From contig NZ_AP019810.1 of assembly GCF_013394305.1 (NCBI RefSeq), forward strand, positions 2,556,001 through 2,620,000: 64,000 bases of DNA. Direction: 5' to 3'. The translations under genes and the position numbers were made by a program. Positions 1 to 64,000 of this stretch are shown here, in pieces (position 1 is the stretch's first letter; the number at the start of each line of letters is the position of its first letter). This DNA is from Enterococcus mundtii. Its GTDB lineage: Bacteria > Bacillota > Bacilli > Lactobacillales > Enterococcaceae. Below the pieces are notes generated by a model. That model was not told the origin of the DNA. It ran no database searches and saw only the letters and a list, made by a program, of their open reading frames with translations.

Positions 1-2
1 AT

Positions 3-791
3 AAAAAAAAGCCGATTTTAATTAGCATTGTGACAGCAAATAGTAAAAAAATATTCCAGACATTAGATACGATCATTGCGACGATCGGTGAAGAACCGGC
101 AATTGAATTTCAAATTTTTGATAATAACTCGACACCTGAATACCAAGAACGATTACGCGAATATTTAAAATATCCGTTCATGAATATTTATTTCAATAAT
201 GAAAACCGAGGCTTTGGATTTGGTCATAACCATACCTTGCTCCAAAGCGCTGCAAAATATGCGGTGATTTTTAATCCAGATATTTTAGTAGATGAGCAGA
301 CGGTGATCGACCTGGTTGCGCTCTTAGAAACGCATCCTGAATGTGCGATGTTGGCACCTAAAATCTTGAATGAAGATGGGACGACTCAATACTTGATTAG
401 ACAGCGTTTAGCTCTATTCGACTATGTACTACGTTTCATTCCTTTCAAATTTGTCAAAAAAATGTTTGATCGGCGATTGAATCGCTTTGAATGTCGTGAT
501 TTGCCAGAGGATCGTGATTCTTATGTGCGCATGATTTCTGGTAGTTTTATGGTAGTAGATGTTGCGAAATTTAAATCAATCAATGGGTTTGATACTCGCT
601 ACTTTATGTATTTTGAAGATAATGATCTTTGTTTAAGTTTTGAAAAAGCAAACGAAAAGATCCTTTATACGCCACGTTATAGTGCCATCCATCTATATGG
701 AAAAGGGGCGCATCGTAACTTCAAACTTTTTCGAATATTTTTAAATTCAATGATGAAATTCTTCCATAAGTGGGGGTGGACTTTCTTCTAA
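3..791 (+). CDS. epaB: GT2 rhamnosyltransferase-like protein, 5' end cut by window
   Basis: Family 2 glycosyltransferase expected to add a sugar, probably rhamnose, to the lipid-linked Epa precursor on the cytoplasmic face of the membrane. The frame is open to the left edge and reads KKKPILISIVTANSKK, the usual first beta strand of the fold, so the true start lies just outside the window; the internal GTG at 30 would remove that strand. GT2 landmarks are IFDNNST, a NENRGFGFG turn, the metal-binding region IFNPDI, and SGSFMVV followed by YFEDNDLC. About 262 residues are visible. The TAA stop overlaps the next ATG by one base, indicating translational coupling. The RfbF/WbbL-like type and position before the rfb genes match epaB. 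The exact acceptor and linkage are unknown. Confidence 0.8.
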   Translation, partial: KKKPILISIVTANSKKIFQTLDTIIATIGEEPAIEFQIFDNNSTPEYQERLREYLKYPFMNIYFNNENRGFGFGHNHTLLQSAAKYAVIFNPDILVDEQTVIDLVALLETHPECAMLAPKILNEDGTTQYLIRQRLALFDYVLRFIPFKFVKKMFDRRLNRFECRDLPEDRDSYVRMISGSFMVVDVAKFKSINGFDTRYFMYFEDNDLCLSFEKANEKILYTPRYSAIHLYGKGAHRNFKLFRIFLNSMMKFFHKWGWTFF

Positions 792-1618
792 TGACACCAG
801 AAATAGCAGTAGTGATCGTATTGTATCACCAAAAAATCAACCAATCGCCTTCTTACGATTATTTAAAAGCAGCTATCCAAGCTGGGACAGTGGAGTTAGT
901 TATTTTTGATAATAGTCCTGTTGCACATGCTGATGTGCTTTATTCAGAAAAGAACGTCCATTATCATCATGATCCAGCAAATCCAGGCCTAGCGGTTGCT
1001 TACAATTATGCAATTGACCACATTTCAGATACGGTACAGACACTTATAACATTAGATCAGGACACTCAGTTAGGTACTGATTATTTGGAAACTGTAGCCG
1101 AACTCACTTGGACAAAGGAGCGAGTAGCTGCGGTCCCCTTAGTATTTTCTGGTACAAAACAAATCTCTCCGGTGTGGGCAGACCACTATATCAATCGCCA
1201 CTTCGAAGTGATCGAAGAGCCAGTAGTAACACGTCAACGGATTATGGCAATCAATTCTGGCGCGGCATTCTCGCTCACATTTTTAAGAGAGATCAATGGC
1301 TATAATACAGTGTTCCCACTCGATTTTTTAGATCATTGGCTTTTTTGGCAAATCAAACAATTAAACAAAGAAATTGTAGTTTTAGCCACTAGCATGACTC
1401 ATGATCTCTCAGTATTAGATTATAAAAAAGTTAACGTAACACGCTATCAGTCGATATTGGCTGCTGAGTCGATCTTTTACCAAGAATACGACCGTCAGCA
1501 TTTAATGCAACATCGGAAGCAGTTAGTATTAAGAATGACAAAGCAATTTTTGACTGTCAAGAATCGTCAAATCTGGCGAATGACTTTACGTTCGTTTGTT
1601 GATAATTGGAAGGTGTGA
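791..1618 (+). CDS. epaC: GT2-like glycosyltransferase of the Epa locus
   Basis: A 275-residue glycosyltransferase of the GT-A (rhamnosyltransferase-like) type. The fold is seen in VVIVLYHQ at the N terminus, VIFDNS, the Asn-Pro-Gly turn at DPANPGLA and the metal site LDQDT. I chose the ATG at 791, which overlaps the upstream stop and follows a G-rich Shine-Dalgarno about ten bases before it; an in-frame start at 770 would add seven residues inside the previous gene. There is no signal peptide or membrane segment, so it acts in the cytoplasm on a lipid-linked acceptor. It is tightly coupled to its neighbours and matches epaC by position. Donor and linkage cannot be read from the sequence. Confidence 0.75.
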   Translation: MTPEIAVVIVLYHQKINQSPSYDYLKAAIQAGTVELVIFDNSPVAHADVLYSEKNVHYHHDPANPGLAVAYNYAIDHISDTVQTLITLDQDTQLGTDYLETVAELTWTKERVAAVPLVFSGTKQISPVWADHYINRHFEVIEEPVVTRQRIMAINSGAAFSLTFLREINGYNTVFPLDFLDHWLFWQIKQLNKEIVVLATSMTHDLSVLDYKKVNVTRYQSILAAESIFYQEYDRQHLMQHRKQLVLRMTKQFLTVKNRQIWRMTLRSFVDNWKV

Positions 1619-1619
1619 A

Positions 1620-2333
1620 ATGATGCGATCGGTTTGTATAGCAACCTTTAATGGTGGCGCGTATTTAAAAGAACAATTGGATAGTATCTTAAAGCAACTT
1701 TCTCCAGAAGATGAAGTGATTATTTCGGATGATGGTTCAGTCGATGATACTTGGTCGATCTTAACAGAATATGCACATAATGATCCACGTATCAAACTTT
1801 TTGAAGGTCCCAAACAAGGTTTGATCAAAAATTTTGGCTTTGCGATTGAACAAGCTCAGGGAGACCTGATATTTTTAGCAGATCAAGATGATGTATGGTT
1901 AGATGGGAAAGTAGAGAAAATCACACAATACTTTAGCCTTCATCCAAAACAACTAGTAGTTATTTCAGATTTAGTGATCGTAGATAGCCAGTTGAATGAG
2001 ATCCATTCCTCATACTTTACCTTTAGGAGATCCAAAGAAGGCTGGTTGACGAATTTGATTCGTAGTAACTATATCGGTGCAGGGATGGCTTTTCGCTCTT
2101 CATTAAAAGAGACGATCTTACCGATACCTGACAATGTACCGATGCATGATATGTGGATCGGTTTGCTGGCGGGGAATCATGCGGGCTTTATTCGAGAACC
2201 GCTGACTCTTTATCGGCGACACGATTTTAATGCAAGTGAAATTGAAACGAAGAGTAGTTGGCGCCAGAAAATCACTTGGCGGATTCATTTGATCCAAGCA
2301 CTCATTCAGCGGAAATGGAAAAAATATCCCTAA
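1620..2333 (+). CDS. epaD: GT2 glycosyltransferase of the Epa locus
   Basis: A 237-residue family 2 glycosyltransferase. It begins with SVCIATFNGGAYLKEQLDS, a textbook GT2 N terminus, followed by ISDDGSVDDT and the donor-binding motif FLADQDDVW; MHDMW near residue 180 fits the catalytic-base region. The start is one of two adjacent ATG codons at 1620 and 1623, just after the upstream TGA and a GGAAGG ribosome site. It is the last gene of the glycosyltransferase trio before an independent promoter, so the first three genes look like one transcript with coupled translation. It matches epaD by type and position. Dedicated rhamnosyltransferase function is inferred from the neighbouring rhamnose genes. 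Confidence 0.78.
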   Translation: MMRSVCIATFNGGAYLKEQLDSILKQLSPEDEVIISDDGSVDDTWSILTEYAHNDPRIKLFEGPKQGLIKNFGFAIEQAQGDLIFLADQDDVWLDGKVEKITQYFSLHPKQLVVISDLVIVDSQLNEIHSSYFTFRRSKEGWLTNLIRSNYIGAGMAFRSSLKETILPIPDNVPMHDMWIGLLAGNHAGFIREPLTLYRRHDFNASEIETKSSWRQKITWRIHLIQALIQRKWKKYP

Positions 2334-2361
2334 AAGATATTGTTAAATTCTCAAGAAATCC

Positions 2362-2390
2362 ATGACAAATAGTAGGATTGATGAGATAAT
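2362..2390 (+). promoter_or_regulatory. Likely sigma-A promoter for rfbA-rfbC-rfbB
   Basis: ATGACA (2362-2367) and GATAAT (2385-2390) are separated by 17 bases. Each differs from consensus by one base, and a TGA immediately before the -10 makes it an extended -10. It lies in the 98-base gap before rfbA and would allow rhamnose precursor synthesis separately from the upstream transferases. Confidence 0.6.
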
Positions 2391-2431
2391 AACGAAAGTG
2401 AAAATTTAAAGAAAAAGGAGCGCTTATATTC

Positions 2432-3298
2432 ATGAAAGGAATCATCCTTGCGGGAGGAAGCGGAACACGCTTGTATCCACTAACAAAGGCAACCTCGAAA
2501 CAGTTGATGCCAGTCTACGATAAACCAATGATCTATTATCCAATGTCTATTTTGATGTTGGCAGGTATCAAGGAGATATTGATTATTTCAACACCTCAAG
2601 ATACCCCACGCTTTAAAGAATTATTTGGAAATGGGCATGATCTAGGTATTCACCTTGAATATGCGGTTCAAGAGAGTCCCGATGGCCTAGCTCAAGCTTT
2701 TATCATTGGGGAAGAATTTATTGGCGATGATAGTGTTTGTCTTGTTTTAGGAGATAATATCTACTATGGTGGCGGACTATCAAAAATGTTGCAACGTGCT
2801 GCCTCTAGAGAAAGTGGAGCGACTGTTTTCGGGTATCATGTTAATGATCCGGAACGTTTTGGTGTGGTCGAATTTGATGAAAATATGCAAGCTCTCTCTA
2901 TTGAAGAGAAACCAACAGAACCAAAATCAAATTATGCTGTCACAGGACTTTATTTCTACGACAACGATGTGATTTCAATTGCAAAAGAAATCAAACCATC
3001 TGAGCGTGGCGAACTAGAGATCACTGACGTCAACAAAGCATATTTAGAAAGAGGAAAACTTTCTGTAGAGATTATGGGACGTGGTTTTGCTTGGTTAGAT
3101 ACAGGTACGCATGAATCTTTACTTGAAGCCTCTACATTTATTGAAACGATTGAAAAGCGTCAAAACTTAAAAGTTGCTTGTTTAGAAGAGGTGGCTTATC
3201 GAATGGGCTATATCGACAAACAACAATTAGCTGTTTTGGCAGAACCACTGAAAAAAAATCAATATGGTCAATATTTATTAAGATTGGCTGCTGAATAA
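2432..3298 (+). CDS. rfbA: Glucose-1-phosphate thymidylyltransferase (RmlA)
   Basis: First enzyme of dTDP-L-rhamnose synthesis: it joins glucose 1-phosphate and dTTP to give dTDP-glucose and pyrophosphate in the cytoplasm. The 288-residue length is standard. The nucleotidyltransferase signature [11 protein letters not shown] lies near the N terminus, followed by [25 protein letters not shown] holds the metal-binding aspartate, and EEKP and [16 protein letters not shown] are hallmark RmlA segments. The ATG is preceded by AAAAAGGAG at good spacing. Known as epaE in the enterococcal scheme. It is first in an rfbA-rfbC-rfbB run and is normally feedback-inhibited by dTDP-rhamnose, a family property that cannot be seen here. 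Confidence 0.97.
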
Positions 3299-3311
3299 GG
3301 AGTTTTTAGTG

Positions 3312-3884
3312 ATGAAAGTGACGGATACTAAATTAACAGATGTTAAAATTATCGAAATGGATGTTTTTGGGGACCATCGTGGTTTCTTTACAGAAAGCTA
3401 TTCAAAAGCAAAATTTGCGGAACATGGATTAGATTTTGATTTTGTCCAAGACAATCACTCTCTATCTGCTGAAGCCGGAGTGATTCGTGGTTTGCATTTT
3501 CAAAAAGGGGCATCCGCTCAAACAAAATTGATCCGTGTCACTTCAGGAGCAGTCTTAGATGTGATCGTCGATATTCGTAAAGGTAGTCCAACCTATGGAC
3601 AGTGGGAAAGTTATATCTTATCTGAACATAATCATCGTCAATTACTTGTACCCAAGGGATACGCACATGGGTTCGTGACATTGACACCAAATGTGAATTT
3701 CCTTTATAAATGCGATAATTATTATGATGCCGCAGCAGACGGTGGGATCGCATTTGACGATCCAGAGTTAGCGATTGATTGGCCAATCGATCTTTCAAAA
3801 GCGATCATGTCTGAAAAAGATCATAATCATCCTACACTGAAAGAATTTGAAGCAGAAAACCCATTTGTTTATGGTGAAATCTAA
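3312..3884 (+). CDS. rfbC: dTDP-4-dehydrorhamnose 3,5-epimerase (RmlC)
   Basis: Third step of dTDP-L-rhamnose synthesis, epimerising C3 and C5 of the 4-keto-6-deoxy intermediate. It is a 190-residue cupin-fold protein. FGDHRGFFTE, the catalytic-histidine segment VIRGLHFQ, and VPKGYAHGF are characteristic RmlC motifs. ATG 3312 is preferred over an adjacent GTG at 3309 because AAGGAG at 3297-3302 is then spaced normally. The gap from rfbA is 13 bases, so the two are co-transcribed. It corresponds to epaF. All expected core residues appear present. Confidence 0.96.
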   Translation: MKVTDTKLTDVKIIEMDVFGDHRGFFTESYSKAKFAEHGLDFDFVQDNHSLSAEAGVIRGLHFQKGASAQTKLIRVTSGAVLDVIVDIRKGSPTYGQWESYILSEHNHRQLLVPKGYAHGFVTLTPNVNFLYKCDNYYDAAADGGIAFDDPELAIDWPIDLSKAIMSEKDHNHPTLKEFEAENPFVYGEI

Positions 3885-3907
3885 CATTTGATGAGGAGAA
3901 ATATTAA

Positions 3908-4936
<1,029 letters not shown>

Positions 4937-4973
4937 GAGGCGAGAAATCGAATTCCCTCGAACAAGCTGCGTA

Positions 4974-5010
4974 GATAAGAGTCAGAGACTTCCTCTTATC
5001 AGATGTTTTT
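4974..5010 (+). terminator. Possible first terminator after rfbB
   Basis: GATAAGAG (4974-4981) pairs with CTCTTATC (4993-5000) around an 11-base loop, followed after a short spacer by a T run. The tract is not immediately adjacent to the stem, so termination may be inefficient. Confidence 0.4.
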
Positions 5011-5064
5011 CTTGCTTGAATAGATAGCTTGAGAGACTCAACCTCTTTTTAAATAGTCATTGAA

Positions 5065-5098
5065 GGGGCACTGCGTTTAACTGACGCTGCCCTTTTTT
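5065..5098 (+). terminator. Rho-independent terminator after rfbB
   Basis: GGGCA (5066-5070) pairs with TGCCC (5088-5092). The inner GCG/CGC extends the stem across a bulge, and TTTTTT follows immediately. This separates rfbACB from rfbD transcription. Confidence 0.8.
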
Positions 5099-5386
5099 CA
5101 TGAAAAATTTTTTAAGAACGCTGGATGGATGCTCATCCTCTCGAAAAGCGAGAACCGATATGGTAGAATAAGCTTGGTTCTTAGAACGTGGTTGGCACAT
5201 AAGTGTTCTGCCGTTGTTTGGGGATAAGGGGAAATAATGAGACCGTTATTTTTGTCCAATACTCCGAACAAACAGTTGAATGAATCGAACTTCAAAGATA
5301 AAGCGTTCATTAAAGACAACATGATAGCTAATGATATTTTTACAAAAAAAAGTTTAAAAATAAATAAATCAAGGAGCGATTGCGTT

Positions 5387-6238
5387 ATGTTTTTATTAAC
5401 AGGTGGAAATGGTCAACTTGGTACCGAGTTACGTCATTTATTAGATGAGAAAGGGTTAGATTATGTTTCGACTGACGCCCAAGAACTGGATATCACGGAT
5501 GCAGAAAAAACAATGGCTTATATCACAGACTTAAAGCCTGAAGTCATCTTCCATTGTGCAGCCTATACTGCTGTCGATAAAGCAGAAGACGAAGGAAAAG
5601 AATTAGATGAAAAAATCAATGTAGACGGAACGAGAAATGTTGCATTGGCAGCGAAAGCAGTGAATGCAACATTGATTTATATCAGTACCGATTATGTCTT
5701 TGATGGTAAAAAAGAAGATGAAGAATATCTAGAAGATGATGCAACGAATCCATTGAATGAATATGGTCGTACAAAACTACTAGGCGAACAAGCAGTGCAG
5801 GAAATTTTAGAAGATTATTATATTATTCGTACGTCATGGGTATTTGGTGTATATGGTCATAACTTTGTTTATACGATGCAACGTTTGGCACAAACCCATG
5901 ATCGATTAACAGTGGTCAATGACCAATTTGGACGTCCGACATGGACACGCACACTGGCCGAATTTATGGTTTATGTAATCGAAGAAAAAGTACCATATGG
6001 TGTCTATCATCTATCAAACGAGAATAGTTGTTCATGGTATGAATTCGCAAAAGAAATCTTAAAAGATACAGCAGTAGAAGTAGCTCCTGTTACTTCAGCC
6101 GAATATCCACAAAAAGCAACACGTCCACAATATTCAGTGATGAGCCTGAAGAAAACGGAAGATCTTGGTTTTGTTATTCCAACGTGGCAAGAAGCACTTG
6201 AACAAATGTTACAAGCTTCTGAAAAATTAAACAAATAA
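5387..6238 (+). CDS. rfbD: dTDP-4-dehydrorhamnose reductase (RmlD)
   Basis: Final step of dTDP-L-rhamnose synthesis: NAD(P)H reduction of the 4-keto group. It is 283 residues from ATG 5387, which follows AAGGAG at normal spacing. A possible start at 5237 would add 50 poorly conserved residues and is rejected because the family begins directly with the Rossmann strand MFLLTGGNGQLG. CAAYTAVDKAED, ISTDYVFDG and the catalytic YGRTK are all present. It is separated from rfbACB by 450 bases with terminators, so it may be expressed separately together with the downstream membrane-protein gene 46 bases later. It corresponds to epaH. Confidence 0.96.
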   Translation: MFLLTGGNGQLGTELRHLLDEKGLDYVSTDAQELDITDAEKTMAYITDLKPEVIFHCAAYTAVDKAEDEGKELDEKINVDGTRNVALAAKAVNATLIYISTDYVFDGKKEDEEYLEDDATNPLNEYGRTKLLGEQAVQEILEDYYIIRTSWVFGVYGHNFVYTMQRLAQTHDRLTVVNDQFGRPTWTRTLAEFMVYVIEEKVPYGVYHLSNENSCSWYEFAKEILKDTAVEVAPVTSAEYPQKATRPQYSVMSLKKTEDLGFVIPTWQEALEQMLQASEKLNK

Positions 6239-6284
6239 GGTTTTTCCTTAGAAAAAAGAAACAACGAAGAAATTGGAGAATTTT

Positions 6285-8300
6285 ATGGAAAAACAAACAA
6301 GAAGTGCAAGGCGAGATAAATCACGAGAACCGGAGACAGAACAGACGAATCTATTTTTAGATATCCTATTGAAATTACGTTATGTGATTGGCTTATTGGT
6401 GATCGTTATCGTTGTGACCTTCAACTTGAATGGTAGCTCGATCGGTAGCTGGGATAACTATGTATCCCAAAGAGATGACGGGAAAAAGACGGATGTTATT
6501 TTTGGTCAAAATCGAGAAGTTCGTTCAGATGAATGGCTAGTCCAAACGCCTTTTTATTTCTCTCAAGCAGAATCGGGTTATCCGGTCATCAACGAAGATT
6601 ATTCGTTGAATGGTCAAAATATGATTATTGCCTACAATTCACCAGTAAAAGATATCACTGTTATCGGTAAACCATTTAACTGGGGATTCTTCTTTTTGGG
6701 AAGGGATCGAGGATTGTCCTTTTATTGGGCAATGAAACTGGTAGTCATGGTCCTGTTAGGATTTGAACTCCTGATGATCTTAACGAAAAGAAACAAGCCA
6801 CTTTCGTTGATTGGGTCATTTGCATTGACCTTCTCACCAGCTGTTCAATGGTGGTTCATGCAACACGTTGGCGATTTGATTTTCTTTACAATTGGTTTAA
6901 TGGTCGCCTTTTATCATTATTTTTATCAACATGAAAAAAAGTGGCTGCGTGCATTGATGATGTTATTAGTGGTCATATTCGGTCTCGGATTTATCTTAGT
7001 TATCTATCCGGCCCATCAAGTGATGCTCGCCTATCTATTAGTTTTTTATTTTGTCGGTTTACTGATCTATTACCGCAAAAAAATACAATGGGATTGGTTT
7101 GACGCTGTATTGATTACTGCTGCGTTGTTGTTTATTGGTATTGTCATGTGGCATTTTTGGTCAATTTCTAAAGATGCGTTACTCGTCTCTTTGAATACGT
7201 TGTATCCTGGGAATCGAGTAAGTACAGGTGGTAAATGGAAATTTAGTGAATTTTTCTATTTCTTAACGAACTGGAAAATCCCATTCGAGGATATCAGTTT
7301 CTCAAATAATTCAGAAGTAGCACTATTTTACCATTTCTTCCCAACTGTCTTTTTAGCAAGTCCATTTGTCTTGTTTGGAAAAAAAGACGACGATCAAAAA
7401 AATATTGGTCGGATCTTAATGCTCTTTTGTCTCTTCGCGATTTTTTGGATCACCATTGGCTTACCTAGAACGATGGCTCAATTGACCTTGTTATCATTTG
7501 TCCCACCATTTCGTGCGATCTTAACTTTCAGCTTTGCTGCCTTTCTATTATCGATTTGGTTTATCGCGTACATTTGGAAACACGATGTCATCCCAACGTG
7601 GTATAAATTCGTCTTATTGATTGCTAATGCAGGTATCTATTACTATGCGTTACAAGGTTCCAAGATGGAAGGCTATTTCTCTGGCTTTGAGTTAATCAGT
7701 GTGATTGTTTTGGGAACACTCCTTTTAGCATTTGCACTGTTTCGACAACGCGTCTTTTTCTACCTTTCATTTAGTGCATTGATCATTGCTTCTGGTTTCT
7801 TTGTGAATCCAGTTGTCCAAGGAACAGGTGCGATTTTTGAAAAAACGTTAGCCAAGGAAATCCAAAAAATCGATCAACAGGATCCAGGTCAAGTATGGTT
7901 AACCGAAGATGAGCTCTATAATTTCACACCGGCTTTAGGGGTAAAGGCATTCAATACGGTCCGCTTTTATCCAGACAAAGCTGCATGGCAATTGATTGAT
8001 CCAGAATGGGAATATGAGCGTTTCTACAATCGTTATGCCCATACTAGAGCTTTTATTGCCAAAGAAGATACAGCCTTCAAGCTAGATCGTCCAGACATGT
8101 TCTCAGTGACTTTGAATTTTGATGATGCTGAAAAGTTAGGCATCAAATATGTCGTAACCAAGCGTCCATTAGATGACTATAATCAGCGTAATGAAGCGCA
8201 GTTCACTAAATTATATGGACCAGACGACGATGGGCACATGATCTATGAAGTAGCGTATCCAAACTATGCTACTTGGCAAACACAGTCTACTGGTCAATAA
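6285..8300 (+). CDS. epaP: Large polytopic membrane protein of the Epa locus (EpaP-like, GT-C-like)
   Basis: A 671-residue integral membrane protein: a short charged cytoplasmic N terminus, a first membrane helix near residues 28-45, a sizeable extracytoplasmic loop containing GQNREVRSDEWLVQTPF, about a dozen further helices, and an extracytoplasmic C-terminal domain of about 160 residues. This layout resembles GT-C glycosyltransferases that use lipid-phosphate sugars outside the membrane, but I identified no catalytic motif with certainty. ATG 6285 is chosen because TTGGAGAA lies just upstream; the TTG at 6273 overlaps that ribosome site. The symbol rests on position, since epaP and epaQ lie between epaH and epaL in E. 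faecium-type loci. The molecular role is unproven. Confidence 0.65.
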   Translation: MEKQTRSARRDKSREPETEQTNLFLDILLKLRYVIGLLVIVIVVTFNLNGSSIGSWDNYVSQRDDGKKTDVIFGQNREVRSDEWLVQTPFYFSQAESGYPVINEDYSLNGQNMIIAYNSPVKDITVIGKPFNWGFFFLGRDRGLSFYWAMKLVVMVLLGFELLMILTKRNKPLSLIGSFALTFSPAVQWWFMQHVGDLIFFTIGLMVAFYHYFYQHEKKWLRALMMLLVVIFGLGFILVIYPAHQVMLAYLLVFYFVGLLIYYRKKIQWDWFDAVLITAALLFIGIVMWHFWSISKDALLVSLNTLYPGNRVSTGGKWKFSEFFYFLTNWKIPFEDISFSNNSEVALFYHFFPTVFLASPFVLFGKKDDDQKNIGRILMLFCLFAIFWITIGLPRTMAQLTLLSFVPPFRAILTFSFAAFLLSIWFIAYIWKHDVIPTWYKFVLLIANAGIYYYALQGSKMEGYFSGFELISVIVLGTLLLAFALFRQRVFFYLSFSALIIASGFFVNPVVQGTGAIFEKTLAKEIQKIDQQDPGQVWLTEDELYNFTPALGVKAFNTVRFYPDKAAWQLIDPEWEYERFYNRYAHTRAFIAKEDTAFKLDRPDMFSVTLNFDDAEKLGIKYVVTKRPLDDYNQRNEAQFTKLYGPDDDGHMIYEVAYPNYATWQTQSTGQ

Positions 8301-8343
8301 AAAACTTTTAGTTTGAAGAAGATGTGTGCAAAAAAAGAGGATA

Positions 8344-8394
8344 TTGGATCAGTTAGAAATCATCGTGATAACGCTGATCCAATGATCCGTTTTT
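8344..8394 (+). terminator. Terminator or attenuator between epaP- and epaQ-like genes
   Basis: TTGGATCAG (8344-8352) is perfectly complementary to CTGATCCAA (8374-8382), with a T run a few bases later (8390-8394). It is a clear hairpin inside what otherwise looks like an operon, so read-through may set the downstream level. Confidence 0.6.
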
Positions 8395-8427
8395 AAAAAG
8401 TATTATTTGGAAGAGGAGGTGGAAACC

Positions 8428-9648
8428 ATTCAAACATTTGTCGAAAAATTCATAAATAAAATGAGTACTGGGATCTTGTTAATGATGCTAATCGCTCTTT
8501 TTTCTGTCTGGACGATCGGTATAGGCACACCAGCTACTTTATTTTTATATGAACATAGCGCACAGTTCGTCACTTTTGGTGTATTTGTCTTAACAGGACT
8601 GAATATCTATAAAGCAAGAGGATTTGACTTTTTTTATCTAGGAGCAGCAGTTGTAATCTTCGGTTTCTATACGTATTTCAGTGGAATACGAGAAGGTTCT
8701 TTGGCAGGTAATCTGTTGATCCCGATTTTGATTCTGATTGGATTGAGTGTAAAGTGGATCGAATTTGACAAAGTAGATCGGGGAATTTATTTGCTTGTCT
8801 TCTCATTTTTCCTTGCTGTGACGGTATATCGAGTATTTACAGAGATTCAAGTACCTGAAGGACAAAGTATATGGAACCAAGATAATAAATTATCCGATAT
8901 TTGGATCAATACAAATACGATTGGCAGCTCGTTGATGATGCTTGGACTACTGATCAGTGGTTTCGCCAGTTCATTTGAACGTTGGTATATTCGGATCCTT
9001 GGAGTACCAGCGATCATTGCTGCATTTTTAGGAATCTGGGTATGTCAATCACGCTCGGCATTGATTGCGATCATCATTTTTGCTTTATTGGATATCTGGC
9101 CTAAAAGATTCTTTAAATTTATTCGTGCCCCTTTTATCGGCTATTTAGCTATTTTTAGCTTGGCGCTACCGATATCCTATTTAGCTGCCAATTCTGAAGA
9201 GATCAATCTCTTCACTGGAAGAGAGGGCATATGGCTGAAATTTTATCAAACGATTTCCGAGAGTACAGAGCAACTACTGGTTGGAATGAAGCCTTTTCTT
9301 TATTTTCGTGGGAATGAGGTTTTAGGTAATCACAATAGTTATAATTCTATTTTGAATTTATATGGATTGATAGGAATCGCAATTGTAGGGATTTTATTAC
9401 TTGTTTTTGTTGGAAGACTAACACTGAAAGCTGATTATTCGAATGGACAGCTTACGTTCTTATGGGCATTCATGGCAGTAATGATCCAATCGTTTATGGA
9501 AGATACATTGACTTCTTTCCCTTGGGTACCTATCGGCTACTTGTTGTTAGCGATGGCAAGTCATCGTTACGATCAGCCACCAGGTAAGCAAATAAAAATA
9601 CAAGAGGAAAATCAACTGTCAACTTCAAGACTTGCACGCTATCACTGA
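8428..9648 (+). CDS. epaQ: O-antigen ligase/polymerase-like membrane protein (EpaQ-like)
   Basis: A polytopic membrane protein of about 406 residues with roughly ten helices, belonging to the Wzy_C/WaaL-type O-antigen polymerase or ligase superfamily. Family landmarks are WVCQSRSALIAII in the membrane, TGREGIW after it, and GNHNSYNSILNLYG. It probably joins or polymerises undecaprenyl-linked glycans on the outer face of the membrane. The start is unusual: a strong AGGAGG (8414-8419) is spaced eight bases from an in-frame ATT at 8428. The alternatives are TTG 8407, which has no good ribosome site, and ATG 8461, which would trim eleven residues ahead of the first helix. The symbol is positional. 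Confidence 0.65.
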   Translation: MQTFVEKFINKMSTGILLMMLIALFSVWTIGIGTPATLFLYEHSAQFVTFGVFVLTGLNIYKARGFDFFYLGAAVVIFGFYTYFSGIREGSLAGNLLIPILILIGLSVKWIEFDKVDRGIYLLVFSFFLAVTVYRVFTEIQVPEGQSIWNQDNKLSDIWINTNTIGSSLMMLGLLISGFASSFERWYIRILGVPAIIAAFLGIWVCQSRSALIAIIIFALLDIWPKRFFKFIRAPFIGYLAIFSLALPISYLAANSEEINLFTGREGIWLKFYQTISESTEQLLVGMKPFLYFRGNEVLGNHNSYNSILNLYGLIGIAIVGILLLVFVGRLTLKADYSNGQLTFLWAFMAVMIQSFMEDTLTSFPWVPIGYLLLAMASHRYDQPPGKQIKIQEENQLSTSRLARYH

Positions 9649-9788
9649 ATTTGAAAATAAGGGGTGTGAGACAACAGCAACAATTATTTTGTCTGTCACC
9701 TTAGAATCGAATAAATGGTGGAAACAGGAGCAAGCACTTCGGAAATAAGGCTATACACTTCTGTCCCAATCTCAATCAAAAAAATAAA

Positions 9789-9826
9789 AACGTGGGTAAG
9801 CCTTTTTTGGCAGGCCCACGTTTTTT
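9789..9826 (+). terminator. Rho-independent terminator after epaQ-like gene
   Basis: AACGTGGG (9789-9796) pairs with CCCACGTT (9815-9822), with GCC/GGC inside the stem and a TTTTTT tail. Confidence 0.87.
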
Positions 9827-9934
9827 GCTTCATTGCAATTAAGTATCATCTTTTGTAAAATAGTAACGTTGACAAAAAGTTTGCTTAATAGAAAATTAAG
9901 AAACAACGAATATCGCAGTCCTTGGCTCAATATG

Positions 9935-9943
9935 TGGTAAAAT
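9935..9943 (+). promoter_or_regulatory. Extended -10 promoter element for epaL-epaM
   Basis: TGGTAAAAT is a TGn-extended -10 (TAAAAT at 9938-9943). No good -35 hexamer sits at 16-18 bases upstream, which is common for extended -10 promoters. It lies 44 bases before epaL and after a terminator. Confidence 0.4.
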
Positions 9944-9986
9944 GGCTGTTGACTGTAATTAATTGAAACTGCTTGGAGGAACACAA

Positions 9987-10793
9987 ATGTTGAAAGATTT
10001 GTTTTTATTTATGAAGGATATCTATCAAAATCGAAAGCTATTACTTCAATTCTCGTTAAACGATTTTAAATCGCGTTTTGCGGGTTCATTTTTAGGGATT
10101 TTATGGGCGTTCATCAATCCCGTGTTTACGGTTCTCATTTACTGGTTAGTCTTTGGCTTCGGCTTGAAAGCGGCAATGACTGACGGGAAGTATCCGTTTA
10201 TCGTCTATCTGATCACAGGGATGGTCCCATGGTTCTTTTTCTCAGATGCGTTTACCTCTACAACACTTGTTTTCCGAGAATACACCTATTTAGTGAAAAA
10301 AGTGGTATTCAATATCCGTATCTTACCAACAACTAAAATCCTTTCAAACTTGTACTCACATATGTTCTTTATTTTGATTGGTTTAGTCGTAACAATGGGA
10401 CATGGTATTTTTCCAACGGTCATGTCTTTACAATTGATTTATTATCTATTTTGTATGGTTGCTTTTTTGACCGGATTGACGTGGTTGACCGCATCGATTC
10501 AACCTTTTATACCAGATATCATGCAATTTATCACAATTTTGCTACAGCTGATTATGTGGACATTGCCGATTCTTTGGAGTCCTAGTCAATTTAATCCAGC
10601 AATCATAAAGATTCTAAAATTAAACCCACTGTATTATGTTGTTCAAGGTTACCGTGAATCATTTTTAAGTCAAGCTTGGTTCTGGGAACATGGTACTTAT
10701 ACAATCTATTTTTGGGTAGTTACATTAATCATGTTCGTAATCGGTTCCTTAGTGTTCCGTAGATTGAAACCACATTTTTCAGATGTGCTGTAA
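9987..10793 (+). CDS. epaL: ABC-2 type polysaccharide export permease (Wzm-like)
   Basis: Membrane component of an ABC exporter that moves lipid-linked polysaccharide, here the Epa rhamnan, across the cytoplasmic membrane. It is 268 residues with about six helices in the ABC2_membrane arrangement. The segment FKSRFAGSFLGILWAFINP near residues 27-45 is the typical amphipathic start of Wzm/TagG permeases. ATG 9987 is chosen because CTTGGAGGA lies just before it; the upstream TTG at 9963 overlaps the ribosome site. It pairs with the ATPase gene 11 bases downstream. Confidence 0.9.
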   Translation: MLKDLFLFMKDIYQNRKLLLQFSLNDFKSRFAGSFLGILWAFINPVFTVLIYWLVFGFGLKAAMTDGKYPFIVYLITGMVPWFFFSDAFTSTTLVFREYTYLVKKVVFNIRILPTTKILSNLYSHMFFILIGLVVTMGHGIFPTVMSLQLIYYLFCMVAFLTGLTWLTASIQPFIPDIMQFITILLQLIMWTLPILWSPSQFNPAIIKILKLNPLYYVVQGYRESFLSQAWFWEHGTYTIYFWVVTLIMFVIGSLVFRRLKPHFSDVL

Positions 10794-10804
10794 GGAGTAT
10801 AGTT

Positions 10805-12025
10805 ATGACAGAATACGCAATTAAATTAAACAACATCACTAAATCATACAATATGTATGCGAAACCGACGGATCGTTTTAGAGAAGCTTTGAATCCTTTC
10901 AAGAAATCGTACCATGATGTGTTCTATGCATTGAAAAATATTGATGTAGAGATTAAAAAAGGTGAAATGATTGGTTTTGTCGGTGAAAATGGTTCTGGTA
11001 AATCAACGATGCTCAAAATCATTACAGGCGTTTTGACTCCAACAAGTGGAACCATGGAGATCGAAGGAAAGATTTCTGCCTTACTTGAATTGGGTTCAGG
11101 TTTTAATCCAGAATATTCTGGGTATGAAAATATTTATTTAAATGGAATGGTTCTTGGCTTTTCACGTGAAGAAGTCGATGCGATGGTGGATGACATCATT
11201 GATTTCGCAGATATCGGAGACCACGTTTATCAACCAGTTAAAACTTACTCAAGTGGGATGTTCGTACGCTTAGCTTTTGCGGTAGCGATCAATGTCAATC
11301 CAGATATTCTGATTGTTGATGAGGCACTCGCAGTAGGTGACTTGGAGTTCCAATTGAAATGTATGGAAAAATTTACGGAAATCAAAAATTCTGGGAAGAC
11401 GATTTTATTTGTTTCCCATGATATCAGCTCGATCCGTCGTTTCTGCGACCGTTCTTACTGGCTAAAAAATGGTGAAGTTGTAGAATTTGGTGATACGATG
11501 GATGTGACAACCAATTACGAAAACTTCTTAAAGAAAAAATCAGTAAAAACAGTAGATCGTAACAAAAATCAAGTGGAGCGCTTTGCTGCCCCAGATATCG
11601 TCGATGTGTTAAGTGCTGAGTTACTAGATGAAAACAAGCAACCAATCGATATGTTAGAACAAGGGGAAGATCTTTATGTCAAGGTTACTTATGAAGTGAA
11701 AGATGATACCATCAAAAAACCTGTATTAGGGATTGCCCTACGAACGGTCGATAATTTCTATGTCTGTGGCTTGAATACCTTACTGGACGATATCACGATT
11801 CCTTGGGAAAAAGGAAAAAACGTCTTTTATCTCAAGTATAAGAAGTTAGGCTTACTTGCTGGCGAATACTATTTCGATGTGGCGGTTTTTGAAGAAAATG
11901 CCACTGTTCCATTAGTTTATAAAACGAAGTATATGAACTTATTTGTGACGGGTTCTTATATTGGTGAAGGGATCGTGGTCTTGGATCACCAGTGGAAAGA
12001 AGGAGATCAAAACAATGAAGTATGA
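10805..12025 (+). CDS. epaM: Polysaccharide ABC exporter ATPase with Wzt-type C-terminal domain
   Basis: ATP-binding partner of the permease, 406 residues. Walker A is VGENGSGKST at residues 59-68, the signature region is KTYSSGM, and Walker B is ILIVDEALAVGD followed by the switch histidine in LFVSHD. After the nucleotide-binding domain, residues about 260-406 form an extra beta-rich domain like Wzt_C, which in other systems recognises a modified non-reducing end of the glycan. The next gene encodes a methyltransferase, which fits a chain-terminating methyl group being read by this domain; that is inference. The stop codon overlaps the next start by 11 bases, so translation is coupled. Confidence 0.92.
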   Translation: MTEYAIKLNNITKSYNMYAKPTDRFREALNPFKKSYHDVFYALKNIDVEIKKGEMIGFVGENGSGKSTMLKIITGVLTPTSGTMEIEGKISALLELGSGFNPEYSGYENIYLNGMVLGFSREEVDAMVDDIIDFADIGDHVYQPVKTYSSGMFVRLAFAVAINVNPDILIVDEALAVGDLEFQLKCMEKFTEIKNSGKTILFVSHDISSIRRFCDRSYWLKNGEVVEFGDTMDVTTNYENFLKKKSVKTVDRNKNQVERFAAPDIVDVLSAELLDENKQPIDMLEQGEDLYVKVTYEVKDDTIKKPVLGIALRTVDNFYVCGLNTLLDDITIPWEKGKNVFYLKYKKLGLLAGEYYFDVAVFEENATVPLVYKTKYMNLFVTGSYIGEGIVVLDHQWKEGDQNNEV

Positions 12026-13601
12026 TTTCGAAATGGATTTAGATGAACAAAGTAGCGTAGGTAAGATTGTCGGACAAATTAAACCAGGAAGTAAAGTCTT
12101 GGAATTTGGTCCAGGCAATGGACGCATGACGAAACATTTGATCGGTGCAAAAAACTGTGAAGTAAGCATCGTTGAACTGGACAAAGAACTATTTGATTAC
12201 GTCAATGAAATTGCACAAGATGGTTTTTATGGCGATATTGAAAGTTTTGAATGGGCAAAATATTATGCTGGTCAAACGTTTGATTATATATTATTTGCAG
12301 ATGTCTTGGAACATTTAGTGGATCCTTTGAAGACATTAAAAAAAGTCAGAGAGTTTCTAAATGAAGAAGGCGAGATTTTGATTACTTTTCCTAATCTCGT
12401 GCATAACTCTGTATTGATCCACCTCTTTAATAACGAATTGCCGTGGGCTTCGTTTGGGCTACTAGATGAAACACATAATTCATTTTATACCCACGAAGGC
12501 TTTCAAAAAGTATTTGCAAACGCTGATCTGCACATCAACATTGAAGATTATTTATATCTAGCAGTAGGGGATACTGAATTGAAGTCGGCATATACTGACT
12601 TACCAGAAGCAGTTCGTTATGATTTCAAAATGCGCCCATTTGGCGAAGTGTATCAATACTTCTTTTCATTGAAAAAACACCCAAATGTGGAAGCTAAAAT
12701 CAATTCACCGCAAAATTCAAATTATGTCAAAATGATGGAAATCATCAAAAAGAGTACGCAAGAAGAAACATTACAGATCCCGTTCAATAATTATACGGGA
12801 GAAAACCAAGTATTGACTTTTCCACTGACAGAAGAACCGGTAAGTTTTATTTTTCAATTTGAAAAGCAACCAAGTTATCTTGAGTTCAGTGTTGAAGTAG
12901 ACGGAGTAAAGCTTGATTTTATCGCATCGAATGCGGTCATCAAAACAGCGACAGACTGTTATATCTTTGATGGATCAGAAGCACCAAGACTAGAATTGAC
13001 CGATATAAGTGGAGAAACGATCAAAATCTCTTGCCATTATCGATTCATTGGTGAATTACCAGCAACGATGACTGAAGTCCTTAGAGAAATCAAACCTATG
13101 GCTGCTGTTCAAAAAGAACTATCTGCTGAAAACGAGAGATTAACAAAAGAAAACCAGCACTTGCAAATAGAGAATAAAGAGCTGACGAAAGTCTTGAAGA
13201 CTACGGCTGATCGATATTTTGACTTGTTGCAGCCTAACAATTGGGCAATAAAGCCAAAAGGACGATTAGGGAGACCAAAAGAAACGGCAAAAAAAATCCA
13301 AGCCAAAGATCTTTCTCTTTGTATCGACGAAAAAAATTGGGATCCAGAAACAAAATTACTCAAAATCATTGGATGGGGAATTTCAAATGCGGAACGTAAA
13401 CCTTTATCTTATAAGTTGTCTGTAGATCAATCACCATTCTTCGAGGTTCAGCAGATTGAGCGAGCCGAAGTGAATGAAGCCGAAAAACTTCCTCCCCACA
13501 CAAAAGCTGGTTTTGAGATACAGATAGCGTGTGAACAAGAAAAATCATTTTTGATTGAATTGATTGCAGAAAATGGGCAGTCTTGGCTAGTTGAAATATA
13601 A
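12015..13601 (+). CDS. SAM-dependent methyltransferase with coiled coil and C-terminal beta module
   Basis: A 528-residue multidomain protein. Residues about 25-170 form a class I methyltransferase domain with the SAM-binding motif LEFGPGNG (residues 29-36), the acidic turn IVELDKE and FADVLEH. A middle region of unknown fold is followed by a strongly charged coiled coil at about 362-395. The last ~95 residues form a beta-rich module with IIGWGISNAERK and AGFEIQI that resembles the N terminus of the next protein. It sits where other enterococci have epaN. ATG 12015 follows AAGGAG and overlaps epaM. It may cap or modify the glycan terminus read by the Wzt-type domain, with the coiled coil acting as a chain-length ruler as in WbdD-type systems; this role is inferred. 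Confidence 0.75.
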   Translation: MKYDFEMDLDEQSSVGKIVGQIKPGSKVLEFGPGNGRMTKHLIGAKNCEVSIVELDKELFDYVNEIAQDGFYGDIESFEWAKYYAGQTFDYILFADVLEHLVDPLKTLKKVREFLNEEGEILITFPNLVHNSVLIHLFNNELPWASFGLLDETHNSFYTHEGFQKVFANADLHINIEDYLYLAVGDTELKSAYTDLPEAVRYDFKMRPFGEVYQYFFSLKKHPNVEAKINSPQNSNYVKMMEIIKKSTQEETLQIPFNNYTGENQVLTFPLTEEPVSFIFQFEKQPSYLEFSVEVDGVKLDFIASNAVIKTATDCYIFDGSEAPRLELTDISGETIKISCHYRFIGELPATMTEVLREIKPMAAVQKELSAENERLTKENQHLQIENKELTKVLKTTADRYFDLLQPNNWAIKPKGRLGRPKETAKKIQAKDLSLCIDEKNWDPETKLLKIIGWGISNAERKPLSYKLSVDQSPFFEVQQIERAEVNEAEKLPPHTKAGFEIQIACEQEKSFLIELIAENGQSWLVEI

Positions 13602-13632
13602 ATAACTTATTAGGTAAAGGAGTACCAAACCA

Positions 13633-15771
13633 GTGCAAAAAAAAGAAATTGCTGTATTTATCGATAAAATCACTCGTGAGCGGGCGACCGGCGATTTATT
13701 GATCGTTGGTTGGGCAATCGATGAAGTAACGAAAGAAATACCGACGATCCAAGTTGAAAAAGAAAATATTATAGCAAAAAATACACCAGTCGTGCGTTTA
13801 GATATCAATCATCTTTATGATTTGGATGTAAAAACGCAAAGTGGTTTTAATCTTCGATTATCTGGAAAGATGAAGGGAAAAGCAATTTTAGATTTTCAAA
13901 CGAAAGATCATCAAAATGGGATAGCCGTCAAATTGAATGGACGCTATCCTTATGATGATGGCATCGAGTCGAGTTTGGAAAAGAAAAAACGATTGTTAAA
14001 AAAAGGCTTGAACTATGCTCGAACGCATGGCCTAAAAAAGGCTGTACGTCGTGTGAAAATGGAATTGAAACCAGGTTCGATCGACTATGCACAATGGATC
14101 GCTAAGCATGAACAAATCGACGTTGCAGCACAAAAAACAAAAGCGCAAGCCTTTGCCTATCGTCCGTTGATTTCTGTCGTGATGCCAGTTTATAACGTAG
14201 AAATCAAATGGCTAGAAAAATGTATCGATTCTGTGATTGCTCAAACATATGACCATTGGGAATTATGTATCAGTGATGATGCCTCTACCGATCCTAAAAT
14301 CCATAAATGTTTAGAACGTTATCAGCAAAAAGACTCACGGATCAAAGTTGTCTTTCGTGAGGAAAACGGACATATCAGTTTAGCCACGAACTCTGCACTT
14401 GAGATCGCTGAAGGGGAATTCATGGCATTACTTGATAATGACGACGAACTTCCTGTCAATGCATTGTTTGAAGTAGTCAATGTCTTGAATGATCGGCCAG
14501 AACTTGATTTGATTTATAGTGATGAAGATAAGATCGATGCTGATGGCAATCGCTTCGATCCTCATTTTAAAGCAGACTGGTCACCCAATACTTTGATGGG
14601 AAATAACTATATTTCTCATTTAGGCGTCTATCGATTAAGTATCGTCAAAGAACTAGGTGGGTTCCGAAAAGGCTATGAAGGTTCACAAGATTATGACCTA
14701 GTTCTTCGTTTTACAGAAAAGATCCCCGCAGATCATATTTATCATATCGATCGTGTCCTTTACCATTGGCGTACGATTCCAGGATCAACAGCTAGTAGTG
14801 GAGAAGCTAAAAGTTATATTTACGATTCTGGTGTGAAAGCTTTGACGGATGCATTAGCTCGCAGGAATATCAAAGGCCAAGTGCGTCCAGGAAGAATCTC
14901 AGGGTTTTATGAGATCAATTATGATGTCTTACAAGAGGATCTAGTCAGCGTCATCATCCCAACCAAAAATGGGTATGACGATTTGAAAATGTGTATTGAT
15001 TCGATCATCGAAAAAACGACTTATCCTAACTACGAGATCATTGTAGCTGATAATGGTAGTACTGATCCGAAGATGCAAAATCTTTTCGACTCATATAAGG
15101 AACAACTAAAAGAACGCTTTATTGTCGAATTGATCGATATCCCATTCAACTATTCTCGTATCAATAACCTTGCGGCTGAAAAAGCTAGTGGAAAGTATTA
15201 TTTATTCTTGAACAATGATACGGAAGTGATCGCTCCTAATTGGATGACAACGATGGTCTCATATGCTCAGTTTGATTCAATTGGCTGTGTGGGTGCAAAA
15301 CTTTACTATCCAGATGATACGACGCAACATGCGGGTGTACTCGTTGGCATTGGTGGCGTCGCTGGTCACGCGTTGAATAATTATGACCGCACACATTGTG
15401 GCTATTTCGGACGATTAGTGATCGACGTCGATTATTTAGCAGTGACCGCCGCTTGTATGATGGTCAAAGCGGATGATTTCAAAGCGGTGGATGGCTTCGA
15501 TGAGACATTACAAGTTGCCTTCAATGATGTAGACTTATGTCTTAAAGTCTATGAACTGGGCAGAAACAATGTGTATGCTCATCAGGTTGAACTATATCAC
15601 TTTGAGTCAAAATCTCGCGGGTACGAAGATACGCCAGAAAAGCAGAAACGCTTTGCGGGTGAAATCAAAAAAATGCAAGATAAATGGCCCAAATATATCG
15701 CACATGATCCTTTCTATAATGACAATTTGACCAAACAAGGAATTGGCGATTTTTCATTACGGCCAGATTAA
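13633..15771 (+). CDS. epaO: Two-domain GT2 glycosyltransferase (EpaO-type)
   Basis: A 712-residue cytoplasmic protein with an N-terminal beta-rich module (residues about 1-110) and two complete GT-A domains. The first starts near residue 175 with PLISVVMPVYNV and carries CISDDASTD and LLDNDDE. The second starts near 434 with SVIIPTKNG and carries VADNGSTD, FLNNDTEV and FNDVDLCLKVYELG. Double GT2 proteins of this kind build rhamnan or other repeating backbones by alternating two linkages. GTG 13633 is preceded by AAAGGAG. It lies 31 bases after the methyltransferase and is followed by a strong terminator, so epaL to epaO look like one operon. Confidence 0.85.
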   Translation: MQKKEIAVFIDKITRERATGDLLIVGWAIDEVTKEIPTIQVEKENIIAKNTPVVRLDINHLYDLDVKTQSGFNLRLSGKMKGKAILDFQTKDHQNGIAVKLNGRYPYDDGIESSLEKKKRLLKKGLNYARTHGLKKAVRRVKMELKPGSIDYAQWIAKHEQIDVAAQKTKAQAFAYRPLISVVMPVYNVEIKWLEKCIDSVIAQTYDHWELCISDDASTDPKIHKCLERYQQKDSRIKVVFREENGHISLATNSALEIAEGEFMALLDNDDELPVNALFEVVNVLNDRPELDLIYSDEDKIDADGNRFDPHFKADWSPNTLMGNNYISHLGVYRLSIVKELGGFRKGYEGSQDYDLVLRFTEKIPADHIYHIDRVLYHWRTIPGSTASSGEAKSYIYDSGVKALTDALARRNIKGQVRPGRISGFYEINYDVLQEDLVSVIIPTKNGYDDLKMCIDSIIEKTTYPNYEIIVADNGSTDPKMQNLFDSYKEQLKERFIVELIDIPFNYSRINNLAAEKASGKYYLFLNNDTEVIAPNWMTTMVSYAQFDSIGCVGAKLYYPDDTTQHAGVLVGIGGVAGHALNNYDRTHCGYFGRLVIDVDYLAVTAACMMVKADDFKAVDGFDETLQVAFNDVDLCLKVYELGRNNVYAHQVELYHFESKSRGYEDTPEKQKRFAGEIKKMQDKWPKYIAHDPFYNDNLTKQGIGDFSLRPD

Positions 15772-15781
15772 AGAGTAGTTG

Positions 15782-15837
15782 ATATACCTTAGGAAAGACT
15801 TGGAGAATATTCAAGTTTTACTTAAGGTATATTTTTG
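15782..15837 (+). terminator. Strong terminator after epaO
   Basis: ATATACCTTA (from 15782) pairs with TAAGGTATAT (to about 15832), with a second inner ACTTG/CAAGT hairpin and a T run following. It closes the exporter/transferase operon. Confidence 0.85.
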
Positions 15838-15983
15838 TATGCCCCATTTTTATAGCAGAATCAAGCACATAAATCTGTCGTGAAAAACTTTGAATTTAGG
15901 TTACAATTTGGTTATTCACTATGTTTTTAAAGTGTGCTATGGTAAGATGATAGAGGTATTATTTTGTGGTTAGGAGTGTATAC

Positions 15984-17375
15984 ATGAATAAAAATGGAGA
16001 ATGGAATGTTGCTCGTCGGATATTCATTATCATGCTGGATGTCTTAGTTTACAATGCAGCGATATATATAAGTTTTTTATTGAAATTTCAAGGAGAAATT
16101 CCCACACGGAATTTTGAGACCTTTCAACATTCTGCAGTGTTTATATCTATCATCTTTATCGTCTTGAATATTTTATTAGGGGCATACGTCTTCTATAATC
16201 GGATGATCAGTGACATTATATTTGTGACTGTAATAGGGCAAGTATTGATGTCTTTAGGTGTAATGGTGGTGACTTTCGCTGGTAGATGGTTTGCCTTTCC
16301 ACGGGCAGTTATTCTTTTATCTTTGGTAGTAGGAACAGTTTTACTGAGCTTATACCGCATCTTGGTCTACAAATTATATTTGAAAGTCAGTAGAGACAAG
16401 AAAGTAGTGATCGTTGGACTTGAAAAAGATGTTGCTCCAGCAATCCAAAATTTCCAATCTAAAAAAAATAATAAACATAAAGTTGAAGCGGTCGTTATCG
16501 ATAACTATTATGAAAACATCAAGAAGATGATCGATACAATCGATATCGTCTACTTGTCATCACATATTGAAGAAAATGAAAAAATCAAGATTTATCAATT
16601 AGTTACTAAGAAGGAAAAAAAATTATTTTTGAATACGACTTTTGAGAATTTAACAATGATCAATCCAAACATTATGAACTTTGAAGATGAAAGTATCATT
16701 GAAGCTTCTGGTTTCAAGATACAACCAGAAGATGAATTGTTCAAACGCTTATTCGACATTATCATTTCCTTTATCTTACTGATCCTTGCATCACCTTTCA
16801 TGTTGCTTACAGCAATACTAGTCAAAGTGACTTCACCAGGACCAGTGATCTATAAACAAGTCCGTATCACTAAAAATCAAAAAGAATTTTCAATCTATAA
16901 ATTCCGGTCAATGACAGCGACAGCGGAAGCAAAATCAGGACCTGTCTTAGCGAAAAGTAATGATGCTCGAGTAACACCAGTCGGTAAATTTATCCGTGCT
17001 GTACGTTTTGATGAATTGCCACAGATTTTTAATGTGTTAAAAGGCGATATGTCGATCGTCGGTCCACGCCCAGAAAGACCTTTCTTTGTGGATCAATTCA
17101 ATGCAGAAAATCCTTATTATTATTTGAGACATAATGTCCGTGCAGGCATCACCGGCTATGCTCAAGTATATGGGAAATATGTTTCTGACTATAACAGCAA
17201 GTTACGCTTTGATTTGTTGTATATCAAAAAATATTCGTTAATGATGGATCTAAAGATCTTATTGCAAACGATCAAGATCCTTTTTGATAAAATGTCTTCC
17301 CAAGGGTTAGAAGAGGATGAAAATGCTAGTTCATTAGAAGCAATAGCATTTCCTAAAGATAGAATTTACAATTAA
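15984..17375 (+). CDS. epaR: Undecaprenyl-phosphate sugar phosphotransferase (EpaR-type)
   Basis: Polyprenol-phosphate hexose-1-phosphate transferase that starts lipid-linked glycan assembly; 463 residues. Four N-terminal membrane helices (about 10-125) precede a degenerate Rossmann-like cytoplasmic region, a fifth helix near 255-275 and the catalytic Bac_transf domain. That domain carries KRLFDIIISF, SPGPVIYKQ, YKFRSM, VRFDELPQIFNVLKGDMS and the VGPRPERP signature. ATG 15984 follows TAGGAGTG at good spacing; an in-frame GTG at 15966 is upstream of that site. A TGG-extended TAAGAT at 15943-15948 is a plausible -10. It begins the transcript that appears to continue into the accessory cluster. 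Confidence 0.92.
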   Translation: MNKNGEWNVARRIFIIMLDVLVYNAAIYISFLLKFQGEIPTRNFETFQHSAVFISIIFIVLNILLGAYVFYNRMISDIIFVTVIGQVLMSLGVMVVTFAGRWFAFPRAVILLSLVVGTVLLSLYRILVYKLYLKVSRDKKVVIVGLEKDVAPAIQNFQSKKNNKHKVEAVVIDNYYENIKKMIDTIDIVYLSSHIEENEKIKIYQLVTKKEKKLFLNTTFENLTMINPNIMNFEDESIIEASGFKIQPEDELFKRLFDIIISFILLILASPFMLLTAILVKVTSPGPVIYKQVRITKNQKEFSIYKFRSMTATAEAKSGPVLAKSNDARVTPVGKFIRAVRFDELPQIFNVLKGDMSIVGPRPERPFFVDQFNAENPYYYLRHNVRAGITGYAQVYGKYVSDYNSKLRFDLLYIKKYSLMMDLKILLQTIKILFDKMSSQGLEEDENASSLEAIAFPKDRIYN

Positions 17376-17404
17376 ACTAAAAGTAGAAAAATAGGAGAAA
17401 ACTG

Positions 17405-18229
17405 TTGAATAATAAAGATATAAGTGTTCTGCTTTCTTTGTACGATAAAGAAAAACCTGATTATTTAAAAGAAGCATTGAGTAGTATTTTTAATCAGACT
17501 CTCTTTCCTGATGAAATTGTTTTAGTATATGATGGACCTATAAATAGCGAGTTAGAAGCGATTGTTTCTGAATTCCAAAAAAATTATCCTGATACGATTA
17601 CAATAATCAAACTACAGGAAAATCAAGGATTAGGAATTGCACTGGCTGAAGGTCTAAAACATGTGAGAAATAACATAGTGGCAAGAATGGATACAGATGA
17701 TGTAATGGTACCTGATCGCTTAGAAAAGCAGTTTGCTGTATTGGAAAAATATCCAGATGTTGCAATAGTAGGGAGTAATATTAACGAATTTGTTGGGAAT
17801 CTTGATAACATAATTGGCAAAAGAATCGTACCAGAAAAAAATGACGAAATACGTAATTTTTCAAGAAAAAGAAATCCATTTAATCATATGACAGTTATGT
17901 ATAATAAAGAAGCTGTATTAAGTGTAGGAAATTATCAGTCTTTGATTGGATTTGAAGATTACTACTTGTGGGTTAGATTACTGAAGGCTGGATATAAAGG
18001 TTATAATATCCAAGAACCATTGGTATATGCTAGAGCGGGGAAAGATATGTATGCAAGACGTGGTGGTTTGAAATATTTAGTTCCAGGACTGACAGGCAGA
18101 TTTTATATTTGGAAAGATGGACTCGGAACGATGAAAGACTTTTTGTTTGTTTCAAGTGTGCATATATTTGTAAGCTTGTTACCAAATAGTTTAAGAGGAA
18201 AATTCTATCAAAGCAAATTGAGAAAATAA
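17405..18229 (+). CDS. GT2 glycosyltransferase (AmsE-like)
   Basis: A 274-residue family 2 glycosyltransferase, first gene of the accessory decoration cluster. The N terminus ISVLLSLYDKEKPDYL, then LVYDGP, NQGLGIAL and the metal motif RMDTDD, match the AmsE/WcaA-like branch. The segment FEDYYLWVRLLKAG is the usual acceptor-side motif. It starts at TTG 17405 after AGGAGAAA. It lies 29 bases after epaR and is followed four bases later by the ribosome site of the licD gene, so the genes are co-transcribed. Its DNA is visibly more AT-rich than the epa backbone genes, consistent with an exchangeable cassette. Donor sugar unknown. Confidence 0.82.
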   Translation: MNNKDISVLLSLYDKEKPDYLKEALSSIFNQTLFPDEIVLVYDGPINSELEAIVSEFQKNYPDTITIIKLQENQGLGIALAEGLKHVRNNIVARMDTDDVMVPDRLEKQFAVLEKYPDVAIVGSNINEFVGNLDNIIGKRIVPEKNDEIRNFSRKRNPFNHMTVMYNKEAVLSVGNYQSLIGFEDYYLWVRLLKAGYKGYNIQEPLVYARAGKDMYARRGGLKYLVPGLTGRFYIWKDGLGTMKDFLFVSSVHIFVSLLPNSLRGKFYQSKLRK

Positions 18230-18241
18230 GGAGTGTTTTCT

Positions 18242-19117
18242 TTGTATAATAAAGATCCAAAAATGAAGAAATTACAACAAATTACATTGAAAATGGCTCA
18301 AGAAATTGTTGATTTTTGTAAAGAAAATCAACTTATTTGTTATTTCTGTGGTGGTGGTGCAATAGGTGCTGTCAGGGAAAAAGGATTCATTCCTTGGGAT
18401 GACGATTTGGATTTCTTTATGCCAAGAGATGATTATGAAAAATTTTATGAGCTTTGGTACCATTCAGAAAAGCAAATAAACTATCCTATACAAAAGGCTT
18501 CAAGAAACTATAATGACCACAATTCTTTTACTACGATAAGAGACAAAAACACCACCTTTATCAAGACTTATCAAAAAGACCTTGATATTGTTCATGGGAT
18601 AACTATTGATATATTTCCTTTGGATGTTGCTCCTGATTCAACGTTAAGTAGAAAAATACAAAAATCATGGGCTCTTGTTTATGCTCTGTTCTGTTCACAG
18701 GTTGTTCCGGAAAATCATGGAGGGATATTAGCACTAGGTAGTCGAACGTTATTGACTATTTTTAAATCAGCAAGAGTTCGTTATGCTATTTGGTCATTTG
18801 CTGAAAAGCAAATGACTAAATATAACAATAAACCTACTGATTATATTACTGAGCTGTGTGTAGGACCTAAATATATGGGGAATATTTATTTTGCAGAAGA
18901 TTTTAAGCAAGCCCAATTCTTAACTTTTGAAAATACTGAAATGCCTGTTCCAATAGGTTACGATAGATATTTAAGATCTGCATTCGGAGATTACATGAAG
19001 AGACCATCGAAAGAAAATCAATGTACCATTCATGATTCAGTTTATATAGATCCAGATAATAGTTATAAGCAGTATCGTGGCAAATACTATTTAGTTGAAG
19101 GAGAAAATAAATTATGA
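18242..19117 (+). CDS. LicD-family phosphotransferase (copy 1)
   Basis: A 291-residue LicD-family protein. The family transfers phosphocholine, phosphoribitol or related phospho-alcohols from CDP carriers to glycans. The core motif is GGGAIGAVREKGFIPWDDD followed by LDFFMPRDDYEKF, the acidic nucleotidyltransferase-like active site; IDIFPLDVAP is also typical. TTG 18242 is chosen because TAAGGAG (18227-18233) is eight bases upstream. Its ATGA overlap with the next gene, a CDP-alcohol-forming cytidylyltransferase homologue, strongly suggests that gene makes its substrate. The transferred group cannot be read from the sequence. Confidence 0.9.
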   Translation: MYNKDPKMKKLQQITLKMAQEIVDFCKENQLICYFCGGGAIGAVREKGFIPWDDDLDFFMPRDDYEKFYELWYHSEKQINYPIQKASRNYNDHNSFTTIRDKNTTFIKTYQKDLDIVHGITIDIFPLDVAPDSTLSRKIQKSWALVYALFCSQVVPENHGGILALGSRTLLTIFKSARVRYAIWSFAEKQMTKYNNKPTDYITELCVGPKYMGNIYFAEDFKQAQFLTFENTEMPVPIGYDRYLRSAFGDYMKRPSKENQCTIHDSVYIDPDNSYKQYRGKYYLVEGENKL

Positions 19118-19815
19118 TTACAGCTATAATTATTGCCGGCGGAGTTGGCAAACGTATGGGACAAGATATTCCTAAACAATTTATTAATATTGAAGGGAAA
19201 CCAATTATCATCTACACATTGGAATCATTTCAGCATCATCCACAAATCGACCGTATTCTAGTTGTATGTAAATCAGGCTGGGAAGAAACCATGTGGGCTT
19301 ACATCAAAGAATTCAATATCAGTAAAGTAGAGTGGGTAATTACTGGTGGATCAAAAGGACAAGAATCAATCAATAATGGTGTACAGTTTTTAAAAGATCA
19401 TTCTGATGAAGAAGATACGATTATCATCCATGATGGGATTCGTCCATTAGTTGATGAACTTGTTTTATCGGATGTCATCGTGAAATGCAAGGAGTTTGGG
19501 AACGGTGTAACTTCTCTTCCATATAATGAGCAAATTTTTATCAAAAAGACAGAAGAAACAACTGAACAATATGTTGATCGTAACACACTGCGACGTGTTT
19601 CAACACCGCAAGCGTATCAATATGGAAAACTACTGGCTGCATACAATCGAGCAATAAAAGAAAACATTGGAATGACAGATTCTTCTTATACAAATACAAT
19701 GATGGTCGATCTTGGCGAAACATTGTACTTTGCTGCAGGTTCTGATAAGAACATTAAATTAACTACAACAGATGACTTAGAGTTATTCAAAGCATATTTA
19801 AAAATGAAAGACTAG
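19114..19815 (+). CDS. IspD/TarI-like cytidylyltransferase
   Basis: A 233-residue cytidylyltransferase of the IspD/TarI family, which forms a CDP-alcohol from CTP and a polyol phosphate. IIAGGVGKRMGQDIPKQF is the CTP-binding N terminus, IIHDGIRPLV carries the metal-binding aspartate, and VSTPQAYQY and MTDSSYT are conserved. In this context it more likely acts like TarI (D-ribitol 5-phosphate) or on a related polyol phosphate than as the isoprenoid enzyme IspD, because it is fused by translational overlap to licD and followed by a dehydrogenase. No classical TarJ alcohol dehydrogenase is next to it, which leaves the polyol uncertain. Confidence 0.87.
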   Translation: MITAIIIAGGVGKRMGQDIPKQFINIEGKPIIIYTLESFQHHPQIDRILVVCKSGWEETMWAYIKEFNISKVEWVITGGSKGQESINNGVQFLKDHSDEEDTIIIHDGIRPLVDELVLSDVIVKCKEFGNGVTSLPYNEQIFIKKTEETTEQYVDRNTLRRVSTPQAYQYGKLLAAYNRAIKENIGMTDSSYTNTMMVDLGETLYFAAGSDKNIKLTTTDDLELFKAYLKMKD

Positions 19816-19818
19816 GTG

Positions 19819-20880
19819 ATGAATGTGGGTTTAATTGATAATCCGATATACAAAGCTGATTTGCTGAAAGTGATCAACAATAACAAAAAATTGAAAAGCT
19901 TAGATGGAAAATCATTATTGATGATCGGAGCTTCAGGCATGATTGGCTCTTTTTTAGTTGATACGTTGATGCTAGCAAATAATCAGTTGAAGATTAATAT
20001 TAAAGTTTATGCGATGGGAAGAAATAGAAATAAGTTAGAAAAGAGATTTCAATCGTATCTTAATGATTCTAATTTTGAAATAATCGAAGGTGATGTCACT
20101 CAACCTTTTCCTTCTTCAGTCAAAGCTGATTATGTGATTCATGGAGCAAGCAATACCCATCCAAAAGCTTATGCAACTGACCCTATCGGAACAATCATGA
20201 CAAACCTTGCAGGAACCGAACAGGTCTTGAAACATGCAGTTGCTACTAAAACAACTAGAGTCCTTTTTCTTTCAACTGTGGAGATTTATGGAGAAAATCG
20301 TGGAGACGTTGAAAAGTTCACTGAGGATTACTGTGGCTATATTGATTGTAATACACTAAGAGCGGGATATCCTGAAGGTAAACGAGTGAGTGAATCTCTC
20401 TGCCAAGCATATATTGCTAAACATCTTTTAGATATTGTGATACCAAGATTGTGTCGTGTATTTGGTCCCACTATGCTATTATCAGATACAAAAGCTTCTT
20501 CTCAGTTTATTTTAAATGCTGTACGTCAAGAAGATATTGTGTTAAAAAGTGAAGGAAATCAATATTTTTCTTATATCTATGTTGCTGATGCTGTCTCTGC
20601 AATTCTGCACTTACTTTTACACGGAGAGAGTGGAGAAGCATATAATATCTCAGATGAGAAATTTGATTTGTATCTCAAAGATCTTGCTAAGAAATTGGCT
20701 GAAATCAGTGGGAAGAATCTAAAATTCCAATTGCCTGATGAAATTGAAAGTAAAGGTTTTTCTAAAGCCAATACCGCTATTTTAGATAATGAAAAAATCA
20801 AAACGTGTGGTTGGTCAACGGTGTTTACATTGGAAGAAGCATTAAGCCACACAGTTGAATTAGTTAAGGGTGAAATATAA
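19819..20880 (+). CDS. NAD-dependent epimerase/dehydratase, partner of the cytidylyltransferase
   Basis: A 353-residue extended short-chain dehydrogenase. The Rossmann motif MIGASGMIGSFLVD sits about 37 residues in, later than usual, after a leader including NPIYKADLLK. LSTVEIYGE and YPEGKRVSE supply the catalytic Ser/Thr and Tyr-x-x-x-Lys elements. It follows the cytidylyltransferase by three bases and is directly abutted by the next glycosyltransferase. The trio LicD, IspD-like and this type of epimerase recurs in bacterial surface-polymer clusters, where it presumably makes a CDP-linked or phospho-alcohol unit. Whether it acts on a nucleotide sugar or a CDP-alcohol cannot be told. ATG 19819 is used; GTG 19816 is equally possible. 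Confidence 0.78.
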   Translation: MNVGLIDNPIYKADLLKVINNNKKLKSLDGKSLLMIGASGMIGSFLVDTLMLANNQLKINIKVYAMGRNRNKLEKRFQSYLNDSNFEIIEGDVTQPFPSSVKADYVIHGASNTHPKAYATDPIGTIMTNLAGTEQVLKHAVATKTTRVLFLSTVEIYGENRGDVEKFTEDYCGYIDCNTLRAGYPEGKRVSESLCQAYIAKHLLDIVIPRLCRVFGPTMLLSDTKASSQFILNAVRQEDIVLKSEGNQYFSYIYVADAVSAILHLLLHGESGEAYNISDEKFDLYLKDLAKKLAEISGKNLKFQLPDEIESKGFSKANTAILDNEKIKTCGWSTVFTLEEALSHTVELVKGEI

Positions 20881-21855
20881 ATGTGTGAGATTAGCATCAT
20901 TGTGCCAGTATATAATGTTGAAAAATATTTAAGAAATTGTGTAGATTCCATCTTAAATCAAACCTTTAAAAATTTTGAACTTATATTGGTTGATGATGGT
21001 TCTCTTGATGATAGTGGTAAAATATGCGATGAGTATGTAAAAAAGGATAAACGGGTGCGAGTTCTCCATAAGGAAAATGGTGGATTGAGTAGCGCAAGAA
21101 ATGCTGGGATTGAATGTGCACAGGGTAGATACTTAGGGTTTATTGATAGTGATGATTATATTGAACCAGATATGTATGAACTTTTGTATAACAATATGGT
21201 ACATGAAGATGCAGATTTATCTATTTGTGGTATTTATGATGTTTATGAGGGGAAAGTGCCAATAAAAAAAGCACGTATAAAAGAAACAGTGCCTTCTGAT
21301 GAAGCACTATTACTTATTTTACAAGGAAACATTATTTCTGTTCATGCAGTAAATAAATTGTACAAAAAAGAGTTGTTTAACAATCTACGTTATCCAGTAG
21401 GAAAATATCATGAAGATTCCTTTATAATTGTTGATTTATTAGCTAATTGTAAAAAAGTAGCAATTGATTCTACTCAAAAATATTATTATGTGCATCGATT
21501 AGGAAGTATAAATACAGAAAATTTTTCAGATAAACAATTTGATTTCATTGAGGCTTGGGAACAAAATGAAATTAAGCTTCAAGATAAAAGTACTGCTATT
21601 AAAGAAGCGGCCCACCAACGTGTATGCTTTGCTAATTTTTTAGTGCTTGATAAAATAATTCTAGGTAACAAATTGAATATACCAGAAACAAATCAAATCA
21701 AAAATTATCTAAAAAATAATTTTTTCTTTATTATGTCTAATAAAATTTTCACGAAAAGTCGTAAATTTTCAATGATTTTATTAATGATAAGTGTCCATCT
21801 TTATGAAATACCTGTAAAATTAAGAAGAGAGCACTTAACCAAAAATAAAGATTGA
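20881..21855 (+). CDS. GT2 glycosyltransferase (EpsJ-like)
   Basis: A 324-residue family 2 glycosyltransferase with a very typical N terminus, ISIIVPVYNVEKYLRNCVDS, then LVDDGSLDDSG, NGGLSSARNAG and FIDSDDYI. The C-terminal third holds an amphipathic or hydrophobic stretch (about 285-310) that may bind the membrane. The ATG follows the upstream TAA with no gap. Its DNA is clearly AT-rich. It would add one sugar of the decoration repeat unit; donor and linkage unknown. Confidence 0.83.
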   Translation: MCEISIIVPVYNVEKYLRNCVDSILNQTFKNFELILVDDGSLDDSGKICDEYVKKDKRVRVLHKENGGLSSARNAGIECAQGRYLGFIDSDDYIEPDMYELLYNNMVHEDADLSICGIYDVYEGKVPIKKARIKETVPSDEALLLILQGNIISVHAVNKLYKKELFNNLRYPVGKYHEDSFIIVDLLANCKKVAIDSTQKYYYVHRLGSINTENFSDKQFDFIEAWEQNEIKLQDKSTAIKEAAHQRVCFANFLVLDKIILGNKLNIPETNQIKNYLKNNFFFIMSNKIFTKSRKFSMILLMISVHLYEIPVKLRREHLTKNKD

Positions 21856-21911
21856 AAATATATAATAGTTTAAAATATTTATGAAGCTGTTTTTTATTAA
21901 TGGAGGATAAC

Positions 21912-23342
21912 ATGTTAACTAATTTTTCTAATCGATTGTCTAATATAGGACAAAAAATTTCACTTCCCTATATAGTTTTTTTTGAGCTTGTATTAATTTT
22001 TAGAATGGTGAGTGTATACTCAACTTTACCATCAAGTATCGATTCAATTTTTACATTATTGATTACGTTGTTTTCTGGTATTCTATTTATTAGTTATTTT
22101 CTACCTGTAGTTTTACAGAAAGAAAAAATTAGGATTGAATATTGGCTTATATTATTTATAATAATATTACTAATTACTACTTTTGTTAATCATTCTTATG
22201 CATTCTCTGAAAATATAAAATTAATTATATGGCAATGTATCTTTTTTTTCTGTGTATTTGAAGTTGGAAGAAAGAATGATAAAAGAGTATTTGATGCTTT
22301 TGAAAGAGTACTAATTTTCACTTGGACAATTCTAGTTGTAGTTGGATTATATTTATTTTTTGCTCGTGTAAATTTTTCTGTTCCTGTAGATTCATTATAT
22401 TATGGTATGAGAATCGGGTTTTATGAGAATAGACTTTACGGTATTTTCGTGGATCCAAATTATGCATGTACTGTTTCTCTAGTATGTGCTGTGATTACGC
22501 TAAAAAAATTATGGAATACACCATATATATGGAAAAAAATATTATTTATTAGTATTTTATTTTTACAACTGAGTTATGTTGCGCTATCTGGATCTAGGTC
22601 TGGTACTATTCAATTAGCAGTTGCTACTTTTTTTGGATTGTTTTTCTTATGTTGGTATATTCAAACAAAAAATAATAAATCTAATTTTACAAAAATAGCT
22701 AGTGCTGTTTTTGTATCATTGATTTGTTCAAGTATTGCTTTTGCATCTATTGGTGTTATAAAAAATAGTTATGTTCAAGTAGCTAATACTATAGAGATAT
22801 CTACGCCAAAATTAGTTAGCAACTTTGAAGCAGAGACTAGCAGTAAAAAAGTGTCCGATAAACCATTATCAGCAAAAAGACCAGATGTAGTCGAGAGTAA
22901 TGATGTTTCAAATAGTCGTTTTGATTTATGGGAAAGCGCAGTAGAATTAATGAGAGAATCGCCTGTTTTTGGTACTACACCTAGGGGATTCGTAGCATTT
23001 GCTAAAGATAAGATCCCAAACACTTATATAGCTAAAACTGGACAAACACCACACAGCGCGATTTTTTATTTATTAGCGGCTACTGGAATTACAGGATCAG
23101 TTGTTTTTGCAGTATTTATCTTTATAAAAATTTGGAAATCTCTGATTATCTTGTTTGCTGCAAATAAAGATAACTATATTAATTTTCTGATGAATAATCA
23201 AATTGTATTAATTATATTAGTCTCAAGTTTATTAATTACTGAAATAGTCCTGACTAGACGTTCAGCTACATTTATTTTCTGGCTTTATTTTGGAAAACTT
23301 CAATACGAATTTGACCAAGAACATAAAATAAAGACAAATTAA
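21912..23342 (+). CDS. Wzy-like O-antigen polymerase/ligase
   Basis: A 476-residue polytopic membrane protein with about twelve helices and one large outside loop in the second half, the standard Wzy/WaaL layout. GSRSGTIQLAV at the start of a helix, RFDLWESAVELM in the loop and TPHSAIFYLLAATG afterwards are family landmarks. ATG 21912 follows TGGAGGA. The gene is very AT-rich. Together with the flippase at 25295 it forms a Wzx/Wzy-type assembly route separate from the ABC exporter upstream. It could polymerise decoration units or ligate them to the rhamnan backbone. Confidence 0.82.
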   Translation: MLTNFSNRLSNIGQKISLPYIVFFELVLIFRMVSVYSTLPSSIDSIFTLLITLFSGILFISYFLPVVLQKEKIRIEYWLILFIIILLITTFVNHSYAFSENIKLIIWQCIFFFCVFEVGRKNDKRVFDAFERVLIFTWTILVVVGLYLFFARVNFSVPVDSLYYGMRIGFYENRLYGIFVDPNYACTVSLVCAVITLKKLWNTPYIWKKILFISILFLQLSYVALSGSRSGTIQLAVATFFGLFFLCWYIQTKNNKSNFTKIASAVFVSLICSSIAFASIGVIKNSYVQVANTIEISTPKLVSNFEAETSSKKVSDKPLSAKRPDVVESNDVSNSRFDLWESAVELMRESPVFGTTPRGFVAFAKDKIPNTYIAKTGQTPHSAIFYLLAATGITGSVVFAVFIFIKIWKSLIILFAANKDNYINFLMNNQIVLIILVSSLLITEIVLTRRSATFIFWLYFGKLQYEFDQEHKIKTN

Positions 23343-23376
23343 AATTACGGACTAGTACAATATGGGAGAAATCAAT

Positions 23377-24201
23377 ATGAAAAAGTTAACCATGTCTGAA
23401 GTTCAGAAAAAAGCTGTCGATATACTAATTTATATTGACAAAATATGTAGAAAAAATAATTTAAAATATAGTATTTTTTATGGTAGTTTAATTGGAGTAG
23501 AACGACATAAAGGATTTATACCATGGGATGATGACATCGATATTGTCATGCCAAGAAGTGATTATAATACTTTGATGCATATTTTAAAAGAAGATACGAA
23601 ATATACATTACTGTCGTTTGAAACAAGAGCACATTATCGCTATCCATTCGCAAAATTAGTTGATTCTAATACAGTGGCAAAATCGAAACAATATTTTGGC
23701 GGAGAGGACCCTGATTTAGGAGTTTTTGTTGATATTTTTCCTATAGATGGTATTCCTGAAACAATTAATGAACGTCTGGAACTAAGAAAAATTACTGAAA
23801 GCTATCGATTAAATTTAATGGATACTTTAGGTCTCTGTTATGCTAGAAGTTTTAACTTAATAAAAGCTATAGGAAAGCTTTTTCTTCGCTATCCCTATCA
23901 TCATAAGTTATTAAAAGAAGGAGATGATGGTTACTGGAGGGAGAAGTATCAAGAAATAGCACAAAGTATTAGATTCGGCGAAACTAGTACGTGTGGTTAT
24001 ATCGAATGGATCCATATGAATTGGGGAGTTTTTCCTACAGATTGGTTTCTGGAGTATGAGGATGTAGAATTTGAAGGTTATACAGTGATGGCAATCAAGA
24101 ATAGAAAAGATTTTTTACATCTTCGATATGAAGATTATATGACAATGCCTCCTGAAAATGAAAGAATAACACATCATCCATACGATTTTTTCGAGAGGTA
24201 A
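23377..24201 (+). CDS. LicD-family phosphotransferase (copy 2)
   Basis: A second LicD-family protein, 274 residues. The active-site motif is YGSLIGVERHKGFIPWDDD followed by IDIVMPRSDYNTL, with VFVDIFPIDGIP after it. It is clearly diverged from copy 1 outside this motif, so the two probably modify different sugars or use different acceptors rather than being a recent duplication. ATG 23377 follows GGGAGA. A licD-type gene this far from the cytidylyltransferase may still draw on the same CDP carrier. Confidence 0.88.
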   Translation: MKKLTMSEVQKKAVDILIYIDKICRKNNLKYSIFYGSLIGVERHKGFIPWDDDIDIVMPRSDYNTLMHILKEDTKYTLLSFETRAHYRYPFAKLVDSNTVAKSKQYFGGEDPDLGVFVDIFPIDGIPETINERLELRKITESYRLNLMDTLGLCYARSFNLIKAIGKLFLRYPYHHKLLKEGDDGYWREKYQEIAQSIRFGETSTCGYIEWIHMNWGVFPTDWFLEYEDVEFEGYTVMAIKNRKDFLHLRYEDYMTMPPENERITHHPYDFFER

Positions 24202-24312
24202 TTACTGACATCTAAATAAAGATACTTATTTTGAATAAAAATAAAAATATAATTTCATAAGGAAAGAGTGTCTTTTCTTATGAAATATTTTTTAGTAGAA
24301 AGAGTGAATTCA

Positions 24313-25284
24313 ATGTCTCAACAATTAAGAACGACCGTTGTAATGGCTACATATAATGGTGAAAAAAATATTTTGGAACAGTTAAATTCTATAAAAAATC
24401 AAACAAAAAAGTTAGATGAAGTTTTGATCTGGGATGATTGTTCCACCGACACGACCCCTGAGCTCATTCGTCATTTTATAGATGAAAACAACCTTACAAC
24501 TACTTGGCATCTAAAAATAAATAAACAGAACATAGGATGGCGGAAAAACTTCTTTGGCTTACTCAATGAGGCCAGTAACGAAATCGTATTTACTTGTGAT
24601 CAAGATGATATATGGATGTCTACTAAGATTGAAGAAATGAGTCAGGCATTTTATGATTCAAATGTACAAGTGTTAGTCTCGGATTATCAAGAACTTATTG
24701 AACCTGGGGGTTTAAAGGAAGAACTTAAGCGCATTGACACCAAAAAAAAAGATAAAAGTACAATTGAACATGTGATCTTTAATGAAAATAATCTCTTCTT
24801 AAGACGTCCTGGTTGTGTTTACGCTATACGTAAAAAATTTATAGAAAACGTAAATTTATATGCATCGGATATGGAAAATCCCGTTCATGATATGGCAATG
24901 TGGGGAAGTGCTGTCTTAAGCAATGGCTTGTATCTCATGAGAAAACCATTGATCCAATGGAGGAAACATGGGCAAAGTTCTTTTAAAAAAGAAATTGATC
25001 AATCAAGTAAAGACAGTGAATATGACAAACGTTTGAAGACACTAAACAGAAGATTGCAACGAGCAAATGCAGCGGGAAACTATCTAGCTAATATAGAAGA
25101 AGTGAATGATTATGAAAACAAATATCGAACAATTAATAATTTGATTACAGAGTTACAAATGCGTAATACCTTGTTAGAAAAAGAAAAAATAGCTCCTTTA
25201 GTAATGTCTTTCTTTAAGTATAAACATAAATTTTATTATGGTACTGATATCTATCATCTTATGAAGCATAAGTGGAGAAAGTGA
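24313..25284 (+). CDS. GT2 glycosyltransferase (EpaD/RgpB-like)
   Basis: A family 2 glycosyltransferase of 323 residues from ATG 24313. TTVVMATYNGEKNILEQL, IWDDCSTDTT and FTCDQDDIWM give a complete donor-binding core, and PVHDMAMWG matches the MHDMW segment of EpaD, suggesting a rhamnosyltransferase-like branch. The ATG at 24280 would give 11 more residues; I prefer 24313 because AGAAAGAG lies seven bases before it and the fold begins there. The C-terminal ~90 residues are charged and helical. It is followed 11 bases later by the flippase gene. Confidence 0.8.
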   Translation: MSQQLRTTVVMATYNGEKNILEQLNSIKNQTKKLDEVLIWDDCSTDTTPELIRHFIDENNLTTTWHLKINKQNIGWRKNFFGLLNEASNEIVFTCDQDDIWMSTKIEEMSQAFYDSNVQVLVSDYQELIEPGGLKEELKRIDTKKKDKSTIEHVIFNENNLFLRRPGCVYAIRKKFIENVNLYASDMENPVHDMAMWGSAVLSNGLYLMRKPLIQWRKHGQSSFKKEIDQSSKDSEYDKRLKTLNRRLQRANAAGNYLANIEEVNDYENKYRTINNLITELQMRNTLLEKEKIAPLVMSFFKYKHKFYYGTDIYHLMKHKWRK

Positions 25285-25294
25285 GGATATTGGG

Positions 25295-26719
25295 ATGAAC
25301 AACAAAGCAAAAGCCGTAATAAAAAATCTCTACTATACAGTAGCAGCTAATTTTGCTACGTTGGGGATTTCTGTTCTTCTTAACTTATTTGTCCCCAAGT
25401 TACTAGGAATAACAGAATATAGTTATTGGCAACTTTACGTTTTCTATTCTTCTTATGTAGGTTTTTTACATTTGGGATGGATAGATGGTATATATTTAAA
25501 AACTGGTGGTGAAGAGTATCATAATATCGATAAGCGGTCATTAGGGTCTCAATTTTGGTACTTAATGATGTTTGAGGTATTCATTTCTAGTTTAGCTGTT
25601 GTGTGGGCATACTTCTTTATGCCAAGAGAATACCAAGCTATCATCTTGATGCTGACAGCACTGGTTTCAGTTGTCACGATCACAAAAACATTTATTCTCT
25701 ATATTTTTCAGTCAACCAATCGAATCAAAGAGTACGCTCAATTATCTAGAAATGATCGCTATCTATATGTCATTTTTATAGGTATATATTTTGCACTTGG
25801 TGGTCGAGATTTTTACTGGTTGATCATTATGGATATTTTATCTAAATTGATCATAACCATATGGGGAATGACAAGAATCAAAGATATGCTTTCTGTCAAG
25901 CTGATTTCACTCAAAGAGTTAGTACCTGAGATACTAGATAATATCAACATTGGTAGTAAATTGATGCTAAGTAGTATTGCTAGTATGCTGATCATGGGAA
26001 CGATTCGCTTCTTTGTACAGCAGAAATGGTCTATTGAAACATTTGGTAAATTGTCATTTACGCTTAGTATTTCAAATATGTTTTTAACGTTTATAAATGC
26101 CATAGGCATTGTGATGTTTCCTTTATTGAGGAGAACGAATCAAGCAAAATTACCATCATTATTTCGTACGTTACGAGGGGTTTTTGTTCCTCTAACATAT
26201 GCTATATTACTGTTCTATATCCCAGCGAAAATTCTTTTAGGAATGTGGTTACCTGAATATAAAGAGAGTTTGAACTTTATGGGAATATTGTTTCCTATTG
26301 TCATTTATGAAGGACGTATGTCTTTATTGATAAATACGTATCTAAAAACGTTACGTAAAGAAAAAATGATCTTAATGGTTAATGTTCTTACCTTAAGTTT
26401 ATCGTTAATTCTGTCTCTTATCGTCATATATACAATCGGTAATCTGAACCTAACAGTAGGAATCATTTTACTAAGCTTAGCGTTTCGTTGTAATTTAGCA
26501 GAGTATTTTCTTTGTCGAGTAATGGATATTAAAATAAGTAGTAAAATTTTTCTAGAGTCTGTGGTTACAATATTATTTATTTTTAGTAATATTTGGTTTG
26601 GCGGAACTATCTTAAGCATGATTACTTACTTTGGTGTTTACATGGTTTATCTAGTGATCATTCATAAAAGTTTTTTGAAAGATTCAAAGAACTTGAGATT
26701 ATTGATCAAAAAATCATAA
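25295..26719 (+). CDS. Wzx-like polysaccharide flippase (MOP superfamily)
   Basis: A 474-residue membrane protein with about 12-14 helices, in the MATE/Wzx-type oligosaccharide exporter group. The N-terminal helix pair with NFATLGISVLLNLFVPKLLGI and the regular alternation of hydrophobic helices are characteristic; there is no signal peptide. It would flip undecaprenyl-linked decoration units to the outer face for the Wzy-like polymerase encoded 2 kb upstream. It is the last gene of the accessory run and is followed by a terminator. Confidence 0.85.
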   Translation: MNNKAKAVIKNLYYTVAANFATLGISVLLNLFVPKLLGITEYSYWQLYVFYSSYVGFLHLGWIDGIYLKTGGEEYHNIDKRSLGSQFWYLMMFEVFISSLAVVWAYFFMPREYQAIILMLTALVSVVTITKTFILYIFQSTNRIKEYAQLSRNDRYLYVIFIGIYFALGGRDFYWLIIMDILSKLIITIWGMTRIKDMLSVKLISLKELVPEILDNINIGSKLMLSSIASMLIMGTIRFFVQQKWSIETFGKLSFTLSISNMFLTFINAIGIVMFPLLRRTNQAKLPSLFRTLRGVFVPLTYAILLFYIPAKILLGMWLPEYKESLNFMGILFPIVIYEGRMSLLINTYLKTLRKEKMILMVNVLTLSLSLILSLIVIYTIGNLNLTVGIILLSLAFRCNLAEYFLCRVMDIKISSKIFLESVVTILFIFSNIWFGGTILSMITYFGVYMVYLVIIHKSFLKDSKNLRLLIKKS

Positions 26720-26795
26720 GGTGCTATGAAGTCAAATCCGGTATCTGAAGCAACGATTTTGACGGAGTAAATAGAAATAAGATTAAATCAAAAAG

Positions 26796-26828
26796 CAATC
26801 TAAGCAGAAATATGCTTAGGTTGTTTTT
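26796..26828 (+). terminator. Terminator closing the accessory polysaccharide cluster
   Basis: CAATCTAAGCA (26796-26806) pairs with TGCTTAGGTTG (26812-26822) through a short loop, with a TTTTT tail. Confidence 0.8.
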
Positions 26829-26921
26829 CATTGTAGAATCTTTCATATATAGTTTTCTTGTGGTAAACATGTTAAACTTAGAATAATCATTTCAGAAAAA
26901 ATAGTAAACGGAGTGAATAAA

Positions 26922-27881
26922 GTGAGTAATATTCTTATTACAGGTGGAGCCGGCTTTATCGGTTCTACATTAGCCAATCATTTGAGTGAAACTAATAAAG
27001 TGGTCGTTATTGACGATCTATCTATGGGAAATAAAGAAAATCTTGATTCTACCAAAAACATTGTCTTCGTTGAGGGGGATGTAGCTGATGAAAAAGTAAT
27101 GGAAGAGCTATTGAACAATCACCAGTTTGACTATATCTTTCATTTAGCTGCTATAGCTAGTGTTGCTGATTCCGTTGAACGGCCGTTGGAAACTCATCGA
27201 GTGAATTTTGATAGTGTCTTGATGTTACTTGAGTTGATTCGTAAGTATCAGCCAAATTTAAAGCGTATTGTATTTAGCTCTTCTGCAGCTGTTTATGGAG
27301 ATGAACCAACACTACCTAAAAAAGAAGAGTCAGTTATTCGACCGTTGACGCCTTATGCTATTGATAAATTTGCCGCTGAACAATATGTACTTGATTATTG
27401 CCATTTGTATGATGTGCCAGGAACTGCGGTACGTTTCTTCAACGTATACGGTCCAAATCAAAATCCAAATTCGCCATATAGTGGGGTGATCTCGATTTTA
27501 GTGGATCGCTATAAAAAGCAACTTGCTGGTGAAAAAGCGTCATTTACTTTATTCGGCGATGGGAGTCAATCAAGAGATTTTGTCTATGTCGAAGATGTTG
27601 TGCAAGCTTTATTACTTGTTTCAAAAGAAGAAAAAGCATTAGGGCAACAATTCAATGTTGGAACGGGAAACAGTACAACTTTACTTGAGTTGATCCAGAC
27701 AATCAATCAGATTCTTGAAGTTGAATTACTGTTAGATTATCAAGAGGAGAGAGCAGGAGATATCCATGACTCTTTAGCTGATATCACTAAGCTTTCAACC
27801 CTTGGTTACCAACCTAAACATAGCATACTAGATGGCATGAGAAAATATTTAGCAACAGAAATAAATATGACAAAATCATAA
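26922..27881 (+). CDS. UDP-sugar 4-epimerase (GalE/Gne-like)
   Basis: A 319-residue NAD-dependent short-chain epimerase: [14 protein letters not shown] for NAD binding, FSSSAAVYGD, the catalytic YAIDK, and RFFNVYGPNQNP, which is typical of UDP-glucose/UDP-GlcNAc 4-epimerases. It would supply UDP-galactose or UDP-GalNAc for the glycosyltransferases upstream. GTG 26922 is chosen because GGAG at 26910-26913 is eight bases before it and the Rossmann strand starts at once. It has its own leader after a terminator, so it is probably transcribed independently. Whether it prefers the N-acetylated sugar is not visible. Confidence 0.85.
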   Translation: MSNILITGGAGFIGSTLANHLSETNKVVVIDDLSMGNKENLDSTKNIVFVEGDVADEKVMEELLNNHQFDYIFHLAAIASVADSVERPLETHRVNFDSVLMLLELIRKYQPNLKRIVFSSSAAVYGDEPTLPKKEESVIRPLTPYAIDKFAAEQYVLDYCHLYDVPGTAVRFFNVYGPNQNPNSPYSGVISILVDRYKKQLAGEKASFTLFGDGSQSRDFVYVEDVVQALLLVSKEEKALGQQFNVGTGNSTTLLELIQTINQILEVELLLDYQEERAGDIHDSLADITKLSTLGYQPKHSILDGMRKYLATEINMTKS

Positions 27882-27907
27882 AATTTCTATATCTAGGGAA
27901 CAACTGA

Positions 27908-27950
27908 GAAAACCTTGTATCAAGCCAAATTGCTTATACAAGGTTTTCTT
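27908..27950. terminator. Bidirectional terminator between galE-like and serine hydrolase genes
   Basis: GAAAACCTTGTAT (27908-27920) is perfectly complementary to ATACAAGGTTTTC (27936-27948). The two flanking genes converge here, and A- and T-rich arm ends serve both directions. Confidence 0.82.
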
Positions 27951-27992
27951 CATTCTTATTCAATTATCACAGATGACAGGTAAGCAAATTGC

Positions 27993-29147
27993 TTATTCAT
28001 CATTTCCCATCAATTTATAAATCTGATCTCTAAGATCGGTGGCTGTTGTTTTATATTTTTTATCGGCTTGGATATTACTTTCTAATACAACTGCATCAGA
28101 GGTATCTTTTTTCATTGCTAATACCGCATGGAAACGATTGATGTTTCCTTGAGCAAATATGGTATCTCTCCCACTGTAGACCCCGCCGTTATATGGACGT
28201 CCATTCAAATTCTTTCCCCAAAGAGAAAAAAGTAAATCTTGTGGAATCAATTTTCCTTTTAATACTTTTGTAAAAAATTCATTCAAGTCATAGACGGACA
28301 TACTGATATTTCCAGTTCCTAATTCATTACGTATATCTGTTTCAGATTCAGTCAAAGCTTGATGATAATCATCGTCTGGACTCATTTGATAAGAGACTGC
28401 GTGTTCTGAAGTGTTTTTGACTTGGTCATAGAAGGTCGTCTGTTTTAATTGTAAAGGAGTGATGATTTGGTCATACACCAACTTTTCGTATGGCTGATGA
28501 GTTAATTTCATTAAAATACCTGTTAGTAACGTGAAATTCAATGGTTCATATTTGTAACTTTGATCATTGGTATATTCGAGATGGTCTAGGGCAAACTGGA
28601 TCACCTCTTGGTCATTCATCGGTACGGTCGGAGAAGCTGTTTTTTTCAATCCTGATCGCATATATAATAAGTCTTTGATCGTGATTTTATTGCTACCGTT
28701 GATTTGGGGATAAAATTTATCCAGTTTTGTATCTAGAGAAAGTTTCCCTATATCAACTTGTTTTAGAATCAGTAGTGCAGTCATTGCTTTTTGGATCGAG
28801 CCAATTTGATAATACAAAGATGGAGTATTTGGTTGCTGTGCTTCTTCGTTAGCGTATCCGTAGCCCTTTTCAAGGATCACTCGATTGTTTTTACGAATAT
28901 AGACAGATCCGACATAATCATTTTTTTGTAATAATTGGTCGATTTGATCGGCAAGGACCTGTTCATCTTTGGTCAAATCTAGGGAATCGTTTGCCACTTG
29001 AATCGAGGCGGATACTCTTGACTGGGCCATTTCATAGGTAGCCCAAGTGATAATCCCAATAGTGACGACTAAAATGAATAAGCAGATTTTTTGAGAAAAA
29101 GAAAAATGGGAAGCTTGTTTTCTTCTTAAATGTTTCCTTGTGTTCAT
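27993..29147 (-). CDS. Membrane-anchored serine hydrolase of the class C beta-lactamase/PBP-like family
   Basis: A 384-residue protein with a short basic cytoplasmic N terminus, one membrane helix (about 21-41) and an extracytoplasmic serine-hydrolase domain. The nucleophile motif is SIQK (Ser117, Lys120), within YYQIGSIQKAMTAL. The second motif, normally Tyr-x-Asn, reads YEP here, and the usual His/Lys-Thr-Gly motif is replaced by QGNIN, so typical carboxypeptidase or beta-lactamase activity is doubtful; relatives include wall-polymer esterases and inactive homologues. The start is the ATG at 29147, with AGGAAGGA nine bases upstream; TTG or ATG 2-3 codons earlier are too close to it. It may act on wall peptides or D-alanyl esters; unproven. 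Confidence 0.75.
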   Translation of the reverse strand: MNTRKHLRRKQASHFSFSQKICLFILVVTIGIITWATYEMAQSRVSASIQVANDSLDLTKDEQVLADQIDQLLQKNDYVGSVYIRKNNRVILEKGYGYANEEAQQPNTPSLYYQIGSIQKAMTALLILKQVDIGKLSLDTKLDKFYPQINGSNKITIKDLLYMRSGLKKTASPTVPMNDQEVIQFALDHLEYTNDQSYKYEPLNFTLLTGILMKLTHQPYEKLVYDQIITPLQLKQTTFYDQVKNTSEHAVSYQMSPDDDYHQALTESETDIRNELGTGNISMSVYDLNEFFTKVLKGKLIPQDLLFSLWGKNLNGRPYNGGVYSGRDTIFAQGNINRFHAVLAMKKDTSDAVVLESNIQADKKYKTTATDLRDQIYKLMGNDE

Positions 29148-29296
29148 GTACATCAATCCTTCCTGTCAAAGAGCTTAGTGATTTAAATAAGCAGATTATT
29201 GTTATTTAGTAAATAAGAATCATTTTATTTTCTATTTTAAGCCGAAGATAATCGATTTACTACTTACAATTTTGACATAAGAATTGTTAAAAATAA

Positions 29297-29325
29297 TTCA
29301 CCTCCGCCTGAATTTCATGTATAAT
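29297..29325 (+). promoter_or_regulatory. Candidate promoter for mltG
   Basis: A perfect TATAAT (29320-29325) with a weak -35 TTCACC (29297-29302) at 17-base spacing, 38 bases before the gene. A consensus TTGACA also occurs at 29272-29277 but has no well-placed -10. Confidence 0.45.
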
Positions 29326-29363
29326 GAATAAAGTTATGAAGTTGATAGTAAGGAGGAGTTGTT

Positions 29364-30539
29364 TTGTCAGAAAACAAACAACATCCAGATGAGAAGAGAC
29401 GACGACAAAAGAATGCAACTGATTCGACAGATGTAGTCAGTAAGCGAAAAGACCTACGTAAAAAAGAAGATAAAATCGTAGGAAAAATTATTTTAGTGAT
29501 TGCGCTTACGTTGCTAATTATTGGATGTGTATTTGGTTTTACGGTCTATCGCTATATTGATAGTGGCTTAAAACCTTTAGACCCAGAGAATGAACAATTG
29601 GTTTCAATCGAAATCCCTAGTGGTTCTTCAAATAAGCAAATCGGAGAGATTTTAGAACAAGACCATATCATCAAGAGCGGTATCGTATTTAATTATTATA
29701 CAAAATTTAAAAATATGACTGGCTTTCAGGCTGGCTTCTACCAATTAGCCCCTAACATGACGTTAGATGAAATCGGTAAAGAGCTCCAAGAAGGTGGAAC
29801 CTCAGAACCTACAGAAGTGGCAGATGGGAAGATCACGATACCAGAGGGATTTGATGCAGAGCAGATTGCAGAACGAGTAGCAAAAATCACTGGGAAAGAT
29901 AAACAGGAATTTTTAGATCTACTAAAAAACGAAGCCTTTTTCACGGAATTGACCCAAAAATATCCTGATTTATTAGAAAGTGCAGCTAAGGCAGAAAACA
30001 CCAAGTATCGCTTAGAAGGTTACTTATTCCCAGCGACTTATGATTACTATAAAGATATGTCACTCAAAGATCTGATCATTCAGATGGTCGATAAAACGAA
30101 TACCGTGTTACAACCATACTTCTCAACGATCAAGCAGCAAAATCATACGGTTCAAGAAATCATGACACTTGCTTCATTGATCGAAAAAGAAGGGGTATCT
30201 GAATCAGATCGTAAAAATATTGCCAGAGTTTTCTATAATCGGATTGACATAGGGATGCCATTACAATCAGATATTTCTATTTTATATGCGTTAGATGAAC
30301 ACAAAGAATTTGTCTCTTATGAAGATACGGCAGTCGATTCACCATATAATCTTTATACAAATAAGGGATATGGTCCAGGACCGTTCAATAGCCCGAGTGA
30401 AGCAGCTATCCAAGCTGTTGTTGAACCAGCAGAGAATGATTATTATTATTTTGTCGCAGATATCTCTACAGGTGAGGTTTATTTTGCAAAAACATATGAA
30501 GAGCATATGGAATTAGTACAAAAATACGTAAATAATTAA
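29364..30539 (+). CDS. mltG: Endolytic murein transglycosylase MltG (YceG-like)
   Basis: A 391-residue type II membrane protein that cuts nascent peptidoglycan strands and sets glycan chain length, working with the elongation machinery. A basic, charged cytoplasmic N terminus (about 1-45) precedes one membrane helix (about 46-70). A LysM-like subdomain with IPSGSSNKQIGEIL comes next, followed by the YceG catalytic domain with LEGYLFPATYDYY, the catalytic-glutamate segment LASLIEKEG and the C-terminal YGPGPFNSPSEAAIQA. Initiation is at TTG 29364 after AAGGAGGA. It is upstream of greA as in many Firmicutes, with a terminator between them. Confidence 0.95.
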   Translation: MSENKQHPDEKRRRQKNATDSTDVVSKRKDLRKKEDKIVGKIILVIALTLLIIGCVFGFTVYRYIDSGLKPLDPENEQLVSIEIPSGSSNKQIGEILEQDHIIKSGIVFNYYTKFKNMTGFQAGFYQLAPNMTLDEIGKELQEGGTSEPTEVADGKITIPEGFDAEQIAERVAKITGKDKQEFLDLLKNEAFFTELTQKYPDLLESAAKAENTKYRLEGYLFPATYDYYKDMSLKDLIIQMVDKTNTVLQPYFSTIKQQNHTVQEIMTLASLIEKEGVSESDRKNIARVFYNRIDIGMPLQSDISILYALDEHKEFVSYEDTAVDSPYNLYTNKGYGPGPFNSPSEAAIQAVVEPAENDYYYFVADISTGEVYFAKTYEEHMELVQKYVNN

Positions 30540-30602
30540 AATTGAGCGCTGGCTGTAACTTTATTTATTTTTAGAAAAACATTTACATTTTAGAAAAAGC
30601 AT

Positions 30603-30645
30603 GGTAATCTTTTTTGGACTGTAGTCCGTAAAAGATTACCTTTTG
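30603..30645 (+). terminator. Terminator between mltG and greA
   Basis: GGTAATCTTTT (30603-30613) is perfectly complementary to AAAAGATTACC (30630-30640), with an inner GGACT/AGTCC hairpin and a TTTT tail. It ends just 34 bases before greA, so it might also attenuate greA. Confidence 0.83.
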
Positions 30646-30678
30646 CGGTATTCCATAGAAAAAGGAGAAGAGTTATAC

Positions 30679-31158
30679 ATGGTAGAAAAAGTATATCCTA
30701 TGACGCTTGAAGGAAAAGCGAAGTTAGAGCAAGAATTAGAAGAATTAAAAACAGTTAAACGGGGAGAAATCATTGAACGAATCAAAATTGCCCGTGGCTT
30801 TGGTGATTTATCTGAGAACTCAGAATATGAGGCAGCTAAAGATGAACAAGCTTTCGTAGAAGGACGTATCACGACAATCGAGAATATGATCCGTTTTGCA
30901 CAGATCATTGACAATGATGGCGTTGATTCGGATGAAGTATCTATTGGTAAAACAGTGACGTTCATTGAGTTACCAGATGGTGAAGAAGAAGAGTATACGA
31001 TCGTGGGAAGTGCTGAGGCAGATCCTTTCTCAGGAAAAATCTCAAATGATTCACCGATTGCACAAGCTTTGATTGGCAAATATAAAAATGATGAAGTAAC
31101 AATTTCAACACCTGGTGGCGATATGCAAGTAAAAATCGTCAAGGTTGCGCAAGCATAA
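30679..31158 (+). CDS. greA: Transcription elongation factor GreA
   Basis: A 159-residue factor that enters the RNA polymerase secondary channel and stimulates cleavage of backtracked RNA. The N-terminal antiparallel coiled coil contains [23 protein letters not shown] (read as two parts, [13 protein letters not shown] and [10 protein letters not shown]), whose acidic tip residues are catalytic. The C-terminal FKBP-like domain ends with [16 protein letters not shown] and a TPGG turn. ATG 30679 follows GGAGAAG; in-frame codons upstream fall inside the preceding terminator. Intact and of standard length. Confidence 0.97.
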
Positions 31159-31202
31159 GTTGAAATTTAGACACAGATAATCAATTATTGGTTTGTCTAT
31201 AC

Positions 31203-31242
31203 AAAAAGGTCTGGGATCATGACACAAAGTCCCAGGCCTTTT
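31203..31242 (+). terminator. Terminator after greA
   Basis: AAAAGGTCTGGGA pairs with TCCCAGGCCTTTT across a 13-base loop. The TCTGGGA/TCCCAG terminator sequence is common in enterococci. Confidence 0.85.
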
Positions 31243-31338
31243 GCTGTAGAAAGCGATAGTTACATCTAAAGTCCTATAGCATCTCGAAACAAAAATAGGT
31301 ATGATAAAAAAGAGAATGAAAAGGAAAGGAGAATAGCG

Positions 31339-32070
31339 ATGAATAGCTCTTGGCGCTTTTTTATAGTAGTAGAAGCCTTACTATTGATCTTTGCAGTTTG
31401 GCAAATCGTAAATAATGTTGAATTATTACTATTAGTTTTATTTGGTATTTTTAATATCTATCTTGCATTGCGAAAATCACCGAGATCGGGATTTCAGAAT
31501 TTTCAATTTGTACTAGGTGGACTAGTTATTTTTTTCAGTTTGATCAATAGTCCTGCGCTATGGATAATGGCAGTCTTTGCTGTCTTGTTCATCGGTCTTA
31601 AAGGTGTAGAGATTTCTGGGATCGATCTAACCAAAAATGCTTTTTGGCGAAAAAAACAAATCATTATGGTTCAAACAGAGCAAGTGAAGTCCCACAATAA
31701 TGAACGAAAAAAACAACAATTATTCGGTAACCAGCGAATTGGTAATGATGTGTATGAATGGGATGATATTAATATCTCTCTACTTTCAGGAGACACGATC
31801 ATCGATTTAGGGAACACCTTGTTACCTAAAGACGATAATATCGTTATCGTCAGAAAAGGAATCGGTCGGACACGCATCTTAGTTCCTTTAGGGATTGCAA
31901 TCAGTCTCGAACATGCAACGTTAGTAGGAAATGTACAATTTGAAGAAGAACAATTTGCATTGAAGAACGAGTCGATTAAAATCTATAGTAACGATTACGA
32001 TGAAAATCCACGTCGTTTAAAAATCATTACGAACACATTACTTGGGGATATCGAGGTGATTCGAGCATGA
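31339..32070 (+). CDS. liaF: LiaF-like envelope-stress membrane regulator
   Basis: A 243-residue membrane protein that in related bacteria holds the LiaS kinase inactive until the envelope is stressed by antimicrobial peptides or lipid II-binding antibiotics. Four N-terminal hydrophobic segments (about 7-95) are followed by a cytoplasmic linker and a C-terminal beta-rich domain of the DUF2154/LiaF type, with DDINISLLSGDTIIDLGN and IVIVRKGIGRTRI. AAAGGAG precedes the ATG. The TGA stop overlaps the liaS start (ATGA), so F, S and R are translated as a unit. Confidence 0.93.
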   Translation: MNSSWRFFIVVEALLLIFAVWQIVNNVELLLLVLFGIFNIYLALRKSPRSGFQNFQFVLGGLVIFFSLINSPALWIMAVFAVLFIGLKGVEISGIDLTKNAFWRKKQIIMVQTEQVKSHNNERKKQQLFGNQRIGNDVYEWDDINISLLSGDTIIDLGNTLLPKDDNIVIVRKGIGRTRILVPLGIAISLEHATLVGNVQFEEEQFALKNESIKIYSNDYDENPRRLKIITNTLLGDIEVIRA

Positions 32071-33140
32071 TAGAGAAACTTTCTCGACCGATGCTAGCTA
32101 TTTATGCTTCGATCGCCTCATTTATCGTCATTTTATTTTCTTTTTTTACTTATTTTTACGCAAGTAATCAAACTCATTTTTGGCGTACTTTATTAAGTGC
32201 CAGAATTTTATACGTGCCATTGATCTTTCACTTACTAGCAATTTCGTCAGGTGTCGGTTTAATTGTTTTTTTGATTGTCTCTCTTTTACAAAAAGCACGT
32301 TATGGGAAAATCGAAGAACAGTTACGGGCAATTTCTTCCGGTAACTATGAAGCAAAAGTTTTAAATGATTCCTTACCAAGTGCATCTGACGATATATATG
32401 TTAAAGAAATTGAAAAAGAAATCACTAAAATCAAAGAAAAAATGATCGAAGTGTCAAGTGAACTTCAAATATTGACGAGTCGACCTCAATATGTCGATGG
32501 ACAAACAAAAGAAGAAATCTTAGAATTAGAAAGACATCGTTTAGCGCGTGAGCTACATGATTCAGTTTCCCAGCAATTATTTGCAGCGATGATGATGATG
32601 TCTGCACTGACGGAACAAGCAGAAAAAAGTGATACGCCTGAAATGTTTCGTAAACAACTAAGGATGGTAGCAGATATCATCAATGCTTCACAATCTGAAA
32701 TGCGTGCGTTGCTACTACATTTGCGACCAGTCAATCTTGAAGAAAAAAGTTTGAAACAAGGGATTGAACAATTATTAAAAGAATTAAAAAACAAGATACA
32801 AATTGCATTGAAATGGGATATTGAAGATATCACTTTGTCTGATTCGATTGAAGATCATCTCTTTCGGATCGTTCAAGAACTACTTTCAAATACGTTACGC
32901 CATGCAAAAGCAAATGAATTAGAAGTGTATCTGCATAAAATCGATAATAATCTTTTATTACGAGTGATCGATGACGGTACTGGCTTCAATATGAATGAAA
33001 CAAAAACTGGCAGCTACGGACTAAACAATATTAGAGAACGTGTAGCAGGTATTGGTGGGACAGTAAAAATCATTAGTTTCAAAGGACAAGGGACAAGTGT
33101 AGAAATTAAAGTTCCTTTAATAAAGGAGGCGGAAAAATGA
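32067..33140 (+). CDS. liaS: Sensor histidine kinase LiaS
   Basis: A 357-residue membrane kinase of the HisKA_3 (NarL-type) class. Two membrane helices (about 10-32 and 48-73) bracket a very short outer loop, the intramembrane-sensing layout. A HAMP-like linker follows, then the phosphoacceptor [12 protein letters not shown] with His164. The ATPase domain has the N-box [21 protein letters not shown] and [10 protein letters not shown]. Thr120, the position changed to Ala in daptomycin-tolerant E. faecium, is Thr here. Coupled by overlaps to liaF and liaR. Confidence 0.95.
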
Positions 33141-33769
33141 TAAAAGTATTACTAGTCGATGATCATGAAATGGTACGTTTAGGGGTTTCTTCCTATTTGT
33201 CGATCCAAGAAGATATCGAAGTAATCGGAGAAGCAGAAGATGGACGAAAAGGCTACGAAAAAGCCATGGAACTTCGTCCGGACGTGATTCTAATGGATTT
33301 AGTCATGGAAGAAATGGACGGGATCGAATCTACAAAAGCAATCCTCAAAGATTGGCCAGAAGCAAAAATCATTATTGTCACGAGTTTTATTGATGATGAG
33401 AAAGTATATCCGGCTATTGAAGCTGGCGCAACAGGCTACTTACTTAAAACATCGACAGCCCATGAAATCGCCGATGCGATCCGCGCGACTCAAAGAGGTG
33501 AACGTGTGCTTGAACCTGAAGTAACCTCGAAAATGATGGAAAAGATGAGTCGGCGTAATGAGCCAATCTTGCACGATGATTTAACGAATCGTGAAAATGA
33601 GATTCTTATGTTGATCTCTGAAGGAAAGAGCAATCAAGAAATCGCAGACGAATTGTTTATTACTTTGAAAACAGTCAAAACACATGTTTCTAATATTTTA
33701 GCAAAATTAGAAGTGGAAGATCGTACGCAAGCTGCCATATACGCATTCAAGCATGGATTAGTGAAGTAA
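33137..33769 (+). CDS. liaR: Response regulator LiaR
   Basis: A 210-residue NarL/FixJ-type response regulator. The receiver domain has [10 protein letters not shown] and the phosphoacceptor Asp54 in [13 protein letters not shown]. The C-terminal LuxR-type helix-turn-helix includes [22 protein letters not shown] and [13 protein letters not shown] (given here in two parts). Trp73, replaced by Cys in some daptomycin-adapted E. faecium, is present. LiaR activates envelope-protection genes. The start overlaps the liaS stop (AAAATGA). A terminator-like hairpin follows. Confidence 0.96.
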
Positions 33770-33882
33770 GTAGACTTATGACTTATGATCTAAACAGTAA
33801 GCATATTTTTGCTAAGTATAAATTGGAACATAAATTATAAAGTATCCATGTTTTCACATTGATAAGGGAAAACAGTACCCTG

Positions 33883-33917
33883 ATCCAAAGCAAAATGTTA
33901 TTACTTTTGTTTTGGAT
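33883..33917. terminator. Terminator-like hairpin after liaR
   Basis: ATCCAAAGCAAAA (33883-33895) pairs with TTTTGTTTTGGAT (33905-33917) with one G-T pair. The following T run is weak (TTATTTG). Confidence 0.6.
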
Positions 33918-34058
33918 TTATTTGTGTTTGCTAATTACAAATTACATTGTTTGTTATTTTGAATTCTTTGTTATCATGTTCTTTTCATTTGGGTCTTTTT
34001 ATAGTTTAATATATTATAGGACAATATAAGTTCGATTTAAAAAATAAAGGAGAATGTC

Positions 34059-37000
34059 ATGAGAAAAAATTGGATAGGCATGTTATTAAGTTTCTTATTA
34101 CTGTCAGGCTCGATCACGCCAAGTGTCTACGCAGTATCGATAAACGATAGAACAAATACGTCACAAGGAAGTACTTCGCAAACAAACGAAACTACAGCAA
34201 CATCATCTAATGTCCCTTTGATAGAAAGTACTAATCCCACCACAGAGGAAACCACAGGAACAACAGAAAACTCTGCAGAAAATTCATCTAAAGATATTTC
34301 TGTTGATGAAGTTCATTTCCCAGATCAAAATTTCCGTCAAGTATTGATTGAAATGATGGAGAAGAATCATAGTAACGTATTATCCGATGAATTATTGGCT
34401 ACAACTGAGTTGGATCTTAGTGGTAGAAATATCAAATCATTGGATGGTATCGAATATTTTAAACAGTTAAAAAAACTGGAAGTTCAAAATAATGAGTTAG
34501 AACAAGTAGATGTCTCGGCTCTTTCAGAGTTAACTTACCTTGATGTTTCTAAAAATAAACTGTCAACAATTGATTTGTCGATGAATGATCATTTGACTTA
34601 TTTTAACGGGAAAGAACAATTGATTAATGCAGAAGCATCAAAAGATGATCGTGAATGGGTGATCAATCAAGACAATCTAAAACCGGAATTAAATAAGATC
34701 GATATTAACTCAACTAATTGGGAATACAATGGATCCGTTTTTACTACTGTTGAACCTTCGGCACTAAATTATAGTTACCAAGTAGAGTTTTCACAAAAAG
34801 CAATTTTAGAAGAAACATCTAATCGCTCACTAGATATCACTGTAGACGTGAAATTTTTAGAACAAAATAGCGTTGAATCAATTATTCCAAAAGAAGAAAA
34901 AATAGAAATGGTCCAAGGCGAAACTAAACAACTTGAGTATTCGCTTGTTCCAGAAAATGCTAAAATCGAACAACCCGTTTGGACATCATCAAATGATCAA
35001 ATTGTGAGTGTTGATAAAAATGGGACAGTCACTGCAAATGAACCAGGTGAAGCTACTGTTAGCTTATTAGATGCTGAAAAAATATTAGGAAGTTTTAAAA
35101 TTATAGTTAATAACGTATACGATGAATCAACAAGTGAGAGCACAGATTTGACTCAAAAAGAGGATACATTAAAATCATTTGCTAGAATAAGTAATTCTCC
35201 AACAGTGTCTTACCAAACTCATGTCAAGAATATTGGTTGGCAAACAAATCAAACAAATGGAAGTGCTGCAGGAACAACTGGACGTAACCTGTGGATGGAA
35301 GCTATACGTATTACAACTTCAGGTACGGGAGTTTCTGGAGATATTGAGTATAGTAGTCATGTGAAAAATATAGGTTGGCAAAATTATGTAAAAAATGGAG
35401 AAACTTCTGGAACAACTGGCCAAGTTTTGCAAATGGAAGCGATTCGAATTCGCTTGACCGGCGAACTGGCACAAAATTATGATGTCTACTATCGCACACA
35501 CGTAGCTAATTTTGGTTGGCTAGGTTGGGCAAAAAATGGCGAAGATGCAGGGACAGCTGGTTATGTGTATCAAATGGAAGGAATCCAGATTCAACTAGTC
35601 AGAAAAAACCAAGGAAATATCATTACAGGAAATGCTTTCTTTCAAAAAAATGTAAACAATCCGACAGTTTCTTATCAAACTTTTGTCAAAGATCAGGGCT
35701 GGCAAGGAATTCGCTCAAATGGAGAAATGTCAGGAACAACTAATCAAAATCGTTGGATTGAAGCTATGCGTATGCAAGTAACGAATACTAGTTTAACTGG
35801 CAATATTGAATACAGTAGCCATGTGAAAAATATAGGTTGGATGAATTTTGTCAGCAACAATAATATCTCAGGAACGACCGATCGGTATGCTCAGAGTGAA
35901 GCAATCCGAATTCGACTAACAGGGCAACTCAGTCAATTTTACAATGTATATTATCGAGTGCATGCAGCGAATTTCGGTTGGTTAGGTTGGGCAAAAAATG
36001 GGGCAGATGCTGGCTCTTCCGGATTTGTTTATCAATTAGAAGCAATAGAAGTCAGGTTAGTTCCGAAAGGTCAATCTTCTCCAGGGGGGGGAGTTCCTTT
36101 TTACAATCGGAATACTTTAGCTGATCCAACAATCAATTATCAAGCTCATCTGCGTAATGTGGGATGGCAAGCAACAAAAAGAAATGGTGAGACTTCTGGA
36201 ACAACTGGACAAAGTAGCCGGGTTGAGGCTATGAGAATCAATGTATCAAATACACCTCTACCTGGTGCAATTGAATATTCAACGCATGTACAGAATATCG
36301 GTTGGCAAGGCTATGTAAGAAATAATGACTTAGCAGGTACAACAGGAAGAGCACTTCATGCTGAAGCTATTCGAATCCGTTTGACTGGTCAGCTTAATCA
36401 ATTTTATGATGTCTACTATCGTGTTCATTCTGCTAACTTTGGTTGGTTAGACTGGGCTAGAAATGACCAATATGCAGGAACAGCAAATCTAAACTTCCCA
36501 ATGGAAGCCATTCAAGTAATGTTAGTAAGAAAAGGAGCTCCAGCTCCAGGGGCTACAACAACTCCTTACCAAACCTCAATCAATCATCTATTTGTAATGG
36601 GACATGGAGCAGGAGATCCAGGGGCTTCATATAACGGTATCAACGAGCGAGACTTTACAAGAAATGAACTTATGCCATATTTACAAAAATGGGCAGGGCG
36701 CTTAAAAACAAATCGTATAACCTTTTATGATACAAATGCGGATATGTTCCAAGACACTCGTAGAATGCAGGGTGCGTATACGATTAGTAGTAGTTTTTCT
36801 TCTGTAACAGAATTTCATTTAGATGCAGGAGCGATTGGTATTAGTACTGGTGGGCATGTGATTGCGCATCGTAACGGCAACTCATATACGACACAAAATT
36901 ATGCCATTGCTAATGTGATACGCACACATGTAGGTTTATGGGGCTCTGTTCAAAATACCGGTGGTATCAACTTAAGAAGTGATTTATTGAATTTGAATGT

Positions 37001-37139
37001 ACTACATTCTCGTGGTATCCCTTATCGACTAGCGGAACTAGGATTTATCACCAATACTCGTGATGTAGAAAATATTCGTAGAAACATGGATCAAATTGCT
37101 AAAGGGATTGTAGAAGGAGTGACAGGAGAAAGATTGTAA
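34059..37139 (+). CDS. Secreted LRR / Big2 / ChW-repeat N-acetylmuramoyl-L-alanine amidase
   Basis: A 1026-residue secreted protein. A signal peptide (cut near SVYA at residue 25) is followed by a Ser/Thr-rich linker (26-80) and a few leucine-rich repeats (about 112-185). A Big_2 immunoglobulin-like domain (about 274-351, with VWTSSNDQIVSVDKNG) precedes nine ChW-type repeats (381-825). The C-terminal Amidase_3-like domain (842-1026) has plausible zinc ligands His849, Glu863 and His920, and catalytic Glu983 in AELGFITN. It would cut the MurNAc-L-Ala bond of peptidoglycan. There is no LPxTG motif, so the ChW repeats probably hold it at the wall. It follows liaR after 289 bases and may be stress-regulated; unproven. 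Confidence 0.88.
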   Translation: MRKNWIGMLLSFLLLSGSITPSVYAVSINDRTNTSQGSTSQTNETTATSSNVPLIESTNPTTEETTGTTENSAENSSKDISVDEVHFPDQNFRQVLIEMMEKNHSNVLSDELLATTELDLSGRNIKSLDGIEYFKQLKKLEVQNNELEQVDVSALSELTYLDVSKNKLSTIDLSMNDHLTYFNGKEQLINAEASKDDREWVINQDNLKPELNKIDINSTNWEYNGSVFTTVEPSALNYSYQVEFSQKAILEETSNRSLDITVDVKFLEQNSVESIIPKEEKIEMVQGETKQLEYSLVPENAKIEQPVWTSSNDQIVSVDKNGTVTANEPGEATVSLLDAEKILGSFKIIVNNVYDESTSESTDLTQKEDTLKSFARISNSPTVSYQTHVKNIGWQTNQTNGSAAGTTGRNLWMEAIRITTSGTGVSGDIEYSSHVKNIGWQNYVKNGETSGTTGQVLQMEAIRIRLTGELAQNYDVYYRTHVANFGWLGWAKNGEDAGTAGYVYQMEGIQIQLVRKNQGNIITGNAFFQKNVNNPTVSYQTFVKDQGWQGIRSNGEMSGTTNQNRWIEAMRMQVTNTSLTGNIEYSSHVKNIGWMNFVSNNNISGTTDRYAQSEAIRIRLTGQLSQFYNVYYRVHAANFGWLGWAKNGADAGSSGFVYQLEAIEVRLVPKGQSSPGGGVPFYNRNTLADPTINYQAHLRNVGWQATKRNGETSGTTGQSSRVEAMRINVSNTPLPGAIEYSTHVQNIGWQGYVRNNDLAGTTGRALHAEAIRIRLTGQLNQFYDVYYRVHSANFGWLDWARNDQYAGTANLNFPMEAIQVMLVRKGAPAPGATTTPYQTSINHLFVMGHGAGDPGASYNGINERDFTRNELMPYLQKWAGRLKTNRITFYDTNADMFQDTRRMQGAYTISSSFSSVTEFHLDAGAIGISTGGHVIAHRNGNSYTTQNYAIANVIRTHVGLWGSVQNTGGINLRSDLLNLNVLHSRGIPYRLAELGFITNTRDVENIRRNMDQIAKGIVEGVTGERL
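35199..36533 (+). repeat. Nine ChW (clostridial hydrophobic W) repeats in three sets of three
   Basis: Each unit of about 45-48 residues carries a central Gly-Trp in NIGW or NFGW, then NGexSGTTG and an EAIRI-like strand. The nine units fall into three tandem triplets of types A (YQTHVKNIGWQ), B (YSSHVKNIGWQ) and C (YYRVHAANFGWLGWA). The order A-B-C repeats three times, indicating duplication of a whole triplet. Confidence 0.9.
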
Positions 37140-37188
37140 AGTAATCATTTCTGTTTTATCATTTTTTTATCAAATATTAATCCTCTTA

Positions 37189-37217
37189 TTGACAAAAACC
37201 AATTTTACCTGTAGGGT
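37189..37217 (+). promoter_or_regulatory. Candidate promoter for the M-box/mgtE transcript
   Basis: Consensus TTGACA at 37189-37194 with TAGGGT at 37212-37217 (17-base spacing) just before the riboswitch. The -10 is poor, so confidence is modest. Confidence 0.4.
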
Positions 37218-37229
37218 TTAATTATAAAA

Positions 37230-37399
37230 ACTTGTTAGGTGAGGCTCCTAAAAGAACACAGGCTACTGCCCTCAAACGTCGAGAGACGCCACAGGGTATA
37301 ACAGGCAACGTCGGCTTAAGGCGTGCTTAACGTAGCTATCTGGATTATATTTCCAGAATTACGTCTTTTAGTGCTAAAGCTCAGACGAGAAGTTCGTTC
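37230..37399 (+). ncRNA. M-box (ykoK) magnesium riboswitch
   Basis: The leader contains the conserved M-box elements: GTTAGGTGAGGCTCCTA at the 5' side, ACAGGCTACTGCC, the CTCAAACGTCGAGAG region, CCACAGGGTATAACAGGC, and the 3' AAAGCTCAGACGAGAAG. High Mg2+ folds the aptamer and favours the downstream terminator. The regulated gene, a CBS-domain MgtE Mg2+ transporter, fits exactly. Confidence 0.93.
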
Positions 37400-37435
37400 A
37401 GGTAAACACTGGTACCATTTTGATGGGATCTTATG

Positions 37436-37466
37436 AGACGGCTTCTTTTGGAGGCCGTCTTTTTTA
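37436..37466 (+). terminator. Riboswitch-controlled terminator before mgtE
   Basis: AGACGGC (37436-37442) pairs with GCCGTCT (37454-37460), with a TTTTTT tail, between the aptamer and the gene. It is the expression platform of the M-box. Confidence 0.87.
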
Positions 37467-37543
37467 TGTACTTCCTGTTTTTCCAAACGAATCCATCCAA
37501 CAAGTTTATATCGAAAAAACGATGTAACAAAGGAGAATACGAG

Positions 37544-38935
37544 ATGAGAACATTAAATGATACAAATAACCTAGAAACACAATTGAAGATTCTTAATTAT
37601 CTTGAGCAAAAAAAGCTTGAAGAATTGAAGAACTATTTAGCAACGATCGAGAAAGTGGAATTGATCCAACTATTTGTTACGTTACCTTTAGATAAGCAAG
37701 TACTGGTCTTTCGATTATTATCAAAAGACAAAGCCCTCGAAATCTTTGAAACATTTGAACCGTCTGTCCAACAAGATTTGCTTCGTTCGTTTACGGATGA
37801 TGGTGTGATTGAATTTGTGAATGAGATGGCTCCAGATGATCGGGTAAGGTTGTTTTACGAACTACCAGCAAGTGTGACTAAAAAACTATTGGCAGAGCTT
37901 TCTGAAGAAGAGCGAGCAACAACGAATCGATTGATGGGCTATGAACATGAGACAGCTGGACGGATCATGACGACTGAATTTATTTCAATTAAAAAAGAAA
38001 TGACTGTTGAAGAAGCACTGCATAAAATCAGAAGATTAGCGAAAGAAATGGAAACAATCTATATTTTGTATGTGACAGATATGGCGAAAAAAATTGAAGG
38101 AGTACTATCGTTAAAGGATCTAGTCATTGCAGAAAGTGATCAACGGATTGAAGAAATCATGATCAAGCACGTCGCTTATGTAACCACAGATACAGACCAA
38201 GAAGAAACTGCACGATTGTTACAAGAGTTAGATTTGATCGCTATTCCCGTCGTAGATAAAGAAACACGACTAGTAGGTATTGTGACAGTGGATGACGCCA
38301 TCGATGTCTTAGAGCAAGAAACGACCGAGGATATGTTCAATGCTGCTGGTTTAGCAGACGTCGCCTCTGTAGAAGCTGATCGTAGTACAGTACTGATTAA
38401 CGGGAATCTTTGGCAAATATGGAAAGTCCGGTTGCCTTTCTTAGCGATCACATTGGTTGCAGGGATGTTAGCTGGTCTAGTAATCGATGAGTTTGAACAA
38501 ACGTTAGAATCTGTGGCTGCTGTTGCTATTTTTATTCCTTTGATCATGGATATGGGTGGAAATGTAGGGACGCAATCATCGACGGTTTTTGTTCGTGGAT
38601 TATCTTTAGGGCACATTGATCTCAACACATTTATCAAGCACTTTTTGAAGGAAACAGGGATTGGTCTAAGTTTAGGGATTGTTGTAGGGATCGTATCTGG
38701 AATAGTCGCTTCTGTGTGGCAAGGCATACCATTGTTAGGTGTAGCTGTGGGGATCTCTCTGGTCTTTGCAATGACCTTAGCTGCCGCCCTTGGTTTTTTG
38801 ATTCCTTTTATCTTATTGAAATTGAATATTGATCAAGCTGCTGGATCTGCACCGATTATTACATCGATCAAAGACATTGCTGGGTTGTTTATTTACTTTA
38901 TTTCAGTTAACGTATTCTTAGGCTACCTATTGTAG
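37544..38935 (+). CDS. mgtE: Magnesium transporter MgtE
   Basis: A 463-residue Mg2+ channel/transporter. The order is the cytoplasmic MgtE N domain of helical repeats (about 1-130), a tandem CBS pair (about 135-260, with AGRIMTTEFISI and VGIVTVDDAIDVLEQE), a plug helix, and five membrane helices (about 285-463). The membrane part includes the pore segment MDMGGNVGTQSSTVFVRGL. ATG 37544 follows AAAGGAG; the longer frame from 37433 begins inside the riboswitch terminator and is rejected. Regulated by the M-box upstream, so expression should rise when cell Mg2+ is low. Confidence 0.96.
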   Translation: MRTLNDTNNLETQLKILNYLEQKKLEELKNYLATIEKVELIQLFVTLPLDKQVLVFRLLSKDKALEIFETFEPSVQQDLLRSFTDDGVIEFVNEMAPDDRVRLFYELPASVTKKLLAELSEEERATTNRLMGYEHETAGRIMTTEFISIKKEMTVEEALHKIRRLAKEMETIYILYVTDMAKKIEGVLSLKDLVIAESDQRIEEIMIKHVAYVTTDTDQEETARLLQELDLIAIPVVDKETRLVGIVTVDDAIDVLEQETTEDMFNAAGLADVASVEADRSTVLINGNLWQIWKVRLPFLAITLVAGMLAGLVIDEFEQTLESVAAVAIFIPLIMDMGGNVGTQSSTVFVRGLSLGHIDLNTFIKHFLKETGIGLSLGIVVGIVSGIVASVWQGIPLLGVAVGISLVFAMTLAAALGFLIPFILLKLNIDQAAGSAPIITSIKDIAGLFIYFISVNVFLGYLL

Positions 38936-39049
38936 GAATAATTAGTAATATAGCCATACCTTTTTAGTAGAAATATCAAGAAATATTCTATGATCTACCA
39001 TAGTAGGCCTTCTCTTGATCCTCCATTAAAATGAGTCTTTTCCGTAAAG

Positions 39050-39074
39050 AAAAGCAGGGTTGCTTTTGTTTTTA
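39050..39074 (+). terminator. Short terminator after mgtE
   Basis: AAAAGCA (39050-39056) and TGCTTTT (39061-39067) flank a GGGT loop, with a T-rich tail. Confidence 0.6.
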
Positions 39075-39083
39075 CAGTGGCTT

Positions 39084-39092
39084 TGCTATACT
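39084..39092 (+). promoter_or_regulatory. Extended -10 promoter for the ktrA-like gene
   Basis: TGCTATACT is a TGn-extended -10 (TATACT at 39087-39092), 30 bases before the GTG start. A TTGTTT at 39066-39071 is the nearest -35 at 15 bases. Confidence 0.45.
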
Positions 39093-39121
39093 TGAAATGG
39101 AATGGATAAAGGAGGAGAAAA

Positions 39122-39787
39122 GTGAAACAGAATTTTGCAATCGTAGGACTTGGACGTTTTGGTGGCAGTATCTGTCGTACGTTAGTCGAAGCTGGTCAAG
39201 AAGTTTTAGCTATTGATAGCAGTGAAGACCGAGTGAATGAATATATGAATATCGCAACACATGCAGTGGTTGCGAATGCACAAGATGAAATGACTTTACG
39301 ATCTTTAGGAATCAGAAATTTTGATCATGTGATCGTAGCAATTGGAGAAGATATCCAAGCAAGTATTTTAGTGACACTGATGGTTAAAGAAATGGGCGTT
39401 CCGAATATCTTAGCCAAAGCACAAAATGAGTATCATGCTCGTGTTCTTGAAAAGATCGGTGCAGATCGCGTTGTTCATCCTGAGAGAGATATGGGGATAC
39501 GGATCGCACATAATCTTGTTTCTAAAAATATTTTGGATTATTTAGAGCTGTCAGACAAATTCTCGCTCGCTGAGATTCGGGTATCTAATCCCAAGTTCTT
39601 TAATAAAACATTAGCAGAACTAAATTTCAGACAGCGATTTGATTTGACTGTGGTAGCCATCCGACGCTTCGATCGTTCTGTCGTAGTGTCACCAGCCGCA
39701 GACGAATATGTACGTGAAAATGATAATTTACTTGTTATCGGAGAAACAGAAGATGTAGATATACTTGATGATAAAATGAATCAATAA
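39122..39787 (+). CDS. ktrA: K+ channel regulatory subunit KtrA/TrkA family
   Basis: A 221-residue RCK protein. Residues about 1-125 form the nucleotide-binding TrkA_N domain (VGLGRFGGSIC and the acidic end of strand two, AIDSSEDRV), and residues about 135-220 form TrkA_C. It gates a membrane KtrB-type K+ channel in response to ATP/ADP or cyclic di-AMP in related species. No channel subunit gene is next to it, so the partner is elsewhere. Starts at GTG 39122 after a strong AAAGGAGGAG. Confidence 0.9.
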   Translation: MKQNFAIVGLGRFGGSICRTLVEAGQEVLAIDSSEDRVNEYMNIATHAVVANAQDEMTLRSLGIRNFDHVIVAIGEDIQASILVTLMVKEMGVPNILAKAQNEYHARVLEKIGADRVVHPERDMGIRIAHNLVSKNILDYLELSDKFSLAEIRVSNPKFFNKTLAELNFRQRFDLTVVAIRRFDRSVVVSPAADEYVRENDNLLVIGETEDVDILDDKMNQ

Positions 39788-39802
39788 AAAGGGGCTCATC
39801 AC

Positions 39803-40105
39803 ATGCAATTAACAATAACGGACAAAGCAAAAGAATGGTTTCAAGCAGAGGTAGATTTACCTGAAAATTATGGTATCCGTTTTTTTGGGAAAGTATATGG
39901 CAAAACAGAAGTACATGAGGGATTTTCAATCGGTATGTCTGTGGAGTTACCAGAACGTCCGATGAAACAAGAAACGATCGATGGTCTATTATTCTTTATT
40001 GATGAAGCCGATGATTGGTTCTTCAAAGGATATGATCTGGTTGTTGATTATGATCCACAATTAGAGGAACCAACGTATCATTTCCAAGAAACAGCAGATG
40101 TATAA
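39803..40105 (+). CDS. Cysteine-free HesB-like (YneR-type) protein
   Basis: A 100-residue protein of the HesB/IscA-like fold: MQLTITDKAKEWF at the N terminus and GLLFFIDEADDWFFKGYDLVVDY in the C-terminal half (two adjoining parts). It has no cysteine at all, so it cannot be a classical A-type iron-sulfur carrier; Firmicutes have many such Cys-less homologues of unknown role. It starts 15 bases after the ktrA stop with an AAAAAGGGG ribosome site, so it is likely in the same transcript. A strong terminator follows. Confidence 0.8.
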   Translation: MQLTITDKAKEWFQAEVDLPENYGIRFFGKVYGKTEVHEGFSIGMSVELPERPMKQETIDGLLFFIDEADDWFFKGYDLVVDYDPQLEEPTYHFQETADV

Positions 40106-40132
40106 GGTGAGAAATAGTCTTTTATCTTTAGG

Positions 40133-40193
40133 AAAAAAGCCTGACGAACGAAAAGTAAGTTTTACTTACTTTCGGATTGTTAGGCTTTTTTTT
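40133..40193 (+). terminator. Terminator after the HesB-like gene
   Basis: AAAAAAGCCTGAC pairs with the end TTAGGCTTTTTTTT, with an inner CGAAAGTAAG-type stem (GTAAGTTTTACTTAC). It is a long interrupted hairpin. Confidence 0.85.
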
Positions 40194-40321
40194 AGACAGT
40201 CAAACGCTGATCCACTTTTACTGTGTTCATTATAGGAAAAAGTCATTCAAAGAATGAAGTGCAACATACTTCATTCTTTTGAGGGATTAAGCTAGACTGA
40301 TAAGTAGAGAGGATGGGTGTG

Positions 40322-41269
40322 ATGACAAAAAAAATAATTTATTCAGTACGTTCATTTCGTGAAGAATTTATCGAAAAGATCAAAGAAATAGCACCAGAAT
40401 ATTCATTTCAAACGGAAGTAGCATCCGACGAACTTTCTGAAATAGCGATCAGTATCGGCTGGAATGGAGATTATCAAGAAGATATATTCGCTTCTGACAG
40501 CTTAAAATGGGTCCAATCGATTTCTGCTGGAGTAGATAATCTTCCATTAAACGAATTCGCTGACAAAGATATTTTACTTTCCAATGCGAGTGGTATCCAT
40601 GTAGAATCGATCAGCGAGCATACCATGGGCATTATTTTAGGCTATTCTCGTGGATTGTTCCAAGCCCAACGAGCGCAGTTCCATAAAGAGTGGCTAGGAT
40701 CAGATATCCATTATCAAGCATTGGAAGATCAAAAATTACTAATTATAGGAACTGGACATATTGGAAAAAAATTGGCACAACATGCAGCTGTATTTGGTTT
40801 AGAATGTATCGGCATCAATACATCTGGACATCCAGTGGAAGGATTCAAAGAGACTTATCCATTAGAGAAATTAAAAGAAATTTTACCGAAAGCAACGATT
40901 GTGGTGAATATCTTACCTTTGACAGATCAGACAAAAGGGTTATTTGACGCAAAAGTATTTGAAGCTTTTGATAAAGAAGCGCTATTCATCAATGTAGGAC
41001 GTGGGCCTTCCGTAAAAACATCTGATTTAATAGCTGCGTTAGACGATGGACAACTGGCTTTTGCGGCTTTAGATGTGTTTGAAGAAGAACCATTAGCAAA
41101 AGATAGCCCATTATGGGAAAGAGAAGATGTGTTGATCACCTCTCATATTGCAGGTCAGACACCACATTTCCAAACGAAGTTTATGGATATTTTTCTAACA
41201 AACTTAAAATCCTACGTAGACAAAACAGAATTAGAAGTAAATGAAATCGATTTGAATGAAGGCTATTAA
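40322..41269 (+). CDS. D-isomer specific 2-hydroxyacid dehydrogenase
   Basis: A 315-residue NAD-dependent dehydrogenase reducing a 2-keto acid to a D-2-hydroxy acid. The nucleotide-binding motif is LLIIGTGHIGKKLAQ, the substrate-binding Arg is in INVGRGP, the Glu in FEEEPLA, and the catalytic His in TSHIAGQTP. This is the complete family triad, so it is probably active. ATG 40322 follows GAGAGG at eight bases; an in-frame ATG three codons earlier overlaps that site. Substrate cannot be assigned from sequence alone, as glyoxylate/hydroxypyruvate, branched ketoacid and phosphoglycerate-like members all share these motifs. Confidence 0.88.
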   Translation: MTKKIIYSVRSFREEFIEKIKEIAPEYSFQTEVASDELSEIAISIGWNGDYQEDIFASDSLKWVQSISAGVDNLPLNEFADKDILLSNASGIHVESISEHTMGIILGYSRGLFQAQRAQFHKEWLGSDIHYQALEDQKLLIIGTGHIGKKLAQHAAVFGLECIGINTSGHPVEGFKETYPLEKLKEILPKATIVVNILPLTDQTKGLFDAKVFEAFDKEALFINVGRGPSVKTSDLIAALDDGQLAFAALDVFEEEPLAKDSPLWEREDVLITSHIAGQTPHFQTKFMDIFLTNLKSYVDKTELEVNEIDLNEGY

Positions 41270-41275
41270 ATGAAG

Positions 41276-41330
41276 AAGAATCTCTAGAAGAGGTGTGTAA
41301 TGACTACCTCTCCCAGAGATTCTTTTATTT
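41276..41330. terminator. Bidirectional terminator between convergent genes
   Basis: AAGAATCTCT (41276-41285) pairs with AGAGATTCTT (41315-41324), with an inner GAGGT/ACCTC hairpin and T-rich flanks. Confidence 0.85.
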
Positions 41331-42131
41331 TGGTAATTGGATTTTTGGCCAGCCTTTGACTGCTTGAGCAAAAATGAATATGCCCGCAAATGCAATAAAC
41401 GCTGTTGTATCAAAAGTTGGTGCAAAAATCATCAGGATCGTTGCAATAACAGTGGGTAATGATATCGCATAGATCATTGTTTTTAGACAATCGAGAAAAG
41501 TTACTTTAGCTAAACGTAATCTTGCATATACATAAGCCGCAAAATTTGCCATAAGTAAAGTGATGATCAGATTTAAAAAGCTAGGATAAATGGAAATCAA
41601 AAATACTAATGCTTTGATCCAAAAAGGGATCGTTGCTTCACTTAATGTACTACGTAAGCTTTCGCCAGTTAGATTTTTTAAAGCATTATTCGTGTACTCA
41701 AATTCAAACTGATTATTGTTCAGCAATGCCGAAGTCGTGCCGGTATTCGGTAAAGCTAGAACCAATTTATCCTTTAGCAGACCGACACTTAGGAAATTCC
41801 CTATCAAATCTGAAGAGATATCTTCAGGGGTACGTTTTCCTTCGGGGTCAAAGGTAAAGATGATCGAATCCGTTTGATAAATAAAACCTTCATTTGTTGG
41901 CGAATCGATTTGTCCATCACGAATCTTAAAATCTGGAATTTCAGCTGCAATTTTTTGACCATCGGACTTGATAGTGTCCAGCACTTGAAAAATTTGGTAA
42001 GAAATAGGTAATGCCATTAGTACACTCAAACATAAAAGATAGACTAATGATTTTCCAAATGATACGTTTTTAGCATTTTTAAGCTCGGTGAATCGAGCAA
42101 ATGAGCTAATGATTAGTTGTTTTGTTGTCAT
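41325..42131 (-). CDS. DUF1189-family membrane protein
   Basis: A 268-residue integral membrane protein. One N-terminal helix (about 28-50) is followed by an extracytoplasmic domain of about 110 residues with GFIYQTDSIIFTFDPEG, and then four C-terminal helices. This is the arrangement of DUF1189 proteins found across Firmicutes; their biochemical role is not established, though some are linked to maltodextrin uptake or envelope homeostasis. AGAAGGAG precedes the start. It runs convergently to the dehydrogenase gene, and its stop lies inside the shared terminator. Confidence 0.8.
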   Translation of the reverse strand: MTTKQLIISSFARFTELKNAKNVSFGKSLVYLLCLSVLMALPISYQIFQVLDTIKSDGQKIAAEIPDFKIRDGQIDSPTNEGFIYQTDSIIFTFDPEGKRTPEDISSDLIGNFLSVGLLKDKLVLALPNTGTTSALLNNNQFEFEYTNNALKNLTGESLRSTLSEATIPFWIKALVFLISIYPSFLNLIITLLMANFAAYVYARLRLAKVTFLDCLKTMIYAISLPTVIATILMIFAPTFDTTAFIAFAGIFIFAQAVKGWPKIQLPK

Positions 42132-42319
42132 AATTACTCCTTCTGTAGAATTGTCATCACTAGCAATTCTAGCGGAGTATGCTATGAATTACAAGAGTTC
42201 TAAAACATTCTCTCACGATAGATAAGGTTATATTCTTATCGATCATTGTTTTCTAGAGATGAAAATTATTAGCAGATAGAGTATGATAGGAAAGAATGAT
42301 AAATAAGGTAGGTAGAAAA

Positions 42320-42793
42320 ATGAAGATTTATGTTCAATTTAAAAGCTATTTAGAAAGTAAAGGATATTGGGAAGTTTTCATCTATCTATTTTTTGGTGGA
42401 TTAGCAACAGTTGTCAACTTCGTCAGTTATGCAATCGCGCAACAAATCTTCCAGTTATCGATGCCAGTATCGAATACGATTTCTTGGATTTGTTCTGTTT
42501 TATTTGCATTTGTCACCAATAAGGTATGGGTGTTTCAATCCAAATCTCCTAGTTATACGCATTTATTTATCGAATTTGGGAAATTTGTTTTTTACCGAAT
42601 CGTTTCTTATGGACTAGACATGGGCGCCATGTTCTTGATGATCAAAGGGTTGGAAATGAATGATTATGTCGCTAAAATCATTACACAGATCTTAGTCGTA
42701 TTGGCAAATTATGTCTTTAGCAAATTATTTATTTTCAACAAGACAGAAATTATCGAAGAACCAGCAGAAACCAGTAAAAAATTGGAAGACTAG
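42320..42793 (+). CDS. GtrA-family membrane protein
   Basis: A 157-residue protein with four membrane helices of the GtrA family, which is thought to flip polyprenyl-phosphate sugars for glycosylation of wall polymers. GGLATVVNFVSYAIAQ in helix one and FAFVTNKVWVFQS between helices two and three are hallmarks. ATG 42320 follows GGTAGG by eight bases; an upstream ATG at 42296 is closer to a weaker site. It lies before sodA without an obvious terminator but is not functionally related. It may work with glycosyltransferases of the polysaccharide loci upstream. Confidence 0.85.
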   Translation: MKIYVQFKSYLESKGYWEVFIYLFFGGLATVVNFVSYAIAQQIFQLSMPVSNTISWICSVLFAFVTNKVWVFQSKSPSYTHLFIEFGKFVFYRIVSYGLDMGAMFLMIKGLEMNDYVAKIITQILVVLANYVFSKLFIFNKTEIIEEPAETSKKLED

Positions 42794-42874
42794 GCATAAC
42801 AATTGAAGAATTTCCCTCACTTTGTTACTCTTTTAGTGTAAAGAGACCCAACAAATTTGAGGAGGAATTTTTTT

Positions 42875-43477
42875 ATGACTTACACATTACCAGATCTACC
42901 TTATGCATTTGATGCATTAGAACCATATATCGACGAAGAAACGATGCATTTGCATCATGACAAACATCACAATACTTATGTGACAAACTTAAATGCAGCA
43001 ATCGAAAAATATCCTGAACTAGGCGAAAAAACAATAGAAGAATTGCTTTCAGACATGGATGCTATTCCATCTGACATTCAAACAGCTGTACGTAATAATG
43101 GTGGTGGACATGCGAACCATTCATTCTTCTGGAAAATCATGGCACCAAATGCTGGTGGCGAGCCAACAGGAGCAATCAAAGACGCAATTAACGAAACATT
43201 CGGCGATTTTGCAACATTCAAAGAAGAATTCAAAAAAGCAGCGGCAGGACGTTTCGGTTCTGGCTGGGCTTGGTTAGTACTTGAAGATGGTAAACTTGCA
43301 ATCACTTCTACAGCCAACCAAGACTCACCATTGATGGAAGGCAAGAAACCTGTTCTAGGTTTAGATGTTTGGGAACATGCTTACTACTTGAAATACAAAA
43401 ATGTACGTCCTGACTACATTGAAGCTTTCTGGAATGTTGTGAATTGGGATGAAGTGAACAAGCATTTCGCAGGCTAA
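42875..43477 (+). CDS. sodA: Superoxide dismutase (Mn/Fe family)
   Basis: A 200-residue enzyme that dismutates superoxide to oxygen and hydrogen peroxide. Metal ligands are His27 in [11 protein letters not shown], the His in [11 protein letters not shown], and the Asp and His of [17 protein letters not shown] and the C-terminal NVVNWDEVN are typical. ATG 42875 follows a strong GAGGAGGAA. The protein is complete. Metal preference (Mn or Fe) is not decidable from motifs alone, though enterococcal homologues use Mn. Confidence 0.96.
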
Positions 43478-43501
43478 AATAGCGTTCTTCCATTTGCCAT
43501 G

Positions 43502-43549
43502 GAATTTAGAAAATTAACGGGGCAATGCTTGCGAGCGTTTTCTAAATTC
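43502..43549. repeat. 12-bp perfect inverted repeat between sodA and the cold-shock gene
   Basis: GAATTTAGAAAA (43502-43513) and TTTTCTAAATTC (43538-43549) are perfect complements around a 24-base loop. No T run follows; instead a TATAAT is two bases away. The right arm lies inside the promoter spacer. It may act as the sodA 3' stem, an operator, or both. Confidence 0.7.
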
Positions 43550-43557
43550 GGTATAAT
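43529..43557 (+). promoter_or_regulatory. Promoter of the cold-shock protein gene
   Basis: TTGCGA (43529-43534) and perfect TATAAT (43552-43557) at exactly 17 bases. A second dyad, TTGCAAG (43562-43568) with CTTGCAA (43574-43580), lies at the predicted transcription start, followed by a T run and GGAGG. Confidence 0.75.
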
Positions 43558-43605
43558 GTTTTTGCAAGGGTTACTTGCAAGAACTTTTTTGGAGGCTATA
43601 TATTT

Positions 43606-43806
43606 ATGGAACATGGAACAGTAAAATGGTTCAACAATGAAAAAGGATTTGGGTTTATTACAGTAGACGGTGGAGACGATGTATTCGTACATTTCTCAGC
43701 AATCCAAGGCGATGGCTTCAAAAGCTTAGAAGAAGGCCAAGAAGTAGAATTCTCTATCGTTGAAGGTGCGCGTGGTCCTCAAGCTGCTGAAGTATCTAAA
43801 TTATAA
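43606..43806 (+). CDS. Cold-shock protein (CspA family)
   Basis: A 66-residue single cold-shock domain that binds single-stranded RNA and DNA and acts as an RNA chaperone. RNP1 is KGFGFI and RNP2 is VFVHFSAI, both complete; the length is standard. TTTTGGAGG lies nine bases before the ATG. It has its own promoter, a short leader with dyad symmetry and a strong terminator, so it is monocistronic. Confidence 0.96.
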
Positions 43807-43819
43807 GATCATGTTGACG

Positions 43820-43855
43820 AAAAAAGAAGATACGGCTTGCCGTATCTTCTTTTTG
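43820..43855. terminator. Terminator after the cold-shock gene
   Basis: AAAAAGAAGATACGG (43821-43835) pairs perfectly with CCGTATCTTCTTTTT (43840-43854). The A and T ends allow it to serve the convergent regulator gene as well. Confidence 0.9.
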
Positions 43856-43904
43856 TTTCTTTATTTTCTCTTTCTGGAAAAAATAGTTTTACAAGAAAAA
43901 TTAG

Positions 43905-45362
43905 TTAATTTTGGTTATTGCCAAACATAATTTCTTTGATTTTTTGGACTAAGTGCTTATTATCTGAAGTAGAAAAATCATTGCGGATAGTAATATAAGG
44001 AATTTCATTTTCATAGCTGATTATTTTGGTGGGGGCCTCAGTTGTACGAATAATCAATTCAGGATTCAGCAATAATTCATTTGTGAAAAGGACATTCAAA
44101 TACAAACCTAAATGGTTTTGTAAAACTTTTACATATAATAATTCGATACTTAAAGGATAATCACTTTCTAATTTCACTTTGATCTCTTTATCAAAAAATG
44201 TGGGTGGGGCAATAACTAAAAATGCTTCGATCAACGTACTTAATTGAATCCATGGAAAATGTGTTTTTTGCATTTGTTGAGTCCAATCGACCATATTTTG
44301 ATAGAAATAGGGATAATTTTTTTCGATAAAATCAGTAACTTCTCTTTTTTTGCCAGAAAAAGGACTAAAAAGGTAATCATGGATAGCGTTCGCATATAAT
44401 GTTGCATCTAATAACTTTTTCTTTGAAGTAATTTCATTGGTTTTTATCCCAACAGATTTCATACAATGATAAAACTGATCGCGAAATTCATTAATCGGTG
44501 TCGCATTTTTTTTATGAACCTTTGATGCATGAACCATAATATTTTTATTTACGTAAATGTGAGGGCGTGTTTGTATCCACAATAAAATAAAGTTTAACTC
44601 AGAAGAAGGTAATCCATAAGCAGAAATAATCGATTTCAGGTCAGTGGTCACCTCAGAAAGACCGTCTAGCATAGGATCTAAAAAGTGAGGAAGTTCAGGT
44701 TCAGGGACAGGATATCCTTGTTTGAATCGATTGATATTAACAGCTAATATGAAGCACCATTCCATTGTTTTAATTTTGTTCCTTTTTAGTGCAATATTGG
44801 TAAAAACTTGTTTTACTGTCGTTAAGATCTTCTGGAAATCAAGCGTTAGAAATGGCCATTCGATTCCTTCATATACCTCCCATAAGAACAAATAAATCGT
44901 GTAGCGAATTTGGGTTTCTTTTCCACTGAAAAAAATAGTACCTTCTCGTGTTTTTATTTTTAAATCATAGTAACTGAAGAAATGATTTACTTGAGCCAAC
45001 TGCCTTCTGAGAAAGGATTCGCTGATTCCATGATGAGCGGCGAATTCGTAAAGCGTGAGATTTGAATGTAGACAAACAGCTTTAAGTATTTGGAAATTTA
45101 ACGAATTTTCAAGTATTGCTAGTTTCAGTTGATGAAAGTCATAGTTGTCACCAAGAAAATGGTAACTAGATCCATCTTTTTTGAACATATTATTTTGGGA
45201 TAGAGAACATAGGCGTTCGCAATGATTGAATAAGGAACGTCTATCTATGTGGAGTAGACTTGAAAGTTCGTCCATTGTCAAAGGTTGATGTGACTCGTAA
45301 CAACTTTTTAAAATAGTCAGTTGTACGTGTATGTTTTTCTCTAATATAGTATAGATATTCAA
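43905..45362 (-). CDS. Mga-like transcriptional regulator
   Basis: A 485-residue cytoplasmic protein with two N-terminal helix-turn-helix segments (about 28-55, TMDELSSLLHIDRRSLFNH, and about 105-130, TLYEFAAHHGISESFLRRQL). The long Mga-type central region resembles PTS-regulated domains, and the C terminus is EIIB-like. Mga-family proteins switch on surface-protein genes and respond to sugar status. It initiates at TTG 45362 after a strong AAGGAGG. It is divergent from the Ala-Asp repeat surface protein across a 508-base AT-rich region, the classical layout for an activator and its target, though regulation is inferred. Confidence 0.8.
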   Translation of the reverse strand: MNIYTILEKNIHVQLTILKSCYESHQPLTMDELSSLLHIDRRSLFNHCERLCSLSQNNMFKKDGSSYHFLGDNYDFHQLKLAILENSLNFQILKAVCLHSNLTLYEFAAHHGISESFLRRQLAQVNHFFSYYDLKIKTREGTIFFSGKETQIRYTIYLFLWEVYEGIEWPFLTLDFQKILTTVKQVFTNIALKRNKIKTMEWCFILAVNINRFKQGYPVPEPELPHFLDPMLDGLSEVTTDLKSIISAYGLPSSELNFILLWIQTRPHIYVNKNIMVHASKVHKKNATPINEFRDQFYHCMKSVGIKTNEITSKKKLLDATLYANAIHDYLFSPFSGKKREVTDFIEKNYPYFYQNMVDWTQQMQKTHFPWIQLSTLIEAFLVIAPPTFFDKEIKVKLESDYPLSIELLYVKVLQNHLGLYLNVLFTNELLLNPELIIRTTEAPTKIISYENEIPYITIRNDFSTSDNKHLVQKIKEIMFGNNQN

Positions 45363-45870
45363 TGAGAAACCTCCTTCATAAGCAGATAGATAAATAGTTA
45401 AATTATTATAAAATGTTATATTTTTATTCAGGATATAATAATTTTCATTTTTTTAAATAGTATATTTAGTAAAAAAAAAGGTTACATAATAATTTTTTTA
45501 GTTATTTTATTAGGGTGATAGTACAAGCTTTTTGTAAATAAATAATAATAATTTACTTGGTTAATATTATATGTTATTTGGCATTTTAAATAAATTTTTT
45601 TGCATAAAATAACGATTAAATATTCATTTTTAGGTATTATCATCTGCTTTCAGATAGTTATTTCAAAATATATCAGAACTTAATGATAGATTTCTTATTT
45701 CGACGTTGCTACTATTCAAGATAACTTAAGTTGTAATGAGAAAAATTAAAAAGATATCTTTTTAAATTTTTGGTAAAGGAGTGTCATTCAGGGCAAAGCA
45801 TATTTATTCGTGTTGATTCAATCTGTGGGGGAGAACAAAAATACATGAATCTGCTTTAGGGGGAAAGGGA
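45363..45870. other. 508-base AT-rich divergent regulatory region
   Basis: No gene. It holds the divergent start regions of the Mga-like regulator and the surface protein, a dyad GTAAAT/ATTTAC (45534-45556) and a 16-base perfect palindrome (45748-45763). Base composition is extremely AT-rich through 45400-45640. No promoter with two good hexamers could be fixed. A strong purine-rich ribosome site (GGGGGAAAGGG) ends the region before the surface-protein ATG. Confidence 0.6.
45748..45763. promoter_or_regulatory. 16-base perfect palindrome upstream of the repeat surface protein
   Basis: AAAAAGATATCTTTTT is a perfect palindrome, extended imperfectly to about 30 bases (45741-45770) by flanking A and T runs. 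It sits 107 bases before the gene, as an operator or a leader hairpin might. Confidence 0.45.
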
Positions 45871-48330
45871 ATGAAAAAGGATTACAAAAAAAGTATGGAT
45901 CAAAAGGCACGTGCCAAACGGCGATCAAAAAAAACAATATTGATAGGTACGTCGATAGCAGCAGGGGTGATGTTAGGGGTTACTCCGATTTCAATTGTGA
46001 CACCTTTATTTACCCTTGGCACACATCAAGCATATGCGGATGTGGTCAGTGGACAAATATTCAATACTTTGACTACAGCTAATACAAGTGGCACAACAGC
46101 TTCAGCTCCTTATCAACTTAGTGGGGCGACTAGAAATGTCGACTTTACGATTTCAGGAGAAAATGGAATCAATGTTAATTTATTGAATGGTACGAGACGA
46201 GCAGTCTTAGTGATCCCAGAAGAAATGCAGGGACTTGTTTCCCCAGCAGGCGCTGGGACTTTTCAAACAGATATATTACTTCCACAAGATGAATTAGCTC
46301 CACTGCTGAATGCAGTAAATAGTGCGGTCACTCCTTTAATCACAGCGATTGATACCTTGTTGGGGGCAAATCCATTAGCAAGTGTGAATCTTGCTGAAGT
46401 TTACGAGCAGTTGAACTTATTACAAAATCTAAGTACGTTGACTTCTGCTGAAGTGCAAATTCCACTGCAAGTACAAGGGGACGAATATATCTATGGTGAA
46501 CTGGATGGGGCACTTGAAACAGTTGTCAGAGAGGGATTAACAGAAATATTAACTGATTTGAACAATGCCGTTCAGGCGTTACAAGCAACTGGAAATGGGG
46601 TTTTAGGAAATGCGGCAGCTGGGATTGTTAATACTGCATTAGCTGCGACTGTAAAACCAGCATTTAACTTAGCATTTGCTACTGCAACAGGACTATTAGG
46701 TCCAACTTCTTCTTTGGTTGGTGTTGTAGCAGATGCGAGTGTGCTAGGAGGAACAGAAATCACAATCCCGACAACGATCCAAGATCCTAATTATGCTGAT
46801 TTAGCAAATGCAGGGATCGATTTATCAACTCCTTATGAAGCAGGCTTTGTTGGAACTGTTGTGAAAGCAGATGTGTTGAACCTTAATGTGGGTTCCACTA
46901 CTGACGGCTATTCACCGATTTTTTACCAAGCAGCCGAAGTAACTGCGCCTTATAATGTTGAAGTTACAGGAAATTCAACAGAAGGATATGAAGTCACTGG
47001 GTTGGCCGATCCAAATACTACAGTGCGGATCTATGACGATGCCAACAATTTGATCGCAGAAGGTCAAGCCGATGGGACAGGAGCATTTACGATACCGATT
47101 TCTCAAGATGATGTTGCGCCACTTGATGATATCCAATTAATTGCCTACGATCAAAACGACAATCCAAGTTTACCAACGGCGGCAATTATTCCGGATGATG
47201 AAGAGGCTGACGCTGATGCCGATGCGGATGCTGACGCTGATGCTGACGCGGATGCTGACGCGGATGCGGATGCTGACGCGGATGCGGATGCTGACGCGGA
47301 TGCGGATGCCGATGCGGATGCTGATGCCGATGCCGATGCTGATGCTGATGCTGACGCCGATGCTGACGCGGATGCTGACGCTGATGCTGACGCTGATGCT
47401 GATGCTGATGCGGATGCTGACGCGGATGCCGACGCTGATGCGGATGCTGACGCGGATGCGGATGCCGATGCTGATGCTGACGCCGATGCGGATGCTGACG
47501 CTGATGCTGACGCCGACGCCGATGCTGACGCCGATGCTGATGCTGACGCGGATGCCGACGCGGATGCCGACGCGGATGCCGATGCTGATGCTGACGCTGA
47601 TGCGGATGCTGACGCCGACGCCGATGCTGACGCCGATGCTGATGCTGACGCGGATGCCGATGCGGATGCTGACGCGGATGCGGATGCTGACGCTGATGCT
47701 GATGCCGACGCCGATGCGGATGCTGACGCTGACGCGGATGCCGATGCCGATGCTGATGCTGACGCCGATGCTGACGCTGATGCGGATGCTGACGCTGATG
47801 CGGATGCCGATGCGGATGCGGATGCCGACGCGGATGCCGATGCTGACGCCGATGCTGACGCTGATGCGGATGCGGATGCTGATGCGGATGCCGACGCCGA
47901 CGCGGATGCCGATGCTGATGCTGACGCCGATGCGGATGCGGATGCCGACGCCGACGCCGACGCCGATGCGGATGCGGATGCGGATGCGGATGCTGACGCT
48001 GACGCTGATGCGGATGCTGACGCGGATGCGGATGCTGACGCGGATGCTGATGGTCGTCTAGGTGGGATTGGAAGCAACGGGGGTGGAGCAGGAAATAATC
48101 CAGATGGAGATCCAGTTGGCTTGTTCCTAAGTACTCGTGGAACAAGCAACCAATCTGGTTGGACTTCTGCTAGAAACGGAGTGAATCCTAGTGGTCACCA
48201 CTCAGCGACACCGAAAATGTATCCTAAAACAGCTGAGCATTCATCTGTTGCCACTTCTTGGTTAGGTGCGATCACAGCACTACTTTCGGGAATTGGTATC
48301 TGGAAATCTAAAAAAAATAAAGAAGATTAA
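45871..48330 (+). CDS. Wall-anchored surface protein with giant Ala-Asp repeat
   Basis: An 819-residue surface protein. A long basic N terminus and hydrophobic core (about 22-50) form a signal peptide ending near HQAYA at residue 57. Residues about 60-355 form a non-repetitive head like the adhesive domains of staphylococcal and enterococcal surface proteins. One Ig-like domain follows (about 362-440, with [18 protein letters not shown]). Residues 446-727 are 141 perfect Ala-Asp dipeptides. The C terminus has YPKTAEHS, a hydrophobic helix and the charged tail KSKKNKED, so sortase anchoring is likely although the motif differs from LPxTG. The (AD)n stalk is presumably an acidic extended spacer, like Ser-Asp repeats of Clf/Sdr proteins. 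Ligand unknown. Confidence 0.85.
47206..48051 (+). repeat. 846-base GCNGAY tandem repeat coding for (Ala-Asp)141
   Basis: Every six bases encode Ala-Asp with no substitution. Ala is written as GCT, GCC or GCG and, as far as I can see, never GCA, although GCA is common in the rest of the gene. Asp alternates GAT and GAC. The mixture prevents identical long units while keeping the protein perfectly periodic. Confidence 0.95.
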
Positions 48331-48349
48331 TGAACAGGAACTAGAAAAT

Positions 48350-48394
48350 TAGCTATGACAATCGGAAAATTGTCTGCTTGTCATAGCTATTTCT
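48350..48394 (+). terminator. Terminator after the repeat surface protein
   Basis: TAGCTATGACAA (48350-48361) pairs perfectly with TTGTCATAGCTA (48378-48389), followed by TTTCT. It separates the surface protein from the ligase cassette. Confidence 0.8.
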
Positions 48395-48409
48395 GATAGA
48401 GGTGATATG

Positions 48410-50083
48410 ATGCTAGTGCAGACGCGTAATAAACTCTCGATACTTAAAGATATCTTGGATACTACAGGAATGGAAACAGAGAGAAAAACAGCTATCATTA
48501 CTACTGGTGAAAACAAAGAACGTGGAAAAACGATGGAGTTTTATGGGAAAAACATCTCTCAACTTTGGAATAATATCGTAACTGCTTATCAAATGAATCA
48601 ATGGGACAAAAACTCTTATGTAAGAGTGGATCTTGTAACCGAAGAAGAAAAAATAGACTTCGACTTGTTGAACCAAAAATTAAAAAAAATCAAGCGCAAT
48701 AATTATATAGATTTTAATTTACGATTTGATGGAATAAGGAAACGATCTTTTTTAAAAGAAGAATTAGTAGGAAATGCCATTATCAAACCGGCTAAAACAC
48801 ATATTGTTGGCAAAAATCATCCGAATCTACAAATTGACCCACAGAATTTTCGAGGATATGTGAAACGTAAATATAATCGAGAAGAGGCGGATTTAAGTTA
48901 CTTAGCGCGCTCAAACGTTTATCTTTTTAAGACAAAAGCTTATTATATTGAAAACAATCAAGTAATCAAGCTTGAAGATTACGGAAATGGAAATCAGGTG
49001 AGAAGGATCACTGAAGAGTCTTTGAATGAAGTGACTGATTCCGTCATAAGAGAAGGAAGTAAGTATCTAAAAGGACAGCTAACTGACACTGGACAGTTTA
49101 TCTACGGTTATTATCCTTGTTATGATCAATTAATCAAGGGCTATAATTCAGTCAGACATTTCTCTTCATTATATGCGTTGATTGAAGCTGCTGAGTATTT
49201 CTCAGACCATGAACTGTTGCTACAGGCAGAAAAAGGTCTTGCTTGGGGTATCGAAAACTTAACAATGAATGAACAGGGATACTTTTTGGTCAAAGACTTT
49301 TTCAATAAAGAGATTGAATACAAATTAGGTGCCCAAGCAACTGCAATTTTAGCAATCGCAAAATATGTCCAAGTATCCGAGGACGTTTTTTATAAAAAAT
49401 ACTTGAAACAACTTGTTGATACGATTTCTAGGAAATTTCTCTCAATAGACAACCAAACAATCCATGTCCTGGATAAACAATTGACGGTCAAAGAGCATTT
49501 TCGAATCATTTATTATGATGGGGAAGCCTTGTTTTCTTTGTTAAGAGCGTATGAGATTCTTAATGATCCTAAGATTTTTAGTACGTGTGAAATCTTGATG
49601 GAACATTTTGTCACGGAAGATTATCAAAAATATCACGATCATTGGTTGAGTTATGCGACAAACGAGATGCTAAAATATAAACAAAAAATTGACTATTATC
49701 GTTTTGGAATCAAAAATGCCCTTGAAAATATCAACTTTATTGAGCAGAGAGACACTGCCTATCCGACAATGCTTGAATTACTTGTGGCAGCGTCCAAAAT
49801 GATGAGGAAACTGGAACATAGTGAACTAAAAAATGAACTTTTCAATACGCAAAATGATTTCATTGAAGTAAAGGAAAGAATCGATACAGTGATGAAGAAG
49901 CGTGTTTCTCATGAAATCAAAACAGGAGTCATGTTTCCAGAATATGCGCTTTTCTTTAAAAAACCGGTTCGTATCAGCTATGGTTTTTTTGCAAGGCATG
50001 ATCGTTTTCGTATGCGGATCGATGATGCAGAACATTTTTTGTCAGGATTGATCAATTATCAAAGCCACTATAAAAAGGAGTGA
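48410..50083 (+). CDS. Uncharacterised 557-residue protein with helical-barrel-like repeats
   Basis: No confident family. There is no signal peptide or membrane segment, so it is probably cytoplasmic. The first ~190 residues are charged and mixed alpha/beta. From about residue 205 regular helical pairs with aromatic caps appear: GYYPCYDQLIKGYNSVRHF, ALIEAAEYF, AEKGLAWGIENL, LGAQATAILAIAKY, YYDGEALFSLLRAYEIL and YPTMLELLVAASKMM. This pattern resembles alpha6/alpha6-barrel enzymes (glycosidases, epimerases or lyases acting on polymers). ATG 48410 is favoured over 48407 by spacing from AGAGGTGA. Its stop lies in the ribosome site of the next small gene, and a MurF-like ligase follows, so the three form one operon. 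It may process or modify a polymer made by the ligase; speculative. Confidence 0.6.
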   Translation: MLVQTRNKLSILKDILDTTGMETERKTAIITTGENKERGKTMEFYGKNISQLWNNIVTAYQMNQWDKNSYVRVDLVTEEEKIDFDLLNQKLKKIKRNNYIDFNLRFDGIRKRSFLKEELVGNAIIKPAKTHIVGKNHPNLQIDPQNFRGYVKRKYNREEADLSYLARSNVYLFKTKAYYIENNQVIKLEDYGNGNQVRRITEESLNEVTDSVIREGSKYLKGQLTDTGQFIYGYYPCYDQLIKGYNSVRHFSSLYALIEAAEYFSDHELLLQAEKGLAWGIENLTMNEQGYFLVKDFFNKEIEYKLGAQATAILAIAKYVQVSEDVFYKKYLKQLVDTISRKFLSIDNQTIHVLDKQLTVKEHFRIIYYDGEALFSLLRAYEILNDPKIFSTCEILMEHFVTEDYQKYHDHWLSYATNEMLKYKQKIDYYRFGIKNALENINFIEQRDTAYPTMLELLVAASKMMRKLEHSELKNELFNTQNDFIEVKERIDTVMKKRVSHEIKTGVMFPEYALFFKKPVRISYGFFARHDRFRMRIDDAEHFLSGLINYQSHYKKE

Positions 50084-50088
50084 ATAAG

Positions 50089-50328
50089 ATGGTTGCATTT
50101 ATTCGTTTTGCAGCATTGGCATTGATCGGGATTTCCTATTTAGGTTATCGTATAAAAAAGAAAAAACATCACCAAACAGAATCGCTAGAGACGGATCTGA
50201 GCCAATACGAGAAAAATGAAGAAGGACTTTACCCTTGGGAAGTTGATGCCGATGACTCGCCTAAGCGAATTGATCAAAAAGCAAGAAGATATGTCAATCA
50301 AGCAAGACCTAAGCGTGGAAAATGGTAA
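50089..50328 (+). CDS. Small single-helix membrane protein of the ligase cassette
   Basis: A 79-residue protein with an N-terminal membrane helix (about 2-19, FIRFAALALIGISYLGY), a KKKKHH basic stop, then an acidic and finally a basic cytoplasmic tail ending QARPKRGKW. ATG 50089 is eight bases after GGAG; the GTG at 50080 overlaps it. It lies between the helical-barrel protein and the ligase, six bases after one and 17 before the other. It could be a membrane anchor or scaffold that docks the soluble partners, comparable in size and position, though not visibly in sequence, to small subunits of polyglutamate synthases. No family recognised. Confidence 0.6.
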   Translation: MVAFIRFAALALIGISYLGYRIKKKKHHQTESLETDLSQYEKNEEGLYPWEVDADDSPKRIDQKARRYVNQARPKRGKW

Positions 50329-50345
50329 ACAAAGTAGGTGGAAAG

Positions 50346-51818
50346 ATGAATACGATCAAGCAATTACTTAGTGATATCGAAGGTTCATATTTTAAAGAGT
50401 ATGCTAGTTTGGATCAGGAGATCAATCAACTTGAGTACTTTTCTGGACATCTTAAACGTACGAAAGATTATTCTAAAACATTATTTGTCTGTATAACAAA
50501 TGAACGGCGTCAATATATCAATCAAATGCGTCCAGTCAAATGGGCGGATGGAAATGAACAAATCAAAGGCAAGGAAAATCAATTTGCTTTGATTGTCACA
50601 GAACATCCAATCGAAGACCCGCGTGTGACGACACCGCAATTCATTGTCCAAGATAGCTGGCGTTTCTTATTGGAATTTGCCAATCAAATGCGGCAATCGT
50701 TCAAAAAAACGGTGATTGCGATTACTGGTTCTGCTGGAAAAACATCTACACGTATGATGATCACCCATGCATTCAAAGAAGAAAAAGTTCTAGAAAATCG
50801 TGGAAATCATAATGTGAGATTTGCGATTCCTCTTTATTTAAGTCAGTTAGTAGGGGATTTTGACTTATTGAACCTTGAAGTATCTCTCAATGCGTTGAAT
50901 ACGTATGATACGGGTTCAATGTCTAGTCTAATACAACCCGATATAGCCATCGTGACTTCGATAGGTGAAGCACATCTTAGTTCCTTAAAAACAACTAAGA
51001 ATGTCGCTTACTACAAATCAAAAATCTTTGACGGTTTAAAACAGAATGGTACAGCAATCATCAACACCGATATGGGTGCTGAAGAGTTAGCTATACTCAT
51101 TCAAGCAGCCGAAAAGAAAACAACTGAAATTTTTACTTATTCGCTATATGATACAAGTAGAGATGTCCATGTCTTGTCCATTGAACAGAAAAAAGAGTTT
51201 TGTGAAGTAGGTATCCGTTTTTTTGAACAAGAGTTCAAGATCCGTCTCAGTGTTCCATCTTCTGGGATGATTTCCAATGCTTTGGCAACGCTGATAGCCA
51301 TTTGGAAAATCAAAGGAGATGTTTCAGCTTATCTTACCACCTTCGAGACATTCAAGCCGTTACCTAAAATTTTAGAAAAACATGTTTATCCAAATGAACC
51401 TTCTTTCACTTTTATTGATGATACACACAATGCGTCATTACCCTCTATGAAAAATGCAATCGACTACTTTAAAGCAGTACGCCCATTTTATAATGGAAAA
51501 TCGATATTGGTTCTAGGTCAAATCGCGGATTTAGGAAATGCTTCTGCAAATGTCCATCAGCAGGTGATGGAGGCATTAACAGACGTACCAGCAGATAATA
51601 TTTATGGCTATGGGGGACATTTCAGAGAATTATTCAATGAACAAAGTAAAAATGACCAGAAATACGAATGGTTTGAAACGTTACCCGAATTAACACAAAA
51701 TATCGAACAGCATTTAACGAATGATAGTATCATTTTGGCAAAGGGGTCAGTCACAGGTAGCGATTTCCATGAGATCGATAGATATATTCGTCAGTTTTCT
51801 TTGAAAGAAATGGTGTGA
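50346..51818 (+). CDS. MurF-like Mur ligase family protein
   Basis: A 490-residue ATP-dependent amide ligase homologue. The N-terminal ~115 residues do not resemble the MurF substrate domain. The ATP-binding loop is ITGSAGKTSTRMM, followed by ENRGNHNVRFAIPLYLS and NLEVSLNA, the metal-binding region. IVTSIGEAHLSSL carries the conserved Gly-Glu-Ala-His segment, and FIDDTHNASLPSMKNAI matches the MurF Asp-Asp-x-x-Asn-Ala-x-x-x-Ser-Met motif. All main ATP and Mg2+ motifs are present, so it is probably active, but not as the housekeeping MurF. It may add amino acids to a carboxylate acceptor or build a peptide polymer. ATG 50346 follows GTAGGTGG. Confidence 0.75.
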   Translation: MNTIKQLLSDIEGSYFKEYASLDQEINQLEYFSGHLKRTKDYSKTLFVCITNERRQYINQMRPVKWADGNEQIKGKENQFALIVTEHPIEDPRVTTPQFIVQDSWRFLLEFANQMRQSFKKTVIAITGSAGKTSTRMMITHAFKEEKVLENRGNHNVRFAIPLYLSQLVGDFDLLNLEVSLNALNTYDTGSMSSLIQPDIAIVTSIGEAHLSSLKTTKNVAYYKSKIFDGLKQNGTAIINTDMGAEELAILIQAAEKKTTEIFTYSLYDTSRDVHVLSIEQKKEFCEVGIRFFEQEFKIRLSVPSSGMISNALATLIAIWKIKGDVSAYLTTFETFKPLPKILEKHVYPNEPSFTFIDDTHNASLPSMKNAIDYFKAVRPFYNGKSILVLGQIADLGNASANVHQQVMEALTDVPADNIYGYGGHFRELFNEQSKNDQKYEWFETLPELTQNIEQHLTNDSIILAKGSVTGSDFHEIDRYIRQFSLKEMV

Positions 51819-52233
51819 GCTCTCGCATACGGGGAGCTACTAGAACGTTTTAACAACATTTACTTGAACAATCACTTATAACAAATAAAAAAAGACGGAG
51901 AGAACGGAGAAGTTGTTTCATTTCCTGATTTCTCCGCTTTTTTTTGCTGGAAATGCTTAATAGGAAGGCATAAACAAAGTTAAAAAAACTAGTTTTTTTA
52001 ATTTATTGAACAAAAAATCATAAAAATCCAATAAAACGTATAAAAAGAATCGCTTTCTTTCTTTTCTGTTTATGCGCCCTATGGTATGATAATTAAGAAT
52101 TTTACAAAAAAATACATATGAATCACGAAGAAAAACACTATTTTTTAAAGTTTTATTAGGATTAAGTAGTTGGATTGCTGAATGATTGGGTGTATGAGAG
52201 AATAATCAAGAATATGTATGATAGAGGTGTAGT
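51819..52233. other. 415-base gap between the ligase cassette and the LCP gene
   Basis: Contains one terminator (51905-51945) and then an AT-rich promoter region. TATGATAAT near 52084-52092 is a plausible -10 without a convincing -35. No gene seen. Confidence 0.5.
51905..51945 (+). terminator. Terminator after the MurF-like ligase gene
   Basis: CGGAGAA (51905-51911) pairs with TTCTCCG (51930-51936), with a run of eight T. It closes the three-gene cassette. Confidence 0.85.
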
Positions 52234-53448
52234 ATGAAGCGGTGGCAAAAAGTGATATTGACTTTATTGGGAATAATCGTACTTCTCATCGGCGGAGTTT
52301 CAGCTTATGGAATCAAGTTTATGGGAGAGGCGAGCCAAACAGTCAATCGGATTTCAAAACAATCTGATCGTGTATCAGCAAAACGTGACGATCGAGTAAG
52401 TATTGATGATCAAGAACCCTTTTCAGTATTATTATTAGGATTAGATACAGGAGGCCTTGGACGAACAGAACAAGGGAGATCCGATACGATGATGGTCGTG
52501 ACCGTCAATCCACAACAAAAGAAATCAACGATTATTAGCTTGGATCGAGATATCTATACGAATATCGTCGGTTATGGGACGGTCGATAAGTTGAACCATG
52601 CCTATGCATTTGGTGGCGTAGAGATGGCAATGGATTCGATCGAACAATTACTTGATATCCCTATTGACCACTATGTCACAATCAATTTGGATGGTATGAA
52701 GGACTTGATCGATGCAGTAGGTGGGATCGAGATCGACAATAAAATCGACTTTACTCTAGATGGTGTCCATGTTCCAGAAGGAAAACAAACAGTTGATGGT
52801 GAAAAAGGGTTGGCGTATGCAAGAATGCGGCATGAAGATCCTGAAGGTGATATCGGCCGACAAGCACGTCAACGAGAAGTTGTGACGAAAATCGTCAATA
52901 AAGTAGTCAGTCTTGATGGCGTTAGCAATTATCGAAAACTTTTAGATGCGGCAGGTAACAATGTGACAACTGATTTGGATTGGGATGACATGCTAGATAT
53001 CGCAACGAATTATACCTCCGCTTTCCAAACAATCAAGCAAGACCAGCTAAAAGGAAAAGATACGACGATCAATGATGTGTACTACCAAATACTAGGTCAA
53101 AATGACTTATTATCGATCCAAAATCAATTGAAAAAACAATTAGAGATCAAGCCAAGTGATACGTTGCCTAACTTAAAAAATGATAATGCCTATATGATGT
53201 TTTATGATGACTCAGAAAATGGTGAAGGAGATACCACTGCTAATACCACAATCGGTGAGACATCTGAATATTCACAAGATACGTACAATCAGTATGGCAC
53301 CGATGGGTACGGTCAGCAGTCGGTCTATTCAGAAGACACCTCTCAATACTACGACCCAAATCAGTATAACCAGCAACAATATTATGACCCATATGGCGGT
53401 CAACAAAATGATCAAAGCACAGAGACTTGGACAGGCAATGGCTATTAA
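52234..53448 (+). CDS. LytR-CpsA-Psr family wall-polymer ligase with Gln/Tyr/Asn-rich tail
   Basis: A 404-residue membrane-anchored LCP protein. The family transfers teichoic acids or polysaccharides from undecaprenyl carriers to peptidoglycan on the outer face of the membrane. One N-terminal helix (about 7-29) precedes the LCP domain (about 70-220) with GRSDTMMVVTVNP, ISLDRDIYTNI, KLNHAYAFGG and YARMRHEDPEGDIGRQARQ. These hold the Arg and Asp residues that bind the pyrophosphate. Residues about 335-404 are a low-complexity tail rich in Gln, Tyr, Asn and Asp. It may attach the Epa polymer or another polymer to the wall. Monocistronic, between two strong terminators. Confidence 0.9.
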   Translation: MKRWQKVILTLLGIIVLLIGGVSAYGIKFMGEASQTVNRISKQSDRVSAKRDDRVSIDDQEPFSVLLLGLDTGGLGRTEQGRSDTMMVVTVNPQQKKSTIISLDRDIYTNIVGYGTVDKLNHAYAFGGVEMAMDSIEQLLDIPIDHYVTINLDGMKDLIDAVGGIEIDNKIDFTLDGVHVPEGKQTVDGEKGLAYARMRHEDPEGDIGRQARQREVVTKIVNKVVSLDGVSNYRKLLDAAGNNVTTDLDWDDMLDIATNYTSAFQTIKQDQLKGKDTTINDVYYQILGQNDLLSIQNQLKKQLEIKPSDTLPNLKNDNAYMMFYDDSENGEGDTTANTTIGETSEYSQDTYNQYGTDGYGQQSVYSEDTSQYYDPNQYNQQQYYDPYGGQQNDQSTETWTGNGY

Positions 53449-53846
53449 CAAAGCTTTGTTCTTATGATTTAAACAATAAATAAAACGAGTAGATATCGAA
53501 ATTTAAGGATACATCCTTAAATTTCGATATTTTTTTAGTTTTTTAAGTTATGTTATTTTTATTTTGTTTTAAGTGTTTTTCTTATAACGGAAAATAATTT
53601 AAAATGATAGATAGATTTTATTTGATTACAGAAATGTCTTGAAAATGTTTGTTTATCAGATTTTTTTACGTTAATTTATTCAAAACAGAGTAGTTTTATA
53701 TATTTTTATTTTTATACTCAAAATTAAAAAACGCTAATTCTTATTTAAAAATGTTATATTTTTAGTTTTTATTTGTTATGATATCGTTGTGCAAGAGGGA
53801 AATACATAGCACGAGATAAAATTGTTGATGGGGGATATACATACTA
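53449..53846. other. 398-base AT-rich gap before the first chitinase gene
   Basis: Starts with the LCP-gene terminator (53493-53537). The rest is very AT-rich, with a TATGAT element near 53779-53784 and a weak cre-like sequence (TGATATCGTTGT at 53781-53792, two mismatches). No gene seen. Confidence 0.5.
53493..53537 (+). terminator. Very strong terminator after the LCP gene
   Basis: An 18-base perfect stem (ATATCGAAATTTAAGGAT at 53493-53510 with its complement at 53513-53530), a two-base loop and a T run. Confidence 0.9.
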
Positions 53847-55610
53847 ATGAAAAGAAATGTTCGTCTAAAGAAATTATTGGCTGGCGCTGCATTATGCAGT
53901 CTGCTAGTCGCACCATTGTTTTTGAATGAACAACAAAGTGCAGCAACAGAACAAACAATCAAAACAACACCTGATTTTGGTGTAGGTCAAGGTATTGAAT
54001 GGCCAGAACAAGTCGTTGCACCATTTGTTGATATGACAGCTTATACATCAGGTACAGAGTTGTCGAATAATGGCGCGTTGAATCTAGCGGCAATTGCAAA
54101 GGAAACTGGGCAAAAATTCTTTAATTTAGGATTCATGCAAGCGAAAGGAATCAAAGATGGTAAGATCGATTGGGCATGGGGCGGATTTGCCGGATTGAGT
54201 GAGAATGACAGTGATCAATGGCAATATGAAGGTATCAAAAAAACGATCCGTGAATTAAGAGTGGTTGGTGGAGATGCTGCTGTTTCATTTGGTGGACTGA
54301 ACACAGGTGCTTTCTGGGAAGTCAGCCATGATGAAGATATGCTTTATGATGCTTATATGGAAGTGGTTCAAGGATATGGCTTTACTCGTGTAGATTTTGA
54401 CGTGGAAGCAGGGGCGATGGGCTATACAGAAAACTTACTCAATGCGAAAGCAGTCAAACGACTACAAGATACTACAGGAGTACAAGTAACGTTGACATTA
54501 CCTGTTATGCCGACTGGTTTGATTTCGACTGGACTATCCGTATTGCAAGCTTATTTAGAAGCAGGTGTCGATTTGACCAATGTCAATATTATGACGATGT
54601 GTTATGGTCCGAGCGTCATTGATTATGCACAAGGATCATTAGATGCGGTCGACAATACAATGGTCCAATTGAAGAATCATTATCGCCAATATGCTGGTAT
54701 CACTTTGACTGATGAAGAAGCGTATGCAAAATTAGGTACAACTCCTTCGATTGGTTTTGAGAACGAACAACATCCGTACTTCACGACAGAAATGTTCAAT
54801 CAAGTTGTCGAACATGCAAGAGAACGTAAAATTGGTATGGTTTCTTATTGGTCGATGAACCGTGATGCAAAAACAGATGGTGGACAAGGACAAATAAAGA
54901 ACCAATTTGAATTCTTAAAAGTGAGTGAAGCATTTGCTGAAGGTAATGAGGGCGGCGGAAGCGAAACTCCGGAAGATAAAGAAAAACCGTCTGTTCCGAC
55001 AAATCTTTCTGTTGGGGACATTACAAAAAATAGTGCGCATATCAACTGGACGGCGGCGACTGACAATGACCGTGTGGCAAAATATAACCTGAGATTAGTA
55101 GGGAATGGACAAACGATCAATGTTACGACTACTTCTCTTTCATACGCGTTTGCAAACTTAAAAGCCGATACAGAATATATGGTAGAAATCAATGCAGAAG
55201 ATCGTTCTGGAAATATTTCGGATACGGCAAAAGTTGCATTCACAACTTTAGCGGATGTAGTAGATCCAGAGGAGCCGGGAGAACCTGGTGAACCAGGGGA
55301 GGCACCTGCATGGGAGGCGACAAAGGTTTATTTAGGTGGAGAAGTTGTATCTTATAAAGGTGCTTTATATCGCGCTAAGCATTGGACGCAAAACAATGTA
55401 CCGAGCGAGTCAGGCCAATATGGTCCTTGGGAATTGATTTCAGGAACGCCAGAAGGTGGCGATGAGATCGCCGCGTGGGAAGCGAATAAAGTTTATGTAC
55501 AAGGAAATCGAGTGATGTATAATGGGATCGTTTATGAAGCGCAATATTGGACACAAAACAACAAGCCAAGCGAAGCTGGATTGTACGGTCCTTGGAAACA
55601 GGTTGGATAA
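53847..55610 (+). CDS. Secreted GH18 chitinase with Fn3 and two chitin-binding modules
   Basis: A 587-residue secreted endo-acting-type chitinase. The signal peptide (about 1-33) reads LLAGAALCSLLVAPLFL. The GH18 barrel (about 45-365) has AAVSFGG on strand three and the catalytic FTRVDFDVE, where the two Asp and the proton-donor Glu are kept but the first Asp of DxxDxDxE is Thr. MPTGL, NIMTMCYG and VSYWSMNRD complete the barrel. A Fn3 domain (about 385-468) and two CBM5/12 modules follow (about 487-530 and 545-587), each with AWEAxKVY and YxAxxWTQNN. Paralogue of the gene at 56572, which has only one binding module. The signal peptide and lack of LPxTG indicate release. Confidence 0.93.
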   Translation: MKRNVRLKKLLAGAALCSLLVAPLFLNEQQSAATEQTIKTTPDFGVGQGIEWPEQVVAPFVDMTAYTSGTELSNNGALNLAAIAKETGQKFFNLGFMQAKGIKDGKIDWAWGGFAGLSENDSDQWQYEGIKKTIRELRVVGGDAAVSFGGLNTGAFWEVSHDEDMLYDAYMEVVQGYGFTRVDFDVEAGAMGYTENLLNAKAVKRLQDTTGVQVTLTLPVMPTGLISTGLSVLQAYLEAGVDLTNVNIMTMCYGPSVIDYAQGSLDAVDNTMVQLKNHYRQYAGITLTDEEAYAKLGTTPSIGFENEQHPYFTTEMFNQVVEHARERKIGMVSYWSMNRDAKTDGGQGQIKNQFEFLKVSEAFAEGNEGGGSETPEDKEKPSVPTNLSVGDITKNSAHINWTAATDNDRVAKYNLRLVGNGQTINVTTTSLSYAFANLKADTEYMVEINAEDRSGNISDTAKVAFTTLADVVDPEEPGEPGEPGEAPAWEATKVYLGGEVVSYKGALYRAKHWTQNNVPSESGQYGPWELISGTPEGGDEIAAWEANKVYVQGNRVMYNGIVYEAQYWTQNNKPSEAGLYGPWKQVG

Positions 55611-55634
55611 AACATTCGAATAATAGAATCATAT

Positions 55635-55668
55635 AAAAAAGCTACGTGAGCGATCACGTAGCTTTTTT
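55635..55668. terminator. Bidirectional terminator between chitinase 1 and tspO
   Basis: AAAAAAGCTACGTGA (55635-55649) pairs perfectly with TCACGTAGCTTTTTT (55654-55668) around a four-base loop. The flanking genes converge. Confidence 0.92.
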
Positions 55669-55723
55669 AAATCATTGTTGTGTGATTCATTCTAGTACGT
55701 TGTTATTAGTTAAAACCTATCGA

Positions 55724-56206
55724 TTAATTCAAAATAAAAATCGCGTAATTCAAGATAGATGCAAAAAATACCCATAAATAGTAAGGAATCGTCAACCACA
55801 TTGCTGTGCGATTGTGCAGCCATAAATGATAGACCAAAGCTGTTAAGAAAATCATTAATAAAGTGATATCGATTGCTGAAATCAAAGTATTTCCAAGGTT
55901 GAAGAATAAAGCTGACCATAAAAGGTTGAAGATGAATTGAATAGTAAAGAGCCACAGTAGTTTAGAGCGGTGTTTTTGATTTTGTGTATTTAGAATAAAG
56001 TACAAAGAAATGCCTATTAAAATGTAGAGGACCGTCCACATAGGACCAAAAATCCAACTAGGTGGTGCAAAAGCTGGGAGTTGTAACGAGTAATAATATT
56101 TTCCTGGATTGCCGCTAAGAATGCCAGATAAAAATCCCAAAGCAACGATTCCGATAATGCAAACCCACAAACGATAATCTTTTAATCGATTGATAGTGTA
56201 TACCAT
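55724..56206 (-). CDS. TspO/MBR-family membrane protein
   Basis: A 160-residue protein with five membrane helices, the bacterial homologue of the mitochondrial translocator protein, which binds tetrapyrroles and in some species promotes porphyrin breakdown. PAFAPPSWIFGPMWTVLY after helix one and LWSALFFNLGN in helix three are hallmarks. ATG 56206 follows AAAGGAG; in-frame codons further upstream are before the ribosome site. It lies opposite to and between two chitinase paralogues, to which it has no obvious functional relation. Confidence 0.9.
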   Translation of the reverse strand: MVYTINRLKDYRLWVCIIGIVALGFLSGILSGNPGKYYYSLQLPAFAPPSWIFGPMWTVLYILIGISLYFILNTQNQKHRSKLLWLFTIQFIFNLLWSALFFNLGNTLISAIDITLLMIFLTALVYHLWLHNRTAMWLTIPYYLWVFFASILNYAIFILN

Positions 56207-56571
56207 AACAAAAACTCCTTTCTTTAGACAGTTTAACATAATTATTTATAACAGCACCTATTTATGTCTTGTGATTTATTAAGTTATTTTAAAAAATGTT
56301 GATATAGCGTACATATTGACCGAAATAAATTAGTGACGAGGTGATTAAATCGGTGATAAAAGCTTTTTTAGATTGATTTTTAAACGTTGTTGCAATACCG
56401 AACATTTTTGTTTTTACTTTTTTATTTAACTATAAAACGGGGATAAAACGATTAAATAACCTTAATTTCTTTTTTGTTTTCGTTATATTATTTTGAGTTA
56501 TCTGATATTATAAAATTTGTAATCGATTACGAACAAGGAAATGAATTAGTTGAATGAGGAGAGTTTGGAAA
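56207..56571. other. 365-base divergent region between tspO and chitinase 2
   Basis: AT-rich, with no gene. It includes the tspO ribosome site, AT-rich promoter-like sequence (TATTATAAAAT around 56506-56515) and the cre-like palindrome at 56518-56531. Confidence 0.5.
56518..56531. promoter_or_regulatory. cre-like CcpA site before chitinase 2
   Basis: TGTAATCGATTACG matches 13 of 14 positions of the catabolite-responsive consensus TGWNANCGNTNWCA (last A is G) and contains a 12-base perfect palindrome. It lies about 40 bases before the ATG, where a bound repressor would block transcription. Confidence 0.55.
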
Positions 56572-58122
56572 ATGAAGAAAAAAAGTGTAAAAAGATTATT
56601 AGCTGGAGCAGCATTGTGTAGCTTATTAGTTGCACCGTTGTTTTTAAATGAAGAGCAAGGAGCGGCAACAGTGCAAACAGTTCGCGCAACACCTGATTTT
56701 GGTGTAGGTCAAGGAATCGAGTGGCCAGAACAAGTCGTAGCGCCATTCGTAGATATCACGGCGTATACTTCAGATGAAGTACTGTCAAATAAAGGTGCCT
56801 TGAATATGGCAGCAATTGCTAGAGAAACAGGTCAGCGTTTCTTTAATCTAGGGTTTATGCAAGCTAGAGGGATCAAAAATGGGAAACTTGATTGGGCTTG
56901 GGGAAACTTCAATGGATTGAGTGAAAGTGATAGTGACCAATGGCAATATGAAGGAATCAAGCAATCGATCCGTGAGTTAAGAGAAGTAGGCGGAGATGCA
57001 GCTGTGTCATTTGGCGGATTAAATTCTGGTGCCTTCTGGGAAGTAACGCAAGATGAAGATATGCTTTATGATGCTTACATGGAAGTTATCCAAGGTTATG
57101 GTTTTACACGTATTGACTTTGACGTAGAAGCTGCTGCTATGGGGTACCACGAAAATTTAGCAAATGCGAAAGCAGTAAAACGATTACAAGATGCAACTGG
57201 GGTTGACGTGACGTTGACATTACCAGTTATGCCTACAGGATTGATCTCAACAGGATTATCTGTCTTGCAAGCTTATTTAGAAGCGGGTGTTGACTTAACT
57301 AACGTGAATATCATGACGATGTGTTATGGATCAAGTGTTACAGACTATGCGCAAGGTTCGTTAGATGCGGTAGACAATACTATGGTCCAATTGAAAAATC
57401 ACTACAAACAATACGCTGGTAAAACATTAACGGATGAGCAAGCTTATGCAAAATTAGGTACGACTCCTTCTGTAGGATTTGAAAATGAACAACATCCTTA
57501 CTTTACAACAGATATGTTCAACTTAGTTGTACAACATGCCAAAGAACGCAAAATCGGTATGGTCTCATACTGGTCAATGAATCGTGATGCCAGAGTAGAT
57601 GGCGGACAAGGGCAAGTGAAAAATCAATATGAATTCTTAACTGTGGGTCAAAGATTTACAGATGGTTCTGAGATGCCTGAAGATACACAAAATCCATCAA
57701 CACCGACAAATGTAGGTTCAGATTTCATTACGACACAGCGTGCGCGTATCAATTGGACGGCATCAACGGATAATGACCGCATTGCTCGTTATAACCTTAA
57801 ATTAACTGGTGCAGGCGAAACAGTATCAGCGACAACAATGGCTGTTTCTCATACCTTTGAAAACTTGAAGAGCAATACGACTTACACAGTTGAAGTGATT
57901 GCAGAAGACCGTTCTGGAAATGTTTCGGATGCAGCAACTTATACTTTTACTACGCTTGAAGAATCAGAATCTACTCTGCCCGCTTGGGACCCTGCAACAG
58001 TTTACTTAGGTGGAGAGCGTGTTACATATGAAGGGCTGATCTATGAAGCGAGACATTGGACACAAAACGATATTCCAAGTGAATCTGGTCCTTATGGTCC
58101 ATGGAGACTTGTGACTAAATAA
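56572..58122 (+). CDS. Secreted GH18 chitinase with Fn3 and one chitin-binding module
   Basis: A 516-residue secreted chitinase, strongly similar along its whole length to the one at 53847 (same signal peptide core, GVGQGIEWPEQVVAPFVD, FTRIDFDVE, NIMTMCYG). The order is a signal peptide (about 1-31), GH18 barrel (about 43-360), Fn3 (about 380-465) and a single CBM5/12 (about 475-516, PAWDPATVYLGGERV). ATG 56572 is used; GAGGAGAG lies eight bases upstream, while the ATG at 56554 overlaps it. It is a tandem paralogue that lacks the second binding module, so the two may prefer different chitin forms. A cre-like site upstream suggests glucose repression. Confidence 0.93.
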   Translation: MKKKSVKRLLAGAALCSLLVAPLFLNEEQGAATVQTVRATPDFGVGQGIEWPEQVVAPFVDITAYTSDEVLSNKGALNMAAIARETGQRFFNLGFMQARGIKNGKLDWAWGNFNGLSESDSDQWQYEGIKQSIRELREVGGDAAVSFGGLNSGAFWEVTQDEDMLYDAYMEVIQGYGFTRIDFDVEAAAMGYHENLANAKAVKRLQDATGVDVTLTLPVMPTGLISTGLSVLQAYLEAGVDLTNVNIMTMCYGSSVTDYAQGSLDAVDNTMVQLKNHYKQYAGKTLTDEQAYAKLGTTPSVGFENEQHPYFTTDMFNLVVQHAKERKIGMVSYWSMNRDARVDGGQGQVKNQYEFLTVGQRFTDGSEMPEDTQNPSTPTNVGSDFITTQRARINWTASTDNDRIARYNLKLTGAGETVSATTMAVSHTFENLKSNTTYTVEVIAEDRSGNVSDAATYTFTTLEESESTLPAWDPATVYLGGERVTYEGLIYEARHWTQNDIPSESGPYGPWRLVTK

Positions 58123-58226
58123 TCCGGCGATTTCTTATTACTCCATAGATAAAATGATAAATCGTAAAAATTATTAATAACTTCTATTGTAAAATGATAT
58201 TTAAGTTATTATTTATATAGATGTGT

Positions 58227-58263
58227 AAAAGAAGAGAGTCTTAAATAAGCTCTCTTCTTTTTG
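58227..58263 (+). terminator. Terminator after chitinase 2
   Basis: AAAAGAAGAGAG (58227-58238) pairs with CTCTCTTCTTTT (58250-58261), continuing into the T tail. Confidence 0.85.
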
Positions 58264-58429
58264 TTGGAAAAACAATATGTATATTGAAACATTAAGAAAA
58301 TATTAAGTGTACAATAGAAACATTTAGGTGATTAACTATCCTTATTGCTAGTTAAATCCTATTAAATCAATCTTTTTATTAGATGTTTTAAATTAGCTTA
58401 TCTGCAATAAAGTTATAAAAGCATAACGT

Positions 58430-58458
58430 TTGTTTTTATTTTAGAAAACGTTTACAAT
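58430..58458 (+). promoter_or_regulatory. LPMO promoter with overlapping cre site
   Basis: TTGTTT (58430-58435) and TACAAT (58453-58458) are 17 bases apart. AGAAAACGTTTACA (58443-58456) matches 13 of 14 positions of the cre consensus (first T is A) and covers the spacer and part of the -10, a typical CcpA repression geometry. Confidence 0.6.
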
Positions 58459-58486
58459 AAACCTATCAAATATAGGAGGTTCAGTT

Positions 58487-59065
58487 ATGAAAAAGTTTAG
58501 TATTATGATGTTCGTAGGAATTGTTATGTTAGGTTTGTTTGGTTTTGGTACATCTGGTTATGCACATGGTTATGTAACATCTCCAGGGAGTCGTGCCTAT
58601 TTCGGTACAGCAGCTGCAGGTAATTTGAATCAAAACGTTGGGCGCGCACAATGGGAACCACAAAGTATTGAAGCGCCTAAAAATACATTTATTGATGGAA
58701 AAATCGCAAGTGCAGGTGTTAGTGGGTTTGAACCATTAGATGAACAGACAGCAAATCGTTGGCATAAAAGTGTAATTAATGCTGGTCCTTTGAATATCAC
58801 TTGGAACTTAACTGCACAACATCGTACAAGTACTTGGGATTACTATATTACAAAACCAGGTTGGAACCAAAATCAACCTTTGAAATTCAGCGATTTTGAA
58901 TTGATTACAAAAATCGATGATAAAGCAACAGTTCCGCCAAAAACAGTAAATCAAACAATTACTGTTCCTCAGGATAGAAAAGGCTACAACGTGATTTTAG
59001 CTGTTTGGAATATTTCAGATACAACAAATGCGTTCTATCAAGTAATTGATGTCAATGTTCAATAG
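58487..59065 (+). CDS. AA10 lytic polysaccharide monooxygenase (chitin-active type)
   Basis: A 192-residue secreted copper enzyme that oxidatively cleaves crystalline chitin and opens it to chitinases. The signal peptide is cut before His27 (GYA|HGYVTSPGSR), which makes His27 the N-terminal half of the copper histidine brace; His112 in AQHRTSTWDYYIT is the second ligand. NAGPLNITWNLTA and NAFYQVIDVNV are typical. It has no binding module, like the E. faecalis enzyme EF0362. AGGAGG precedes the ATG. It sits behind the two chitinases with its own cre-controlled promoter, so the three form a functional unit. Confidence 0.95.
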   Translation: MKKFSIMMFVGIVMLGLFGFGTSGYAHGYVTSPGSRAYFGTAAAGNLNQNVGRAQWEPQSIEAPKNTFIDGKIASAGVSGFEPLDEQTANRWHKSVINAGPLNITWNLTAQHRTSTWDYYITKPGWNQNQPLKFSDFELITKIDDKATVPPKTVNQTITVPQDRKGYNVILAVWNISDTTNAFYQVIDVNVQ

Positions 59066-59106
59066 AAAAACCTTGAAGAGAAACCTTTTTAACTGATCAT
59101 ATAAAG

Positions 59107-59150
59107 AACACCTATGAAGTGACTCTCATTTTCACTTCATGGGTGTTTAT
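59107..59150 (+). terminator. Terminator after the LPMO gene
   Basis: AACACCTATGAAGTGA (59107-59122) pairs with TCACTTCATGGGTGTT (59132-59147), one G-T pair, followed by a T-rich tail. Confidence 0.85.
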
Positions 59151-59279
59151 TTGTATGTTCGAACCATTTAAAATCAATAGGACGAGGTTCGATGATGATC
59201 CCATTTTTTGGCGAACTTCAGGTTGTATTGTATGATAGAAATAAGGATACCAAAAGGGAAGGGTTACGGAGGAAATCAA

Positions 59280-59996
59280 ATGAAAAAATTTTTACGGAAA
59301 AAAAAGAAAAACAAAGAATCGATTGAAGATACTGTAATCGAAAACGAAGAAACAAAAGTAGAAGAAACATTGGAGCAAACACCTGAGGAACAAAAGGAAT
59401 TTGCTTCCTTTTTCGCTGAAACAATGAAAAGACTTCCTCAAAAAACAACCGCAGCTATTTTACGAAATTTTGATTCGTCAAAAAGCAAAGCGGAACAAAC
59501 ATTAGCAAAGAGTAAAACACAATTCGATCGTTTATTTGAAGAATTCTTAAAAGGGGTAGATGAACCCTTACGTAGAAAATGCCATGCAACGATTCATGCG
59601 GCCTCTTTGACAGCGGCGATCATCGGTTGTTCACCGATCCCTTTTTCAGATGCTTTTTTACTTGTACCAGTTCAGCTAACGATGATGGGACGTCTCCACA
59701 AGTTATTTGGACAATCATGGTCTGAATCATTAGGTAAAAGTGTCTCAAAAGAGTTGATCGTTGTTAGTTTAGGTAGAAGTGCAGTAGGGAATATCATTAA
59801 GATCATTCCGGCAGTAGGTACAGTGGCTGGTGCAGCGATCAACGCAACAGTCGCTAGTACGATCACCGAATCATTAGGCTGGATCACAGTAAAAATGTTG
59901 AATGATGGCGAAGATATTTTTGATGATGTCATGTCTTTCAAAGGGCAAGTTCAAACACTTTTTACTTTATTGAAACGAAAAAAACAAATGAAATAA
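59280..59996 (+). CDS. DUF697-family protein
   Basis: A 238-residue protein. The first ~45 residues are lysine-rich then glutamate-rich and probably disordered. A helical segment follows (about 50-110), then a hydrophobic, glycine-rich part (about 115-215) with HAASLTAAIIGCSPIPFSDAF and IIKIIPAVGTVAGAAINATV (given as separate parts), typical of DUF697. Such domains are often fused to GTPases and associate with membranes; here it stands alone. ATG 59280 follows ACGGAGG. Function unknown. Convergent with rlmD across a shared terminator. Confidence 0.82.
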   Translation: MKKFLRKKKKNKESIEDTVIENEETKVEETLEQTPEEQKEFASFFAETMKRLPQKTTAAILRNFDSSKSKAEQTLAKSKTQFDRLFEEFLKGVDEPLRRKCHATIHAASLTAAIIGCSPIPFSDAFLLVPVQLTMMGRLHKLFGQSWSESLGKSVSKELIVVSLGRSAVGNIIKIIPAVGTVAGAAINATVASTITESLGWITVKMLNDGEDIFDDVMSFKGQVQTLFTLLKRKKQMK

Positions 59997-60020
59997 GGTT
60001 TAATCAGAAATAATCGGATA

Positions 60021-60084
60021 AAAAAATAAGCATTGACCTCGGAAATAGTTTTGACTATTAAGTAAAGGAAAATGCTTATTTTTT
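60021..60084. terminator. Bidirectional terminator between DUF697 and rlmD genes
   Basis: AAAAAATAAGCATT (60021-60034) is the perfect complement of AATGCTTATTTTTT (60071-60084), with an inner ATAGT/ACTAT hairpin. Confidence 0.82.
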
Positions 60085-60111
60085 ATAAGGATTCTGGCTG
60101 GCGCTATTGAA

Positions 60112-61488
60112 TTATTTTTTTGTTAATTTCACGACGACTTCACAACGTGCTGTCTGAGGGAACATGTCGACAGACTGTAGATACTCGACGTGAAATACTT
60201 TCGCTAATTGGACGAGGTCCCTTGCTAAAGTCGAAACATTGCAAGAAATATAAACTAATTTTTGCGGTGGGTTTTTTAAAATTGCTTGGATCAACTGCTC
60301 ATCCAAACCAGTACGTGGCGGATCAACAATGATCCCATCCGGACGAAAGCCTTTATTCAACCACTTTGGTAATAGCTCTTCTGCCGTACCCACTTCATAA
60401 CGAGTATTCTCATAGCCTAATCGTTGTGCGTTTTTCTGTGCATCTGAAATGGCTTGGGGGATGGTATCCATTCCGCGTACTTCTTTTGCTTTGTTTGCCA
60501 CACTCAAACCAATTGTCCCAACACCACAATAAGCATCTACGATCGTTTCTTCTGGTTGGATGGCTAAAGCTTTGATTCCCTCACCGTATAAGACTTCTGT
60601 TTGTTGAGGATTCAACTGGAAAAAGGCACGAGGTGAAAGATCAAAAGTTACTTCATTGATCCGTTCCTCAATAGCTTCTTTTCCCCAAAGGTGTTTTGTT
60701 TCGTCACCCATCACGAGGGAGGTTTTTAAAGGTTGCACGTTTTGCATGATCGAAACGACTTCAGGGAGTTGCTGATTGATCTCACGAATCAGGGCATTTT
60801 TTTGTGGGAATTTTTGACTCCTGGTGATAAAGACAACTTGTAGCTCACCTGTCTGTATACCCACTCGAACCATGATCGTGCGGAAAATTCCGCTATCCGC
60901 ACGTTCATCATAAATCGGTAAATCATATTTATTCAATAAATCGACGACTGTATTCATCACTTTTTGTGTCGCAGGCTCTTGCACTAAACAATCAGTAATT
61001 GCCACTAAGTCATGAGAATTGGCTTGATAGAGTCCAGCTTCGATTTTGTCTGTCTGTTTATTTTTTCTCAATTGAAATTGCGCTTTGTTCCGGTAACGCC
61101 ATGGATCCTCCATTCCAATCGTTGGTAAAAGTGGATACTCACGATAACCGGCGGGTTTGAATTTTTCTAAAGCCTGCAAAAGCAAATCTTTTTTGAAATC
61201 GAGTTGTGCATGGTACGCTAAATGTTGCAATTGGCAACCACCACATTCATAGTAGACTGGACATGGAGCAGTCACACGGTCACTACTTGTTTTTTTGACT
61301 TTAACGAGTTGTCCTTCGGCATAGCGAGGGGTCGCTTTGGTGATCTTCACTAGGACTTCTTCTTTAGGAAGGGCATACGGAACAAAGACGATCATGCGTT
61401 TAAAGTAGCCGATTCCTTCTCCGTTGATCCCTAAACGTTTGATTTTTAATGTGATCGTTTGGCCGTTTTTAACAATTGCTTCTGGCAT
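60112..61488 (-). CDS. rlmD: 23S rRNA (uracil-5-)-methyltransferase, RlmD/RumA family
   Basis: A 458-residue SAM-dependent enzyme that forms 5-methyluridine in 23S rRNA. The N-terminal TRAM domain (about 5-60) is followed by the iron-sulfur cysteines in CPVYYECGGC plus a later Cys in ITDCLVQ. The methyltransferase core has VDAYCGVGTIGL for SAM and DPPRTGL, and the nucleophile Cys lies in VYISCNVSTLARD. The start is ATG 61488, preceded by AAGGGAG; in-frame codons further upstream lie before that site. Firmicutes often carry two such paralogues, so the exact uridine target is not certain. Confidence 0.93.
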   Translation of the reverse strand: MPEAIVKNGQTITLKIKRLGINGEGIGYFKRMIVFVPYALPKEEVLVKITKATPRYAEGQLVKVKKTSSDRVTAPCPVYYECGGCQLQHLAYHAQLDFKKDLLLQALEKFKPAGYREYPLLPTIGMEDPWRYRNKAQFQLRKNKQTDKIEAGLYQANSHDLVAITDCLVQEPATQKVMNTVVDLLNKYDLPIYDERADSGIFRTIMVRVGIQTGELQVVFITRSQKFPQKNALIREINQQLPEVVSIMQNVQPLKTSLVMGDETKHLWGKEAIEERINEVTFDLSPRAFFQLNPQQTEVLYGEGIKALAIQPEETIVDAYCGVGTIGLSVANKAKEVRGMDTIPQAISDAQKNAQRLGYENTRYEVGTAEELLPKWLNKGFRPDGIIVDPPRTGLDEQLIQAILKNPPQKLVYISCNVSTLARDLVQLAKVFHVEYLQSVDMFPQTARCEVVVKLTKK

Positions 61489-61593
61489 AGGTATCTCCCT
61501 TTTTATCATTATGTGGCTATATTTTAACATATTATAGCGAAAGTTGGGGATTTTCTATGTTATGATAGGAATATATGTTCGAGGAGGGATAGT

Positions 61594-62394
61594 TTGCTTT
61601 CTATTGCAAGAATCAGTAAAGGCAAGGGGCCTTTTTATCAGATCGATCTATCAGATGGCGAAACACTACAAGTATCAGAAGATATTTTAGTACGCTATCG
61701 TTTATTAAAAGGACAAGAATTGACAGAAGATAAATTAGCTGAAATCAAAAAAAGTACAGGTTATGATTTTGGTTTACAACAAGCATTAAATTATTTGAGT
61801 TACCAATTACGAACGGAAAAAGAAATTCGGATCTATTTAAAAGATAAAGAGATCGGACAAGAAGACCGTCATAAAATCGTTGAAAAACTAAAAGAATTAG
61901 GTCTTGTTGACGATTTGACGTTTGGTGAAAGTTACGTCCGAACGAATATGCGTTTGAGTGACAAGGGACCAAAAAAATTAGCACAACAAATGCAACAAAA
62001 AGGGCTATCACCAGAAGTGATCGAGCAGTCTTTAAGCCAGTACCCATTTGAAGAGCAAGTAGAAAATGCACGGCAAACAGCGGAAAAGACTTACGAAAAA
62101 AATCGTGCCAAAAGTCAAAAGGATCTATTACGGAATATCCAACAGAAATTGATGACAAAAGGATTTACCAATGATGTGATCCAAGAAGCGATGCAAACCT
62201 TACCTCAAGAAACTGATCCAGAAGTTGAATATGAGCTTTTAGTACAACAAGGAGAGAAGATCTGGCGTAAGAATAGTCGCTTTGAACCTCAAAAGAGAAA
62301 GATGAAAGTAAAGCAGAGTCTCTATCAAAAAGGCTTTGATTTTGAGATGATCCAGCGCTTTATTTTAGAAAAGGAAGAAGAAGCAAGTGAGTAG
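61594..62394 (+). CDS. recX: Regulatory protein RecX
   Basis: A 266-residue modulator of RecA filaments. It has the long Gram-positive form with an N-terminal extension (about 1-60) and three-helix repeats; SYQLRTEKEIRIYLKDKEI and LVDDLTFGESYVRTNMRL (two separate parts) are the best-conserved stretches. Initiation is at TTG 61594 with GAGGAGGGA upstream. It is divergent from rlmD and overlaps mutY by eight bases. recA itself is not in the window. Confidence 0.92.
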   Translation: MLSIARISKGKGPFYQIDLSDGETLQVSEDILVRYRLLKGQELTEDKLAEIKKSTGYDFGLQQALNYLSYQLRTEKEIRIYLKDKEIGQEDRHKIVEKLKELGLVDDLTFGESYVRTNMRLSDKGPKKLAQQMQQKGLSPEVIEQSLSQYPFEEQVENARQTAEKTYEKNRAKSQKDLLRNIQQKLMTKGFTNDVIQEAMQTLPQETDPEVEYELLVQQGEKIWRKNSRFEPQKRKMKVKQSLYQKGFDFEMIQRFILEKEEEASE

Positions 62395-63571
62395 AGAATG
62401 GGAAAACTGGTCCTTAGAAAAAACAAAAGAATTTCAAGAACGTTTTATTGAATGGTATGAGCTTGAAAAGAGAAATCTCCCTTGGCGTTACAATCAAGAC
62501 CCTTATCGTATTTGGATATCAGAAATCATGTTGCAACAAACCAGAGTCGATACAGTCATTGATTATTTTTATCGCTTTATGGAGTGGTTCCCAACCATCG
62601 AAGCGTTGGCGCAAGCACCCGAAGAAAAACTGTTGAAAGCTTGGGAAGGCTTAGGTTACTACTCACGGGCCAGAAATATTCAAGCTGCTGCAAAACAAAT
62701 CATGGAAGATTTTGACGGAAAGATGCCACGAACACCGGAAGAAATCAGTACATTAAAAGGGATCGGTCCTTATACGACAGGGGCAATCGCAAGTATTGCT
62801 TTTGGGCTACCTGAACCAGCGATCGATGGAAATGTCATGCGTGTGGTTAGTCGGCTGTTCTGTATTGAAGAAGATATTGCGAAAGCATCGAGTCGCAAAG
62901 TGTTTGATCAAGCCATGCGGAAAATCATTGACGAAGAGCATCCGGGTGAGTTCAATCAAGCATTGATGGATCTTGGCTCAGCAATCTGCACGCCGACCTC
63001 GCCTAAATGTGAGGAATGCCCAATCCAAGCATTTTGTTTAGCAAAAGAAAAAGGGATCCAAACCGCCTATCCTGTCAAAACAAAAAAAGCAAAGCCGCGA
63101 GATGTTTATTATGTTTGTGCAGCGATTGAAAACGCAGAAGGTGCATTTTATTTTGAACAACGAGATCAACAAAAATTACTGGCTGATATGTGGACATTTC
63201 CGATGGTAGAAGTAACGAAAGAGGTATACGAAAAACTAGAAGCAGACTGGCAACCTAAGAACGAAATCAGTTTGTTCGATGAGGTTTTAGTCGCTGAAGA
63301 AGGTGCTTCAGTATTGCCTTTTGCTCATGCGGACAAAATCGTATGGCAAAAAAGGCATCTAGGGGAAGTGACGCATATCTTCAGTCATTTGAAATGGCAT
63401 GTTTTATTGTTTTATGGTCGGTTGCCTAAGACTGAAAAAGACCTATCTGAGACTGGCAAACAGACGCAGTGGCTGATACCAGAAGCATTTGAACAAGTGG
63501 TTTTCCCAAAAGTACAAATGAAGCTAGTCGAGCAGTTGGATAAAAATCGAAACAATAGTAATCCTTTCTAG
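62387..63571 (+). CDS. mutY: Adenine DNA glycosylase MutY
   Basis: A 394-residue base-excision repair enzyme removing adenine paired with 8-oxoguanine. The catalytic domain carries Glu in SEIMLQQTRVDTV, the helix-hairpin-helix LKGIGPYTTGAI and catalytic Asp in AIDGNVMRV. The 4Fe-4S cysteines are in CTPTSPKCEECPIQAFC. The C-terminal NUDIX-like domain (about 240-380) recognises 8-oxoguanine and includes FSHLKWHV. Starts at GTG 62387, overlapping recX, so the two are coupled. Complete. Confidence 0.96.
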   Translation: MSREWENWSLEKTKEFQERFIEWYELEKRNLPWRYNQDPYRIWISEIMLQQTRVDTVIDYFYRFMEWFPTIEALAQAPEEKLLKAWEGLGYYSRARNIQAAAKQIMEDFDGKMPRTPEEISTLKGIGPYTTGAIASIAFGLPEPAIDGNVMRVVSRLFCIEEDIAKASSRKVFDQAMRKIIDEEHPGEFNQALMDLGSAICTPTSPKCEECPIQAFCLAKEKGIQTAYPVKTKKAKPRDVYYVCAAIENAEGAFYFEQRDQQKLLADMWTFPMVEVTKEVYEKLEADWQPKNEISLFDEVLVAEEGASVLPFAHADKIVWQKRHLGEVTHIFSHLKWHVLLFYGRLPKTEKDLSETGKQTQWLIPEAFEQVVFPKVQMKLVEQLDKNRNNSNPF

Positions 63572-63663
63572 GCAAAGATGATTTTTATTGCTATAATAAT
63601 TACGATGTCGGTGTAATGAACACCCCAACACAAAGCACAAAATGTTGCTAAGGAAGGATTGCG

Positions 63664-64000
63664 ATGGGAGTTCCAAAAGAAGGAGAGTTTGTAACGATCC
63701 AAAGTTATAAACACGACGGCAAATTGCATCGAACGTGGCGCGATACCATGGTATTGAAAACAAGCGAACATTCAATGATCGGTGTCAATGATCATACTCT
63801 TGTAACAGAGTCTGATGGACGACGTTGGGTGACGCGAGAACCAGCGATTGTATACTTTCACAAAAAATACTGGTTCAATGTAATAGCAATGATCAGAGAA
63901 AAGGGGGTTTCCTATTATTGTAATCTGGCTTCACCTTTTTTATTAGATGATGAAGCATTAAAATATATTGATTATGACTTAGATATCAAGGTTTTTCCTG
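63664..64000 (+). CDS. DUF402 nucleoside di/triphosphatase NtdP-like, 3' end cut by window
   Basis: The reading frame from ATG 63664 (after AAGGAAGGA) stays open to the window end, giving 112 residues. [44 protein letters not shown] and [10 protein letters not shown] are characteristic of the Firmicutes DUF402/NtdP family, cytoplasmic enzymes that hydrolyse nucleoside tri- and diphosphates with divalent metal. The metal-binding [10 protein letters not shown] begins right at the edge. It follows mutY by 92 bases, its usual place in enterococci. Confidence 0.88.

Follow-up and report, generated by a model that had tools for sequence, protein, structure and literature searches.

Three tightly packed genes, designated here A, B and C, follow an adhesin gene in the window, i.e. 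the whole analysed stretch of 64,000 nucleotides of Enterococcus mundtii DNA, and they raise the question of which common task they serve. Our analyses indicate that the operon probably is a modification system for the Asp-Ala stalk of the upstream adhesin, in which A, C and B would act together in the cytoplasm before export.

All features discussed are on the forward strand, and positions refer to the window. Gene A (48407..50083) encodes a GtfC-family protein of 558 aa, as assigned from its ORF, homology and predicted fold; gene B (50089..50328) encodes a protein of 79 aa with one N-terminal hydrophobic helix (ORF, sequence); and gene C (50346..51818) encodes a MurF-like amide ligase of 490 aa (Pfam, NCBIfam and PDB sequence search). 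With the called starts, the gaps are 5 bases between A and B and 17 bases between B and C, so that the ORF coordinates bear out the three-gene cassette of the original prediction. Alternative starts are a second ATG at 48410 for A and an open ATG at 50322 for C. The cassette had also been placed between two terminators, and this was only partly confirmed. Downstream of C, a stem-loop accompanied by a long T run (51887..51944; folding of a 142-base stretch, z −3.2) resembles a Rho-independent terminator. The hairpin in the 76-base spacer between the adhesin gene and A (48342..48395) may instead be an attenuator, since its T run is weak; the spacer folds with −24.6 kcal/mol and z −5.1. Neither hairpin was listed by a simple terminator scan. 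The predicted flanks, a surface adhesin and an LCP protein, were both recovered. The adhesin (45871..48330) has a pAdhesive_17 domain (Pfam), an Asp-X stalk and an LPXTG-type anchor (NCBIfam, E 0.005), and is the putative substrate; the gene downstream of C matches the LCP model of Pfam.

The adhesin stalk (residues 447-728; 47209..48054) is one Asp-X run of 282 residues, and the repeat count yielded 141 dipeptides, with Ala as X in 140 and Gly in one. Several genomes of the genus have the adhesin gene directly 5′ of A. The original prediction had listed the adhesin as a flank, without proposing its Asp-Ala stalk as a substrate. An adhesin query matched 54 of the 99 genomes of the family, i.e. 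every one of the 22 A-positive genomes and 32 that lack A; the two inspected among these 32 (G036 and G044) have Ser-rich SAST repeats, not Asp-X repeats. Asp-X repeats also occur without A, as in the Sdr proteins of Staphylococcus aureus, which are accompanied by SdgA and SdgB. Literature searches retrieved no description of Asp-Ala stalks or of the A-B-C gene set.

To quantify the association of A with Asp-X repeats, named genomes were scanned with 18 aligned A proteins. From the 332 stretches that matched, the best 80 were taken, and A was located by the gene caller in 78. Genes with at least 12 tandem dipeptides were counted as Asp-X-repeat genes. Among these 78 loci from the best 80 of 332 stretches, which include Firmicutes and Proteobacteria, the direct neighbour of A is an Asp-X-repeat gene in 36; such a gene is at most three genes away in 47 and lies anywhere in the stretch in 53. 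For genes more than three positions away from A, the value is 7 of 810 (Fisher p 3e-35, uncorrected for kinship). A and its Asp-X neighbour are on the same strand in 35 of the 36 cases. The remaining 25 stretches contain no Asp-X gene; in seven of them A is located at a contig end, and the assembly may have been interrupted there by long repeats. From a plasmid collection, 12 of the 54 records with A were chosen by hand for spread and to avoid contig ends, and a laxer run of six dipeptides was applied. Ten of the 12 contain an Asp-X adhesin inside the stretch, not always as the direct neighbour. No Asp-X run was found in the stretches from Acinetobacter baumannii (L199), in which a large type I secreted protein adjoins A, and Variovorax (L202). 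In Agrobacterium, Rhizobium and Klebsiella, type I secretion genes are located between A and the Asp-X adhesin gene, and in Staphylococcus epidermidis A is flanked by sdrF and by a glycosyltransferase gene in convergent orientation. That the stalk is the target of the system is well supported.

This association across phyla also argues against a chance neighbourhood, in which the three genes would produce a separate peptide polymer or alter the wall peptide. CapA-like (PGA_cap) and Ddl-like genes in some homologous loci, as well as the LCP gene that follows here, are compatible with such a function, but a polymerase membrane subunit is absent among the three genes. The LCP gene is 3′ of the operon in nine loci of the genus, the window included, and was not found among the other loci clustered, which comprised family genomes only; it was rejected as a component of the system and is regarded as chromosomal context. 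We consider a separate polymer very improbable. Synthesis of poly-gamma-glutamate or cyanophycin at this locus was likewise rejected, since C is MurF-like and the partner genes for such pathways are absent among the three; the free peptide polymer suggested originally was not supported, as partner genes for it are also missing among the three.

At E values up to 1, A had no Pfam or NCBIfam family match, including any glycosyltransferase domain, and no PDB chain matched it by sequence. The predicted structure contains an (alpha/alpha)6 barrel of the AGE type (residues 202-558), preceded by an N-domain that is probably AMMECR1-like (residues ~22-201), and the best fold matches are sugar epimerases, followed by GH76 enzymes. 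The Pfam models of the two folds, PF07221 (AGE) and PF01871 (AMMECR1), did not match A, and a profile comparison with AGE enzymes was weak (probability 74.6%, residues 255-407 only). For the N-domain, the highest Z score (6.5, covering 74 residues) was obtained with an S-layer protein, not with AMMECR1, and the absence of an AMMECR1 or glycosyltransferase fold from a list of fold matches does not prove that it is absent. In 69 sequences, 42 reactive or aromatic positions of A are kept in at least 97%, including H412, H543, D539, D540, E373 and R250. The invariant H412 and H543, which may correspond to the catalytic pair His259 and His390 of RmCE, have the same spacing (131), and the C-terminal register fits. 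Should H412 be the first catalytic His, the Glu that follows it by three residues in all 16 AGE relatives compared would be missing from A; the sequences of these relatives were obtained from 2 of 10 and 14 of 80 genomes, after a set of 21 genomes had yielded none. The invariant H353, a candidate by spacing for the third His of cellobiose epimerases, was dropped, because the AGE alignment places that His in an NxxMHxxE motif, which fits the Y369-E373 stretch of A better.

A link to a published protein was provided by the plasmid pWBG759. The primers GtfC-F (26 of 26 bases) and GtfC-R (20 of 23) match inside its A gene, and GtfC-mutF (20 of 20) matches the end of the adhesin gene that precedes A. 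GtfC-mutR remained unmatched in this locus (at least six mismatches), and no GtfD primer had a full match. The length and layout of this A homologue agree with those of GtfC as given in the available text on the S. aureus Pls locus, i.e. a protein of 538 aa encoded directly 3′ of pls, for which CAZy gives no glycosyltransferase prediction (PMC5230774). On the basis of the primer matches, length and layout, we take GtfC to be an A-family protein. The lack of a glycosyltransferase model match in the A family and the different predicted fold suggest that GtfC, published as a glycosyltransferase, is not one itself. Similarly, A is annotated as a poly(glycerol-phosphate) alpha-glucosyltransferase in nine of the 54 A-containing records of the plasmid collection; this label looks wrong, because in the three of the nine that were inspected (L205-L207) A is not fused to any glycosyltransferase. 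The original suggestion that A is a polymer-processing enzyme was not supported; A is a GtfC homologue that is mostly found near Asp-X-repeat adhesins.

The fold matches raise the possibility that A, as an AGE-fold epimerase or glycosidase, acts on sugars attached to the repeats or destined for them, with C attaching an amino acid to the glycan. Some partners of A are indeed glycosyltransferases. However, Asp-Ala stalks offer no Ser or Thr for O-glycosylation, and AGE enzymes require a free reducing end. The sugars on the Pls repeats are HexNAc monosaccharides according to the available text (PMC5230774), which also argues against an action of A on sugars, and we regard this explanation as quite unlikely.

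For C, Pfam identified the domains Mur_ligase_M (E 5.7e-31) and Mur_ligase_C, and the originally noted motifs GSAGKT, NRGNHN and DDTHNASLPSM are all present. MurF is the closest relative, both as the best NCBIfam model and among PDB structures (1gg4, E 3.2e-25), and on these grounds C might be a spare MurF. The PDB alignments begin at residue 68-88 of C and leave out at least 67 N-terminal residues, where a UDP-MurNAc-peptide-binding N-domain would be expected. However, the murF score of C, 220.4 bits, is below the cut-off of 288.6. A single further gene of the genome matches C; it is MurF-like (26% identity) and adjoins a gene that we take to be Ddl. Homologues of C are also fused to A elsewhere. 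The spare MurF was thus rejected as extremely improbable, in line with the earlier view that C differs from the housekeeping enzyme. The cyanophycin synthetase model scored 30.1 bits with C, compared to a cut-off of 850, and the 21 families of the NCBIfam search include no PgsB/CapB or MurT model.

The enzymes that accompany A vary with the type of repeat. In the 78 loci from the best 80 of 332 stretches, fusions of A with a Mur ligase occur in 14 (two from the same Sphingobium genome); other fusions of A involve a GT4 glycosyltransferase, a PGA_cap domain and a methyltransferase. Where a Mur ligase is fused to A or at most four genes away, 16 of the 19 loci with repeats have Ala-rich repeats, whereas seven of seven loci with a glycosyltransferase as partner have Ser-rich (Asp-Ser) repeats. 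The p value is 1.8e-4, and 0.06 after collapsing by genus by hand, with two genera on both sides; many of the 16 loci are from enterococci and three of the seven from Klebsiella. The 16 include Staphylococcus cohnii (L158), in which the Mur gene is merely a partial one at a distance of four genes. The three exceptions with a Mur ligase (L104, L134, L137) have Ser- or Gly/Ser-rich repeats. In the plasmid collection, Ala is in the majority in the Mur loci L198, L203, L204 and L206, of which L198 and L203 are close kin, and Ser in the glycosyltransferase loci L197, L200 and L205. The glycosyltransferases of two loci (L144 and L129), the only ones compared, are relatives of SdgB, which acts on Ser in DSD according to the available text (PMC8561734). 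The contrast between the Mur/Ala and the glycosyltransferase/Ser loci and this kinship make it seem that the partner enzyme is matched to the stalk, with a sugar transferase for Ser hydroxyls and an amide ligase for Asp carboxylates.

The variety of catalytic fusion partners could also mean that A is a non-catalytic protein that holds the repeats, with the glycosyltransferase or Mur ligase carrying out the sole chemistry. A precedent is GtfA/GtfB of serine-rich adhesins, in which GtfB is a non-catalytic substrate-binding partner. Results with GtfC, in the part of the Pls study available, point in the same direction: full glycosylation of the Ser-Asp repeats of Pls required both GtfC and the convergently encoded GtfD, GtfC alone produced none, and GtfD alone produced weak glycosylation in strain COL, so that GtfC only enhances GtfD there, and none in strain 1061 (PMC5230774). 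However, the 42 conserved positions of A look like an active site, and A also occurs without a partner gene nearby, e.g. in Listeria. A purely holding function of A therefore appears possible but unlikely.

To characterise co-occurrence within the family, we counted A and C in the 99 genomes (E up to 1e-30 for C), and found A in 22 and C in 19. Of the 22 A-positive genomes, 14 have C as a neighbour of A or fused to it; in one of the 14 (G090), C is split in two pieces, as it is in the named E. durans locus (L096). The other eight have no C beside A, and two of these (G089, G092) have C homologues elsewhere. The co-conservation check thus gave a mixed result, and C is not essential to the system. 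The originally proposed amide-forming surface modification is still plausible, and A and C do co-occur or are fused.

The N-terminal hydrophobic helix of B is followed by a basic segment and then by an acidic tail, whose YPWE motif is present in 27 of 27 aligned sequences, the window included. B adjoins A in 26 Firmicute loci, 21 times after A and five times before A, also where C is missing. In enterococci, A is accompanied more steadily by B than by C, which seems to be interchangeable with other partners. The core that is conserved is A, found with C, with glycosyltransferases or alone, and most often near Asp-X-repeat adhesins. B, which by sequence has a single helix, may serve as the membrane dock suggested originally.

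Taking the observed gene layout, homology, Asp-X association, partner-repeat rule and A-C fusions together, we propose the following mechanism for the modification of the Asp-Ala stalk. A would recognise the Asp-X repeats and carry out a step that these loci have in common, possibly a mass-silent epimerisation or isomerisation along the repeat, as suggested by the predicted epimerase-type barrel with invariant histidines. C, recruited where Ala replaces Ser, would convert Asp side-chain carboxylates to acyl phosphates and then join an amine to them through amide bonds; this amine may be an amino acid or a dipeptide of the D-Ala-D-Ala type. B would hold A and C at the cytoplasmic side of the membrane, close to the site of export, and the modification would take place in the cytoplasm ahead of export.

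A hint at the donor comes from other loci. Islands of E. pallens contain Ddl-like, S11-peptidase-like and PGA_cap genes, and in an Acinetobacter locus (L163) an S11 domain is inside a Mur-PGA_cap protein adjoining A; these genes hint at D-Ala-D-Ala-like donors. In a more specific version, which is tentative and rather unlikely as a whole, A acts on the ribosomally made stalk and, without a change of mass, epimerises Asp or its neighbour to the D form or yields an isoaspartyl link, and C hangs D-Ala-D-Ala-like peptides on the stalk as branches resembling murein stems. This would explain the Ddl-like and D,D-carboxypeptidase-like genes or domains in some homologous loci. It would likewise account for the requirement for GtfC although only HexNAc monosaccharides were found on Pls, and for the resistance of the Pls repeats to pronase and thermolysin, as described in the available text (PMC5230774). 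A mass-silent action of GtfC would fit these data; this is our reading, not that of the authors of the Pls study.

The results tie a family without a Pfam or NCBIfam model to one class of substrate, the Asp-X stalks of both wall-anchored adhesins of Gram-positive and type I secreted adhesins of Gram-negative bacteria. They predict a new amide modification on Asp-Ala stalks that is accessible to mass and chiral analysis.

Several known systems resemble parts of the operon. The AGE superfamily (cellobiose 2-epimerase) and AMMECR1 probably represent the folds of the two halves of A, although Pfam matches to both are absent. Peptide epimerases with His/Asp pairs exist, as exemplified by MslH, which has a different fold according to the available text (PMC10406935). 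C shares the Mur ligase core with MurF, its closest relative by profile and PDB sequence search, but differs in its score below the murF cut-off, in the presence of a separate MurF-like gene in the genome and in its linkage to an adhesin. SdgA and SdgB of the Sdr proteins are encoded by adjacent genes and modify an Asp-dipeptide stalk, as the window operon probably does, and other bacteria have SdgB-like enzymes next to A or fused with it; unlike the window, an A protein or amide ligase is not described in the available text on SdgA and SdgB (PMC8561734). A parallel in layout is the Pls locus, in which GtfC, like A, is encoded directly 3′ of a repeat adhesin with a second enzyme beside it. Compared with this locus as described in the available text (PMC5230774), the window has a MurF-like ligase in the place of GtfD, a stalk of Asp-Ala and not mainly of Ser-Asp, and B as an additional protein.

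The range of partners associated with the GtfC-family protein A is extended by a locus from Methylobacter (L159), in which A is fused to a methyltransferase and adjoins an Asp-Ala/Ser repeat protein. The methyltransferase is thus an additional partner type of A. In E. pallens, the family genome search revealed five copies of A in a single genome; the fetched loci of this species (L074-L081) contain grouped Mur, Ddl-like, PGA_cap, and S11-like genes, and also encode proteins whose Asp-X runs reach about 1600 residues. In plasmid records, A is labelled as a poly(glycerol-phosphate) alpha-glucosyltransferase in 9 of 54 cases. In none of the three of these nine that were inspected (L205-L207) does A carry a fused glycosyltransferase, so the label looks like a misnaming.

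The gene for the MurF-like ligase C is disrupted at two loci, L096 (E. durans NBRC 100479) and L060, where it is split into two short frames and its middle part is missing, although the frames of A and the small membrane protein B are open. At L090 and L091 (genomes G070 and G065), a C-like ligase of 456 aa adjoins a Ddl-like gene without A, perhaps representing a different pathway.

Within the window, positions 1-27900 contain a large polysaccharide cluster, with what we take to be dTDP-rhamnose genes, glycosyltransferases, an ABC exporter, and LicD-like proteins. Further downstream, a secreted protein with fn3 and CBM5/12 domains (Pfam; 53847-55610) is followed by a similar secreted protein (56554-58122) and a small secreted protein (58487-59065). 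On visual inspection, the two similar proteins appear chitinase-like; the small protein seems to resemble a chitin-active oxygenase.
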